A stretch of DNA of 64,000 nucleotides, from assembly GCF_000718305.1 (NCBI RefSeq), contig NZ_JOFQ01000017.1:62001-126000 (forward strand), written 5' to 3'. Numbering within the stretch: the first letter of the stretch is position 1; every line of letters starts with the position of its first letter. The notes below the pieces were generated by a model. That model saw only the letters and a program-made list of their open reading frames with translations, was not told where the DNA came from and ran no database searches. The translations under genes and the position numbers were made by a program. The stretch is from Streptomyces niger. GTDB taxonomy: Bacteria > Actinomycetota > Actinomycetes > Streptomycetales > Streptomycetaceae. Positions 1 through 64,000 of the stretch are shown here, in pieces.

Positions 1-89
1 TTGCGCCCCCGGCGGCCGGAACTCCTGCGCGTACGGCGGACGTTGATCGCACGTAACCCGCCGGCGAACCGGATCCGAAGGAGCACGGT

Positions 90-1019
90 ATGACTGTCCG
101 ACTCGGACTGAGCCTCCCGCAGATGCGCCAGTACGACCTCGGCCGCGACGTGCCGGACGTGGCGCGCGCCGCGGAGCAGACCGGTTACGACAGCCTCTGG
201 GTCTTCGAGCGCGTGCTCTTCCCCGAGCCCGCGACCCAGGGGCTGTACGGCATACCGGGTCTGCCCTGGCCCGATCAGTACCGCTCGGTGGCCGATCCGC
301 TGGTGACACTGACGCTGGCGGCGGCGGCCACGGAGCGGGCCCGGCTGGGCACGAGCGTGCTCGTCGCCCCGCTGCACGTGCCGTTCCAGCTCGCCCGCAG
401 CCTTGCCTCGCTGGACGCGGCGAGCGGCGGCCGGGTGGTCGCCGGGCTCGGCACGGGCTGGTCCCTGGACGAGTACGCGGCGGCCGCGGTGGCTCCGTTC
501 GAGAAGCGCGGCAAGGTGCTGGACGAGCTGCTGGACGTGTGCCGCGCGGTGTGGGGCCCGGACCCGGTGGCGTACGAGGGCGAGCTGACCACGATCGCGC
601 CGTCCGAGGTCGGCCCCAAGCCGGCCCGGCCGATCCCGGTGCTGCTGCCGGCCAACAGCCCGCGGGCGCAGCGGCGGCTGGTGGACCGCGCCGACGGCTG
701 GATGCCGGCGGCGATGGGCGCCGACAAGCTGGCCGAGCAGTGGCGGCAGCTGCAGGAGCTGGCCGCCGAGCGCGGCCGCACGGCCCCGTTCGACAACGTG
801 GTGCGGGTGAACACCCAGCACACGGCGAAGGCGTACGAAGGCCAGGACCGCGCCCCGTTCCAGGGCAGCGTCGCGCAGATCGTGGCGGACCTGGCGGCCC
901 ATGCCGAGGTGGGTGTCGGGGAGATCCTGCTCGACCTCCAGGGCCGGTGCCGGGATGCGGAGGAGCTGAAGGACCTGGCGGCGGAGGTGTACGAAGCGGC
1001 GCGCGCGGCCGGGATATGA
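90..1019 (+). CDS. LLM-class F420-dependent oxidoreductase
   Basis: A 309-aa cytosolic enzyme of the luciferase-like monooxygenase (TIM-barrel) superfamily, which in Streptomyces usually uses coenzyme F420. The N-terminus VRLGLSLPQMRQYDL, the strand-helix segment RLGTSVLVAPLHVPFQLAR (about residues 86-104) and the GLGTGW turn near residue 120 are the family landmarks, and the length is typical. AAGGAG lies 7 nt before the ATG, which fixes the start. The gene stands alone, convergent with davB and separated from it by a strong hairpin. The substrate cannot be read from the sequence, and nothing ties it to the lysine genes beyond adjacency. Confidence 0.85.
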   Translation: MTVRLGLSLPQMRQYDLGRDVPDVARAAEQTGYDSLWVFERVLFPEPATQGLYGIPGLPWPDQYRSVADPLVTLTLAAAATERARLGTSVLVAPLHVPFQLARSLASLDAASGGRVVAGLGTGWSLDEYAAAAVAPFEKRGKVLDELLDVCRAVWGPDPVAYEGELTTIAPSEVGPKPARPIPVLLPANSPRAQRRLVDRADGWMPAAMGADKLAEQWRQLQELAAERGRTAPFDNVVRVNTQHTAKAYEGQDRAPFQGSVAQIVADLAAHAEVGVGEILLDLQGRCRDAEELKDLAAEVYEAARAAGI

Positions 1020-1021
1020 CG

Positions 1022-1055
1022 GCGGTCCGGGAGCTCGCACCGGCTCCCGGACCGC
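1022..1055. terminator. Bidirectional hairpin terminator between the LLM oxidoreductase gene and davB
   Basis: Perfect 13-bp arms (1022-1034 and 1043-1055, GCGGTCCGGGAGC and its complement) with an 8-nt loop, between two convergent genes. There is no T-tract, as is usual for Streptomyces terminators. Confidence 0.75.
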
Positions 1056-1126
1056 GGTGGACCAGCGGCTGACGACCGCCGGGGCTCCCCCTCCGAACCC
1101 CGGCGAGCGCGGGCCGCCGCCCCGGA

Positions 1127-2860
1127 TCAGTCCTCCGGCAGCTCGATCGGGGCGATCTCGTCGTACACGTCGCCCGGGCCCGGGTTGGTGGCGTCCGTGC
1201 CGCCGCCGAGGTGGTGCATCACGCCCCACACGGCGTTCAGCGCGGTCTGCACGGCGCCCTCGGCCCAGCCAGCGGTCCAGGAGATGTCGTCACCGGCGAG
1301 GAAGATGCCGCGCTTGTCCTCGGGAAGGAGGTCCTGCATGAAGTGCGTGAACAGACGGCGCTGGTAGCGGTAGTGGCCCGGCAGGTTGGCCTTGAACGCG
1401 CCCATGAAGTAGGGCTCGTTCTCCCAGGACACGGTCACCGGGTTGCCGATGATGTGCTTCCGGATGTCGACCTTCGGATAGATCTCCGAGAGCGACTTGA
1501 GCATGACCTCCATGCGCTCGTTGGCGTTCAGCGGCAGCCACTTCAGGCTGTCGTCGCACCAGGTGTAGGAGAGGCAGATGACCGCCGGCTCGTCCGGGCC
1601 GTTGTCGAGGAGGTAGGTGCCACGGGTCATCCGGTCCGTCAGCGTCATCGACATGACGTCGCGGCCGGTCGGGTTCCCGTTGTCGTCGACGGCCTTGTCC
1701 AGCCAGAACGGCCGGTCGACGGGCACGAACAGCTTGGAGGACTCCATGTAGTGGGTGCGCTCCATCGCCGTCCAGTGGTCGATGGGGAACAGTGCGTCGT
1801 CGCACTCGATCTTTGACAACAGCATCCAGGACTGCGCGGTGAAGACCGCCGCCCGGAAGGTGCGGATGTCGCCGGAGGCGTCGGTGACGGTGATCCGGTT
1901 GCCGGCCGTGCGGTGCAGCCGGGTGACGGCCGGGCGGGGCGTGCCGTCGTGCAGCGAGGAGAGGGACGTGCCCTGGGCCCAGTGCACGATCTTCGCGGGC
2001 TCGCGCTCCCACAGGCGCAGCGGGAGCTGCTGGCTGCCGCCGACGATGCCGCGGTGGTGGTCGTCGGCCTCGGTGTAGACGACGCGGAGGATCTCCAGGA
2101 TGGAGTTGGGGAAGTCGGTGTCCCAGCCGCCGGTGCCGAAGCCGACCTGGCCGAAGATCTCCCGGTGCCGGAAGGACTTGAAGGAGCTGGAGTCGCAGAG
2201 GAAGCCGTAGAAGGTCTGGTTGTCGAGCTTCTCGACGAGCTTGCCCCAGATCTCGCGGATGCGCGGGACGTCGCGCTCACGGAGGGCCCGGTTCATGTCG
2301 GAGAAGTCGGCGCCCTCCTCCAGGCAGGCGTTCCAGGCCTCGGCCACCTGACGGTAGACCTCGGGCAGGTCGTCGACGGTCTCGGCGTAGTGCGACTCGC
2401 CCTTGAGGTCGACGACGGTGGAGGGCGTCTCGGGCGCGAGCGGGTTCGGGAACGGCTTGGTCTCCAGCCCCACCAGGTCGATGTAGTGCTGCAGCGCCGT
2501 GGAGGACGGCGGGAAGCGCATGGCGCCCATCTCGGCGGTGAGCGAGGGGTCGCAGCCCTCGAAGCCGACGGTGCGCAGCCGGCCGCCGATCTGATCGGCC
2601 TCGTAGACGACGGGCTTGAGGCCCATCTTCATCAGCTCGTAGGCGGTGACGATGCCGGAGAGGCCGCCGCCGATGACCGCGACCTCGGTGCCGTGCTCGG
2701 TCGCGGGTATCTGGCCCAGGCCCGCGGGGTGGGCGAGGAAGTCGTCGTACGCGAAGGGGAAGTCCGGTCCGAACATGGTGATCGGCGGCAGGGGGCGCCC
2801 CCGGCCGTCGGCCGGTGGAGCGTCGGTGTGCTGGACAGCGGTGGGCACCGTGGACGTCAT
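1127..2860 (-). CDS. davB: L-lysine 2-monooxygenase (DavB-like FAD enzyme)
   Basis: Predicted 577-aa flavoprotein that decarboxylates and oxidises L-lysine to 5-aminovaleramide. The N-terminal block ITMFGPDFPFAYDDFLAHP (about 27-45), the FAD dinucleotide motif VAVIGGGLSGIVTAYELM (about 60-78) followed by VVYEADQIGGRLR, and the C-terminal FAD segment FLAGDDISWTAGWAEGAVQ match, from memory, Pseudomonas putida DavB nearly residue for residue in these blocks. The length (about 560 in DavB) also fits. The ATG at 2860 has AAGGAG upstream; an open frame continues to 3058 but lacks an SD and is of low complexity. davA lies 106 bp upstream on the same strand, as in the Pseudomonas dav pair. Other amine or L-amino-acid oxidases are the alternative, but the davA partner argues against them. 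Confidence 0.85.
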   Translation of the reverse strand: MTSTVPTAVQHTDAPPADGRGRPLPPITMFGPDFPFAYDDFLAHPAGLGQIPATEHGTEVAVIGGGLSGIVTAYELMKMGLKPVVYEADQIGGRLRTVGFEGCDPSLTAEMGAMRFPPSSTALQHYIDLVGLETKPFPNPLAPETPSTVVDLKGESHYAETVDDLPEVYRQVAEAWNACLEEGADFSDMNRALRERDVPRIREIWGKLVEKLDNQTFYGFLCDSSSFKSFRHREIFGQVGFGTGGWDTDFPNSILEILRVVYTEADDHHRGIVGGSQQLPLRLWEREPAKIVHWAQGTSLSSLHDGTPRPAVTRLHRTAGNRITVTDASGDIRTFRAAVFTAQSWMLLSKIECDDALFPIDHWTAMERTHYMESSKLFVPVDRPFWLDKAVDDNGNPTGRDVMSMTLTDRMTRGTYLLDNGPDEPAVICLSYTWCDDSLKWLPLNANERMEVMLKSLSEIYPKVDIRKHIIGNPVTVSWENEPYFMGAFKANLPGHYRYQRRLFTHFMQDLLPEDKRGIFLAGDDISWTAGWAEGAVQTALNAVWGVMHHLGGGTDATNPGPGDVYDEIAPIELPED

Positions 2861-2966
2861 GAGGGCGGGGCTCCTTGGAAAACCATGCGGGAAGGGAGGA
2901 AACGGGCAGGCGAGAGCCGCACCGGGGCGGCCGGGGCCGGACGGCCGGGAGGCGGGCGGGGCGGGC

Positions 2967-3764
2967 TCAGCCCAGGGAGCCGTACAGCTCCGGGCGGCGG
3001 TCCGACAGGTAGGTGTTGGCCTCGCGGGAGGCCGCGAGGAAGCCGGGGTCGACGTCACCGAGGACCATCTCCTCGCCGCGCCCGGCGCGGGCCCGTACGA
3101 CCCCGTCGGGCCCGGCCAGGGTGGAGAGCCCGACGAACTCGAACTCGCCCTCGGGGCCGGTGCGGTTGACGTACGCGACGTAGAGCTGGCTCTCGAAGGC
3201 GCGGACCGGGATCATCGCTTCGGCGACGAACTGGTACGGGTGCATCTGCGCGGTGGGCACCACGAGGAAGTCGGTGCCGGCCAGGGCGTGGGCCCGGACG
3301 TTCTCCGGGAACTCCACGTCGTAGCAGATCAGGAGGCCGATCCGGACGCCGGCCAGCTCGGCCTGGACGACGGGCTCGTCGCCGGGGGTGAACATCTCCT
3401 GCTCGAAGCAGCCGAAGAGGTGGGTCTTGCGGTAGTTCGCGAGGCGCGTGCCGTCCGGGCCGATCAGCTGCACGGAGTTGTGCACCTCCGTGCCGGCGCG
3501 CTCCGGGTAGCCGTAGGCGACGGCGATGCCGTGCTCGGCGGCGATCCGCGCGATCTCGTCGGCGCTCTCGCCGTCGGCGGGCTCGGCGAGCTCGCGTACG
3601 CCGGAGCCGATGGCGTAACCGGTCAGGTACAGCTCCGGGCAGGCCAGCAGCCCGGCGCCGGCAGCGGCCGCGTCCTCGGCGGCCCGGGCCAGCGCCTTGA
3701 GGTTGTACGCCACGTCGCCGGGCCGTCCCGAACTCTGGAGCAGGGCGGTGCGCAGCGCAGACAT
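2967..3764 (-). CDS. davA: 5-aminovaleramidase (DavA-like nitrilase-superfamily amidase)
   Basis: A 265-aa carbon-nitrogen hydrolase. The catalytic triad is visible: E44 in CPELYLTGY, K113 in NYRKTHLFG and C147 in LLICYDVEFPEN. The same three blocks and the total length match what I recall of Pseudomonas DavA, which hydrolyses 5-aminovaleramide, the product of DavB, to 5-aminovalerate and ammonia. The ATG at 3764 follows GAGGGG. The gene precedes davB on the same strand, consistent with one transcript. Enzymes for the next steps (5-aminovalerate transaminase, glutarate semialdehyde dehydrogenase) are not in the window. Another aliphatic amidase activity is possible but less likely given the neighbour. 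Confidence 0.82.
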   Translation of the reverse strand: MSALRTALLQSSGRPGDVAYNLKALARAAEDAAAAGAGLLACPELYLTGYAIGSGVRELAEPADGESADEIARIAAEHGIAVAYGYPERAGTEVHNSVQLIGPDGTRLANYRKTHLFGCFEQEMFTPGDEPVVQAELAGVRIGLLICYDVEFPENVRAHALAGTDFLVVPTAQMHPYQFVAEAMIPVRAFESQLYVAYVNRTGPEGEFEFVGLSTLAGPDGVVRARAGRGEEMVLGDVDPGFLAASREANTYLSDRRPELYGSLG

Positions 3765-3872
3765 GGGACCCCTCGGATGGTGCGTACGGCAGCTACGTGC
3801 CGTACGGGTGTGCGGAAGACGTCGCCCGGGAGGCGCCCCGCCGAAGGGGCGCGCTGCCGGAGGACCGGAAGA

Positions 3873-3900
3873 CGTCTAGACGGTACGGTCCGCGGAGCAA
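3873..3900 (-). promoter_or_regulatory. Tentative davA promoter
   Basis: On the minus strand TTGCTC (3900-3895) and TAGACG (3878-3873) are separated by 16 bp, just downstream of the TTGCGC array. The match to the vegetative consensus is only moderate and no start site is known. Confidence 0.3.
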
Positions 3901-3917
3901 GTGGTACAAGGCTGCAC

Positions 3918-3978
3918 CATTGCGCTCCACGTACCGATTCGTTGCGCCTTTCGAGCCGCTTTCGGCGATTCGTTGCGC
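3918..3978. promoter_or_regulatory. Triple TTGCGC operator array upstream of davA (putative Lrp sites)
   Basis: TTGCGC occurs at 3920-3925, 3942-3947 and 3973-3978, with start-to-start gaps of 22 and 31 bp. The second and third copies share the longer word GATTCGTTGCGC. The nearest copy is 156 bp upstream of the davA ATG. The same triplet, with gaps of 21 and 30 bp, lies 171 bp upstream of the permease start. The neighbouring Lrp/AsnC regulator is the obvious candidate protein; that link is inference. Confidence 0.55.
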
Positions 3979-3988
3979 TCCCGCGCGC

Positions 3989-4088
3989 GTCCGTACGCCC
4001 GACAGGGGGCAGGTCCGCACGCCCGAGGCCCGAGGGGGGTCAGGTCTGTACGCCCGAGGGGGCAGGTCCGTACGCCCGAGGGGGTCGG
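3989..4088. repeat. Four tandem imperfect ~22-bp repeats
   Basis: Units of the form GTCCGTACGCCCGAGGGGGCAG begin at 3989, 4013, 4044 and 4066. The second carries an internal 9-bp expansion. They fill the space between the end of the Lrp gene (4099) and the davA operator array, and together with those sites account for most of the gene-free stretch 3765-4098. Confidence 0.8.
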
Positions 4089-4098
4089 GGCGGGGGTG

Positions 4099-4554
4099 TC
4101 AGACGGGGGAGCCGGAGGAGAAGCGCCGCAGGAGCGGCGAGAGCACCAGGACGGACTTGGTCCGCTCGACGAAGTGCTCGCCCGCGATGCGTTCCAGGAC
4201 CCGCTCGAAGTGGCGCATGTCGGAGGCGAAGACCTGAACGAGGGCGTCCGCCTCACCGGTCACGGTGGAGGCGGACGCCACTTCGGGATAGCGCGCGAGG
4301 CCGCGGTGGATGGCCTCGGGCGAGGTGTTGCGACGGCAGTACAGCTCGACGAAGCCCTCGGTCTCCCAGCCGAGCACCGCCGGGTCCACCCGTACGGTGA
4401 ACCCGGTGATGGCTCCCTCGGTCCGCAGCCGGTCCACCCGGCGTTTGACGGCCGGTGCGGAGAGCCCGACCTCCTGTCCGATGTCGGCGTAGGAGCGGCG
4501 GGCGTCTTCCGCGAGGGCGTGGACGATGCGTTCGTCGAGGTCGTTCAGTCGCAC
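4099..4554 (-). CDS. Lrp/AsnC-family transcriptional regulator
   Basis: A 151-aa protein with the usual two-part layout: an N-terminal winged HTH (LDERIVHALAEDARRSYADI, then GLSAPAVKRRVDRL, about residues 5-45) and a C-terminal RAM ligand-binding domain (about 68-142). The GTG start at 4554 gives the canonical beginning MRLNDLDERIV; no strong SD is visible. Its start is 10 bp after the permease stop, so it is probably co-transcribed. davA and davB follow it on the same strand. It likely senses lysine or a related amino acid and controls both transport and catabolism through the TTGCGC arrays; the ligand is inferred from context. Confidence 0.85.
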   Translation of the reverse strand: MRLNDLDERIVHALAEDARRSYADIGQEVGLSAPAVKRRVDRLRTEGAITGFTVRVDPAVLGWETEGFVELYCRRNTSPEAIHRGLARYPEVASASTVTGEADALVQVFASDMRHFERVLERIAGEHFVERTKSVLVLSPLLRRFSSGSPV

Positions 4555-4564
4555 GAGGGGTTGT

Positions 4565-6052
4565 TCACTTCTGGTCGGTGGCCAATCGGGAGCGGCGCAT
4601 GCCGTAAGCGAAGTAGAACACGAGACCGGCCACCATCCAGACTCCGAACACCACCCAGGTGATCAGGTCGAGGCTGCCCATCATCCAGAGGCAGAGCACG
4701 AAGCCGATCGCGGGGAAGAGCGGCGACAGCGGCGTACGGAAGGTCCGCGGCATGTCGGGGCGGGTCTTGCGGAGCACGATGACCGCGACGTTGACCAGCG
4801 CGAACGCGAAGAGCGTACCGATGCTGGTGGCGTCCGCCAGCTGGCCGAGCGGCACGGCGGCGGCCAGGATGCCGCAGAACAGCGAGACGATGACGGTGTT
4901 GGCGCGGGGCGCGCCGGTCTTCGGGTGGACCTTGGAGAAGACCTTGGGCACCAGGCCGTCGCGGGACATCGCGAAGAGGATGCGGGTCTGGCCGTAGAGC
5001 ACGGTCAGCACGACGGAGGCGATGGCGACGACCGCGCCGAGGGCGAGCAGCACGGCCCAGAAGTTCTGGCCGGTGACGTTCTTCATGATCCCGGCGAGCG
5101 CGGCCTCGGTGCCGGAGAACTTCTTCCAGGGCAGCGCGCCCACGGCGACCGCGGCGACCAGGCAGTACAGCGCCGTGACGATGACCAGCGAGAGCATGAT
5201 GGCGCGCGGCAGGTCGCGCTGCGGGTTCTTGGCCTCCTCGCCGGCGGTGGAGGCGGCGTCGAAGCCGATGTAGGAGAAGAAGAGGGTGGCGCCGGCGGCG
5301 CTGACACCGGCCATGCCGAGCGGCATGAAGGGGGCGTAGTTGCCGGCCCGGATGCCCTGGAAGGCGACGCCGCAGAAGAGCAGCAGCGCGGCGATCTTCA
5401 CGGCGACCATGATGGCGTTGGCCCGGGCGCTCTCCTTGGCGCCGCCCAGCAGGAAGACCATCGCGAGCAGCACGACCAGCAGCGCCGGCAGGTTGAAGAT
5501 GCCGCCGTCACCGGGCGGCGCGGCGATCACGTCGGGGATGGTGAAGCCCACGGTGCCCGACAGCAGCTCGTTGAGGTACTGCCCCCAGCCGACCGCGACC
5601 GCGGCCACCGAGACGCCGTACTCCAGGATCAGGCACCAGCCGCAGACCCAGGCGACCAGCTCACCGAGCGTGGCGTACGCGTAGGAGTAGGAGGAGCCGG
5701 AGACCGGGATGGTGCCGGCCAGCTCGGCGTAGGACAGCGCCGAGAAGAGCGCGGTGATGCCCGCGATCACGAAAGAGATGACGACGGCGGGGCCCGCGTC
5801 GGGGACGGCCTCGCCCAGCACCACGAAGATGCCGGTGCCGAGCGTGGCGCCGATGCTGATCATCGTCAGCTGCCACATGCCCAGCGAGCGGCGGAGGCTG
5901 CCGCCCTCACCGTGGCCGGCATCGGCCACCAGGCGTTCGACGGGCTTGCGCCGCATCAGGGCGCCGAGCGTGCCGGTTTTGCCCCCGCGGGGCGGCGGGG
6001 GCGGGGAGTAGCTGCTGGTACCCAGGTCAGGCGGGGCGCCGGTGTCCGACAC
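4565..6052 (-). CDS. APC-family cationic amino acid permease
   Basis: A 495-aa integral membrane transporter with about 12 hydrophobic segments. Early motifs MISIGATLGTGIFVVLGEA (helix 1) and SALSYAELAGTIPVSGSSYS are typical of the CAT/YfnA branch of the APC superfamily, which takes up basic amino acids, as is FFSYIGFDAASTAGEEAKNP in the middle. The GTG at 6052 has AAGGAG at 8 nt spacing, so the longer frame upstream is rejected. It heads a transcript with the Lrp gene 10 bp downstream. With davA/davB nearby, lysine import is the natural proposal; substrate specificity is not proven by sequence. Confidence 0.85.
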   Translation of the reverse strand: MSDTGAPPDLGTSSYSPPPPPRGGKTGTLGALMRRKPVERLVADAGHGEGGSLRRSLGMWQLTMISIGATLGTGIFVVLGEAVPDAGPAVVISFVIAGITALFSALSYAELAGTIPVSGSSYSYAYATLGELVAWVCGWCLILEYGVSVAAVAVGWGQYLNELLSGTVGFTIPDVIAAPPGDGGIFNLPALLVVLLAMVFLLGGAKESARANAIMVAVKIAALLLFCGVAFQGIRAGNYAPFMPLGMAGVSAAGATLFFSYIGFDAASTAGEEAKNPQRDLPRAIMLSLVIVTALYCLVAAVAVGALPWKKFSGTEAALAGIMKNVTGQNFWAVLLALGAVVAIASVVLTVLYGQTRILFAMSRDGLVPKVFSKVHPKTGAPRANTVIVSLFCGILAAAVPLGQLADATSIGTLFAFALVNVAVIVLRKTRPDMPRTFRTPLSPLFPAIGFVLCLWMMGSLDLITWVVFGVWMVAGLVFYFAYGMRRSRLATDQK

Positions 6053-6222
6053 GGGGTGGCTCCTTAATCGCTGCCAATCAGGCGGCGGTGACCGAGGCGG
6101 TCCACATTCGGGCAGCACGAAGCAACCCGCACGGGGGGAACCGCCGAGCGGACGGTCCCCGCCACTCCACGTAACTTGCCTGACCTTAAGGCCCGCGCGC
6201 GACCTGCCGTAATGCGGGTTCC

Positions 6223-6279
6223 TTGCGCATTCGCGCACGATCCTTGCGCACGAACGGCCACGGCGGCCATTTGTTGCGC
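6223..6279. promoter_or_regulatory. Triple TTGCGC operator array upstream of the permease-lrp unit
   Basis: TTGCGC at 6223-6228, 6244-6249 and 6274-6279 (gaps 21 and 30 bp), with a related TCGCGC at 6231-6236. Spacing, orientation and distance to the start codon (171 bp) mirror the array before davA. The gene-free stretch 6053-6514 otherwise holds the guaB1 terminator at its right end and no further recognisable signal. Confidence 0.55.
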
Positions 6280-6421
6280 CTTGGCGGCGTGTTGAGGCCA
6301 TGGATTCCAAGGGCGGCGATATCGGGCGTGCAGCCGTGTCGGCCCGGAAGTAAGCGATCTCACGCCGCGCGGTCCCCGCGATGCCGCCCGGGACCCGGCA
6401 GAATGCGGGCCCCACCACGCG

Positions 6422-6466
6422 CACGGGCCCGGTCCCACGCGGCGTGCGCGCGGGACCGGGCCCGTG
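6422..6466. terminator. guaB1 hairpin terminator
   Basis: Arms of 20 bp (6422-6441 and 6447-6466) with a single mismatch and a 5-nt loop, 48 bp beyond the guaB1 stop on the minus strand. Confidence 0.75.
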
Positions 6467-6514
6467 AGGCGGGACGGCCGGCCGCTCGGAGCGGTCGTCG
6501 GCCGTGCCGTCGGA

Positions 6515-7999
<1,485 letters not shown>

Positions 8000-8157
8000 T
8001 CAGCACCGGTCCGGCGGCGGGTACGGCTGTGCCGGCAGCGGATCAGGCATCAAGCTCCTAGTCCATCATCGCCGATCGGGCACCGGATTGACGAGCTTCG
8101 GCCGCCGTTCGGCCAGGTTCTGTGTCATCACCCGACCGGTGCTCGCGCAGGCTGTGG

Positions 8158-8183
8158 CTTCACCCGAAATTGTGCGGGTGAAG
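8158..8183. promoter_or_regulatory. Perfect 9-bp inverted repeat upstream of the secreted-protein gene
   Basis: CTTCACCCG (8158-8166) and CGGGTGAAG (8175-8183) flank an 8-bp spacer, ending 36 bp before the ATG at 8220. A regulator operator is more likely than a terminator, because the gene on the left points away. The cognate protein is unknown. Confidence 0.45.
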
Positions 8184-8219
8184 GTAAACCCTCTGCATAC
8201 GGACGGCTTGCGGAGCGAC

Positions 8220-9227
8220 ATGCTCGCTTACCGTGCCGTGATGATCAGAAAAGCACTTCTCGCGTCGGGCATCGCCGGCGTGTCCCTCGCGACCATCGCA
8301 GCCACCGTCGCCTTCGCCGACGGCACCGAGCGGCCGGCCACCGCGGCGTCCGGGTGGCAGAAGGTCGGCGACGGGATGACCGGCGGCGTCAGCGGGCTGG
8401 CCGTCGCCGGTACCGGTCACGGCCGGATCGACACGATCGTGGCGCGGGACAACAAGGAAGCGGGCCAGGTCCGGCTGTCGGCCGTACGGCTGGCGCCCGG
8501 CCACGCACCCGTCGTACGGGATCTGCAGTGGGCCGGGAGCGAGGTGCCCAAGGATCTGGAGTCGGTGGCCGCGGTGCCCGGCCGGCCGGGCGAGTACACC
8601 ACGCTGAGCAGCGGCGACGGCGGGAAGTTCCGCCCGACGGTCTACGGCCTGAAGATCAGTGGCGACACGGCGACGGTCCGCTGGTCGACCCCGCTGCCCG
8701 AGACGAGGCACTACAAGGGCGACGACACGCAGAACTACGAGGCGTTCGCGGTCCACCGGGACCGGGCCACCGGGAAGGACGTCGCCGTCTGGGCGACCCG
8801 GGGCAGCAACGGCACCGCTTCGCAGGTGCGGTCGGCCGTCCTGCACCCGTCGGCGTCCGCGAAGGCGGTGTTCTCGCACGTCACCGACCCGGTCGCGTTC
8901 CGCGCGCCGTGGCCGGCGCGGGACGAGGTGCGGCACATCAGCGACCTGAAGATCGCGGCGGACGGGACCGTGGTGCTGTCGGCGGCCCAGGACCCGAACA
9001 AGAACTCCGGACCGTTCAGCTCCGCGGTCTTCGAAGCGGGCCGGCTGGCGGTCGACAAGGGCCGCCCCGAGCTGAAGCTGAGCAGGCCGAAGGAGGTCCG
9101 GCGGTACACCACGGCGGACAACCGCAAGATCGAGGCGGTCGCGCTGCTGCCCGGCGACCGGGCGCTGTGGGGCACCGACGACGAGGACTTCGGCGGCTCG
9201 GTGCTGCTGGACCACCTCGACGACTGA
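8220..9227 (+). CDS. Secreted protein of unknown function
   Basis: A 335-aa protein with a Sec-type signal peptide: positive n-region MLAYRAVMIRK, hydrophobic core LLASGIAGVSLATIAATV and a likely cut after AFA. The mature part is rich in short beta-like stretches (GLAVAGTGHGRIDTIVARDN, LESVAAVPGRPGEYTTL), suggesting a beta-propeller-like, phytase/esterase-like extracellular fold, but no catalytic signature is recognised. The ATG at 8220 has GCGGAG just upstream and is preferred; the ATG at 8241 (328 aa) is the alternative and keeps the signal peptide. It is divergent from guaB1 and preceded by the inverted repeat at 8158-8183. Confidence 0.7.
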   Translation: MLAYRAVMIRKALLASGIAGVSLATIAATVAFADGTERPATAASGWQKVGDGMTGGVSGLAVAGTGHGRIDTIVARDNKEAGQVRLSAVRLAPGHAPVVRDLQWAGSEVPKDLESVAAVPGRPGEYTTLSSGDGGKFRPTVYGLKISGDTATVRWSTPLPETRHYKGDDTQNYEAFAVHRDRATGKDVAVWATRGSNGTASQVRSAVLHPSASAKAVFSHVTDPVAFRAPWPARDEVRHISDLKIAADGTVVLSAAQDPNKNSGPFSSAVFEAGRLAVDKGRPELKLSRPKEVRRYTTADNRKIEAVALLPGDRALWGTDDEDFGGSVLLDHLDD

Positions 9228-9290
9228 CCCGTTCTGCGAGGGCCCCGCGGCGTAACGCACCCGAAACGCGGCGTCGGCAGAATCCCGGCC

Positions 9291-9740
9291 ATGAAGATCG
9301 AGCAGGTGGCCTGGGAGGATCCGGACGCGGCCGTGCTGCGGGCCCGGCAGCGGACGGAGATCGCCGAGATCTACGGGACCCCGGACAGCGAGCCCGGGGT
9401 CCCGCCCTCGGCGGCGGACAGCGCCGCGTTCTTCGTCGCGTACGAGGACGACGGCATACCGGTCGGCTGCGGCGGCCTGCGCGCCCTCGGCGACGGGACC
9501 GGTGAGATCAAGCGGATGTACGTGGTGCCGGACCGGCGCGGTTCGGGCGCCGCGGCGGAGATCCTGCGCGCCCTGGAGGACTGGGCACGCGGCCGGGGCT
9601 GGCACCGGCTCCGGCTGGAGACCGGCGACCGCCAGGACGCCGCGGTGCGCTTCTACACCCGCGCGGGGTATGCCCGCATACCCAACTTCGGGGCGTACGC
9701 GGGCGCGGCGTCGTCGTGGTGCTTCGAGCGGGTGCTGTAA
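9291..9740 (+). CDS. GNAT-family N-acetyltransferase
   Basis: A 149-aa GNAT. The acetyl-CoA-binding motif A is seen as IKRMYVVPDRRGSGAAAEIL (about residues 71-90), with ALEDWARGRGWHRLRLETG and AVRFYTRAGYARI completing motif B. There is no SD before the ATG. CAGAAT, a possible -10 element, ends 7 nt upstream, so the message may be leaderless. It converges on the barstar gene with only an 18-bp gap. The acetyl acceptor is unknown. Confidence 0.82.
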   Translation: MKIEQVAWEDPDAAVLRARQRTEIAEIYGTPDSEPGVPPSAADSAAFFVAYEDDGIPVGCGGLRALGDGTGEIKRMYVVPDRRGSGAAAEILRALEDWARGRGWHRLRLETGDRQDAAVRFYTRAGYARIPNFGAYAGAASSWCFERVL

Positions 9741-9758
9741 GCGGTCGGCGCGGGCTGT

Positions 9759-10274
9759 TCAGCGGCGGGCCGCCGCCGGGCCGCCCGCGTCGCGGGTCAG
9801 CAGCACGGCCAGCCCGGTGTCCGTGTCCCGCCAGCGGGCCACCGCGTCCGCGAGGACCGACTCCGCCACCCGCCACTCCTCGGGCTCGGCCGCGGCGTAC
9901 CCCTGCCAGGCCCGTACGGCCAGCAGCCGGCCGCCGTGCTCGGCGGGCCACCAGGACAGGTCGCCGAGGCAGTCGGCGAGCGCGTCCCAGTTGGCTCCGA
10001 ACCAGGACGGCAGTCGCAGCGCCGTCGCGGCGCGCGTCATGAACTCCGCCTTGTCGGTGACGCCTTCGAGGTCGAGCACCGTGCCCTGCCAGCCGGCGGC
10101 GAGCGCCGCGTCCAACGCCTCCTGCACGGGCCGGCCCGCGGGCCAGGACAGCACGCCCGGCAGCGTCCGTCCGTCGAGCACGGCGGACAGCGACCTGGGC
10201 ACGCCGTCCTTCTCGGTGCGGGCGCCGTCGCGCGGGCCGGCACCTTGGCCGGGAACTCCGGGGGTTTCGGGCAT
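9759..10274 (-). CDS. Barstar-family ribonuclease inhibitor-like protein
   Basis: A 171-aa protein whose middle carries the barstar signature: VLDLEGVTDKAEFMTRAA, then PSWFGANWDALADCLGDLSW (about residues 90-120), including the Trp and Asp region that plugs the barnase active site in the classical pair. An N-terminal extension of roughly 25 residues is low-complexity. No secreted guanyl-specific ribonuclease gene lies nearby, so this is an orphan inhibitor, as often seen in streptomycetes. ATG at 10274. It could guard against the cell's own or a competitor's RNase. Confidence 0.8.
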   Translation of the reverse strand: MPETPGVPGQGAGPRDGARTEKDGVPRSLSAVLDGRTLPGVLSWPAGRPVQEALDAALAAGWQGTVLDLEGVTDKAEFMTRAATALRLPSWFGANWDALADCLGDLSWWPAEHGGRLLAVRAWQGYAAAEPEEWRVAESVLADAVARWRDTDTGLAVLLTRDAGGPAAARR

Positions 10275-10365
10275 GCCGCGATGCTGTCACAGCCCCGGCC
10301 GCCGCGCCGGGCGAACGGCCGCCGTACGGATCACCGCGTACGGCGGCCGGGGTGGCGCGTGGCGG

Positions 10366-11379
10366 TCAGGAGCCGTCCGGGTCCGCGCGGTCCAGGGCCG
10401 GGCGCGGCCCGGGGGTGGCCTCCAGGAGGAGGTGGTCGGCCGCTGCGGTGTCCGTGACCAGGCTCGTGACCAGGCCGGACTTGAGGACCGCGCCGATCGC
10501 GTGGGCCTTGCGGTGGCCGCCGGCGATCGCGACCACCTCGGGGATGCGGCGCAGCCGGTCGGCCTCGACCGTGATGCAGCGCTCCCCCAGGTCGCGGCCG
10601 ATGCGCCGGCCCTCGGCGTCGAAGAGGTGCGCCGACATCTCCGCGGCGGCGCCGAGCGAGGCGTAGTGCTCGCGCTCGCCCTCCGAGAGCATGTCGTAGA
10701 CCGTCGAGATGCCGGGCGCCCAGGAGCCGATGGAGACGCAGGCGACGGTGACCTTGTCGAAGTAGTCGAACGCCCGCGCGATGCCCGTCTGGCCCCGCAG
10801 CGCCGCCGCCGTGGCCGAATCGGGCAGCAGCATCGGCGCGTAAATGGGGTGCGCCTCGCCGCCGGAGACGTCGGCGGCGCGGCGCACCGCCTCCACCGAG
10901 CCGCGGTCGGCGGTGCCCGCGTCGTACACCCCGGTCAGCTGGACGACGGTGCACGGGGGCAGCCGGTGCAGCGCCGAGGCCATGTGGATCGTCGCCCGGC
11001 CCCAGGCGAGGCCGAGCACGTCGCCCTCGGTGACCAGCTCGCCGAGCAGGTCGGCGGCGACCTCACCGAGGTTCTCCGGGTCGGGCGCGTCGTCGGAGTC
11101 GGCGGCGGACTCCACGACGACGGCGTGCCGCAGGCCGTACCGGGCCCGCAGCGCGTCCGAGCGCTCGGCGTCCAGTTCGGCCGGCACCCGGATCTCGATC
11201 CGCACCAGGTCACGCTCCAGTGCCGTCTCCAGCACCCGCGCGACCTTGAAGCGGCTGACGCCGAACTCCTCGGCGATCTGGATCTTGGACTTGCCCTCGA
11301 GATAGAACCGGCGGGCCATGGCCGCAGCCTGCACCAGCTCGGCGGGGCCCATCCCGGAATGTGGGCGGCTGGCAACCAC
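10366..11379 (-). CDS. SorC/DeoR-type sugar-binding transcriptional regulator
   Basis: A 337-aa regulator. The N-terminal HTH (MARRFYLEGKSKIQIAEEFG, then VSRFKVARVLETAL, about residues 20-53) is followed by a phosphosugar-binding SorC domain (about 70-325) with VLGLAWGRATIHMAS and CVSIGSWAPG. The GTG at 11379 has GGGGAG 6 nt upstream, and the protein then reads VASRPHSGMGPAELVQ. The in-frame ATG at 11421 has GGAAGG touching it and is less likely. It lies downstream of rpe on the same strand, so a pentose-phosphate metabolite is a plausible effector; this is context only. Confidence 0.82.
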   Translation of the reverse strand: MVASRPHSGMGPAELVQAAAMARRFYLEGKSKIQIAEEFGVSRFKVARVLETALERDLVRIEIRVPAELDAERSDALRARYGLRHAVVVESAADSDDAPDPENLGEVAADLLGELVTEGDVLGLAWGRATIHMASALHRLPPCTVVQLTGVYDAGTADRGSVEAVRRAADVSGGEAHPIYAPMLLPDSATAAALRGQTGIARAFDYFDKVTVACVSIGSWAPGISTVYDMLSEGEREHYASLGAAAEMSAHLFDAEGRRIGRDLGERCITVEADRLRRIPEVVAIAGGHRKAHAIGAVLKSGLVTSLVTDTAAADHLLLEATPGPRPALDRADPDGS

Positions 11380-11526
11380 GAAAATCTCCCCTACTGCGCA
11401 CCTGATCGACTCTGCGCTCATCCTTCCAGAAACCCGAGGTCGGCGTGGACCGTGACCGCTCGGTCCGCGATGAACGCTGCATGGCCGCGAGGTCAATCCC
11501 CGTCGCCCGGCAGCGCCGCCCCAGGT

Positions 11527-11554
11527 AGGGGGCCACGCCGTGCGCGCGGCCCCT
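11527..11554. terminator. Possible rpe terminator hairpin
   Basis: GGGGCC (11529-11534) pairs with GGCCCC (11548-11553), extended inward by a CGC/GCG step, just past the rpe stop on the minus strand. It is weaker than the other hairpins in the window. Confidence 0.45.
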
Positions 11555-11562
11555 CGGCCGCG

Positions 11563-12246
11563 TCAGTGTGCGCAGCCCCAGCCGGCCGCCGCGGTGGCGG
11601 CGTCGGCCTTGTCCCGCAGATCGCGCACGGCCTTCGCCGGGTCCTCGGCGCCGTACACGGCCGACCCCGCGACGAAGACGTCGGCACCCGCCTCGGCGCA
11701 GCGCTCGATCGTCGTGGCGGACACCCCACCGTCCACCTGCAACCACAGCTCCAGGCCGTGCTTGGCGATCAGCGCGCGGGTGCGGCGGATCTTCGGAAGC
11801 ATAATGTCGAGGAACGCCTGCCCGCCGAAGCCCGGTTCAACCGTCATGATCAACAGCATGTCGAGTTCGGGGAGCAGATCCTCGTACGGCTCGATGGGCG
11901 TGGCGGGCTTCAGGGCCATCGACGCACGGGCGCCCTTGGCCCGGATCTCCCGCGCGAGGCGGACCGGCGCGGCCGCGGCCTCGGCGTGGAAGGTGACCGA
12001 GCCGGCCCCCGCCTCGACGTACTGCGGCGCCCAGCGGTCCGGGTCCTCGATCATCAGGTGGCAGTCGAGGGGGGTGTCGGTCGCCTTCCGCAGCGACTCC
12101 ACGACGGGGACGCCGAGCGTCAGATTGGGCACGAAGTGGTTGTCCATGACGTCGACATGGAGCCAGTCCGCGCCCTCGACGGCCTTCGCCTCCTCGGCGA
12201 GCCGGGCGAAGTCGGCGGACAGAATGCTGGGGTTGATCAAGGCCAT
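11563..12246 (-). CDS. rpe: Ribulose-phosphate 3-epimerase
   Basis: A 227-aa TIM-barrel enzyme interconverting ribulose 5-phosphate and xylulose 5-phosphate in the pentose phosphate pathway. It starts [16 protein letters not shown]. Metal and catalytic residues are present in [18 protein letters not shown] (His, Asp), [23 protein letters not shown] and LQVDGGVS, all canonical. ATG at 12246. It sits upstream of the SorC-type regulator and downstream of rsmB on the same strand, with a 159-bp gap to rsmB that shows no clear signal. Confidence 0.95.
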
Positions 12247-12405
12247 GCCACCTAGTATGTCGCGCCGGCCGCGACAACCATAAGCGGGTCAAGGACGCGG
12301 ACCGCCTCGTCCCCTGCCGCGCGCTCCCGCTCGGCGGCGGCACCCCGCCCCCCTCCACCCGCAACCGACTCCCCCTTCGGGAACAGAGCGTCCCCCAACT
12401 GCCCC

Positions 12406-13833
12406 TCAGGCCGTGCGGCGCAGCAGGGCCAGGTACATCGCGTCCGTGCCGTGCAGGTGCGGCCAGAGCTGCACGTCGGGCCCGTCCCCCAGAGCAGGCA
12501 CGCCGGGCATCAGCGGCCGGGCGTCGATCAGCTCGGCGGTCGCCTCGCCGTGCTCCTTCAGCACGTCGTCCACCACCGCGCGGGTCTCCGCCAGGTGCGG
12601 CGAGCAGGTCGCGTACCCGACGACCCCGCCGACCCGTACGGCGTTCAGCGCCTGCCGCAGCAGATCGCGCTGGAGCGGCGCGAAACCGTCCAGGTCCTCG
12701 GGCCGCCGCCGCCAGCGCGCCTCGGGACGGCGGCGCAGCGCCCCCAGCCCCGTGCACGGCACGTCCACCAGCGCCCGGTCGAAGGAGCCGGGCCGCCACA
12801 CCGGACGCGTACCGTCCGCGGCGACCACCTCGTACGGCCCCGGGTTGCCCGCCAGCGCCCGCGCCACCAGCCGGGCGCGGTGCGGCTGCTTCTCCGCGGC
12901 GAGCAGCGAAGCCCCCCGCTCCGCGGCCAGCGCCCCCAGCAGCGCCGCCTTGCCGCCGGGCCCCGCACAGGCATCCAGCCAGCGCTCGTCGGCCCCGTCC
13001 ACCGGCGCATTGGCCAGCGCGACGGCCACCAGCTGACTGCCCTCGTCCTGCACACCCGCGCGGCCTTCCCGTACCGCGTCCAGCGTGCCCGGCTCACCGC
13101 CCTCGCTGAGCCGCACCGCGTACGGCGACCAGCGCCCCGGCAGCCCGTTCTCCTCGCCGACCGCGTCGAGCAGCTCCTCGGGGGTCGCCCGCCCGGGCCG
13201 CGCGACCAGCGTCACCTCGGGCCGCTCGTTGTCCGCCGCCAGCAGATCCTCGATCCCGGCCCGGCCGCCACCCAGCGAGTCCCACAGCGCGGAGACGACC
13301 CACCGCGGATGCGAGTGCACCACACCCAAATGATCTTCCGGGTCCTCGTCGTACGGCGGCGCGACCCGCTCCAGCCAGCCGTCCAGGTCCTCCGCGGCGA
13401 TCTTCCGCAGCACCGCGTTGACGAACTTCGCGCGCCCGTCCCCCAGCACGACCCGCGCCAGCTCGACACTGGCGCTGACCGCGGCATGCGTCGGGATCCG
13501 CGTACCCAGCAGCTGGTGCGCCCCCAGGCTCAGCACGTCCAGCACCGGCGGATCGACCTCCCGCAGCGGCCGGTCCACACACGCCGCGATGATCGCGTCG
13601 TACGTGCCCTGCCGGCGCAGCGTCCCGTAGACCAGCTCGGTCGCCAGCGCGGCGTCACGCGCGTCGAAATCCCCCTTCTCGCGCGCCTTGCGCAGCAACG
13701 GCGGCAGGACGAGGTTCGCGTACGCGTCCCGCTCGTCGACCGCACGCAGGGCCTCGAACGCGAGGATGCGTACGGGGTCCTTCTTCGGCCTCCGATGGGG
13801 CTTGCCGGGACGACGACGAGGCTGGTCGCTCAC
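12406..13833 (-). CDS. rsmB: 16S rRNA (cytosine-967-C5)-methyltransferase RsmB
   Basis: A 475-aa SAM-dependent methyltransferase of 16S rRNA. An N-terminal NusB-like RNA-binding domain (about residues 20-150) precedes the Fmu catalytic domain with the SAM motif LDACAGPGGKAALL, the catalytic Cys in DVPCTGLGALRRRPEARW and the second motif GYATCSPH. The GTG at 13833 (VSDQPRRRPGKPHRRPKK) gives the usual Streptomyces length. In relatives it directly follows fmt; here a SnoaL-like gene sits between them. Confidence 0.92.
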   Translation of the reverse strand: MSDQPRRRPGKPHRRPKKDPVRILAFEALRAVDERDAYANLVLPPLLRKAREKGDFDARDAALATELVYGTLRRQGTYDAIIAACVDRPLREVDPPVLDVLSLGAHQLLGTRIPTHAAVSASVELARVVLGDGRAKFVNAVLRKIAAEDLDGWLERVAPPYDEDPEDHLGVVHSHPRWVVSALWDSLGGGRAGIEDLLAADNERPEVTLVARPGRATPEELLDAVGEENGLPGRWSPYAVRLSEGGEPGTLDAVREGRAGVQDEGSQLVAVALANAPVDGADERWLDACAGPGGKAALLGALAAERGASLLAAEKQPHRARLVARALAGNPGPYEVVAADGTRPVWRPGSFDRALVDVPCTGLGALRRRPEARWRRRPEDLDGFAPLQRDLLRQALNAVRVGGVVGYATCSPHLAETRAVVDDVLKEHGEATAELIDARPLMPGVPALGDGPDVQLWPHLHGTDAMYLALLRRTA

Positions 13834-13876
13834 GAGTAAGGTGCTCCGCTGCTGACGAGGACGAATCCCCACCAGC

Positions 13877-14317
13877 CTACCGTCGCAGCAGGTCACCCCA
13901 GCCGCCCTGGATCATGGTCTGGAACGCCCACCCCCCGTCCCGCCTGACCAGCACGTCCGCGTACCGCACCGACTGCGACCGCCCGCCCACGGTGAACACC
14001 GCGTCCGTGAACACCACCACGATCCCCGCACTCAGAAAGTGCGGTGTCCGCACCGAGTCGAAAGACACCTCCTCGTCACCGCCCATCACCTCCCGCATCG
14101 TCCGCACGAACTCCGCGCGGCCCCACTGCCCGGTCCAGCCGTTGCCGTCCGAGCCGTCGCTGACGAGGTTGAGCGGAAAGACGGCCATGTCCGCCATCCC
14201 CTCGACATCCACCCCCACACTCAACGCGTCATACCGCGCGAACCACTCCTCGACCTCCCGCAGCTCCCGCTCCGTAGGCACGTAACCGCCCGCCTCGGGC
14301 ACCAAGAACTCCCCCAT
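13877..14317 (-). CDS. SnoaL-like (NTF2-fold) protein
   Basis: A 146-aa protein of the SnoaL/NTF2 fold: EVEEWFARYDALSVG at the N-terminus, GRAEFVRTMREVMGG in the middle and SVRYADVLVRRDGGWAFQTM near the end are typical of polyketide-cyclase-like or DUF4440-like proteins. The ATG at 14317 is served by GAGGGGG; a GTG directly before it is the alternative. It lies between fmt and rsmB on the same strand but has its own AT-richer promoter with two TCAAACTTGA boxes, so it looks like an insertion into the fmt-rsmB unit. The function is unknown. Confidence 0.75.
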   Translation of the reverse strand: MGEFLVPEAGGYVPTERELREVEEWFARYDALSVGVDVEGMADMAVFPLNLVSDGSDGNGWTGQWGRAEFVRTMREVMGGDEEVSFDSVRTPHFLSAGIVVVFTDAVFTVGGRSQSVRYADVLVRRDGGWAFQTMIQGGWGDLLRR

Positions 14318-14332
14318 CACAACCCCCTCTAT

Positions 14333-14387
14333 TCAAACTTGACTACTCAATCCACCCTCTACCCGATCCCCCCCTAGTCAAACTTGA
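14333..14387. promoter_or_regulatory. Paired TCAAACTTGA operator-like boxes
   Basis: TCAAACTTGA occurs at 14333-14342 and 14378-14387, 45 bp apart. Each is a TCAA-N2-TTGA near-palindrome, in an unusually AT-rich island before the SnoaL-like gene. The distal box contains TTGACT, a possible -35, on the minus strand. A MarR- or HxlR-type repressor is a reasonable guess, but none is encoded nearby. Confidence 0.5.
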
Positions 14388-16079
<1,692 letters not shown>

Positions 16080-16189
16080 CACACCGACGCCCCGTACGCA
16101 CGCCGACGTACTACGGAACGACACCGCCCCACCCACGCGCGCCACAACACACCGTGCACCCTCCCCCCGACGGGAGGGGGTGGACCGCA

Positions 16190-16238
16190 GCGGGTGGGGG
16201 TTCGGACGTCAAGCGAAGCAGTCCGAACCCCCACCCGC
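16190..16238. terminator. Bidirectional terminator between the HTH gene and priA
   Basis: Perfect 18-bp arms (16190-16207 and 16221-16238) with a 13-nt loop, in the middle of the 328-bp gene-free stretch 16080-16407. Confidence 0.8.
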
Positions 16239-16277
16239 GGAGGGCCGCCACCGCACCCAGCACAACCCAGCCCGTCC

Positions 16278-16308
16278 TGGGGGCACCTCCCAGCGGTAGC
16301 TGGGGGAG
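16278..16308. repeat. Short GC-rich palindromic repeat element
   Basis: CACCTCCCAGC (16284-16294) and GCTGGGGGAG (16299-16308) form an imperfect hairpin with a very short loop. The word resembles short palindromic repeats scattered through Streptomyces intergenic regions; I recognise the style but cannot count copies here. Confidence 0.45.
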
Positions 16309-16407
16309 CTTGAGGACAACGCCCCGAGGCGCGCCCCGACGAAACGGCACCGCTGGGGGCACCAGCCCAGCCACAAGCCAAAAGCCAAAAGCCACAACAG
16401 GCACCGA

Positions 16408-18552
16408 CTACCCCACATCCAGCGGATCGATCCGCAACCGAACCGCACCCCCCTCCCGCCGCACCATCCGAGCCGCCCAAGCGGCCTTCAAAGAGGCGGC
16501 CATCGCGGCCCCCTCCCCCGGCGGCACCCGGACCAGCACCCGCTCCCACTCCTCGCCCACCGGCGGCTCCCCCGCCCGCCGCGGACGACCGGAGGCGGGA
16601 GCCGACACCGGCACCGGCCCCAGCACCTCGGCCGACGGCGGCAGAGCCGCCCCCCGCACCAGCGACGCCACGTCCTCCGCCCGCCCCGCGACCGAAGCCA
16701 TCCGGGACACCGGCGGAAACCCGAGCTCCGCCCGCTCCGCGAGCTCCCGTACCGCGTGCCCGACGGGGTCCCACCGCACCAGCGCCTGCACGGGCCGCAA
16801 CGTGGGCTCCCCGGTCACCACGACGACGCCCCCGTCCTCAGCCCCGCGCACCAGCGCCGCCGCGCCCAGCCACCGCCGCAACGCCTCCTCCCCGGCCCGC
16901 AGATCGGGTCGGTTCAACAACGCCCAGCCGTCCAGCAGCAACGCCGCCGCATAGCCCCCCACCGCGACCGGCTCCGCACCCGGCGTCGACACGACGATCG
17001 CCGGCCGGTCGGGCACCGTGTCCAGCACATGATCCCGCCCGGACGTCCGCACCGGTACGCCGGGGAACGCCCGCCCGAGCTCCTCCGCCGTCCGCCGCGC
17101 CCCCACGACCTGCGCCCGCAGCCGCGCGTTCCCGCACTCCGCACAGTGCCAGTCCGGCGCCTCCTGTCCGCACCAGCCGCAGCACAGCGCCGCGTCCTGG
17201 TCCTGCGCCTCCAGCGGCCCCGCGCAGTGCCGGCAGCGCGCGGGCTCGCGGCACCGGGCGCAGGCCAGCCGGGGTACGTAGCCCCGCCGCGGGACCTGGA
17301 CCAGTACCGGGCCGCGGGCCAGTCCCGCGCGCGCCGTCTGCCAGGCGAGCGAGGGCAGCCGGGCCGCGCGCGCCGCCTCGTCGCGGGCGGTCTCCGCATC
17401 GCCGATCGTGCGGACCAGCGGCGCCGCGGCGCGCACCTGGTCGCGGCCGGCCTCCAGGGAGCGCGCCCAGCCGTTCTCCACGAGCTGCGCTGCCTCGACG
17501 GTGCGCCCCAGGTCGCCGATCAGGCACGCCGCCTTCTCGTGCACGGCACGCAGCAGCAGGACGTCGCGCGCGTGCGGATACGGCGCATGGTCGTCGCTGT
17601 GCGCCGAATGTCCGTCGTCCCAGATCGCCACGAGCCCGAGATCCGCCACCGGCGCGTACATCGCCGCGCGGGTCCCCACCACCGCGCGCACCGCACCCCG
17701 ACGTATCGCCAGCCAGCGGCGGTACCGCTCCTCGGGGCCCGAATCCGCCACCAGTACCGCATGCATTCCGCGCCCGACCAGCTCGGTGAGCGCGGCGTCC
17801 ACCCGGGCCACCGACCGCCCGTCGGGCAGCACGACCAGCGCGCCCCGCCCGGACGCCAGCGTCGCCGCCACCGCGGCGGCCAGCTCCCACGGCCAGTGCG
17901 GCCCCGACAGCGCGGTCCACACCGCCCGGGGCGAGCCGCCGCCGGCCAGGGTCTCGATGAACCCGGGCCCGTCCGGGTAGCGCTCCCAGCTGGCCAGGGA
18001 CGGCACCGGAGGCGGGGGCGGCGGCGCGGGGAAGCGCTCCGCCTCGGGCTTGGCGTGCCGCGGCGGGATGGCGAGCTGTAGTACGTCGGCGAGCGAGCCG
18101 GCGTACCGGTCGGCCACCGCGCGGCACAGCGCCAGCAGCTCCGGCGTCAGCACCGGCTCCGGCGAGACGACCTGGGCGAGGGCGGCCAGCGGGCCGCGGT
18201 AGTCGGACTCGGCGATGCGCTCGACGATGTACCCGTCCAGGAGGCCGCCGCCCTCGCGCCGGCCCTCGCGCACCCGGCCGGTCCCGGCGCCGAACCGGAC
18301 CCGGACCCGGACACCGGGCTGCGCCTTCTCGTCCATCGCGGCGGGCACGGCGTAGTCCCAGAGCTTGTCGAGGTGGACCGGGCCCTTGTCCACCAGCACC
18401 CGCGCCACCGGCCGCTCCTTGGCCAGCTCGGCGCCGCGCCAGGTCCGCGGCCGGGCCTTCGGCGCCTTCTTCTTGGCCTCCCGGACGGTCTCCCGGATCA
18501 GGGCCAGCTGCTCTCCCTGCTCCCCGGCCCCCGCCCCGTTCTCGCTGCTCAC
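16408..18552 (-). CDS. priA: Primosomal protein N' (PriA), actinobacterial non-helicase type
   Basis: About 714 aa. The N-terminal 3'-DNA-binding domain (PVARVLVDKGPVHLDKLWDY onward, about residues 45-145) and the zinc-binding cysteine cluster (ACARCREPARCRHC and CCGWCGQEAPDWHCAEC, about 430-480) are intact. The ATPase motifs are not: the Walker A site reads LSGPHWPWELAAAV instead of GxTGSGKT, and the DEEH box is WDDGH. Actinobacterial PriA proteins are known to lack helicase residues, so the role is probably structural in replication restart. GTG at 18552 chosen; an in-frame GTG at 18576 has no SD. Convergent with the HTH gene. Confidence 0.88.
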   Translation of the reverse strand: MSSENGAGAGEQGEQLALIRETVREAKKKAPKARPRTWRGAELAKERPVARVLVDKGPVHLDKLWDYAVPAAMDEKAQPGVRVRVRFGAGTGRVREGRREGGGLLDGYIVERIAESDYRGPLAALAQVVSPEPVLTPELLALCRAVADRYAGSLADVLQLAIPPRHAKPEAERFPAPPPPPPVPSLASWERYPDGPGFIETLAGGGSPRAVWTALSGPHWPWELAAAVAATLASGRGALVVLPDGRSVARVDAALTELVGRGMHAVLVADSGPEERYRRWLAIRRGAVRAVVGTRAAMYAPVADLGLVAIWDDGHSAHSDDHAPYPHARDVLLLRAVHEKAACLIGDLGRTVEAAQLVENGWARSLEAGRDQVRAAAPLVRTIGDAETARDEAARAARLPSLAWQTARAGLARGPVLVQVPRRGYVPRLACARCREPARCRHCAGPLEAQDQDAALCCGWCGQEAPDWHCAECGNARLRAQVVGARRTAEELGRAFPGVPVRTSGRDHVLDTVPDRPAIVVSTPGAEPVAVGGYAAALLLDGWALLNRPDLRAGEEALRRWLGAAALVRGAEDGGVVVVTGEPTLRPVQALVRWDPVGHAVRELAERAELGFPPVSRMASVAGRAEDVASLVRGAALPPSAEVLGPVPVSAPASGRPRRAGEPPVGEEWERVLVRVPPGEGAAMAASLKAAWAARMVRREGGAVRLRIDPLDVG

Positions 18553-18608
18553 ACCCCCAGTCTTAGCAGACCCCACCGACAGTGGCCGCGGGGCGACGGG
18601 GGCCGGAA

Positions 18609-18656
18609 ACGCCTCCGGGCCCGTACCGCGCGACGGCGGTACGGGCCCGGAGGCGT
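18609..18656. terminator. metK terminator hairpin
   Basis: Perfect 20-bp arms (18609-18628 and 18637-18656) with an 8-nt loop, between the metK stop and the priA start. Confidence 0.82.
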
Positions 18657-18663
18657 GAAACCG

Positions 18664-18718
18664 GGGAAAGCCCAGGGAAAGCCCAGGGAAAGCCCAGGAA
18701 AAGCCCGGGAAAAGCGGA
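18664..18718. repeat. 11-bp tandem repeat, five copies
   Basis: GGGAAAGCCCA at 18664, 18675 and 18686, then GGAAAAGCCCG at 18697 and a decayed GGAAAAGCGGA at 18708. It lies in the metK 3' region, between the stop codon (18739) and the terminator hairpin. Confidence 0.85.
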
Positions 18719-18738
18719 GCCTCAACGGCTCACGGGTC

Positions 18739-19962
18739 CTACAGACCCGCCGCCTTGCGGAGCGCGTCGACGCGGTCCGTGCGCTCCCAGGTGAAGGCGT
18801 CCAGCTCGCGGCCGAAGTGGCCGTAGGCGGCGGTCTCGGCGTAGATCGGGCGGAGCAGGTCGAGGTCGCGGATGATCGCGGCCGGGCGGAGGTCGAAGAC
18901 CTCGGAGATGGCCTGCTCGATCTTCTCCACGTCGACCGTGGCGGTGCCGAAGGTCTCCACGAAGAGACCGACCGGCTCGGCCTTGCCGATCGCGTAGGCG
19001 ACCTGGACCTCGCAGCGCTGGGCCAGGCCCGCGGCCACGACGTTCTTCGCGACGTAGCGCATGGCGTACGCGGCGGAGCGGTCGACCTTGGACGGGTCCT
19101 TGCCGGAGAAGGCGCCGCCGCCGTGGCGGGCCATGCCGCCGTAGGTGTCGATGATGATCTTGCGGCCGGTGAGGCCCGCGTCGCCCATCGGGCCGCCGAT
19201 CTCGAAGCGGCCGGTCGGGTTGACCAGGAGGCGGTAACCCTCGGTGTCGAGCTTGATGCCGTCCTCGATCAGCTCGTTCAGCACGTGCTCGACGACGAAC
19301 TCGCGGATGTCGGGAGCGAGCAGCGAGTCCAGGTCGATGTCCGAGGCGTGCTGCGAGGAGACGACCACGGTGTCCAGCCGGACCGCCTTGTGGCCGTCGT
19401 ACTCGATGGTGACCTGGGTCTTGCCGTCGGGACGGAGGTAGGGGATGGTGCCGTTCTTCCGCACGTCGGACAGCCGCTTGGACAGGCGGTGCGCGAGGTT
19501 GATCGGGAGCGGCATCAGCTCCGGGGTCTCGTCGCAGGCGTACCCGAACATCAGGCCCTGGTCGCCGGCGCCCTGCTTGTCCAGCTCGTCGCCATCCTCA
19601 CCTGCGGCGGCACCTTCGACCCGCTTCTCGTAGGCGGTGTCGACGCCCTGGGCGATGTCCGGGGACTGCGCGCCGATCGATACGGAGACACCACAGGAAG
19701 CGCCGTCGAAGCCCTTCTTGGAGGAGTCGTAACCGATCTCCAGGATCTTGTTCCGTACGAGGTTGGGGATGTCGGCGTAGGCCTTCGTGGTCACCTCGCC
19801 GGCCACGTGGACCAGGCCGGTGGTGATCAGCGTCTCGACGGCGACCCGGGAGGCGGGGTCCTCCTTCAGGAGGGCGTCGAGGATGGTGTCGCTGATCTGG
19901 TCAGCGATCTTGTCGGGGTGGCCCTCGGTGACGGACTCCGAGGTGAACAGGCGGCGGGACAC
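18739..19962 (-). CDS. metK: S-adenosylmethionine synthetase
   Basis: A 407-aa enzyme making SAM from methionine and ATP; in Streptomyces SAM level also affects antibiotic production. It starts [18 protein letters not shown], with the ATP loop [16 protein letters not shown] and the P-loop-like [19 protein letters not shown] in place. The GTG at 19962 has AGGGAG 5 nt upstream. The upstream 240-bp gap to coaBC shows no SAM riboswitch that I recognise. Confidence 0.96.
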
Positions 19963-20202
19963 ATCGCTCCCTGGGGTTGCAGCGGCTGCTGTCTGATCAT
20001 TGACGGATCTGCCGAGAGCTGCGCTCGGCGCGATCCACGGCCAGTTTATCGGTCGGACGCCCTGTTCGGGCACGGAGTCTCGTTCTGTGGATGCGCCGTG
20101 ACCAGGGACACCCTGCCCGCCGGCCCCGGTGCGCCACCCAACGGCAGGTCGCGACAAGGGATTTTGCCGTGACGCACGGGCCGGAACGGGCTCGTCCGCC
20201 GA

Positions 20203-21411
20203 TCAGGAAAATCGTTCGGCGACCAGGTCCCAGACCGTGTCGGCCAGGGCTTCCTTGGGCCCGTGCGGCACCGGGGTCTCCGTGCCGTCGGCGGCCAGTA
20301 CGACCGCCTCGTTCTCGGCGGAGCCGAAGGTCCTGTGCTCCCCGACCTCGTTGACGACCAGCAGGTCACAGCCCTTGCGGGCGAGCTTCTTGCGGCCGTT
20401 CGCCAGGACGTCGTCGGTCTCGGCGGCGAACCCGACGACGATCTGTCCGGGACGCGCCCGATCGGCAGAGATTTCGGCGAGGATGTCCGGATTGCGGACC
20501 AGGTCGAGCGGCGGCTGCTCCACGTCGTCCTGCTTCTTGATCTTTCCGGGGGCGTACCGGGCCGGACGGAAGTCGGCCACGGCCGCCGCCATGACCACCG
20601 CGTCCGCGTCGGCCGCCGCCTTCAGCACCGCCTCGCGCAGCTGCACGGCCGTGCCGATGCGGACGACGTCCACGCCGGCCGGGTCGGGCAGCCCGGTCTC
20701 CGCCGCGACCAGCGTGACCCTGGCGCCGCGCGCCACGGCCGTACGGGCGAGCGCGTAGCCCTGCTTCCCCGAGGAGCGGTTGCCGAGGTAGCGGACGGGG
20801 TCCAGCGGCTCGCGGGTGCCGCCCGCGCTGATCACGACGTGCCGGCCGGACAGATCGGCGGTGACCGCCTCGGGGCCGCGGGCCAGCACCCGGCGGCAGA
20901 CCTCGAAGATCTCGGCCGGGTCGGGGAAGCGGCCCTTGCCGGTGTCGACGCCGGTCAGGCGGCCCACGGCGGGCTCGATGACGATTGCGCCGCGGGCGCG
21001 GAGGGTGGCGACGTTCTCCTGGGTGGCCGGGTGCTCCCACATTTCGGTGTGCATCGCCGGGGCGAAGATCACCGGGCAGCGGGCGGTCAGCAGCGTGTTC
21101 GTCAGCAGGTCGTCGGCGAGGCCGTGCGCCGCCTTGGCCAGCATGTCGGCCGTACAGGGAGCCACCACGACCAGGTCGGCGCCCTGCCCGATGCGGACGT
21201 GCGGCACCTCGTGGACCGACTCCCAGACCTCGGTGGAGGCCGGGTTCCCGGAGAGCGCGGCCCAGGTGGCCTCACCCACGAAGTGCAGCGCGGAGGCCGT
21301 CGGCACCACGCGGACGTCGTGCCCGGACTCGCTCAGCCGCCGCAGCAGCTCGCACGCCTTGTACGCGGCGATCCCGCCGCTGACTCCCAGGACGACCTTG
21401 GGCTTGTCCAT
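20203..21411 (-). CDS. coaBC: Bifunctional phosphopantothenoylcysteine decarboxylase / phosphopantothenate-cysteine ligase
   Basis: A 402-aa coenzyme A biosynthesis enzyme. The FMN-binding CoaC domain comes first (GVSGGIAAYKACELLRRL, catalytic His in VHEVPHV, FAPAMHTEMWEHPATQEN), then CoaB from about residue 185 (VVISAGGTREPLDPVRYLGN, NRSSGKQGYALA, AAAVADFRP). The CoaC substrate flap reads GRLTGVDTGKGRFPDP and lacks the Cys of the proteobacterial ACGD motif; PAMH replaces PxMN. Both look like lineage features rather than damage. ATG at 21411, weak SD GGGAG. Downstream of rpoZ but beyond a hairpin. Confidence 0.93.
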   Translation of the reverse strand: MDKPKVVLGVSGGIAAYKACELLRRLSESGHDVRVVPTASALHFVGEATWAALSGNPASTEVWESVHEVPHVRIGQGADLVVVAPCTADMLAKAAHGLADDLLTNTLLTARCPVIFAPAMHTEMWEHPATQENVATLRARGAIVIEPAVGRLTGVDTGKGRFPDPAEIFEVCRRVLARGPEAVTADLSGRHVVISAGGTREPLDPVRYLGNRSSGKQGYALARTAVARGARVTLVAAETGLPDPAGVDVVRIGTAVQLREAVLKAAADADAVVMAAAVADFRPARYAPGKIKKQDDVEQPPLDLVRNPDILAEISADRARPGQIVVGFAAETDDVLANGRKKLARKGCDLLVVNEVGEHRTFGSAENEAVVLAADGTETPVPHGPKEALADTVWDLVAERFS

Positions 21412-21489
21412 CGTCTTCGCTGCTCCCGAGCCAGGGCGCCCATGCGCCGAACACTTCCACCCGTACGCGGTGTACGTACCCATGACACA

Positions 21490-21524
21490 CCAAGGGCCCG
21501 GCAGCGCGGCCGCCGGGCCCTTGG
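21490..21524. terminator. rpoZ terminator hairpin
   Basis: Perfect 13-bp arms (CCAAGGGCCCGGC at 21490-21502 and its complement at 21512-21524) with a 9-nt loop, 29 bp beyond the rpoZ stop. Confidence 0.8.
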
Positions 21525-21553
21525 TCCATGAAACTTTTCGCCGGAGCAGGCCC

Positions 21554-21826
21554 TTACTGGGCCGGGCCCTCCACGGCCTCGGAGGTCAGCAGACCCGCGT
21601 TGATCTCGCGCAGCGCGATGGAGAGGGGCTTCTCGTGGACGTGGGTGTCCACCAGGGGGCCGACGTACTCGAGCAGGCCCTCGCCGAGCTGCGAGTAGTA
21701 CGCGTTGATCTGGCGCGCACGCTTCGCGGCGTAGATCACGAGGCTGTACTTCGAGTCGGTGGCCTCGAGAAGCTCATCAATCGGCGGGTTGATGATGCCC
21801 TCGGGCGTGGTGATGGAAGAGGACAC
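21554..21826 (-). CDS. rpoZ: DNA-directed RNA polymerase omega subunit
   Basis: A 90-aa omega subunit that helps assemble and stabilise the beta' subunit. The core [20 protein letters not shown] and the following [18 protein letters not shown] are the family signature. The GTG at 21826 has GGAAGG 8 nt upstream. It lies 73 bp downstream of gmk, the usual gmk-rpoZ pairing, and is followed by its own hairpin. Confidence 0.95.
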
Positions 21827-21899
21827 TCTCTGCCTTCCGAAGGGTGTGATCAGGGAATTTCCGGGAATTCCGCGTCTTCCGCAAAGAAGAGCGCGAAGA

Positions 21900-22505
21900 T
21901 CATTCTCCGGAGTTATTCAGCATCAAGGCTAGCAGCTCACGCGAGACATCCTCGACGGAGGTGTTGACGAGCGTCTCGTCGAACTCCTTCTCCGCCGCCA
22001 GCTCGACACGCGCGGCCGCCAGCCGGCGCTCGATCACCTCGGGCGACTCCGTGCCGCGGCCGGTGAGCCGGCGGACCAGCTCGTCCCAGCTCGGCGGGGC
22101 CAGGAAGACCAGCCGCGCCTCGGGCATGGACTCACGGACCAGCCGGGCGCCCTGGAGGTCGATCTCCAGCAGGACCGGCTCGCCCGCCGCCAGGTGGTCC
22201 AGGACCGCCTGGCGGGGGGTGCCGTAGCGGTTGCCCGCGAATTCGGCCCACTCCAGCAGCTCGCCGTTGGCGATCAGCTTGTCGAACTCCTCGTCCTCGA
22301 CGAAGAAGTACTGGACTCCGTGCCGCTCGCCGGGACGCGGCTTACGGGTGGTGGCCGAGACGGACAGCCACACCTCGGGGTGGACCTTGCGCATATGGGC
22401 GACGACCGTGCTCTTGCCGACCCCGGAGGGGCCGGAGAGCACGGTCAGCCGCGGTTGTCTGTCCGGGGTTGCCGGGGTCGCCCCCCGGGAGACTGCAGAA
22501 CTCAT
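21900..22505 (-). CDS. gmk: Guanylate kinase
   Basis: A 201-aa enzyme that phosphorylates GMP to GDP. The P-loop [16 protein letters not shown] (about residues 17-32) and the GMP-binding blocks [20 protein letters not shown] and [14 protein letters not shown] are complete. The ATG at 22505 has only a distant GGAAGC as SD. It begins 37 bp after the sIHF stop, so sIHF-gmk-rpoZ may be one transcript. Confidence 0.95.
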
Positions 22506-22542
22506 GCAGCAATTATTCCAGCTTCCGGGTAGTGCCCCGGCA

Positions 22543-22869
22543 CTAGCTGGCTGCGCTGCTGCCGAACTCACGCTCAAGTGCGGCGATCTGGTTGGACCCG
22601 AGACCGCGCACACGACGGCTCTCGGAGATGCCCAGCTTCTCCATGAGCTGCTTGGCGCGGACCTTGCCCACGCCGGGCAGCGACTCGAGCAGTGCGGAGA
22701 CCTTCATCTTGCCGATGACGTCGTTCTCCTGGCCCTGCTTGATGACCTCGTGGAGGGAGGCACCGGAGTGCTTGAGCCGATTCTTGACCTCGGCGCGCTC
22801 CCGGCGAGCCGCGGCGGCCTTCTCGAGCGCGGCTGCGCGCTGTTCAGGGGTAAGGGGCGGAAGAGCCAC
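22543..22869 (-). CDS. sihf: Actinobacterial integration host factor-like nucleoid protein (sIHF)
   Basis: A 108-aa basic DNA-binding protein unrelated to HU/IHF. N-terminal helix [21 protein letters not shown]-terminal H2TH-type DNA-binding part with [20 protein letters not shown]. Streptomyces sIHF and mycobacterial mIHF condense the nucleoid and influence sporulation and antibiotic production. The GTG at 22869 has GAGGTG about 9 nt upstream. A good promoter precedes it (22917-22945). It is upstream of gmk, the conserved order. Confidence 0.92.
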
Positions 22870-22916
22870 GCCTACGTCACCTCGGATGTCGAACTGTCGG
22901 ATACGGACCGGTGTGG

Positions 22917-22945
22917 AACCTAGTCGCCCCGCACCTGCGGAGCAA
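22917..22945 (-). promoter_or_regulatory. Predicted sIHF promoter
   Basis: On the minus strand TTGCTC (22945-22940), 17-bp spacer, TAGGTT (22922-22917). It would give a leader of about 40 nt before the sIHF GTG. Confidence 0.55.
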
Positions 22946-23024
22946 CGAACAACGCGCTTACGTGCGGTGCTCTCGTCGGAGACTAGCGGGCGAGGGCGCC
23001 GGAGTCAGCGAGAACAGACGAAAA

Positions 23025-23052
23025 GTCCTGGTCAGCCTCTGCCGACCAGGAC
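23025..23052 (-). terminator. pyrF / pyr-operon terminator
   Basis: GTCCTGGTC (23025-23033) pairs with GACCAGGAC (23044-23052) around a 10-nt loop. Read on the minus strand it is followed by TTTT, so it is the most classical intrinsic terminator in the window. Confidence 0.82.
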
Positions 23053-23094
23053 ATTTCGGGACCAAAGCACCGGTGAAAGTGCCGGTGCCTGCCA

Positions 23095-23951
23095 CTAACC
23101 GACCGCTGCGGCCACATCCGCGGCGATCCGAGCCGCCGCATCGCGCAGACCTGCGGCGTCCGGACCGTGACGGAGAACACCCCGGCTGACACTCGGCACC
23201 ACATTGCGCACGGCGTCCCCGAAGACCGTCGGCAGGTCGGCGGGCGTCGCCCCCTGGGCCCCGATGCCGGGTGCCAGCAGCGGCCCGTTCACGGCGAGGT
23301 CGTACGCGGACAGATCGCCCAGCGTCGCGCCCACGACCGCACCGAAGGAGCCCAGCGGCTCGGCGCCGGCGTTCTCGGCCTTGAGGTGGGCGAGCATGGT
23401 GGCGGCGACGGTCGAGCCGTCGGCCCGTACCGCGTGCTGCACCTCCTGGCCCTCGGGGTTGGAGGTCAGTGCCAGCACGAAGAGGCCGCAGCCGTTCTCC
23501 TTGGCCAGCTCCACGGCGGGCTTCAGGGAGCCGTAGCCCAGGTACGGGCTGACCGTGAGCGCGTCGGAGAAGAGCGGGCTGTCCTTGCCGAGGAAGGTGT
23601 CGGCGTAGGCGGCCATCGTGGAGCCGATGTCGCCGCGCTTGGCGTCCATCAGGACCAGCGCGCCCCGCTCCCGTGCCTCGACGACGGCCGTCTCCAGTAC
23701 GGCGAGGCCGCGCGACCCGAAGCGCTCGAAGAACGCGGCCTGCGGCTTGAAGACCGCGACGGTCTCGCCGAGCGCCTCGACGACGGTACGGGTGAACCGC
23801 GCCAGGCCCGCCACGTCGTCGTTCAGGCCCCAGTCGGCCAGCAGGGAGGCGTGCGGGTCGATGCCGACGCAGAGCGGGCCGCGGGTGTCCATGGCGCGGC
23901 GCAGCCGGGCGCCGAACGGCTCCGGAGCCCCGTTCGCGGTGTCCTGGGAGG

Positions 23952-23955
<4 letters not shown>
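23095..23955 (-). CDS. pyrF: Orotidine 5'-phosphate decarboxylase
   Basis: A 286-aa enzyme for the last step to UMP, of the longer actinobacterial/myxococcal type. It begins MTSQDTANGAPEPFGARL, and the catalytic lysine motif is LVLMDAKRGDIGSTMAAYA. The ATG at 23955 overlaps the pyrD TGA (ATGA), indicating translational coupling. It is the last gene of the pyr operon and is followed by the T-tailed hairpin at 23025-23052. Confidence 0.95.
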
Positions 23956-25061
<1,106 letters not shown>

Positions 25062-25078
25062 AGGGGTGTCCTCATGAA

Positions 25079-25110
25079 GAGGGGGACACCGGGTGGCCGG
25101 TGTCCCCCTC
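25079..25110 (-). terminator. carB-pyrD intercistronic hairpin
   Basis: Perfect 14-bp arms (25079-25092 and 25097-25110) with a GTGG tetraloop, filling most of the 63-bp gap. It may be an attenuator or mRNA processing and stabilising element inside the operon rather than a full stop. Confidence 0.65.
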
Positions 25111-25124
25111 GATCGACGGGCTGC

Positions 25125-28425
<3,301 letters not shown>

Positions 28426-28433
<8 letters not shown>

Positions 28434-29568
28434 GCTGGCCCTCCATCAGGCTAACGAAGCGGTCGAACAGGTAGGCGGCGTCGTGCGGGCCGGCCGCCGC
28501 TTCGGGGTGGTACTGGACGCTGAAGGCCGGCTGGTCGAGCAGCTGGAGCCCCTCCACCACGTTGTCGTTCAGGCAGACGTGGGAGACCTCGGCGCGGCCG
28601 TAGGGGGTGTCGGAGACCTTGTCGAGTGGCGCGTCGACGGCGAAGCCGTGGTTGTGCGCGGTGACCTCGACCTTGCCGGTGACGCGGTCCTGCACCGGCT
28701 GGTTGATGCCGCGGTGGCCGTACTTCAGCTTGAAGGTGCCGAAGCCGAGCGCGCGGCCCAGGATCTGGTTGCCGAAGCAGATGCCGAACAGCGGGGTCTT
28801 CCGCTCCAGGACGCCCTGCATGAGGGCGACCGGGTGGTCGGCGGTGGCGGGGTCGCCGGGGCCGTTCGAGAAGAACACGCCGTCCGGGTCGACCGCGTAG
28901 ACGTCCTCGATCGTGGCGGTGGCGGGCAGCACGTGCACCTCGATGCCGCGCTCGGCCATGCGGTGCGGGGTCATGCCCTTGATGCCCAGGTCGATCGCGG
29001 CGACGGTGAACTTCTTCGTACCGATCGCCGGGACGACGTACGTCTCCTGGGTGGCGACCTCGGCGGAGAGGTTCGCGCCCTTCATCTCGGGGGCCTGGCG
29101 GACCTTCTCCAGCAGCGTGCCCTCGTCGGGCAGCGCCTCGCCGGAGAAGATGCCGACGCGCATGGCGCCGCGCTCGCGCAGGTGGCGGGTGAGCGCGCGG
29201 GTGTCGACGCCGCTGATGCCGACGACGCCCTGGGCGGCCAGCTCGTCGTCCAGGGTGCGGACCGAGCGCCAGTTGGAGGGCACCCGGGCGGGGTCGCGGA
29301 CGACGTAGCCGGAGACCCAGATCTTCTTGGACTCGGGGTCCTCGTCGTTGACGCCGGTGTTGCCGATGTGCGGGGCGGTCATGACGACCACCTGGCGGTG
29401 GTAGGAGGGGTCGGTCAGGGTCTCCTGGTAGCCGGTCATGCCGGTGGAGAACACCGCCTCGCCGAAGGTCTCCCCCACGGCCCCGTAAGCACGGCCGCGG
29501 AAGCTGCGGCCGTCCTCCAGGACGAGTACGGCGGGAACCTTCTCGGTTCCCCGGGTGGAGGTCGTCAT
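28426..29568 (-). CDS. carA: Carbamoyl-phosphate synthase small (glutaminase) subunit
   Basis: A 380-aa glutamine amidotransferase subunit supplying ammonia to CarB. N-terminal CarA domain ([20 protein letters not shown]); class I amidotransferase domain with the nucleophile in [16 protein letters not shown] and the His-Glu pair in [14 protein letters not shown]. The ATG at 29568 overlaps the preceding gene's stop (ATGA), and the gene overlaps carB by 8 bp. Confidence 0.97.
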
Positions 29569-30164
29569 CGTGCGCCTTCCGTTTCGGTGGTCGTGCTGGT
29601 CAGCGCCTCGTTGCGCTGAATGGTCTCGTTGAGTGCGGTCACCCAGGCGGGGTGCTCGGCGGCCTGGTCGGAGCGGAAACCGGAGTCGATCTCCTTGTCA
29701 CCCAGCCGCCAGGTGATCACCAGCAGCCCGCCCTCGGGCAGGACCTTGCCGGCGATGCCCTTGTCCAGGCGGGCGCCGCTCAGGTCGGCTGCCGGGATGA
29801 AGAAGTCCTGGGCACCGGGCCGTACGACGTCCACGCCCTGGTCCGTGAGCGTGACCTCGACCCGGCTGCGGGTGCCGAGCCCGCGCGCCACGATCCGGTC
29901 GAGCCACTGCCCCGCGGTGGTGGAGCCGTGGTACCGGCCGGCCATCGTGAGCCGCGGCTCACCGAGGGCCTCGGGGGTCTGCGGAAGTTCGGGCAGGTCG
30001 CCCTGGAGCGTGCCGCGCCACTTCCAGCCCTCGCGCATCAGCCAGTACAGCAGCGCGATGAAGAGCAGCAGGCCGACGACCCAGCCGATGCGCGCGGGCC
30101 AGTTGGTGACCTCGGCCGACTTCTGCGCGGCGGCCAGAGGGATCAAGGTCAAATCAGGTGTCAC
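29565..30164 (-). CDS. Conserved single-pass membrane protein within the pyr operon
   Basis: A 199-aa protein. One transmembrane helix, [20 protein letters not shown] (about residues 26-45), is followed by a cytoplasmic domain with pleckstrin-homology-like beta strands ([40 protein letters not shown]). Both ends overlap its neighbours by 4 bp (GTGA with pyrC, ATGA with carA), so it is firmly embedded in the operon. An orthologue occupies this slot in other streptomycetes as far as I recall. Its function is unknown; it could tether or regulate the pathway at the membrane. Confidence 0.82.
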
Positions 30165-31447
30165 GCCAGCTTCCCGTCCACGACCGTTGCCCGGCCCCGC
30201 AGGAACGTGTGGGTGACGCGGCCCGGCAGCTCGCGGCCCTCGTACGGGGTGTTGCGGCTGCGGGAGGCGAACCCTGCGGGGTCCACAGGTCCACGGTAAG
30301 CGGAATCGACCAGGGTGAGGTTGGCGGGCTCGCCAGCCGAGACGGGACGGCCGTGGCCCGCCAGGCGGCCGATGGCCGCGGGGCGTACGGACATCCGGTC
30401 GGCGACCTGCGCCCAGGTCAGCAGGCCGGTGTCGACCATCGTGTGCTGGATCACGGACAGCGCGGTCTCCAGGCCGACCATGCCCATGGCCGCCGCGCCC
30501 CACTCGCAGTCCTTGTCCTCGTGCGGGTGCGGGGCGTGGTCGGTGGCGACGATGTCGATCGTGCCGTCGGCGAGGGCCTCGCGCAGCGCCATAACGTCGC
30601 GCTCGGTGCGCAGCGGCGGGTTGACCTTGTAGACCGGGTTGTACGTGCGCACCAGCTCGTCGGTGAGGAGGAGGTGGTGCGGGGTGACCTCGGCGGTCAC
30701 GTCGATGCCGCGGGACTTGGCCCAGCGGATGATCTCGACGGAGCCGGCGGTGGAGAGGTGGCAGATGTGCACGCGGGAGCCGACGTGCTCGGCGAGCAGC
30801 ACGTCGCGGGCGATGATCGACTCCTCGGCGACGGCCGGCCAGCCGCCCAGGCCCAGCTCGGCGGAGACGACACCCTCGTTCATCTGGGCGCCCTCGGTGA
30901 GGCGGGGCTCCTGGGCGTGCTGTGCGACGACGCCGTCGAAGGCCTTCACGTACTCCAGGGCGCGGCGCATGATCACCGCGTCGTCGACGCACTTGCCGTC
31001 GTCGGAGAAGACCCGGACGTTCGCGGCGGAGTCGTGCATGGCGCCCAGCTCGGCGAGCTTCTTGCCCTCCAGGCCGACCGTGACGGCGCCGACCGGCTGC
31101 ACGTCGCAGTAGCCGGACTCCTTGCCCAGCCGCCAGACCTGCTCGACGACGCCGGCGGTGTCGGCGACCGGGAAGGTGTTGGCCATCGCGTGCACGGAGG
31201 TGTATCCGCCGACCGCGGCGGCCCTGGTGCCGGTCAGGACCGTCTCGGAGTCCTCGCGGCCGGGCTCGCGCAGGTGGGTGTGGAGGTCGACCAGGCCCGG
31301 CAGCAGGATCTTGCCGTCGGCCTCGATCACCTGGGCGTCGCCCGCCTCGATGCCGGTGCCCACCTCGGCGATGGACTCGCCGTCGATCAGCACGTCCTGC
31401 GGCTCGCCGCCGAGGACCTTCGCGCCGCGGATAAGGATCTTGCCCAT
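30161..31447 (-). CDS. pyrC: Dihydroorotase
   Basis: A 428-aa amidohydrolase that cyclises carbamoyl aspartate to dihydroorotate. Zinc ligands appear in LPGLVDLHTHLREPGRED (HxH), the bridging residue region in VHICHLSTAGSVEIIRWAKS, and the catalytic Asp in IVATDHAPHPHEDKD. ATG at 31447, two bases after the pyrB stop. The stop overlaps the next gene (GTGA). Confidence 0.96.
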   Translation of the reverse strand: MGKILIRGAKVLGGEPQDVLIDGESIAEVGTGIEAGDAQVIEADGKILLPGLVDLHTHLREPGREDSETVLTGTRAAAVGGYTSVHAMANTFPVADTAGVVEQVWRLGKESGYCDVQPVGAVTVGLEGKKLAELGAMHDSAANVRVFSDDGKCVDDAVIMRRALEYVKAFDGVVAQHAQEPRLTEGAQMNEGVVSAELGLGGWPAVAEESIIARDVLLAEHVGSRVHICHLSTAGSVEIIRWAKSRGIDVTAEVTPHHLLLTDELVRTYNPVYKVNPPLRTERDVMALREALADGTIDIVATDHAPHPHEDKDCEWGAAAMGMVGLETALSVIQHTMVDTGLLTWAQVADRMSVRPAAIGRLAGHGRPVSAGEPANLTLVDSAYRGPVDPAGFASRSRNTPYEGRELPGRVTHTFLRGRATVVDGKLA

Positions 31448-31449
31448 GG

Positions 31450-32436
31450 TTACTTGCTCTCCTCGGTGCGAGTGGTGCTGGTCGTGCTGGGGGTCGAGAG
31501 GGCCGGCTCGTTGCCGCCCAGAAGCAGGTACATGACCGCCATACGGATGCTGACGCCGTTGGTGACCTGCTCGACGGCGGTGCAGCGCGGCGAGTCGGCG
31601 ACCTCGGCGGTGATCTCCATGCCGCGGTTCATCGGGCCGGGGTGCATCACGACGGCGTGCTCGGGCATCCGGGCCATCCGCTCGCCGTCCAGGCCGTACC
31701 GGCGCGCGTACTCCCGCTCGGTCGGGAAGAACGCGGCGTTCATCCGCTCGCGCTGGACGCGCAGCATCATCACCGCGTCGGACTTGGCGAGCACGGCGTC
31801 CAGGTCATAGGAGACCTCGCAGGGCCAGGTCTCGACGCCGACCGGGACGAGGGTGGGCGGCGCGACGAGCGTGACCTCGGCGCCCAGCGTCGTCAGCAGG
31901 TGGACGTTGGAGCGCGCGACGCGGCTGTGCAGGATGTCGCCGACGATCGTGATGCGGCGGCCGTTCAGGTCGCCCTCGCCGCCCGCCAGCCGGCGGCGCA
32001 TGGTGAAGGCGTCCAGGAGGGCCTGGGTGGGGTGCTCGTGGGTGCCGTCCCCGGCGTTGATCACCGAGCCGCCGATCCAGCCGGAGGTGGCCAGGCGGTG
32101 CGGCGCGCCGGAGTCGTGGTGCCTTATGACGACGGCGTCGGCGCCCATCGCCTCCAGGGTCAGCGCGGTGTCCTTCAGCGACTCGCCCTTGGAGACGGAC
32201 GAGCCCTTGGCGGAGAAGTTGATGACGTCCGCGGAGAGCCGCTTGGCGGCGGCCTCGAAGGAGATCCGGGTACGGGTGGAGTCCTCGAAGAAGAGGTTGA
32301 CGACGGTGCGCCCGCGCAGGGTGGGCAGCTTCTTGATCGGCCGGTCGGCGACCCGGGCCATCTCCTCGGCGGTGTCGAGGATCAGGACGGCGTCGTCGCG
32401 CGAGAGATCGGCGGCCGAGATGAGATGACGCTTCAT
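31450..32436 (-). CDS. pyrB: Aspartate carbamoyltransferase catalytic subunit
   Basis: A 328-aa enzyme for the committed pyrimidine step. It starts [20 protein letters not shown]. The carbamoyl phosphate loop [15 protein letters not shown] and the aspartate-binding [12 protein letters not shown] are intact, as is [15 protein letters not shown]. The ATG at 32436 has GGAG about 7 nt upstream. No pyrI regulatory subunit is present. A short Thr/Ser-rich tail ([15 protein letters not shown]) extends past the usual C-terminus. Confidence 0.96.
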
Positions 32437-32528
32437 CCGGTTACTCCGTGAGTGAGGCAGGTATGCGGAAATGTCCGTCGAGCGGGCATGGCTACGCACC
32501 CGGGCACGGCCGGGGCGTACGGGAGGGC

Positions 32529-33155
<627 letters not shown>

Positions 33156-33250
33156 CCTTAAAGGACGTCGGATTTACCGCATTCACGGTACCAGGGGCCC
33201 GAACATCGGCCGTAAGCACCCCTGCCGTTACACGGTATGCCTCATTCGGC

Positions 33251-33280
33251 TTGACGAAGCCAAATTACGCTGCGTAACCT
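33251..33280 (+). promoter_or_regulatory. Predicted bldD promoter
   Basis: TTGACG (33251-33256), 18-bp spacer, TAACCT (33275-33280), giving a leader of about 55 nt. The -10 element lies inside the perfect BldD box. Confidence 0.6.
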
Positions 33281-33292
33281 CACAGTGAGTTA
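33264..33292. promoter_or_regulatory. Tandem BldD boxes (autoregulatory operator)
   Basis: Box 1 at 33264-33278 has the core TTACGCTGCGTAA, an exact match to the published BldD consensus nTnACnC(A/T)GnGTnAn. Box 2 at 33280-33292 (TCACAGTGAGTTA) matches with one mismatch. Together they cover the -10 element and the predicted start site, which fits the known negative autoregulation of bldD. Confidence 0.75.
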
Positions 33293-33341
33293 CCAGCCGC
33301 GCGGCCGAGCCGCATATCGAGACAGCTGTCTGGGGAGCTTT

Positions 33342-33842
33342 ATGTCCAGCGAATACGCTAAACAGCTCGGGGCCAAGCTCCGCGCCATCCGCACCCAGCA
33401 GGGCCTCTCCCTCCACGGTGTCGAGGAGAAGTCCCAGGGTCGCTGGAAGGCCGTGGTGGTCGGCTCGTACGAGCGCGGCGACCGTGCCGTGACCGTGCAG
33501 CGCCTGGCCGAGCTGGCGGACTTCTACGGCGTGCCGGTCCAGGAGCTGCTTCCGGGCACGACCCCGGGCGGCGCCGCCGAGCCCCCGCCGAAGCTGGTGC
33601 TGGACCTGGAGCGGCTCGCCCACGTCCCGCAGGAGAAGGCCGGCCCGCTGCAGCGCTACGCCGCGACGATCCAGAGCCAGCGCGGCGACTACAACGGCAA
33701 GGTGCTGTCGATCCGCCAGGACGACCTGCGCACGCTCGCGGTCATCTACGACCAGTCCCCCTCGGTCCTCACCGAGCAGCTGATCAGCTGGGGCGTCCTG
33801 GACGCCGACGCGCGCCGCGCGGTACAGCACGAGGACATCTGA
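33342..33842 (+). CDS. bldD: Developmental master repressor BldD
   Basis: A 166-aa DNA-binding protein that, as a dimer held by tetrameric c-di-GMP, represses sporulation genes during vegetative growth. The N-terminal HTH covers about residues 5-70 (LGAKLRAIRTQQGLSLHGVE, GSYERGDRAVTVQRLAELAD). The C-terminal domain carries both c-di-GMP signature elements, RGD and RQDD, 8 residues apart, in RGDYNGKVLSIRQDD. The ATG at 33342 has GGGGAG at good spacing, so the upstream in-frame start at 33285 is rejected. Divergent from pyrR, it carries tandem BldD boxes in its promoter. Confidence 0.97.
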   Translation: MSSEYAKQLGAKLRAIRTQQGLSLHGVEEKSQGRWKAVVVGSYERGDRAVTVQRLAELADFYGVPVQELLPGTTPGGAAEPPPKLVLDLERLAHVPQEKAGPLQRYAATIQSQRGDYNGKVLSIRQDDLRTLAVIYDQSPSVLTEQLISWGVLDADARRAVQHEDI

Positions 33843-33867
33843 GCCTCGGCACCGCAGCAGAAACGAC

Positions 33868-33908
33868 ACGCCTCGGGGCGGGAGCCGCTTGCTCCCGCCC
33901 CGAGGCGT
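33868..33908. terminator. Bidirectional terminator after bldD
   Basis: Perfect 18-bp arms (33868-33885 and 33891-33908) with a CGCTT loop, between bldD and the convergent decarboxylase gene. Confidence 0.85.
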
Positions 33909-33927
33909 CTCCATGGGCGGCCACCGC

Positions 33928-35403
33928 TCACTCCGCCGCCCGGTACAGCCGCCCGATGACCTCGGGCAGCAGCCGTTCGGTGAGCCGGGGCGGCATCGCC
34001 TGCAGGACCGCGAGCACCGGCGCCATACGGTCGGGCAGCGCCCCTGACGTGCCGATTCCGGCCGAACCGAGCGCCACGTCGATCTCCTCGGGCGTCAGCG
34101 CGTCCGGGTCCGACGCAGCCGCGGCGGCCCGCAGCGCGGGGTCCACCACCGCCGGGCCGCGCTCGCGGGCCCGCGCCACCGCCGCCGTCAGCGCCTCCAG
34201 CAGCGCGGCGACGCTCTCCTCCCCCGCCACCGCCGCCGTGACCGTCAGATGCAGGGTCGCGGGCGAGCTCCCGTACGCCGGCTGCGGCTGCAGGTACCAG
34301 CCGGCCTGCCGGATCTCGTCGGCGACCACGAACGGGTCGAGGCCCGGCTCGTCCGCCGCCACCGCGACGAGCGAGGCGTCCGGCGACCCGAGCACCCGTA
34401 GGCCGTCGATGGCGCCGATGCCGCGCACCAGTTCGCCGGTCGCCCGGTGCACCCGCCGCGCCAGCTCCGTGTAGCCCTCGGTACCGATGTGTTCCACGAC
34501 TGCCCAGGCCGCGGCCGGCAGCCCCGCGGACTTGGTGCCCTGCAGGGTGGCGTTGACGACCGGACAGCCGGGCCAGGCGGCGTGCGCGAACCAGCCGTAC
34601 CGGCGCAGCTCCGCGTTCCGCAGCAGCAGGATCGAGGCGCCCTTGGGCGTGTAGCCGTACTTGTGCAGGTCCACCGAGAGCGAGCTGACGCCGGGGACGG
34701 ACAGGTCGAAGGGCGGCAGCTCCGGCGCGTCGGGGGCCCGCCGCAGATGGCCCAGGTACCAGCCGCCGATGCAGGCGTCCACGTGGCAGAGCACGCCGCG
34801 CGCCGCGGCGACCGCCGCGACCTCGGCGACCGGGTCGATCACCCCGTGCGCGTACGAGGGCGCGGAGGCCACCACGAGCGCGGTGCGGTCGGTGAGCGCC
34901 GCGGCGACGTCCGCGGCGCGCACCCGGAACGTGGCCGGGTCGACGGGGACGGTTACTGCGCGCAGTCCGAAGAGGGCCGCTGCCTTGTGGAAGGCGGCGT
35001 GCGCCGTCTCGGGGAGGAGCACTTCGGGCGCGTCGACCCCGCGCGTACGCCGCGCGTGCTCACGCGCCGTGAGCACGGCCAGGAGGCAGCTCTCCGTGCC
35101 ACCGCTCGTGAAGGTGCCGGCGGTGGCCCCCGTCCCGCCCAGCAGCCGGGCGGCGGCGCGTACGAGGTCGTTCTCCAGCGCCACGACGCTCGGGAAGGCC
35201 GTCATGTCCAGGCCGTGGACCCCGGCGAAGCGGGCGTACGCGGCGGTCGCCAGCTCCTCGGTGCCGGGCAGCCCGGAGTCGTAGACGTACGCCATGGTCC
35301 GGCCGCCGCGCACGGGCAGGTCGGCGGCGCGCAGCGCGTCCAGGCGGGCGAGGAGGGTGCCGGGGTCGTCCCCGGCGGCGCGAGGTGCGGCAGATGCGGA
35401 CAT
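33928..35403 (-). CDS. PLP-dependent group II decarboxylase / sphinganine-1-phosphate lyase-like enzyme
   Basis: A 491-aa fold-type I PLP enzyme. PLP-binding landmarks: GTFTSGGTESCLLAVLTARE (about residues 96-115), HVDACIGGWYLG, and the Schiff-base lysine in SLSVDLHKYGYTPKGAS. This pattern is shared by sphingosine-1-phosphate lyases and glutamate/tyrosine decarboxylase relatives. The substrate cannot be assigned. A C-terminal extension after about residue 420 (ALTPEEIDVALG) is helical and atypical. The ATG at 35403 has no clear SD. It stands alone, convergent with bldD. Confidence 0.8.
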   Translation of the reverse strand: MSASAAPRAAGDDPGTLLARLDALRAADLPVRGGRTMAYVYDSGLPGTEELATAAYARFAGVHGLDMTAFPSVVALENDLVRAAARLLGGTGATAGTFTSGGTESCLLAVLTAREHARRTRGVDAPEVLLPETAHAAFHKAAALFGLRAVTVPVDPATFRVRAADVAAALTDRTALVVASAPSYAHGVIDPVAEVAAVAAARGVLCHVDACIGGWYLGHLRRAPDAPELPPFDLSVPGVSSLSVDLHKYGYTPKGASILLLRNAELRRYGWFAHAAWPGCPVVNATLQGTKSAGLPAAAWAVVEHIGTEGYTELARRVHRATGELVRGIGAIDGLRVLGSPDASLVAVAADEPGLDPFVVADEIRQAGWYLQPQPAYGSSPATLHLTVTAAVAGEESVAALLEALTAAVARARERGPAVVDPALRAAAAASDPDALTPEEIDVALGSAGIGTSGALPDRMAPVLAVLQAMPPRLTERLLPEVIGRLYRAAE

Positions 35404-35439
35404 CCGGCCGAACGTAGGGCAGGCGCCGCAACGGCACCA

Positions 35440-35475
35440 GGCCCGGGCGGAAGAAACCCCTTCCGTCTCCGGGCC
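35440..35475. terminator. nusB-efp terminator hairpin
   Basis: Inner CGGAAG (35448-35453) pairs with CTTCCG (35460-35465); outer GGCCCGG (35440-35446) pairs with CCGGGCC (35469-35475), with small bulges. It lies 33 bp beyond the nusB stop. Confidence 0.6.
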
Positions 35476-35507
35476 CGGTGGATGCGTGCGGAGCCTGGGC
35501 GCCGGCG

Positions 35508-35936
35508 TCAGCCCCGGCGCAGGCTCGGCTTGAGGTCCTTCAGGCGGCCGAGCATGCCGTTCACGAAGGACGGCGAATCGTCGGTGGAGAACTCCTTGGC
35601 CAGCTGCACGGCCTCGTCTATCACGACCGCGTCGGGAGTCGCGTCCACCCAGATCAGCTCATAGGCGCCGAGCCGCAGGATGTTGCGGTCGACGACCGGC
35701 ATCCGGTCGAGCGTCCAGCCGACCGCGTACTGCGCGATCAGCTCGTCGATGCGCTCGACGTGGTCCGCGTACCCCTCGACGAGCTCCAGGGTGTACTCGT
35801 TGACCGGGGGCTGCCGGGGGTCGGTCCGGGCGTGCCGCATCCAGTCCGCGAGCACGGTCTGCACGTCGGCGCCGCGCTGGTCGGCCTCGAAGAGGATCTG
35901 GAAGGCGCGCTTGCGGGCCTTGTTACGGGCAGCCAC
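35508..35936 (-). CDS. nusB: Transcription antitermination factor NusB
   Basis: A 142-aa all-helical RNA-binding protein acting with NusE (S10) in rRNA antitermination. It starts MAARNKARKRAFQILFEADQ. YAVGWTLDRMPVVDRNILRL and the end region FVNGMLGRLKDLKPSLRRG are typical. The GTG at 35936 is two bases after the efp stop, so the two are translationally linked. Confidence 0.95.
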   Translation of the reverse strand: MAARNKARKRAFQILFEADQRGADVQTVLADWMRHARTDPRQPPVNEYTLELVEGYADHVERIDELIAQYAVGWTLDRMPVVDRNILRLGAYELIWVDATPDAVVIDEAVQLAKEFSTDDSPSFVNGMLGRLKDLKPSLRRG

Positions 35937-35938
35937 GG

Positions 35939-36505
35939 TTAGCTGTTCACCCGACCGAGGTACTCGCCGGAGCGGGTGTCGACCTTGATCTTCTCACCCG
36001 TGGTGATGAAGAGCGGAACCTGGATGACGTGGTCGGTCTCCAGCGTGGCGGGCTTGGTGCCGCCGGTGGAGCGGTCGCCCTGGACGCCCGGCTCGGTCTC
36101 CTTGATGGTCAGCTCGACCGCGGCGGGCAGCTCGACGTAGAGCACCTCGCCGTCGTGCTGCGCCACGACGGCCTCGAAGCCCTCGATGAGGTAGTTCGCG
36201 GCGTCACCGACGGTCTTGCGGTCGACGTGCAGCTGGTCGTAGGTGTCCATGTCCATGAAGACGAAGTACTCGCCGTCCATGTACGAGAACTGCATCCCGC
36301 GCTTGTCGACGTTGGCCGTCTCGACCTTCACGCCGGCGTTGAAGGTCTTGTCCACCACCTTGCCGGAGAGCACGTTCTTCAGCTTGGTACGGACGAAGGC
36401 CGGGCCCTTGCCGGGCTTGACGTGCTGGAACTCGACAACGGACCACAGCTGGCCCCCTTCGAGCTTGAGCACCATGCCGTTCTTGAGGTCGTTCGTGGAT
36501 GCCAC
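35939..36505 (-). CDS. efp: Translation elongation factor P
   Basis: A 188-aa factor rescuing ribosomes stalled at polyproline. It starts [20 protein letters not shown]. The domain I tip loop is [15 protein letters not shown], the PGKGP form known from actinobacteria, where the Lys is thought to work without the modifications used in E. coli. No EpmA/EpmB genes lie nearby. The GTG at 36505 has AGGAG about 10 nt upstream; the longer frame to 36718 overlaps the next gene and is rejected. Confidence 0.96.
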
Positions 36506-36573
36506 GGTTGCGGTATCTCCTGGACTGCAGGTGGTGGGGACCCGGAAGACGCACGCTCCGAGCCCGTCAAGGC

Positions 36574-37701
36574 TCAGAGGGCGAGCAGCTCCTTGGTCGT
36601 GATCGTGAGTAGCTCTGGCCCGCCGTCCGCCTCGGGGCGGACGACGAGTGTGTCGTCGATCCGGACACCGCCGCGGCCCGGGAGGTGGACCCCCGGATCG
36701 ACGGTGACCGGCACGCAAGCGTCCAGTTTACCCATGGCCGCAGGTGACAGCTGAGGGTCCTCGGCGATTTCGAGCCCGACACCGTGTCCGGTCCACGGTC
36801 CGAGGCCCTCTTCGTGCCCCCCTGAAGCCAGCACCTGACGCGCCGCGCGGTCCACTTCGCGACACTCGACCCCCGGCGCGAGAGCCTCCCTCCCGGCCCT
36901 CTGGGCTGCGAAGACGAGGTCGTAGAGCTCGATCTGCCAGTCCGCCGGCGTGGTGCCGATGACGAACGTGCGGCCGATCTCGCAACGGTAACCGCGGTAG
37001 TCGGCGCCCAGGCTCACGGTGAGAAAGTCGCCTTCCTCGACCCGTCGATCGGTGGGCAGATGGCCCGGGCGGCCGGAGTTCGGGCCGGTGGCCACGGAGG
37101 TGGCGAAGGCCGGGCCGTCCGCGCCGTGGTCGACGAGCCGGCGCTCCAGCTCCAACGCGAGATGGCGCTCGGTGCGGCCCACGAGGATCGACTCCAGCAG
37201 TTCGCCCAGGGCCTGGTCGGTGATCTCCGCCGCGATGCGCAGGCACGCGATCTCGTCCTGGTCCTTCACCAGCCGCTGCGCCTCCACCGCGCAGCCCAGA
37301 TCCGCCAGGCGCAGGTCGGGCGCCACGGAGCGCAGCGCGCGGTGGCGGGCCACGGTGAGGTGGTGCTCCTCCACGGCGAGCGCCTCGGCCCCGGCCTTCA
37401 CGGCGAGGTCGGCGGCGGCGACGACCGGGTCGCCGGTGTGCGCGGGCAGCAGGCTGATCCGCAGGTCCTCCGCCGGCCGCCCCTCCGAGGGCTCGCCGGT
37501 GGGGGCGCTGGGACAGAGCAGGGTGTCGCCGCCACCGTGCAGCAGCAGAGCGGCCCCGCGCGGCGCGCAGCCGGCGAGGTAGCGGATGTTGGCGGGGCTC
37601 GAAACGAGCGCCGCCGCGGTGTCGGGCGCGCCCGCGCCGGTGCCGGCCGCGGCATAGCGGTCACGCAACCGGGCGCGTCGGGTTGCGTACATGTCTGGCA
37701 T
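36574..37701 (-). CDS. M24-family (Xaa-Pro aminopeptidase-like) protein with altered metal ligands
   Basis: A 375-aa protein with a creatinase-like N-domain and a pita-bread C-domain (from about residue 145). The metal centre of M24 peptidases (Asp, Asp, His, Glu, Glu) is mostly changed: [18 protein letters not shown] has Ser and Glu for the two Asp; GHGVGLEI keeps the His; [10 protein letters not shown] and [10 protein letters not shown] have Asp for both Glu. The second His of HExP is Ala. Activity is therefore doubtful. ATG at 37701, or 37692. Upstream of efp and possibly co-transcribed. Confidence 0.85.
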
Positions 37702-37869
37702 GTACCGAGCGTACGAGTACGTCGGGCCTCGCGCGCTTTGAGCGCGTCTGAGGGGGTTCCCGGCCCGGTGGGTGCGGGCGGTCGCGGCCGTACGGTGCGG
37801 CCGCCCGCGACGGCACCGGGCCGGCAGCCCGTCACCGGGCCGTCAGCCCGTCACCAGGCCGTCAGCCGG

Positions 37870-38763
37870 TCACCAGGCCGGCGGGCTGGCCAGGCTGCGG
37901 GCCACGACCTCGTCGAGCATCCGGGCGGTGGTCGCGACGTCGTGCTGGGAGTTGTCGATGATCGGCAGCCCCGAGCTGTACCAGCCGGCCATCCGGCCGT
38001 GGATACGGGCCACCTCTTCGTCGGTCAGCCGGCGGTTTCCGCTGCGCTGGGCGTTGCGTTCCAGCACGATCTCCAGGCCGGGCAGGAGGACGACGGGCAG
38101 CAGGCCCGGGCCCACATGGCGCTTCCAGCCGCCGAGCCCGACGACCGGGCGGTCGGGGAAGACGGCGTCGTCGAGGATGCAGGAGATGCCGTTGGCGAGG
38201 AAGTTGCGCGCGGCGAAGCCGCAGGTACGGCGCGCGAGGCGGTACTGCGCCTCGGAGTGGTCGTTCCAGCCCTGCTGCGGGTCGGCGAACCCCGAGCGGA
38301 CCCATTCGCGCACGTCGTCCAGGCTGATGTGCGCGGTGGGGACGCGGCGGATGTCGGCCCAGTGCCGGGCGACGCTGGTCTTGCCGGCGCCGGCCGGGCC
38401 GATGAGCAGCACCGCGACGGCGGCGTGCGCGGCGTCGGGCGTGGCCGTGCCGGGCGGCGGCGTGGGCAGCGCGACGGGGTTGCCGGTGGGCAGCTGGATG
38501 TGGCCCGTGGTTTCCGGCCGCGGCGCCTGGTGGTTACCGGTCCAGCCCGCGGGCGCGCCCTGCGGCGGGGGCGGCGGGCCCGTGGGCGCCCCTTGCGGGG
38601 GCGGCGGGCCCGTCGGTGCACCCTGCGGCGGAGGCGGCGGCGCGACGGGCGCCGGGGGCCGCTGCGGCCCGGAGGGTATGGAACGGGCCTGGGGCTCGGC
38701 CCAGGCGCCGGCACCGCCCGGCTGGTGAGGCGATGGCAGCGGAGCCCCCCCTGGGTGCTGCAT
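37870..38763 (-). CDS. Proline-rich P-loop ATPase/kinase-like protein
   Basis: A 297-aa protein in two parts. The first ~110 residues are disordered and Pro/Gly-rich with three repeats of PPPPQGAPTG type. The rest is a P-loop domain with Walker A LLIGPAGAGKTSVARHW (about residues 118-134), HISLDDVREWVRSGFADP and a lid-like ERNAQRSGNRRLTDEEVARI, resembling zeta-toxin/polynucleotide-kinase-like phosphotransferases. The ATG at 38763 has GGAGA upstream. No antitoxin gene is adjacent. The substrate is unknown; the repeat region may mediate protein contacts. Confidence 0.72.
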   Translation of the reverse strand: MQHPGGAPLPSPHQPGGAGAWAEPQARSIPSGPQRPPAPVAPPPPPQGAPTGPPPPQGAPTGPPPPPQGAPAGWTGNHQAPRPETTGHIQLPTGNPVALPTPPPGTATPDAAHAAVAVLLIGPAGAGKTSVARHWADIRRVPTAHISLDDVREWVRSGFADPQQGWNDHSEAQYRLARRTCGFAARNFLANGISCILDDAVFPDRPVVGLGGWKRHVGPGLLPVVLLPGLEIVLERNAQRSGNRRLTDEEVARIHGRMAGWYSSGLPIIDNSQHDVATTARMLDEVVARSLASPPAW

Positions 38764-38833
38764 CCGGTGGCTCTCCGTCTCGTGGGGTGAGGTGGTGGGG
38801 TCGTCAGGCCCGGGATTCTCCCGAACGGTACAA

Positions 38834-38865
38834 CCCCCGGCCGTAGTTGTGGGAACGGCCGGGGG
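38834..38865. terminator. aro operon terminator
   Basis: CCCCCGGCCGT (38834-38844) and its exact complement (38855-38865) with a 10-nt loop, just past the aroB stop on the minus strand. Confidence 0.75.
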
Positions 38866-38888
38866 CGGCGGGAAGTGCCCGGCGGGCG

Positions 38889-40500
<1,612 letters not shown>

Positions 40501-40504
<4 letters not shown>

Positions 40505-41685
40505 CGGATCGCCAGGTTGTCGAGGAAGGACTGCACGTTGCGGCGGGTCTCCGGCACGCTGTCGCCACCGAACTTCTCCGCGACGGCGTCCGCGAGGACC
40601 AGGGCCACCATGGCCTCGGCGACGATGCCGGCCGCCGGCACGGCGCACACGTCGGAGCGCTGGTGGTGGGCCGCGGCGGCCTCGCCGGTCGTCACGTCGA
40701 TGGTGGCCAGGGCGCGCGGCACGGTGGCGATCGGCTTCATCGCGGCGCGGACGCGCAGCAGCTCGCCGGTCGTCAGGCCGCCCTCGGTACCGCCGGAGCG
40801 GCCCGACGCGCGCTTGATCCCGTCGTCCGTCGCCAGGATCTCGTCGTGCGCCTTCGAGCCGGGCACCCGGGCCAGGTCGAAGCCGTCGCCGACCTCGACG
40901 CCCTTGATCGCCTGGATGCCCATGAGGGCACCGGCCAGCCGGGCGTCCAGCCGGCGGTCCCAGTGGACGTGGGAGCCGAGGCCGACCGGTACGCCGTACG
41001 CCAGCACCTCGACGACACCGCCGAGGGTGTCGCCGTCCTTGTGGGCCTGGTCGATCTCCTCGACCATCGCCTTCGAGGCTTCCTCGTCGAGGCAGCGCAC
41101 CGGGTCGGCGTCCAGCTTCTCGACGTCGGAGGGCTTGGGGTACACGCCGTACGGGGCCTTGGCGGCGGCCAGCTCGACGACGTGGCTGACGATCTCGATG
41201 CCGGCCGTCTCCTTGAGGAAGGAGCGGGCCACGGCGCCCAGCGCGACACGGGCCGCGGTCTCGCGCGCCGAGGCGCGCTCCAGCACCGGGCGGGCCTCGT
41301 CGAAGCCGTACTTCTGCATGCCCGCCAGGTCCGCGTGGCCGGGGCGCGGGCGGGTCAGCGGCGCGTTACGGGCCAGCTCGGCCAGCTCCGCCTCGTCGAC
41401 CGGGTCGGCCGCCATGACCTTCTCCCACTTGGGCCACTCGGTGTTGCCCACCATGATCGCGATGGGCGAGCCCAGCGACAGACCGTGCCGGACGCCGCCG
41501 AGGAAGGTCACCTCGTCGCGCTCGAACTTCATCCGGGCACCGCGGCCATAGCCGAGCCGGCGACGGGCCAGGGCGTCCGCCACCATGTCCGTGGTCACGG
41601 GGACGCCGGCCGGAAGGCCCTCCAGCGTCGCCACCAGTGCGGGGCCGTGCGACTCCCCCGCCGTCAGCCAGCGCAACCTGCTCAA
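40501..41685 (-). CDS. aroC: Chorismate synthase
   Basis: A 394-aa FMN-dependent enzyme making chorismate. It begins with the conserved [18 protein letters not shown] and carries [26 protein letters not shown] and [15 protein letters not shown]. The only start giving this N-terminus is a TTG at 41685, with no recognisable SD, lying inside the aroE codons for VEQV. AroE does not stop nearby, so the two frames overlap by 320 bp. Streptomyces aroC normally has its own ATG or GTG, so the junction looks altered. Confidence 0.92.
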
Positions 41686-42430
41686 CTGCCTGGTGGACCA
41701 GGAGGTCCAGGCCGCCGACGACCGCGCCGCCGCGCTCGGACCAGGCCGCGGCCAGCGCGGTGGGCCACGGCTCGTACAGCACGTCGAAGAGGGTGCCGGG
41801 CCGGGCGGGCACGGCCGCGGCCAGCGCGTCGGTGGTCCCGGCCGGGGTCGTGGCGATCACCAGCGGCGCGTCGAAGGCGCCCGCCGCCTCGTCCCAGGGG
41901 GCGGTGCGGACGGCGACGCCCAGCCGCTCGCCCCAGCCGCGCATCTCATCGGCGCGCGCCTGGCTGCGCACGTAGACGGTCACCTCGCCGGTGCAGATCC
42001 GGGCGAGCGCGGCCAGCGCCGAGGAGGCGGTGGCGCCGGCGCCGAGGATGGCGGCGCTTTCGACGCTCGTCACGCCGCGCTCGCGCAGCGCCTCCTGGAT
42101 GCCGGGGATGTCGGTGTTGTCGCCGAGGCGGCGGCCGTCCTCGGTGAAGACGACGGTGTTGACCGCCTCGACGGAGGCGGCGGTGTCGCTGATGGCGTCC
42201 AGCAGCGGGATGACCGCGCGCTTGAGCGGCATGGTCAGCGAGAGGCCCGCCCACTCGGCGTCGTCCAGTCCCGCCAGGAAGCCGGGCAGCGCCGCCTCGT
42301 CGACCTCGAAGCGGCCGTACTCGCGGCCGGCCAGCCCCAGTTCGTCGTACGCGGCGCGGTGCAGCACCGGGGAGAGCGAATGGGCGATGGGCGATCCGAG
42401 GACCGCCGCCTTGTGGTGGGTTCCTGACAC
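41366..42430 (-). CDS. aroE: Shikimate dehydrogenase with displaced C-terminus
   Basis: Residues 1-248 are a normal NADP-dependent shikimate dehydrogenase: [20 protein letters not shown], the catalytic Lys in [27 protein letters not shown], the nucleotide-binding [17 protein letters not shown], and [13 protein letters not shown] near the end. After VEQV the frame enters the aroC region in another frame for about 105 residues ([17 protein letters not shown] onward), with composition unlike AroE. The last 25-30 family residues, which form the closing helix, are missing. The GTG at 42430 has GAGGG 8 nt upstream. It may be partly active or a misassembly. Confidence 0.75.
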
Positions 42431-42483
42431 GGGTACTGCCCTCAGCCGTTCTCTCACGGGTCCTGTCCTGGCGGTCGCCAGGG

Positions 42484-44187
42484 CTAACGGGTCTTGTTGA
42501 ATTCCGCGACGAGCCTTTCGTGCTCGGCGTAGGTCTTGGCGAACTTCGTCTTTCCGTCGATGGCGACGAAGTAGTACCAGCCGTCGTCGGTCGGGTTGAC
42601 CGCGGCCTTCAGCGCATCGTCACCGGGGTTGCCGATCGGGCCCGGCGGCAGCCCCTTGTAGTAATACGTGTTGTAGGGGTTGTTGTAGTTCTTGATGGCG
42701 CTGATCGGAATGTCGAGTTCGCTCTGGTTCTTGATGTAGTTGTACGTCGAGTCGAATTCGAGCTTGCCGTAGGTCTCGGGATTGGCCGGGTCCAGGCGGT
42801 TGTAGACCACCTCGGCCATCTTCCGGAAGTCGTCGTGGCTGGTGCCCTCGGCCTGGGTGAGGCTGGCCACCGTGACGAGCTGCATCGGGGATTTCAGCCC
42901 GAATTTCTTCGCGTTCGCCGCCAGGTCGTAGCGGGCGTAATTCTGTTTGGCCCGCGCGACCATCTGCTTGAGGACGTCCGCCGGTTTCGCCTTCGGACTC
43001 ACCGCGTAGGTCGAGGGATAGAGGAAGCCCTCCAGCGGGTCCTTTATGTCGGGGTCGTCGTCCGCCCAGGACGGCAGGCCGAGGTTTTTCGCCTCGCTCG
43101 CGGCGACGCTCTTGGTCGTACCGGCCTTCACGTCGAGCTTCTTGTCGATGCGCTCGTAGACCGAGACCGCCCGCATGCCCTCCGGGATCGTCAGGCCGTT
43201 GCGGCTCGCCGGGCTGAGCATCAGCTCCACCGCCGACGCGGCCGACATCCCCTTGCGCAGCGTGTAGGCGCCGGGCTGGAGCCCCGCCTTCGCCTTGGGG
43301 TTCTCGGTGACCGCGGCGGTGAACGCATCGGCGCTCTTGACCACGCCTTCCTTCTTGAGGAGCAGCCCCATCTGGAGCACGGGCGAGCCGTCCGGGATCT
43401 CCACCTGGACGCTGCCGGAACCCTCGCCCTCGAAGTCCGGCGGCGGGGCGAAGCGGTCGTAGGCGAGGTAGCCACCGCCGCCGATCACCGCGAGGGCGAC
43501 GATCGCGGCGACCGCCCGGCCGCGCCGCTTCGGGCGCTGCTCCCGGCCGCGGCGGTCACCCACCGACCGGCGCTTCTCGCGCGGCGCGGGCTCCTCGTCG
43601 GGATCGCCGTCCGCGTCCCCGCCGGAGAAGAAGGCATGGTCCGGCTCGGGTTCGGGCCGGGCCGGCTCGTCCTGCCAGGGCGCGTCGTGCCCGGCCTCCT
43701 GCCAGTCGTCGCCCTGCGCGCCGCCGGGGACGGCGGGCATGGGCGCCGTCTGGTCGTGCCGCACCGGCTGGGCCTGGTGCGGCGCCGGGTAGCCGTCGGG
43801 CGTGCCGTAGTGGTCCGGTCCGGCGCCGCCGTAGGGGTCGGGCTGCCGGCCGTACGGGTCGGCCTGGCCGTAGTAGGGGTCGGGCTGCTGACCGTAGGGG
43901 TCGGCCTGACCGTACGGGTCGGACTGGTGGCCGTACGGGTCGTACGGCACGCCGCCGTTCTGTCCGGCCTGACTGTACGGGTCGTACTGCTGCTGGTGGC
44001 CGTACTGGTGCTGCTGCGGGTCGGGGGCGCCGCCCCAGCCCTGCTGCTGACCCTGCCCCGCGTAGGGGTCCTGGTTCCCGTAGGAAGCCTGGCCGCCGTA
44101 GGCGCCCTGGTCACCGTAGGACTCTCCGTAGAGAGGGTCCTCCGGATGCCAGGGTTCGGAGCCGTAGCCCCGGCCGTACTCAGTCAT
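42484..44187 (-). CDS. mltG: Endolytic murein transglycosylase MltG
   Basis: A 567-aa YceG-type enzyme cleaving nascent peptidoglycan glycan. The first ~160 residues are a low-complexity cytoplasmic tail with DPYGQ-type Tyr/Gln/Pro repeats, then a basic stretch and one transmembrane helix (AVAAIVALAVIGGGGYLAY, about 226-244). A LysM-like part follows, then the catalytic domain with the key Glu in VTVASLTQAEGTSHDDFRKM. The C-terminus (LPPGPIGNPGDDALKAAVNP) is classical. The repeat tail is about 160 residues longer than in E. coli. Confidence 0.93.
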   Translation of the reverse strand: MTEYGRGYGSEPWHPEDPLYGESYGDQGAYGGQASYGNQDPYAGQGQQQGWGGAPDPQQHQYGHQQQYDPYSQAGQNGGVPYDPYGHQSDPYGQADPYGQQPDPYYGQADPYGRQPDPYGGAGPDHYGTPDGYPAPHQAQPVRHDQTAPMPAVPGGAQGDDWQEAGHDAPWQDEPARPEPEPDHAFFSGGDADGDPDEEPAPREKRRSVGDRRGREQRPKRRGRAVAAIVALAVIGGGGYLAYDRFAPPPDFEGEGSGSVQVEIPDGSPVLQMGLLLKKEGVVKSADAFTAAVTENPKAKAGLQPGAYTLRKGMSAASAVELMLSPASRNGLTIPEGMRAVSVYERIDKKLDVKAGTTKSVAASEAKNLGLPSWADDDPDIKDPLEGFLYPSTYAVSPKAKPADVLKQMVARAKQNYARYDLAANAKKFGLKSPMQLVTVASLTQAEGTSHDDFRKMAEVVYNRLDPANPETYGKLEFDSTYNYIKNQSELDIPISAIKNYNNPYNTYYYKGLPPGPIGNPGDDALKAAVNPTDDGWYYFVAIDGKTKFAKTYAEHERLVAEFNKTR

Positions 44188-44312
44188 CGATCCCCTAGAG
44201 CCGCGAGGCGGTGCGCTCCGTGGTCGCAGCGCGGCTTATTTTCTGACCGCCTCTTCTTGCGCGCGCCACTGTTCGAACGCGGCCGGTCGCGCGGAACGTT
44301 ACCGTACCGCGA

Positions 44313-44786
44313 TCAGCCGCCCGCCTCGACGCTCTCACCAGGGACCTGTCCGGACGTGCGTTCGGTTTCCAGTGCACTCTGAAGGATGACCACGGCCGCC
44401 GCCTGATCGATGGCGGAACGGCCCTTTTTGGCCTTCACGCCGGAGGCGCGCATCCCCTGGGCCGCGGTGACCGTCGACATCCGCTCGTCGACCAGCCGCA
44501 CCGGCACCGGCGCGATGTTCTTCGCCATCTCCTTGGCGAAGGCCCGCACCTTGGCCGCGGCCGGCCCCTCTCCCCCGTTCAGGGAGCGGGGCAGGCCGAC
44601 GACGACCTCCAGCGGTTCGTACTCCTCGATGATCGCCTTCAGGCGCCGGTGGGCGGCCGGGACGTCACGTCCCGGCACGGTCTCCACCGGGGTCGCGAGG
44701 ACCCCGTCGGGGTCGCACGAGGCGACCCCGATCCGGGCGTCCCCGACGTCGACGGCGATCCGCCTGCCGCGTCGCATACCGCTCAC
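44313..44786 (-). CDS. ruvX: RuvX/YqgF Holliday junction resolvase-like protein
   Basis: A 157-aa RNase H-fold protein. Catalytic acidic positions are seen in IAVDVGDARIGVASCDPDG, VVVGLPRSLNGGEG and RLVDERMSTVTA, plus SAIDQAAAVVILQSAL. In bacteria it acts in pre-16S rRNA 5' processing and/or recombination. The GTG at 44786 is 5 bp after the alaS stop; an ATG at 44777 is the alternative. The alaS-ruvX-mltG order is conserved in actinobacteria. Confidence 0.93.
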   Translation of the reverse strand: MSGMRRGRRIAVDVGDARIGVASCDPDGVLATPVETVPGRDVPAAHRRLKAIIEEYEPLEVVVGLPRSLNGGEGPAAAKVRAFAKEMAKNIAPVPVRLVDERMSTVTAAQGMRASGVKAKKGRSAIDQAAAVVILQSALETERTSGQVPGESVEAGG

Positions 44787-44791
44787 GTGCC

Positions 44792-47461
44792 TCAGCCGGC
44801 CTGCGCGACGAGGCGCTCGACGGCCTCCAGGGCCTCGGGCACGGCCGCGGCGTTCTGGCCGCCACCCTGGGCGACGTCCGGCTTGCCGCCGCCACCGCCG
44901 CCGAGCGTCTTGGCGGCCGTACGGACCAGGTCGCCGGCCTTGATGCCGCGCTCGCGGGCCGCCTCGTTGGTGGCGATCACGGTCAGCGGGCGGCCGTTGG
45001 CCACCGAGAACAGGGCGACGACCGCCGGGCGGTCGGACGGGATCCGGCCGCGCACGTCCAGGACGAGCTTGCGCAGGTCGTCGGCGGAGGTGCCGTCGGG
45101 CACCTGACCGGAGGCCAGCGCGATGCCACCGACGTTCTTGGCGCCCTCGGCGAGCCCGGCCGCGGCCTGCAGGACCTTCTCCGCGCGGAACTGCTCGATC
45201 TGCTTCTCGGCGTCCTTGAGCTTGGCCAGCACGCCGGAGATCTTCTCCGGCAGCTCCTCGGGCCGGCCCTTGACCAGCTCGGTCAGCTGCGAGACGACCG
45301 TGTGCTCACGGGCGAGGAAGTTGTACGCGTCGACGCCCACGAGGGCCTCCACGCGGCGCACGCCGGAGCCGATGGAGGACTCGCCGAGCAGCTTCACCAG
45401 GCCCAGCTGGGCGGTGTTGTGGACGTGCGTACCGCCGCACAGCTCCTTGGAGAAGTCGCCGATGGTGACCACGCGCACGCGGTCGCCGTACTTCTCGCCG
45501 AACTCGGCGATGGCGCCCTGCTTCTTGGCGTCGTCCATGCTCATCACCTCGGCGGTGACGTCCAGTTCGCGCGAGAGCACCTCGTTGATCTTCTGCTCGA
45601 CGTCCGTGAGGACCGTGCCGGGCACGGCGGTCGGCGAGCCGAAGTCGAACCGGAAGCGGCCCGGGGAGTTCTCCGAACCGGCCTGCGCGGCCGTGGGGCC
45701 GAGGGCGTCGCGCAGCGCCTGGTGGGTGAGGTGGGTGGCGCTGTGGGCGCGGGCGATGGCCCGGCGGCGCTTGACGTCGATGGTGGCGAACGCGGGCGAG
45801 CCCACGGTGATCTCGCCGACCTGGACCGAGCCCTTGTGGACGGTGACGCCCGGGACCGGCTGCTGGACGTCGCGGACCTCGATCACGGCGCCGGTGTCGG
45901 TCTTGATGCGGCCGGTGTCGGCGAGCTGGCCGCCGCCCTCGGCGTAGAACGGGGTGCGGTCCAGGACGACCTCGACCTCGTCGCCCTCGTGGGCGGCCGG
46001 GGCGGAGGCGCCGTTGACGACCAGGCCGACGACCGTGGACTCGCCATCGGTGTCGGTGTAGCCGGTGAAGACGGTGGAGCCGGACTTGTCGGCGACCTCG
46101 CGGTAGGCCGACATGTCGGCGTGGCCGTGCTTCTTGGCCTGGGCGTCGGCCTTGGCGCGCTCCCGCTGCTCCTTCATCAGGCGGCGGAAGCCGTTCTCGT
46201 CCACCGAAAGGCCCTGCTCGGCGGCCATTTCGAGGGTGAGGTCGATCGGGAAGCCCCAGGTGTCGTGGAGCAGGAACGCCTTGTCGCCGGCGAGGACCGT
46301 GCCGCCGGCGGCCTTGGTCTCGCTGACGGCGGTGTCGAGGATGTTGGTGCCGGCCTTCAGCGTCTTGAGGAAGGCGGCCTCCTCGGCGAGGGCGACGGTC
46401 TCGATGCGCTTGCGGTCCTGGATGAGCTCCGGGTACTGCTGGCCCATCGTCTTGATGACCACGTCGACCAGGTCGGCGACGACCGGGTCGGTGGCGCCGA
46501 GGATGCGCATGTTACGGATGGCGCGGCGCATGATGCGGCGCAGCACGTAGCCGCGGCCCTCGTTGCCGGGCGTGACGCCGTCACCGATGAGCATGACGGA
46601 GGTGCGCATGTGGTCGGCGACGACGCGGAGCGAGACGTCCGTGTCCTTGCCGGCACCGTAGGCGACGCCGGTGAGGTCGGTGGCCTTGTCGATGACGACG
46701 CGCAGGGTGTCGGTCTCGTACATGTTCTGTACGCCCTGCAGGATCATGGCGAGGCGTTCGAGACCGAGGCCGGTGTCGATGTTCTTGCTGGGCAGCTCGC
46801 CGAGGATCTCGAAGTCCTCCTTGCCGGTGCCCTCGCCGCGCTCGTACTGCATGAAGACCAGGTTCCAGATCTCCACGTAGCGCTCGTCGTTGACGGCCGG
46901 GCCGCCCTCGATGCCGAACTCCGGGCCGCGGTCGTAGTTGATCTCGGAGCACGGGCCGCACGGGCCGGGCACGCCCATGGACCAGTAGTTCTCCTTCTTG
47001 CCCAGGCGCTGGATGCGCTCCTTGGGCACGCCGACGACCTCGTGCCAGATGCGCTCGGCCTCGTCGTCGTCCAGGTAGACGGTGATCCAGAGCTTCTCCG
47101 GGTCCAGGCCGTAGCCGCCGTCCGCCTGCGAGCTGGTCAGCAGCTCCCAGGCGTACGTGATGGCGCCTTCCTTGAAGTAGTCGCCGAAGGAGAAGTTGCC
47201 GCACATCTGGAAGAACGTGCCGTGCCGGGTGGTCTTGCCGACCTCTTCGATGTCGGGCGTGCGCACGCACTTCTGGACGCTGGTGGCGCGCGGGGCCGGC
47301 GGCTTGACCTCGCCGAGGAAGTACGGCTTGAAGGGCACCATGCCCGCGGGGACCAGCAGCAGCGTCGGGTCGTCCGCGATGAGCGACGCCGAGGGCACGA
47401 CGGTGTGCCCGCGCTCCTCGAAGAAGCTCAGCCAGCGGCGGCGGATTTCAGCCGACTCCAT
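44792..47461 (-). CDS. alaS: Alanyl-tRNA synthetase
   Basis: An 889-aa class II synthetase. Aminoacylation domain ([20 protein letters not shown] at the start), editing domain with [16 protein letters not shown] and [16 protein letters not shown], and a C-terminal DHHA1-type domain with the glycine loop [16 protein letters not shown]. The ATG at 47461 overlaps the previous stop by one base (TGATG). The length is normal. Confidence 0.97.
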
Positions 47462-47799
47462 CAGTGGTCCTCGTTTCGGTTCGGTCCGGTTGTCCGGGTG
47501 ATACGTGTCGTGGGGTGGTGTGGCGCGAGCGCTTCGGTCCGGCGGGCAGGCGGCAGTTCGCGCGCCGCCCCGGTCTCCGTCAGACCGAGCGCTTCGTGCA
47601 ACTGCTCTTCACGGTCCGCCATTCCGTCGCGTACGTCCAATGCAAATCGGCGCAGCCGGTGGCCGGTCTCCACCGCCTTGTCCGCTGCCTGGGCCGCGAG
47701 GCTGTCGGGCTGGAGCTTGCGCAGCTTGCTGTGGACCTTGTTGGTGGCCCACACCCCGGCGGCGGCGCCGGTGGTGAACCAGAATGCGCGGCGGAACAT
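47461..47799 (-). CDS. Small membrane-associated protein (DUF6167-like)
   Basis: A 112-aa protein with an N-terminal hydrophobic segment ([20 protein letters not shown]) then a charged helical region ([20 protein letters not shown]). It begins 8 bp after the preceding gene and overlaps the alaS start by one base, so it is coupled to alaS. Conserved in streptomycetes between a DUF948-like gene and alaS. Function unknown. Confidence 0.8.
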
Positions 47800-47807
47800 C
47801 GCGGTGA

Positions 47808-48242
47808 TCAGTCCTTGGTACGGCGGTTGCGGCGCCCGTTGCGGCGGGCGGCGGGCAGGGTGCGGCCGACGACGACGGGGGGCTCGGGCGCGGGCGCGCC
47901 CTTCCGGCCGATCGCGCGGCGGACGCCGTAGCCGAACGCCGCGACCTTGACCAGCGGTCCGCCGAAGGCGGAGGAGACGGTCGAGGAGAGCGCGGAGGCG
48001 TTGGCCGTGACCTCTTGCACGTCGGAGGTGATCGCATCGACGCGCGCGAGCTGGGTGTGCGCGGAGCGGACCGTCTCGGACGCGTCGGCGAGCAGCGGCA
48101 CGGCCTTCTCGGACACCTCGGAGACCATCTTCGTCGTCGCCTTCAGCGTCTGTGCGAGCCTCACCAGCACGAGGGCGAGGAACGACACGAGGATCGCCCA
48201 GAAGACGGCCACGAGGATCCCGGCCACCTCTCCACCGGACAC
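47808..48242 (-). CDS. DUF948-family membrane protein
   Basis: A 144-aa protein with one N-terminal transmembrane helix (VAGILVAVFWAILVSFLALV, about residues 6-25) followed by a long helical, methyl-accepting-chemotaxis-like region (MVSEVSEKAVPLLADASETV) and a basic tail (ARRNGRRNRRTKD). GTG at 48242; another GTG two codons upstream is closer to GGAAAG. First gene of the run leading into alaS. Function unknown. Confidence 0.8.
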   Translation of the reverse strand: MSGGEVAGILVAVFWAILVSFLALVLVRLAQTLKATTKMVSEVSEKAVPLLADASETVRSAHTQLARVDAITSDVQEVTANASALSSTVSSAFGGPLVKVAAFGYGVRRAIGRKGAPAPEPPVVVGRTLPAARRNGRRNRRTKD

Positions 48243-48412
48243 GCGCACACCACTTTCCGACTGGTTCTCTGCTTGTCTCGTCCTGCTCGATCGGCAGGTG
48301 TCGACCCTATCGCGCCGGGGCTCCCCGTCCGCACCGTGTTCCCGTGTGCCACGGCCGGTCCCGAGGGTTCGCCACGCGGCAGCGACCGCGTACCGGCAGC
48401 ACCGCGGCGCGA

Positions 48413-48442
48413 TTGTACGGTCCGCACAGTGCCGAGTACGCT
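48413..48442 (+). promoter_or_regulatory. Predicted promoter giving a leaderless mRNA
   Basis: TTGTAC (48413-48418), 18-bp spacer, TACGCT (48437-48442). The ATG at 48452 is only 10 bases downstream of the -10, where transcription would begin, and no SD is present. Confidence 0.5.
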
Positions 48443-48451
48443 CCGTGTGCC

Positions 48452-50635
48452 ATGCGACGCTCCCGGGGACCGGATCCCGCCTTCCGAGACCACCGCAGCC
48501 GACCACCGCACCCGGGAAATCTGCCCGCGGAACTGAACCGGTTCGTCGGACGCGCGGACGAACTGGCCGCCCTGACCGCGGGGGTGGCGGAGGCGCGGCT
48601 GGTGACGCTCACGGGCATGGGCGGGGTCGGCAAGACGCGGCTCGCCACGCAGGCCGGCCGGGCGCTGCGGGACCGCTTCCGCGACGGCGTGTGGCTGGTC
48701 GAGCTGTCCGACGTGCGGGAGCCGCACCTGCTGGACCACGCCGTGGCGGAGGCGCTGGAGCTGGCCGACCACAGCGGCCGGCCGACGCGGGACGCGCTCT
48801 GCAACGACCTCGCCGACTGCGAGCTGCTGCTGATCCTGGACGGCTACGAGCACCTGGTGGACGCGTGCGCCCCGCTGGTGGCGCGGCTGCTGCGGCGGGC
48901 CCCTGAGCTCCGGGTGCTGGCGGCGGGGCGGCGCCCGCTGGGCCTGCCCGGGGAGCACAACCAGCCGCTGCTGCCGCTGCCCGACGCGGACGCCGGGGAG
49001 CTGTTCGCCGACCGGGCGGGCTGCGTGGTCGCCGGCTTCACCGTGGACGACTCGAACAGTGCCGCGGTGGCCGAGCTGTGCCACCGGCTCGACGGCATCC
49101 CGCTGGCCCTGGAGCTGGCCGCCGGCCGGCTGCGGGTGCTCTCCGTCCAGCAGGTGGTGGACCGCCTGGACGACCGCTTCCGGCTGCTGACCGGGGCCGA
49201 CCGGCTCGCCCTCCCCCGCCATCAGACGCTGCGCACGGCCATCGGCTGGAGCCATGAGCTGTGCACGCCGGCGGAGCGGCTGCTCTGGGCGCGGCTGTCG
49301 GTGTTCGGCGGGCAGTTCGACCTGGCGGCGGTCGAGTACGTGTGCTCGGGGCCCGACCTGCCGGCCGAGGACCTGATGGACGTGGTGTCCGAGCTCGTCG
49401 GGCAGTCGGTGGTGGTCCGCGAGGAGACCCGGGCCGGGGTGCGGTACCGGCTGCTGGACACCGTACGGGCCTACGGCGCCGACTGGCTGGCGGCGCTGGG
49501 CGACACCGAGCGGCTGCGGCGCCGCCACCGCGACTGGTACGTGGGCCTGGCCACCTGGTGCGAGCTGGACTGGTTCGGGCCCCGGCAGGACGAGGTGGCG
49601 ACGCGGATCGACGTGGAGCTGCCCAACGTACGGCTGGCGCTGGAGCACAGCCTGGAGGTGCCGGAGGAGGCGTACCTGGGGCAGTTCCTGGCGGGGACGC
49701 TGTGGTTCTTCTGGGTGGGCTGCGGCCGGCTCTCGGAGGGGCGGCACTGGCTGGAGCGGTCCCTGGCGCTGCCCGCCGACCACCACGACGCGCGGCTGAA
49801 GGCGCTGTGGGTGACCGGCTACGTCGCGGTCCTCCAGGGTGATCCGGCCAGGGCCCGGCGCGTCCTGGAGCAGTGCTGGTCGGAGGCGCGGTACGCGGGG
49901 AACGCGCGGGCCGCCGCCTACGCGCAGCACAGGCTGGGCTGCCTGGCGCTGACCGGCGACGACATGCCGCGCGCCGAGACGCTGCTGCGGGCCGCGCTGG
50001 CCGCCTACCGGGAGGTCGGCGAGCTGAACAGCAACGTGCTGATGGCGCAGGTCGAGCTGGCGATGGCGGTGGCGTTCGGCGGGGACCTGGCGGCGGCGGA
50101 GGAGCTGTGCGCCGAGGTGCGGGAGGTGTGCGCGGAGCACGGTGAGCGCTGGGCACGGGCGTACGCGCTGTACGTGCTGGCCTATGCGGCCTGGACGCGG
50201 CGGGACCTGGCGGGCGCCCGCCGGCTGCTGACCGAGTGCCTGGCGATCGACCACGCCTTCCACGACCTGCTGGGCGCGGTCCTGGCGGTGGAGCTGCTGG
50301 CACTGGTCACGGCGGACGAGGGGGACGCGGCGGAGGCGGCGGTGCTGCAGGGCGTCGCGGCGCGGATCTGGCCGTCGGTCGGGCCGCAGCTGTTCGGCTC
50401 GCGCAGCTTCAACCGGCCGCACGAGCTGTGCGAGCGGCTGGCGCGTGCGGAGCTGGGTGACGCGGGGTACGCGGCGGCCGTGCGGCGGGGCGAGGCGCTG
50501 GGCCTGGACGCGGCCGTGCGGCGGGTGCTGGGCGGCCTGCCGCGGCCGCGTGGCTCCGCCGCGGGCGAGCGGGCCCCGGAAACGGGCGAGCCCGCCGTTT
50601 CCCCGGCCACGAACGGCGGGGAGACGGCGGGCTGA
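48452..50635 (+). CDS. NB-ARC ATPase with TPR-like repeats, no DNA-binding domain
   Basis: A 727-aa STAND-type protein. Walker A LVTLTGMGGVGKTRLATQAG (about residues 49-68), Walker B ELLLILDGYEHL, a GLPGEHN sensor region and GIPLALELAAGRL define the NB-ARC module as in AfsR and LuxR-type LAL regulators. The C-terminal ~350 residues are helical TPR-like repeats. Neither an N-terminal SARP/HTH nor a C-terminal LuxR HTH is found; the end is a low-complexity tail (GERAPETGEPAVSPATNGGE). It is probably a signalling scaffold or a regulator acting through a partner. Leaderless start likely. Confidence 0.82.
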   Translation: MRRSRGPDPAFRDHRSRPPHPGNLPAELNRFVGRADELAALTAGVAEARLVTLTGMGGVGKTRLATQAGRALRDRFRDGVWLVELSDVREPHLLDHAVAEALELADHSGRPTRDALCNDLADCELLLILDGYEHLVDACAPLVARLLRRAPELRVLAAGRRPLGLPGEHNQPLLPLPDADAGELFADRAGCVVAGFTVDDSNSAAVAELCHRLDGIPLALELAAGRLRVLSVQQVVDRLDDRFRLLTGADRLALPRHQTLRTAIGWSHELCTPAERLLWARLSVFGGQFDLAAVEYVCSGPDLPAEDLMDVVSELVGQSVVVREETRAGVRYRLLDTVRAYGADWLAALGDTERLRRRHRDWYVGLATWCELDWFGPRQDEVATRIDVELPNVRLALEHSLEVPEEAYLGQFLAGTLWFFWVGCGRLSEGRHWLERSLALPADHHDARLKALWVTGYVAVLQGDPARARRVLEQCWSEARYAGNARAAAYAQHRLGCLALTGDDMPRAETLLRAALAAYREVGELNSNVLMAQVELAMAVAFGGDLAAAEELCAEVREVCAEHGERWARAYALYVLAYAAWTRRDLAGARRLLTECLAIDHAFHDLLGAVLAVELLALVTADEGDAAEAAVLQGVAARIWPSVGPQLFGSRSFNRPHELCERLARAELGDAGYAAAVRRGEALGLDAAVRRVLGGLPRPRGSAAGERAPETGEPAVSPATNGGETAG

Positions 50636-50674
50636 CGCGGTGCGCGCCGGAGTGCGGCGCGCGAGCCGTGCGCT

Positions 50675-50693
50675 GCCGGGCGAGTCGCCCGGC
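50675..50693. terminator. Terminator between the NB-ARC gene and rpsD
   Basis: GCCGGGC (50675-50681) and GCCCGGC (50687-50693) with a GAGTC loop, between convergent genes. Confidence 0.6.
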
Positions 50694-50713
50694 GCGCGGA
50701 GCACCGGGCTCGC

Positions 50714-51325
50714 TCAGCGGGCGTAGTACTCGACGACCAGCTGCTCGTCGCAGATGACCGGGATCTCCTTGCGGTTGGGGTCCCGGTCCAGGCGGAACGC
50801 CAGCGCCTGGAGGTTGACCTCCAGGTAGCGCGGGGTCTCGCCCTCACCCGCGTAGCCACCCTCGCGGGCGACCTGGAAGGGGTGCTTCTCGCGGCTGCGC
50901 TCGCGGACCATCACCACGTCGCCGGGGCGGACGCGGAAGGACGGCTTGTCGACCTTGCGGTCGTTCACCGAGATGTGGCCGTGGACCACCATCTGGCGGG
51001 CCTGGTAGATCGTCCGGGCGAGACCCGAACGCAGGACGAGCGCGTCCAGACGGCGCTCAAGCTCGATGATCAGCGCTTCGCCTGTCTTGCTGTCGACCTT
51101 CCGAGCGCGGTCGTAGGCGCGCACCATCTGGCGCTCGCTGATGTCGTACTGCGCACGCAGACGCTGCTTCTCCAGCAGGCGGACCTTGTAGTCACTGTTC
51201 TGCTTGCGGCCACGGCCGTGCTCGCCGGGCGGGTAGGGACGGGCCTCGAAGTACTTGACGGCCTTCGGCGTCAGGGCGATGCCGAGCGCGCGGGACTTCT
51301 TGACCTTGGGACGCGACTGGTTCAC
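50714..51325 (-). CDS. rpsD: 30S ribosomal protein S4 (zinc-independent form)
   Basis: A 203-aa primary 16S rRNA-binding protein. It starts [20 protein letters not shown], with the S4 RNA-binding domain [20 protein letters not shown] and [17 protein letters not shown]. The N-terminal zinc-finger cysteines of the C+ form are absent (no Cys before about residue 190), so it is the C- type. The GTG at 51325 has GGAGG about 10 nt upstream. The gene is isolated from other ribosomal genes and divergent from the HugZ-like gene across an iron box. Confidence 0.95.
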
Positions 51326-51347
51326 GTGGAACGGACCTCCATGTAAG

Positions 51348-51366
51348 TTAGGTGAGGCTTACCTTA
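51348..51366. promoter_or_regulatory. Iron box (DmdR/IdeR operator)
   Basis: TTAGGTGAGGCTTACCTTA matches the IdeR/DmdR consensus TTAGGTTAGGCTAACCTAA at 16 of 19 positions and is itself a near-palindrome. It ends 18 bp before the ATG of the DUF2470 gene and begins 22 bp from the rpsD start, so iron-loaded DmdR could block either or both promoters. Confidence 0.8.
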
Positions 51367-51384
51367 GCAGCGCGAGGAGACCGC

Positions 51385-52266
51385 ATGTTTCGACCTGGGA
51401 ACCCCCTGCCCAGTGCAGACCAGAGCACAGAGGCGGGTCAGCCGCGTCCCACGGAAGACGCCCAGCAGCCCACCGCCGCCGAGCGTGTGCGAACCCTCGT
51501 GGATTCCCATGCTATGGCGTCCCTGACCATTCCCGGAGTCCACGATCCCGACGACACCGGCTTCGCCGCGCCCGCCTGCAGAACGGTCGACGGCTCAGGA
51601 GACGTGCTGTTGCTGGTTCCTGGGGACTCGGCAGCCGCTCGCGCCGCAGCTCACGCGCAGGACGACGACGTCACCGCCGTGATGGAACTCACGGACGTCG
51701 CACCCGTTTCGGTGCCCCACCGCATCCGCGGCCGGGCCTGGATCGCCGGCTGGCTCACCCCCGTACGCGGCGAGGACCGGGCCCACGCCGCCCGGCTGCT
51801 CGCCGAGCGGCACCCCGTCGGGGAGCTGCTGGGCATCGGCGAGGCACTGCGCCCCGACCCGTCCCCGGGCGCCGTGCAGCGCGCCCCCTGGATGATGCTG
51901 CGCCTGGAGGTCGGCGAGGCCACCGTGGACGACCTGTGGGGCGCCGCCTCCGTCGAGCCGGAGGAGTTCGCGCAGGCCGCCCCGGACCCCGTGGCGGGCC
52001 ACGAGGCCGAGCTCCTGCAGCACCTGCACACCGCCCACGGCGAGCAGGTACGCGACCTGTGCGGGCTGCTCGGCGACCGGGCCGGGCAGATCTGCGCGGC
52101 GCGCGGCTCCGTCGTCCCCGTGGCGCTGGACCGCTTCGGTCTGCGGGTGCGCTTCTCGGACCCCGAGACGCAGACCTTCGACGCCCGCTTCGACTTCCCC
52201 ACGCCCGTGCGGGACCTGATGGGGCTCCGGCGGGCGATGCACCACCTCTTCGACGCCGCGGCGTGA
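51385..52266 (+). CDS. HugZ-like / DUF2470 split-barrel protein, probably iron-regulated
   Basis: A 293-aa cytosolic protein. The middle (about residues 35-210) has the look of a PNPOx-like flavin/haem-binding split barrel (MASLTIPGVHDPDDTGFAAP, LLLVPGDSAAARAAA, VPHRIRGRAWIAGWLTPV). The C-terminal ~80 residues (HLHTAHGEQVRDLCGLLG, VALDRFGLRVRFSD, MGLRRAMHHLFDAAA) are a DUF2470 domain, found in HugZ haem oxygenases. The ATG at 51385 has GAGGAG 6 nt upstream. The iron box right before it suggests expression under iron starvation and a role in haem use; enzymatic activity is not shown. Confidence 0.8.
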   Translation: MFRPGNPLPSADQSTEAGQPRPTEDAQQPTAAERVRTLVDSHAMASLTIPGVHDPDDTGFAAPACRTVDGSGDVLLLVPGDSAAARAAAHAQDDDVTAVMELTDVAPVSVPHRIRGRAWIAGWLTPVRGEDRAHAARLLAERHPVGELLGIGEALRPDPSPGAVQRAPWMMLRLEVGEATVDDLWGAASVEPEEFAQAAPDPVAGHEAELLQHLHTAHGEQVRDLCGLLGDRAGQICAARGSVVPVALDRFGLRVRFSDPETQTFDARFDFPTPVRDLMGLRRAMHHLFDAAA

Positions 52267-52334
52267 GCGCCCGCGACGGCAACGGCGCCGTCCCGGTCAT
52301 CGCGTCCGCGCGGCGCCGCCTCCCGCAGAAAGGG

Positions 52335-52369
52335 ACCGCCCCTCCCGGCACGGAGCCGGGAGGGGCGGT
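52335..52369. terminator. Bidirectional terminator between the DUF2470 gene and icd
   Basis: Perfect 15-bp arms (52335-52349 and 52355-52369) with an ACGGA loop. Confidence 0.82.
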
Positions 52370-52397
52370 TCGCGTACGGCGACGGGGCCGGGGCGCG

Positions 52398-54656
<2,259 letters not shown>

Positions 54657-54733
54657 TCAAGATATCTCGTGGCGGGCCCCCGTTCGACAGGGCCCTGCCG
54701 CGCGGCGACGGAACGCCGCCTTCCGTACACCGC

Positions 54734-56101
54734 TCACTCCCCCGACGTGCCCGCCTCCCCCGCCAGCCGGCCGCGCACCCGCTCCACCACGTCGTAGTAC
54801 CGCGCCTCGGAGCCGTAGCGCGTGGGGGCGTAGTACCGCTTGCCGTGCACCTCGTCCGGCGCGTACTGCTGGGCCGCGATGCCGCCGGGCAGGTCGTGCG
54901 GGTACTGGTAGCCCTTGCCGTGGCCGAGCTTCTCCGCGCCCTTGTAGTGCGAGTCGCGCAGATGCGTCGGTACCGGGCCTGCCAGGCCCGCGCGGACGTC
55001 CGCGAGCGCCGCGTCGATGGCCAGGTACGCGGCATTGGACTTGGGCGCGAGGGCCAGCGCGATCGTCGCCTGGCTGAGCGTGATCCGGGCCTCGGGAAAG
55101 CCGATCATCGCGACGGCCTGCGCGGCGGCCACCGCCGTCTGCAGCGCGGAGGGGTCGGCCAGCCCGATGTCCTCGCTCGCGGAGATCATCAGCCGCCGGG
55201 CGATGAACCGCGGGTCCTCGCCCGCCTCGATCATGCGCGCCAGATAGTGCAGCGCCGCGTCCACGTCCGAGCCGCGGATGGACTTGATCAGCGCGCTGGC
55301 CACGTCGTAGTGCTGGTCACCGGCCCGGTCGTACTTCACCGCGGCCCGGTCCACGGACTCCTCCAGCGTCTGGAGGGAGATCTCCTTCTCGCCCTTGGAG
55401 ATCGCGGACCCGGCGCCGGCCTCCAGGGCCGTCAGCGCCCGGCGCGCGTCGCCGCCCGCGATCCGCAGCAGGTGCTTCTCGGTGTCCTCGGGCAGCGTCA
55501 CCGCGCCCGCCAGCCCCCGCGCGTCGGTCAGCGCGCGCCGCAGCAGGCCGCGCAGGTCGTCGTCGGTGAGCGGCTCCAGCGTCAGCAGCAGCGAGCGGGA
55601 GAGCAGCGGGGAGATCACCGAGAAGTACGGGTTCTCCGTGGTCGCCGCGATCAGGGTCACCCAGCGGTTCTCCACCGCCGGGAGCAGGGAGTCCTGCTGG
55701 GCCTTGCTGAAGCGGTGGATCTCGTCCAGGAAGAGGACGGTCTCTTTCCCGTATCCCCCGGAGGCGCGGCGGGCGCCGTCGATGACGGACCGCACCTCCT
55801 TCACCCCCGCGGTGATGGCGGAGAGCTCCACGAAGCGCTTGTTGGTCGCCTGGCTGACGACGTACGCGAGGGTGGTCTTGCCGATGCCGGGCGGGCCCCA
55901 CAGGAACACCGAGGACGGCCCGGCCGGGCCGCTCTCCCCCTCGCCGACCAGCCGCCGCAGCGGCGATCCGGGCTTGAGCAGATGCTGCTGGCCGACCACC
56001 TCGTCCAGGGTGCGCGGGCGCATCCGTACGGCGAGCGGGGACCCCGCGGGGTCCTTCTCCTGGCGGTCTTCGGCGGCGGCGGTGAACAGGTCGGGCTCCA
56101 C
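54734..56101 (-). CDS. rarA: Replication-associated recombination protein A (RarA/MgsA)
   Basis: A 455-aa AAA+ protein acting at stalled forks. [20 protein letters not shown], Walker [18 protein letters not shown] (about residues 68-84), Walker [21 protein letters not shown], sensor 1 [12 protein letters not shown], and a C-terminal tetramerisation domain with [23 protein letters not shown] at 56101. Upstream of icd, separated from it by 113 bp. Confidence 0.95.
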
Positions 56102-56159
56102 GCTTCGACCTTAATTCACAGCACTGACAACGCGTCCGGGCGCCCGATCGGAAGGCGCC

Positions 56160-56807
56160 TCAGAGCAGCGTGCTCCAGTACTGCGTCCACCACTTGGTCA
56201 GGATGAGCACCGCGATCACGCCGTACCAGAGCACCGGGACGACCCAGTGGAACTCCAGGACCGCGTTCCGCAGGCCCGCGGGCACCTTGATGATGCCGTG
56301 CTTGATGTTGTGCACGGTGGTGTACCAGAACATCAGGATCGTGATGATCCACGTCAGCGTGCACCACAGGCACAGCGCGTTGATGACGTACAGGGTCTGG
56401 GACATCAGCCACATGCAGAAGACCGTGCCGAGCAGCGTGCCGATGTTCAGGCCGATCCAGTACCAGGCGCGGAAGCGGGCCCGGGCGAGCACCGCCATGC
56501 CGATGGCGACCACCACGCCGAAGCAGACCAGCCCGGCCATCGGGTTCGGGAAGCCGAAGACGGTGGCCTGGGCGCTCTTCATGACGCTGCCGCAGGAGAT
56601 GATCGGGTTGATGCTGCAGGCCGGCTTGAAGTTCGGGTCCTTCAGCAGCTCGTGCTCGTCGAGCGTGATGATCCAGGACGCGAGGAGGCCGAGCGCGCCG
56701 GTGATCACGAGCAGGAGGGCGAACGGACGGCCCGCGCCGATGGTGCGGTCGCCGGCGCCGTCGGAGGCGTGGTCGGTGGACACGTCATCAAGCGTAGTCG
56801 TCGTCAT
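56160..56807 (-). CDS. Vitamin K epoxide reductase-family membrane protein
   Basis: A 215-aa protein with about five membrane segments. The VKOR active-site CxxC is seen in INALCLWCTLTWI, and the loop pair in PACSINPIISCGSV. Bacterial VKOR homologues reoxidise a DsbA-like partner and pass electrons to quinone, forming disulfides in exported proteins. The ATG at 56807 has a weak SD; the frame upstream to 56981 is rejected. No DsbA-like partner lies in the window. Confidence 0.88.
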   Translation of the reverse strand: MTTTTLDDVSTDHASDGAGDRTIGAGRPFALLLVITGALGLLASWIITLDEHELLKDPNFKPACSINPIISCGSVMKSAQATVFGFPNPMAGLVCFGVVVAIGMAVLARARFRAWYWIGLNIGTLLGTVFCMWLMSQTLYVINALCLWCTLTWIITILMFWYTTVHNIKHGIIKVPAGLRNAVLEFHWVVPVLWYGVIAVLILTKWWTQYWSTLL

Positions 56808-56933
56808 ATCGCCGTTCCGTCGATCAGGATGGCCAGTCGGCCCGGTGGGCCTCACATTGTGCCGCAAGGGTCCCACCGAGGGGCGTTGAGCCGAGATAAA
56901 GCCACCCGCACCCGACAAGTGTTCTCGTACGAC

Positions 56934-56963
56934 GAAGGGCCCGGTTTCCCTCCCGGGCCCTTC
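56934..56963. terminator. hisS terminator hairpin
   Basis: GAAGGGCCCGG (56934-56944) and CCGGGCCCTTC (56953-56963), loop 8 nt, 75 bp beyond the hisS stop on the minus strand. Confidence 0.75.
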
Positions 56964-57037
56964 ATTGTCACGCTGCATCAACCATCAATTGGCGCACCCC
57001 CACGGCGAGCAACCAGGTCCGCGAGAGCGGCGGCGGC

Positions 57038-58312
57038 TTAGCCGCAAAGAGGGGCCAGCTTGCGCCGGACCTCCTCGACGACCTTGTCCAGCGCGATCGG
57101 CGACTGCTCGCCGCTCTCCAGGTCCTTGAGCTGGACGACGCCCTCGGCGAGGTCCCGCTCGCCCGCGACGATCGCGAGGCGCGCGCCCGAGCGGTTCGCG
57201 GACTTCATCGCGTTCTTCAGGCCCTTGCCGCCGTACGCGAAGTCGGTCGCGAGACCGGCCCTGCGCAGCTCGGTGACCGTGCCGAAGAGCACCCGGCGGG
57301 CCTCCTCGCCCAGCGGCACCGCGAAGACGGCGGTGCTGGCCGGGATCTCCAGCTCCACGCCCTCGGCCTCCAGCGCCAGGACCGTGCGGTCCACGCCCAG
57401 CGCCCAGCCGACGGACGGCAGCGCGGGGCCGCCGATCATCTCGGACAGGCCGTCGTACCGGCCGCCGCCGCCCACCGCGGACTGCGAGCCGAGCCCGTCG
57501 TGGACGAACTCGAAGGTGGTGCGGGTGTAGTAGTCCAGCCCTCGCACCAGCTTGGGGTCGTCCTCGTAGGCCACGCCCGCCGCGGTCAGCAGCTCGCGCA
57601 CCTGCTCGTGGTACGCCTTGCAGTTCTCGCAGAGGTGGTCGCGCAGCAGCGGGGCGCCGACCAGCTGCTTCTGTACGTCCGCGCGCTTGTCGTCGAGCAC
57701 CCGCAGCGGGTTGATCTCGATCCGGCGGCGGGTGTCCTCGTCCAGGTCCAGGGCGCGCAGGAAGTCCTGCAGCGCGGCCCGGTAGGCGGGGCGGCACTCC
57801 TTGTCGCCGAGGCTGTTCAGCAGGATGCGGAAGTTGCGCAGGCCCAGCGAGCGGTACGCGTCGTTCGCCAGAATGATCAGCTCGGCGTCCAGCGCCGGGT
57901 CCTCGGCCCCGATGGCCTCGGCGCCGACCTGCGAGAAGTGCCGGTAGCGGCCCTTCTGCGGGCGCTCGTAGCGGTAGTACGAGCCGGAGTACCAGAGCTT
58001 GACCGGGAGGTTGCCGGCCTTGTGGAGGTTGGCCTCCAGCGCGGCGCGCAGCACGGATGCGGTGCCCTCGGGGCGCAGCGCGAGCTTGTCGCCGCCCTTG
58101 GTCTCGAAGGCGTACATCTCCTTGGTGACGATGTCGGTGGACTCGCCGACGCCCCGCGCGAACAGCTCGACGTTCTCGAAGCCGGGGGTCTCGATGTAGC
58201 CGTAGCCGGAGCGCTTGAGGGGTCCGGAGATCGCGTCGCGGACCGCCAGGTAGGTCGCGGACTGCGGCGGGATCAGGTCGTAGGTGCCCTTGGGGGCCTT
58301 GAAGGTGCTCAC
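57038..58312 (-). CDS. hisS: Histidyl-tRNA synthetase
   Basis: A 424-aa class II synthetase. [18 protein letters not shown] at the start, motif 2 in [20 protein letters not shown], the HisA motif [15 protein letters not shown], motif 3 in [17 protein letters not shown], and a C-terminal anticodon-binding domain. GTG at 58312 chosen; a GTG at 58327 would overlap the preceding stop as GTGA and add five residues. It forms a two-gene unit with the upstream metallo-hydrolase. Confidence 0.96.
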
Positions 58313-58323
58313 GGAAGCTTTCG

Positions 58324-59073
58324 TCACATTCCTCGTCGCGGAGCCGGGCTCTGGGTCCCGTCTCCAAGTCGGCCGGCGGCCTCGGGGGTCTGGGGGTGTC
58401 CCCCAGAAGACACAGCCCGCAGGAAGGGGTTGGTGGCGCGCTCCTGGCCGATGGTGGTCTGGGGGCCGTGTCCTGACAGCACCACGGTCGAGTCGTCCAG
58501 CGGGAGGCATACGCGCTCCAGCGACCGGAGGATCTCGGCGTGGTCGCCGCCGGGCAGGTCGGTGCGTCCGATGGAGCCGGCGAAGAGCAGGTCGCCCGAG
58601 AAGAAGACCGGCGGGATGTCCGCCTGCTCCGGCATCCCGAACGTCACCGACCCCTTGGTATGGCCCGGCGCGTGCGCGACGGAGAACTCCATCCCGGCGA
58701 GCGACAGCGTGCCGCCGTCCGCCAGCTCCTTGACGTCGTCCGGCTCGCCCACGGTCAGCTCGCCCATCAGCTGCTGTCCGATGGAGCGGCCCAGCGCCTT
58801 CTCCGGATCGCTCATCATGTAGCGGTCCTCGGGGTGGATCCAGGCGGGGACGTCGTGCGCGCCGCAGACGGGGACGACCGAGGCGACGTGGTCGATGTGG
58901 CCGTGGGTGAGGACGACGGCGACGGGCTTGAGGCGATGCTTCCTCACCGCTTCCTCGACCCCTTGGGTGGCCTGGTGGCCCGGATCGATGATCACGCACT
59001 CCTCACCCGCGGCGGGGGCGACCAAGTAGCAATTGGTGCCCCAGGCCCCGGCGGGGAACCCGGCAATCAGCAC
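58324..59073 (-). CDS. Metallo-beta-lactamase-fold hydrolase (glyoxalase II-like)
   Basis: A 249-aa MBL-fold protein with the metal motif [15 protein letters not shown] (HxHxDH), further ligands in [14 protein letters not shown] and [17 protein letters not shown], and the last His in [13 protein letters not shown]. It resembles glyoxalase II or YcbL-type hydrolases of thioesters. The GTG at 59073 has AAGGA 6 nt upstream. It is directly upstream of hisS, an arrangement conserved in actinobacteria; the link to tRNA charging is unclear. The last ~30 residues are disordered. Confidence 0.87.
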
Positions 59074-59256
59074 GTTCGTCCTTCTATCGTCCGGCGACGG
59101 ATGATCCTGGCGGGCCCCGGCAGGCGGCCCTGGCGGATCTCACAGAAACATGCTGCAAGATCTCTGCTGTTCAGAGCCTACCGGCGGGACTCCCGCAGGT
59201 GCGAACCCGTATACGGTACGGCCACGGCAGAGCACACAGACCAAGGAGACGGCCCG

Positions 59257-60081
59257 GTGGTCAAGGGGGAGCAGCGGCGCAAGCAGCTCGCGCGCCAGAA
59301 GTACGAGCGTCAGGCCCGGCGCCGGGCCGAGACCCGGCAGAAGACCAAGCGGCGCAACGTGATCATCGCGTCGGTGCTCGCGGTGGTGGTGGCCGCGGGC
59401 GCGACGGCGTACGCGACGGCGGGACTGGTCGGCGCGGACAACAAGAATGACGCGAAGGCGTCGGCCGCCGACCGGCCGAAGGACCCGTGCGCCGCGCCCG
59501 CCAAGGGCGAGCCGTCGAAGAAGCAGTGGAAGAAGGAGCCGAAGCTGACGGTGGACGGCTCCGCGTCGTACACCGCGAAGCTCGCCACCACCTGCGGCGA
59601 CATCTCCCTGAAGCTGGACGCGGAGAAGGCCCCGCACACGGTCAACTCCTTCGACTTCCTGACCCGGCAGGGCTACTTCGACCACAGCCCGTGCCACCGC
59701 CTGGTCGACAGCGACCTGCACGTCCTGCAGTGCGGCGACCCCACCGGCACCGGCCAGGGCACCCCCGGCTACACCATCCCGGACGAGAACCTCAAGGACC
59801 CGCGGCTCAAGGGCGGCGTCTACCCGGCCGGCACGGTCGCGATGGCCAACCGGTACGACGGCCGGAGCGAGAAGACCCGGAACACCGGCGGCAGCCAGTT
59901 CTTCCTGGTCTTCCAGGACAGCAAGCTGCCGGCGAACTACACCCCGTTCGGGACGATCACGCAGGGCATGGACGTCCTGAAGAAGATCGCCAAGGCCGGC
60001 TACACCACCGATCCGCAGACGCAGAACACCGCGCCGAACGCCACCGTCGTCATCGACCGCGCCCGCATCACGAAGTCCTGA
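59257..60081 (+). CDS. Membrane-anchored cyclophilin-type peptidyl-prolyl isomerase
   Basis: A 274-aa protein. A very basic N-terminus (KQLARQKYERQARRRAETRQ), one transmembrane or uncleaved signal helix (VIIASVLAVVVAAGATAYAT, about residues 35-54), a linker, then a cyclophilin domain (about 105-270) with HTVNSFDFLTRQGYFDHSPC, GTVAMANRYDGRSEKTRNTG and GSQFFLVFQDSKLPANYTPF. It probably folds exported proteins outside the membrane. The GTG at 59257 has AAGGAG 9 nt upstream. Divergent from the MBL gene. Confidence 0.9.
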   Translation: MVKGEQRRKQLARQKYERQARRRAETRQKTKRRNVIIASVLAVVVAAGATAYATAGLVGADNKNDAKASAADRPKDPCAAPAKGEPSKKQWKKEPKLTVDGSASYTAKLATTCGDISLKLDAEKAPHTVNSFDFLTRQGYFDHSPCHRLVDSDLHVLQCGDPTGTGQGTPGYTIPDENLKDPRLKGGVYPAGTVAMANRYDGRSEKTRNTGGSQFFLVFQDSKLPANYTPFGTITQGMDVLKKIAKAGYTTDPQTQNTAPNATVVIDRARITKS

Positions 60082-60132
60082 CGTACGCCGGCCTTCCTTG
60101 CCCGGACCACGGAATTTCGGTCGTACGGGATG

Positions 60133-60162
60133 CGGACAGCCGGGCCGCCGGTCGCCTAGATT
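60133..60162 (+). promoter_or_regulatory. Possible promoter of the DUF349 gene
   Basis: CGGACA (60133-60138), 18-bp spacer, TAGATT (60157-60162). It would give a leader of about 145 nt that contains short GC-rich hairpins of no recognised type. Confidence 0.4.
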
Positions 60163-60312
60163 GGCGTTGGGTAGGGTGCCTGCTCCGACGGCTGCCACCC
60201 TCACCCGCAAGAACAGTCCGTCGGACCGGCCGGGGCGCAGTCCCGCCGGACAGAAACTGTGGACGATGCCCGGGGCCTCGTGGCCCCGCCGGCATCATGT
60301 GGAGGAGGCGCT

Positions 60313-61542
60313 GTGAGCAGCGACCCATGGGGCCGCGTCGATGAGACGGGGACCGTTTACGTGCGTACCGCCGACGGCGAGCAGGTCGTCGGATCGTGGC
60401 AGGCGGGATCTCCCGAGGAGGCCCTCGCCTACTTCGAGCGCAAGTATGAGGGCCTGGTCGTCGAGATCGGCCTCCTCGAGCGGCGGGTCAAGACCACCGA
60501 CCTGTCGGCCAAGGACGCCATGACCGCCATCGACCACCTGCGTCAGCAGGTGGACGAGCACCACGCGGTGGGTGACCTGGACGCCCTGCGCAAGCGCCTG
60601 GACGGGCTCGTGCAGACGGTCGAGGCCCGCCGCGAGGAGCGCAAGGCGGTCAAGGCCCGGCAGGCGGACGAGGCCAGGGACGCCAAGGAGAAGCTGGTCG
60701 CCGAGGCCGAGGAGCTGGCCGCGAGCGAGCAGTGGCGGGCGGCCGGCGAGCGGCTGCGGGCGCTGGTCGACACCTGGAAGGGGCTGCCGCGCCTGGACCG
60801 CAAGTCCGACGACGAGCTGTGGCACCGCTTCTCGCACGCCCGGTCGGCGTTCTCCAAGCGGCGCAAGGCGCACTTCGCGTCGCTGGACGCGCAGCGCGAA
60901 CAGGCCAGGCAGACCAAGGAGAAGCTGGTCGCGGACGCCGAGGCGCTGTCGAACTCCACGGACTGGGGCCCGACGGCCGCCCGGTACCGCGAGCTGATGC
61001 AGGAGTGGAAGGCCGCGGGCCGCGCCCAGCGCGAGCACGAGGACGACCTGTGGAACCGCTTCCGCGGCGCCCAGGACGTGTTCTTCCAGGCCCGCAGCGA
61101 GGTCTTCGCGGAGCGGGACGCCGAGCAGCGGGAGAACCTCACCAAGAAGGAGGAGCTGGCCGTCGAGGCCGAGAAGCTGCTCCCGGTCTCGGACCTCAAG
61201 GCCGCGCGGGCCGCGTTCCGTTCGATCAACGAGCGGTGGGAGGCCATCGGCCACGTGCCGCGGGACGCCCGCCCGAAGATCGAGGGCCGGATGCACGCGG
61301 TCGAGCGCGCCATCCAGGAGGCCGAGGAGGCCGAGTGGCGGCGGACCAACCCCGAGGCGCGGGCGCGTGCCGCGGGGCTGACCGGCCAGCTCCAGGACGC
61401 CGTCGACAAGCTCCAGAAGCAGATCGACACGGCCCGGGCCGCCGGCAACGACGCCAAGGCCGACAAGCTCGCCCGTGAGCTGGAGGGCCGCCAGGCCCTG
61501 CTGGACCAGGCCCAGAAGGGCCTGCAGGAGTTCGGCGGCTGA
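60313..61542 (+). CDS. DUF349-domain coiled-coil protein
   Basis: A 409-aa almost wholly helical protein. Three DUF349 repeats can be read: about residues 120-190 (ASEQWRAAGERLRALVDTWK), 200-268 (NSTDWGPTAARYRELMQEWK) and 285-355 (KAARAAFRSINERWEAIGHV). Each holds the W(K/E)xxG core. The C-terminus is a coiled coil (LQDAVDKLQKQIDTARAAGN). The GTG at 60313 follows GGAGGAGG. DUF349 proteins are abundant in actinobacteria but poorly understood. Convergent with relA. Confidence 0.85.
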   Translation: MSSDPWGRVDETGTVYVRTADGEQVVGSWQAGSPEEALAYFERKYEGLVVEIGLLERRVKTTDLSAKDAMTAIDHLRQQVDEHHAVGDLDALRKRLDGLVQTVEARREERKAVKARQADEARDAKEKLVAEAEELAASEQWRAAGERLRALVDTWKGLPRLDRKSDDELWHRFSHARSAFSKRRKAHFASLDAQREQARQTKEKLVADAEALSNSTDWGPTAARYRELMQEWKAAGRAQREHEDDLWNRFRGAQDVFFQARSEVFAERDAEQRENLTKKEELAVEAEKLLPVSDLKAARAAFRSINERWEAIGHVPRDARPKIEGRMHAVERAIQEAEEAEWRRTNPEARARAAGLTGQLQDAVDKLQKQIDTARAAGNDAKADKLARELEGRQALLDQAQKGLQEFGG

Positions 61543-61560
61543 GCGCGAGCCCCAGAGCGC

Positions 61561-61604
61561 ACGAGGAGGGCCCCGGTACGAGACCGTACCGGGGCCCTCC
61601 TCGT
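61561..61604. terminator. Bidirectional terminator between the DUF349 gene and relA
   Basis: Perfect 20-bp arms (61561-61580 and 61585-61604) closed by an AGAC tetraloop; among the strongest hairpins here. Confidence 0.88.
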
Positions 61605-61628
61605 CGCGTACGGCGGCCAGTTGGGCCG

Positions 61629-64000
<2,372 letters not shown>

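Follow-up and report, generated by a model that had tools for sequence, protein, structure and literature searches.

Paired three-site arrays before the permease-lrp and davA-davB operons of Streptomyces: a conserved control element and candidate Lrp operator

The window, that is, the whole stretch of 64,000 nucleotides of Streptomyces niger DNA that was analyzed, carries on its minus strand an amino-acid permease gene followed by an lrp gene and, further downstream, by davA-like and davB-like genes (table 1). The permease matches the profile TIGR00909 with 591 bits (cut-off 557), as well as PF13520 and PF13906 (AA_permease_C). The Lrp protein consists of an N-terminal AsnC-type helix-turn-helix (PF13404, 58.7 bits; cut-off 27) and a C-terminal RAM (AsnC_trans_reg) effector domain (PF01037, 52.2 bits; cut-off 25). 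At least 10 matches to this protein at E 0.001 or better are found in 34 of 37 Streptomyces genomes. The davB product matches the L-amino acid oxidase/monooxygenase 3we0 (E = 8.8e-236) and, as judged by homology, the DavB step of the davBA (5-aminovalerate) lysine pathway is present in the locus. The name davA and the 5-aminovaleramidase substrate are assigned because the gene adjoins davB, the protein itself matching the CN_hydrolase family.

The interval between lrp and davA differs in two loci inspected, where LysR- and MFS-like ORFs (L047) and a small ORF (L052), judged by reading the ORFs alone, are located. A conserved extra gene between lrp and davA as part of the system was considered and rejected, with no sign of it in these two loci.

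Table 1. Genes, putative operator sites and predicted promoter elements of the locus (positions in the window)
Feature	Position	Strand	Details
davB-like L-lysine 2-monooxygenase / L-amino acid oxidase	1127..2860	-	577 aa; PF01593
davA-like carbon-nitrogen hydrolase, candidate 5-aminovaleramidase	2967..3764	-	265 aa; PF00795
Predicted -10 of davA-davB	3880..3885	-	TACCGT; spacer 18
Predicted -35 of davA-davB	3904..3909	-	TTGTAC; 16 bp from third-word start
Putative davA operator site 3	3910..3924	-	word 3920-3925; 22 bp past site 2; 15-bp site abuts -35
Putative davA operator site 2	3932..3946	-	word 3942-3947; 31 bp past site 1, gene sense
Putative davA operator site 1	3963..3977	-	15 bp, CGCAACGAATCGCCG in gene sense; word GCGCAA 3973-3978
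Lrp/AsnC-family regulator, proposed for both arrays	4099..4554	-	151 aa
APC-type amino-acid permease	4565..6052	-	495 aa; start codon GTG; 10 bp gap to lrp
Predicted -10 of permease-lrp	6183..6188	-	TAAGGT; spacer 18
Predicted -35 of permease-lrp	6207..6212	-	TTACGG; 16 bp from third-word start
Putative permease operator site 3	6213..6227	-	word 6223-6228; 21 bp past site 2; abuts -35
Putative permease operator site 2	6234..6248	-	word 6244-6249; 30 bp past site 1, gene sense
Putative permease operator site 1	6264..6278	-	word 6274-6279

Three TTGCGC words, all on the plus strand, precede davA (starts at 3920, 3942, and 3973; spacings 22 and 31 bp, start to start), and three more precede the permease (starts at 6223, 6244, and 6274; spacings 21 and 30 bp). 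The arrays lie 156 bp from the ATG of davA (3764, minus strand) and 171 bp from the GTG of the permease (6052, minus strand). These positions, orientations, spacings, and distances had been given in a sequence-only reading of the window and were reproduced exactly, and the flanking sequences listed there are present. Both genes being on the minus strand, the word in gene sense is GCGCAA and each array reads GCGCAA-N24/25-GCGCAA-N15/16-GCGCAA, from the far site 1 through site 2 to the promoter-proximal site 3. Each site has a form of about 15 bp, with a strong left half (RCGCAA) and a weak right half, and the dav and permease sites are only weakly palindromic. Counted from the predicted promoter, the site centers fall near -44, -65, and -96.

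As a single word, TTGCGC shows no enrichment in the window (34 observed vs 41.6 expected); the improbable feature is its clustering, not the word itself. In the whole genome of 8.49 Mb, the exact triple, with slight slack in both spacings, occurs twice, both times in the window, and its reversed-pattern control never. Neither the exact triple nor any three-word cluster with gaps of 10-30 bp appeared in 300 simulated sequences of 64 kb with the dinucleotide make-up of the window (19.2 Mb in total). The view that such clustering is most unlikely by chance is therefore upheld. When as many as 3 of the 18 positions were allowed to mismatch, the 31/22 pattern gave 13 matches genome-wide against 4 in the control and the 30/21 pattern 24 against 48. 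No third array with these spacings stands out, since besides the two known ones (0 mismatches) the listed matches carry 2-3, and random recurrence elsewhere in the genome was not seen. The genome does hold a diverged array with a third spacing, 31/21, before ddaH-rocD. A genome-wide search for single sites with GCGCAAYGAWTCNCCG, one mismatch allowed, gave five matches against two in the control, the sole exact match being davA site 1. This search is too strict to recover the remaining five known sites, which have diverged further, and extra single-site targets may exist.

The arrays are conserved in relatives. Of 74 usable Streptomyces loci for davA, 72 keep the 31/22 spacing, and 76 of 78 keep 30/21 before the permease; each ranks first among the 1024 spacing pairs tried, and shuffled upstream regions gave an array at one locus at most. 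Over the 72 davA loci (the window and 71 relatives) the consensus of site 1 is GCGCAACGAATCGCCG. A looser pattern is present in 261 of 295 Streptomyces genomes. From this last list nine arrays were inspected, most of them picked for lying kilobases from lrp; each is located 128-156 bp before davA, and eight of the nine stretches are without lrp. When 805 kb were scanned on both strands at a threshold of at least 16 of 18 matches, 131 arrays were found, 68 of them before davA, 61 before the permease, and two before davB, davA not being found there. In addition, davA shares a stretch with the dav-type lrp in 74 of 81 loci. These data support the arrays as a real, conserved control element common to the permease-lrp and davA-davB operons.

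Conservation extends to the placement of the predicted promoters. At +16 of the third word, the hexamer starts with TTGT in all 72 davA loci and with TT in all 76 permease loci (TTAC in 72). A TANNNT -10 follows with a spacer of 18 in 70 of 72 davA loci (17 in two) and in 70 of 76 permease loci (17 in six). The distance from the third word to the start codon ranges over 79-161 bp for davA and 100-288 bp for the permease, a variation of up to 188 bp. Both arrays hold one exact geometry to their predicted promoters.

The same geometry is also met at other operons. In 19 of 22 Streptomyces loci, a diverged array of this kind lies between an lrp paralog (lrp2) and ddaH-rocD, with no off-target or control matches; its sites 1 and 2 form a clear dyad, CGCAg-N5-cTGCG. 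Upstream of lrp2 itself, no array was found within the 350 bp examined in Streptomyces, one stray word apart. Outside Streptomyces, two sister families and a single genome at greater distance also have such arrays, located before rocD or ddaH and next to relatives of lrp. In detail, one lies before rocD in a sister-family genome (G037), others before ddaH-rocD-lrp in four genomes of family f3, and one before ddaH in a genome of another family (G054). In G037, the lrp gene adjoining rocD is the closest to the dav type (64% identity), and no davB was found. Among 40 further class-level loci, the geometry is found beside lrp in nine (controls 0-1), and at the tested stringency 31 have no array, including three with lrp near davB. 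The ddaH-rocD and class-level searches required TT at +16 and TANNNT, so these promoter elements are not independent results there. Three lrp paralogs (L154, L155, and L156) showed no array at 14 of 15. Since the geometry also precedes ornithine-aminotransferase operons, the architecture is not confined to lysine breakdown.

Our overall reading, held with good confidence, is that the two arrays are matched three-site operators for the Lrp encoded between them, probably activating. Spacings of two or three helical turns are described for Lrp sites (PMC2995911, in the part consulted), and a site of about 15 bp with spacings of 30-31 and 21-22 bp fits Lrp/AsnC-type operators, the link between protein and site being inferred. 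As regulator, this Lrp is much the strongest candidate, given that arrays of this kind are also found next to its orthologs or paralogs at other operons, and binding of the arrays by this Lrp is very likely. Separated by 21-22 and 30-31 bp, or two and three turns, three Lrp dimers would all be bound on the same side of the helix. Site 3 directly adjoins the predicted -35 hexamer, and such a layout would suit an activator which contacts RNA polymerase or bends the DNA upstream of the promoter. Given its amino-acid effector, for which lysine or a close product is the likeliest candidate, Lrp may switch on its target operons. It would turn on its own permease-lrp operon, a positive loop, and davA-davB, through which lysine would be converted to 5-aminovalerate. 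Activation rather than repression is likely; lysine or one of its products is moderately favored as the effector. By analogy, the effector could also act in the opposite direction, as lysine has been proposed to undo activation by LysM (PMC2995911, in the part consulted). From the earlier proposal of an undescribed lysine-responsive regulon, the shared conserved control element, Lrp as the best candidate, and the fit of the spacing to dimers two and three turns apart all stand, and lysine as the signal is retained at the lower strength just given.

Other explanations have been weighed against this activator reading. Chance or composition could be suspected from the abundance of TTGCGC in GC-rich DNA (34 in the window), yet it is refuted by the conservation, the two exact triples in the genome, and the empty simulations, and its probability is practically nil. 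It is very improbable that another regulator binds the arrays and lrp is merely a neighbor. This would agree with the retention of an lrp ortholog in 27 of 34 Streptomyces genomes without the strict array, from which it follows that arrays vary more widely than the pattern allows or have degenerated, and with G028, an assembly of 1300 contigs, in which array and davB are present and no lrp ortholog was detected. On the contrary, an Lrp-family gene lies near the permease, ddaH, and rocD arrays and many davA arrays in several families, and the spacing agrees with Lrp practice (PMC2995911, in the part consulted). Furthermore, three genomes picked solely for having no lrp ortholog (G079, G108, and G152) also lack davB and the array, and seven more genomes without lrp and array, drawn from the array-less set, are also without davB. 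Single genomes depart from the general picture: G010 has no full array despite a 77% identical Lrp and davA-davB, and in G040, with a 62% identical Lrp, neither the array nor these neighbors were found within 17 kb.

Repression, in which the upstream DNA would be wrapped by three Lrp dimers and RNA polymerase impeded until lysine lifts the block, seems unlikely. Site 3 does abut the -35, some Lrp proteins both activate and repress, and DNA is wrapped by Ss-LrpB once all three of its sites are occupied (PMC4046817 and PMC2995911, in the parts consulted); however, the -35, the -10, and the predicted start are left uncovered by the sites, and three strictly phased sites, all upstream, are as expected of an activator. 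The identity of the effector is less clear-cut, and a general basic-amino-acid switch responding to ornithine, arginine, 5-aminovalerate, or another basic amino acid is a substantial, though lesser, possibility. It is favored by the Lrp relatives that adjoin ddaH-rocD with the same operator geometry, and by the rocD-adjoining relative of G037. The frequent sharing of a stretch by davA and the dav-type lrp argues against it, as does the separation of dav lrp and ddaH-linked lrp2 into distinct, well-supported groups, which makes specialization plausible.

Among known systems, Ss-LrpB of Sulfolobus solfataricus is similarly a local Lrp-type regulator, of which three dimers cooperatively bind three adjacent sites before its own gene, with adjacent permease genes as activated targets (PMC4046817, in the part consulted). 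The half-site of its 15-bp dyad, TTGCAAAATTTGCAA, is close to the TTGCG half of the window arrays. It differs in its archaeal promoter machinery and its target metabolism, pyruvate ferredoxin oxidoreductase, and the consulted part of that account makes no mention of dav or roc genes (PMC4046817). LysM of S. solfataricus and FL11 of Pyrococcus horikoshii are Lrp-family and lysine-responsive, but their targets are lysine biosynthesis or a large global set rather than lysine breakdown (PMC2995911, in the part consulted). Moreover, the window's Lrp is a weak match to the NCBIfam LysM equivalog model NF040947 (68.2 bits; curated cut-off 180). The Lrp/AsnC structures 2w25 and 4pcq belong to the same family with low similarity to it (E = 3e-15 and 2.4e-5). 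We take these to be the mycobacterial Rv3291c and Rv2324, presumably linked to lysine aminotransferase and rocD genes.

To our knowledge, neither sites nor effectors are known for most Streptomyces Lrp-type regulators. A description of this operator or regulon was not found in the titles and abstract openings of the open-access matches listed. The arrays provide a base-precise putative operator, widespread in Streptomyces, for one Lrp and a diverged one for its paralog. With operons named and promoters predicted, they suggest when lysine degradation and uptake are on. They also offer naturally occurring promoters that vary in spacing, on which contact between an Lrp activator and RNA polymerase could be studied, and possibly a lysine sensor part for producing 5-aminovalerate or other lysine-derived products.

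Regarding their origin, we consider it an even chance that the three-dimer Lrp operator, fixed to the -35 (word at +16; 30-31 and 21-22 bp), has long served actinomycetes as a modular promoter part for the breakdown of basic amino acids. It would have arisen with an Lrp beside ddaH-rocD, been duplicated, and been carried to lysine breakdown in Streptomyces, where the CGCAA or CGCAG word and the spacing shifts (31/22, 30/21, and 31/21) could separate the two Lrp paralogs and their operons.

The six TTGCGC words reported by the sequence-only reading, three before davA and three before the permease gene, were found in the positions, orientation and spacing that it gave. In the sense of the genes, each array comprises three GCGCAA words (the third proximal to the promoter), whose starts are 31 and 22 bp apart at davA (31/22) and 30 and 21 bp apart at the permease (30/21). 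The genome-wide search that it suggested recovered two triples in 8,485,418 bases, that is, the pair of the window and no others, and 19.2 Mb of simulated sequence contained none. Since these are the sole triples of the genome and none arose in simulation, the clustering of the words is not due to chance. The single word is not enriched in the window. Six TTGCGC words without array spacing lie within 1.6 kb (see table).

Ranked by Lrp similarity, the best 80 of 498 loci served as relatives; 79 carry the title Streptomyces and one (L046) Streptosporangium. With the window added, the sample comprised 81 loci. Upstreams were left out when the gene was absent from the stretch or too close to its edge, and 78 were usable for the permease (L069, L088 and L098 omitted) and 74 for davA (L057, L069, L071, L098, L101, L109 and L110 omitted). 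Every spacing pair from 14 to 45 bp was tried, a locus being counted at a minimum of 15 of 18 matches. The top pair was 30/21 for the permease (76/78 loci; L054 and L089 below threshold) and 31/22 for davA (72/74; L043 and L078 below), and shuffled upstreams gave at most one locus. Conservation of the arrays in relatives, proposed earlier as a check, is thus borne out.

In the 804,849 bases of these loci, scanned on both strands, 131 arrays scored at least 16 of 18. Sixty-one precede the permease, every one 30/21, and 68 precede davA, every one 31/22; two more (31/22) precede davB in L101 and L109, where davA was not found, and none is placed elsewhere. Nine additional arrays were fetched with their surroundings, most of them selected for lying kilobases from lrp, the Lrp/AsnC gene after the permease. 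Each is located 128–156 bp before davA, and eight of the nine stretches are without lrp. A looser pattern of three CGCAA words occurs in 261 of 295 Streptomyces genomes, against 26 of 295 (a visual count) for its reversed control. An extra GCGCAA is present upstream of the permease array words, 8 bp off in L055, L062 and L065 and 21 bp off in L110.

Within the same sample (best 80 of 498 and the window), the third GCGCAA word is followed by a -35-like hexamer, which begins exactly 16 bases after the word's first base. At davA it is TTGTCC, TTGTCG, TTGTAC or TTGTTC (72/72 upstreams), and at the permease TTAC.. in 72 of 76 and another TT hexamer in four. All 72 davA and 76 permease loci have a TANNNT -10, with a spacer of 18 bp (70/72 and 70/76, respectively) or 17 bp (two and six). 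The distance from the third word to the start codon varies (79–161 bp for davA, 100–288 bp for the permease), and therefore it is the predicted promoter, rather than the start of the gene, to which the array is tied. The predicted promoters of the window are TTGTAC-N18-TACCGT (davA) and TTACGG-N18-TAAGGT (permease), and the third site, of 15 bp, stops where the predicted -35 starts. If transcription starts about 7 bases past the -10, the site centres would fall at about -44, -65 and -96, on one helix face, two and three turns apart.

Eleven Streptomyces genomes were found without an lrp ortholog (match better than E 1e-50). Three chosen solely for missing lrp (G079, G108 and G152) all lack davB and the array. 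Seven others without the ortholog (G189, G202, G227, G265, G296, G321 and G393; G202 and G227 are <90% complete) also lack davB; the absence of the array in them is by selection, because they were drawn from array-less genomes. The eleventh, G028, has an array and davB, near a contig start in a 1300-contig assembly. The ortholog is present in 27 of the 34 Streptomyces genomes that lack a strict array. In some of the 27 an array is probably there but narrowly misses the pattern, since L049 and L085, whose match coordinates are those of G346 and G008, score 15–16 of 18. G010 has a partial array only.

In other families of the same taxonomic order, the neighbors of Lrp relatives (56–64% identical) are rocD, for ornithine aminotransferase, or ddaH together with rocD. 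Here an array of 31/21 spacing, which has TTG opening the hexamer at +16 and TANNNT at spacer 17, precedes rocD in G037 and ddaH-rocD-lrp in four genomes of family f3 (G038, G043, G046 and G048). In G054, of another family, a 30/22 array (14/15) precedes ddaH. Overall, 7 of 13 regions examined have an array at a minimum of 14/15, the last two of the seven being the G054 region and, in G028, the region of lrp2; at this score none was found in L144, L146, L150, L154, L155 and L156. At class level, 40 of 85 matching genomes outside the genus were sampled. The geometry occurs beside lrp in 9 of 40 loci, seven of them at a minimum of 13/15; eight permuted words gave no match and reversed sequence one. 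An Lrp-family gene is the recurring neighbor of the array. With the word and spacing applied, three actinomycete loci of family f19 (L270 of G614, L271 of G576 and L238 of G437) yielded no array, and their operators may have diverged. In these, the Lrp subfamily is paired with davB, and in two of the three also with davA.

After the Streptomyces paralog lrp2 (51–56% identical) comes ddaH-rocD. Between lrp2 and ddaH, a 31/21 array at a minimum of 12/15, whose +16 hexamer is TTGTCG or a relative, was found in 19 of 22 loci (not in L172, L178 and L179), in a scan which itself demanded TT at +16 and a TANNNT; off-target matches, and matches with eight permuted words or reversed sequence, were zero. 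Sites 1 and 2 form a clear 15-bp dyad, CGCAg-N5-cTGCG. Between the paralog and ddaH-rocD, the window's own genome has a diverged third array (see table) that features a TANNNT -10 and the +16 hexamer TTGTCC. A 48-protein tree separates the dav-type lrp group (16 rows) from the lrp2 group (22 rows), both well supported, with G037 closest to the dav group at moderate support.

Coordinates of the array and neighboring features
Feature	Location	Position	Strand	Description
Diverged third array	L144 (G000:C3:61000-76000)	7356	-	31/21; CGCAC, CGCAC, CGCAG
guaB1	window	6515-7954	-	GMP reductase family
Six TTGCGC words	window	59277-60866	-	no array spacing
lrp-davA insert	L047	5450-8888		
lrp-davA insert	L052	5450-6427		

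Lrp proteins with phased sites are already known. At its own gene, Ss-LrpB cooperatively fills three upstream sites (PMC4046817). The operator described here is similar in its three-site build, but lies on predicted bacterial promoters. Because of this likeness, it is most likely an activating, self-reinforcing switch: an amino acid would enter the cell, Lrp with this effector would bind the three sites or change shape on them, and expression of permease-lrp and davA-davB would then go up jointly. Both the activation and the effector are what we infer here, and Lrp may possibly act as a repressor at the arrays.

Lysine is favored as the effector because of the gene content. For DavB, a match at E 8.8e-236 is given by the solved L-amino acid oxidase/monooxygenase 3we0, and the Pseudomonas enzyme that bears this name uses L-lysine as a substrate, according to PMC5832979. 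DavA is a CN_hydrolase, named from gene context. The permease exceeds the TIGR00909 cut-off and has an AA_permease_C domain. The other partners of the array are ornithine genes, however, which makes a different basic amino acid a serious candidate as well.

The operator architecture is unusually strict and portable. In the open-access literature searched, no description was found of the operator, its promoter geometry, the two-operon lysine set or the ddaH-rocD sister.

The gene order on the minus strand of the window is guaB1, APC permease, lrp, davA and davB, with 10 bp between permease and lrp; the closest lrp relative among the loci fetched is from S. ochraceiscleroticus (98% identical). 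Of the 81 loci (best 80 of 498 and the window), 70 have guaB1 upstream of the permease, and some of the others stop short of it. This is a conserved neighborhood, the metabolic link being not obvious. In many loci, inserts of one to several kb separate lrp from davA, and the array remains beside davA; in the two inserts examined (see table), the ORFs differ.
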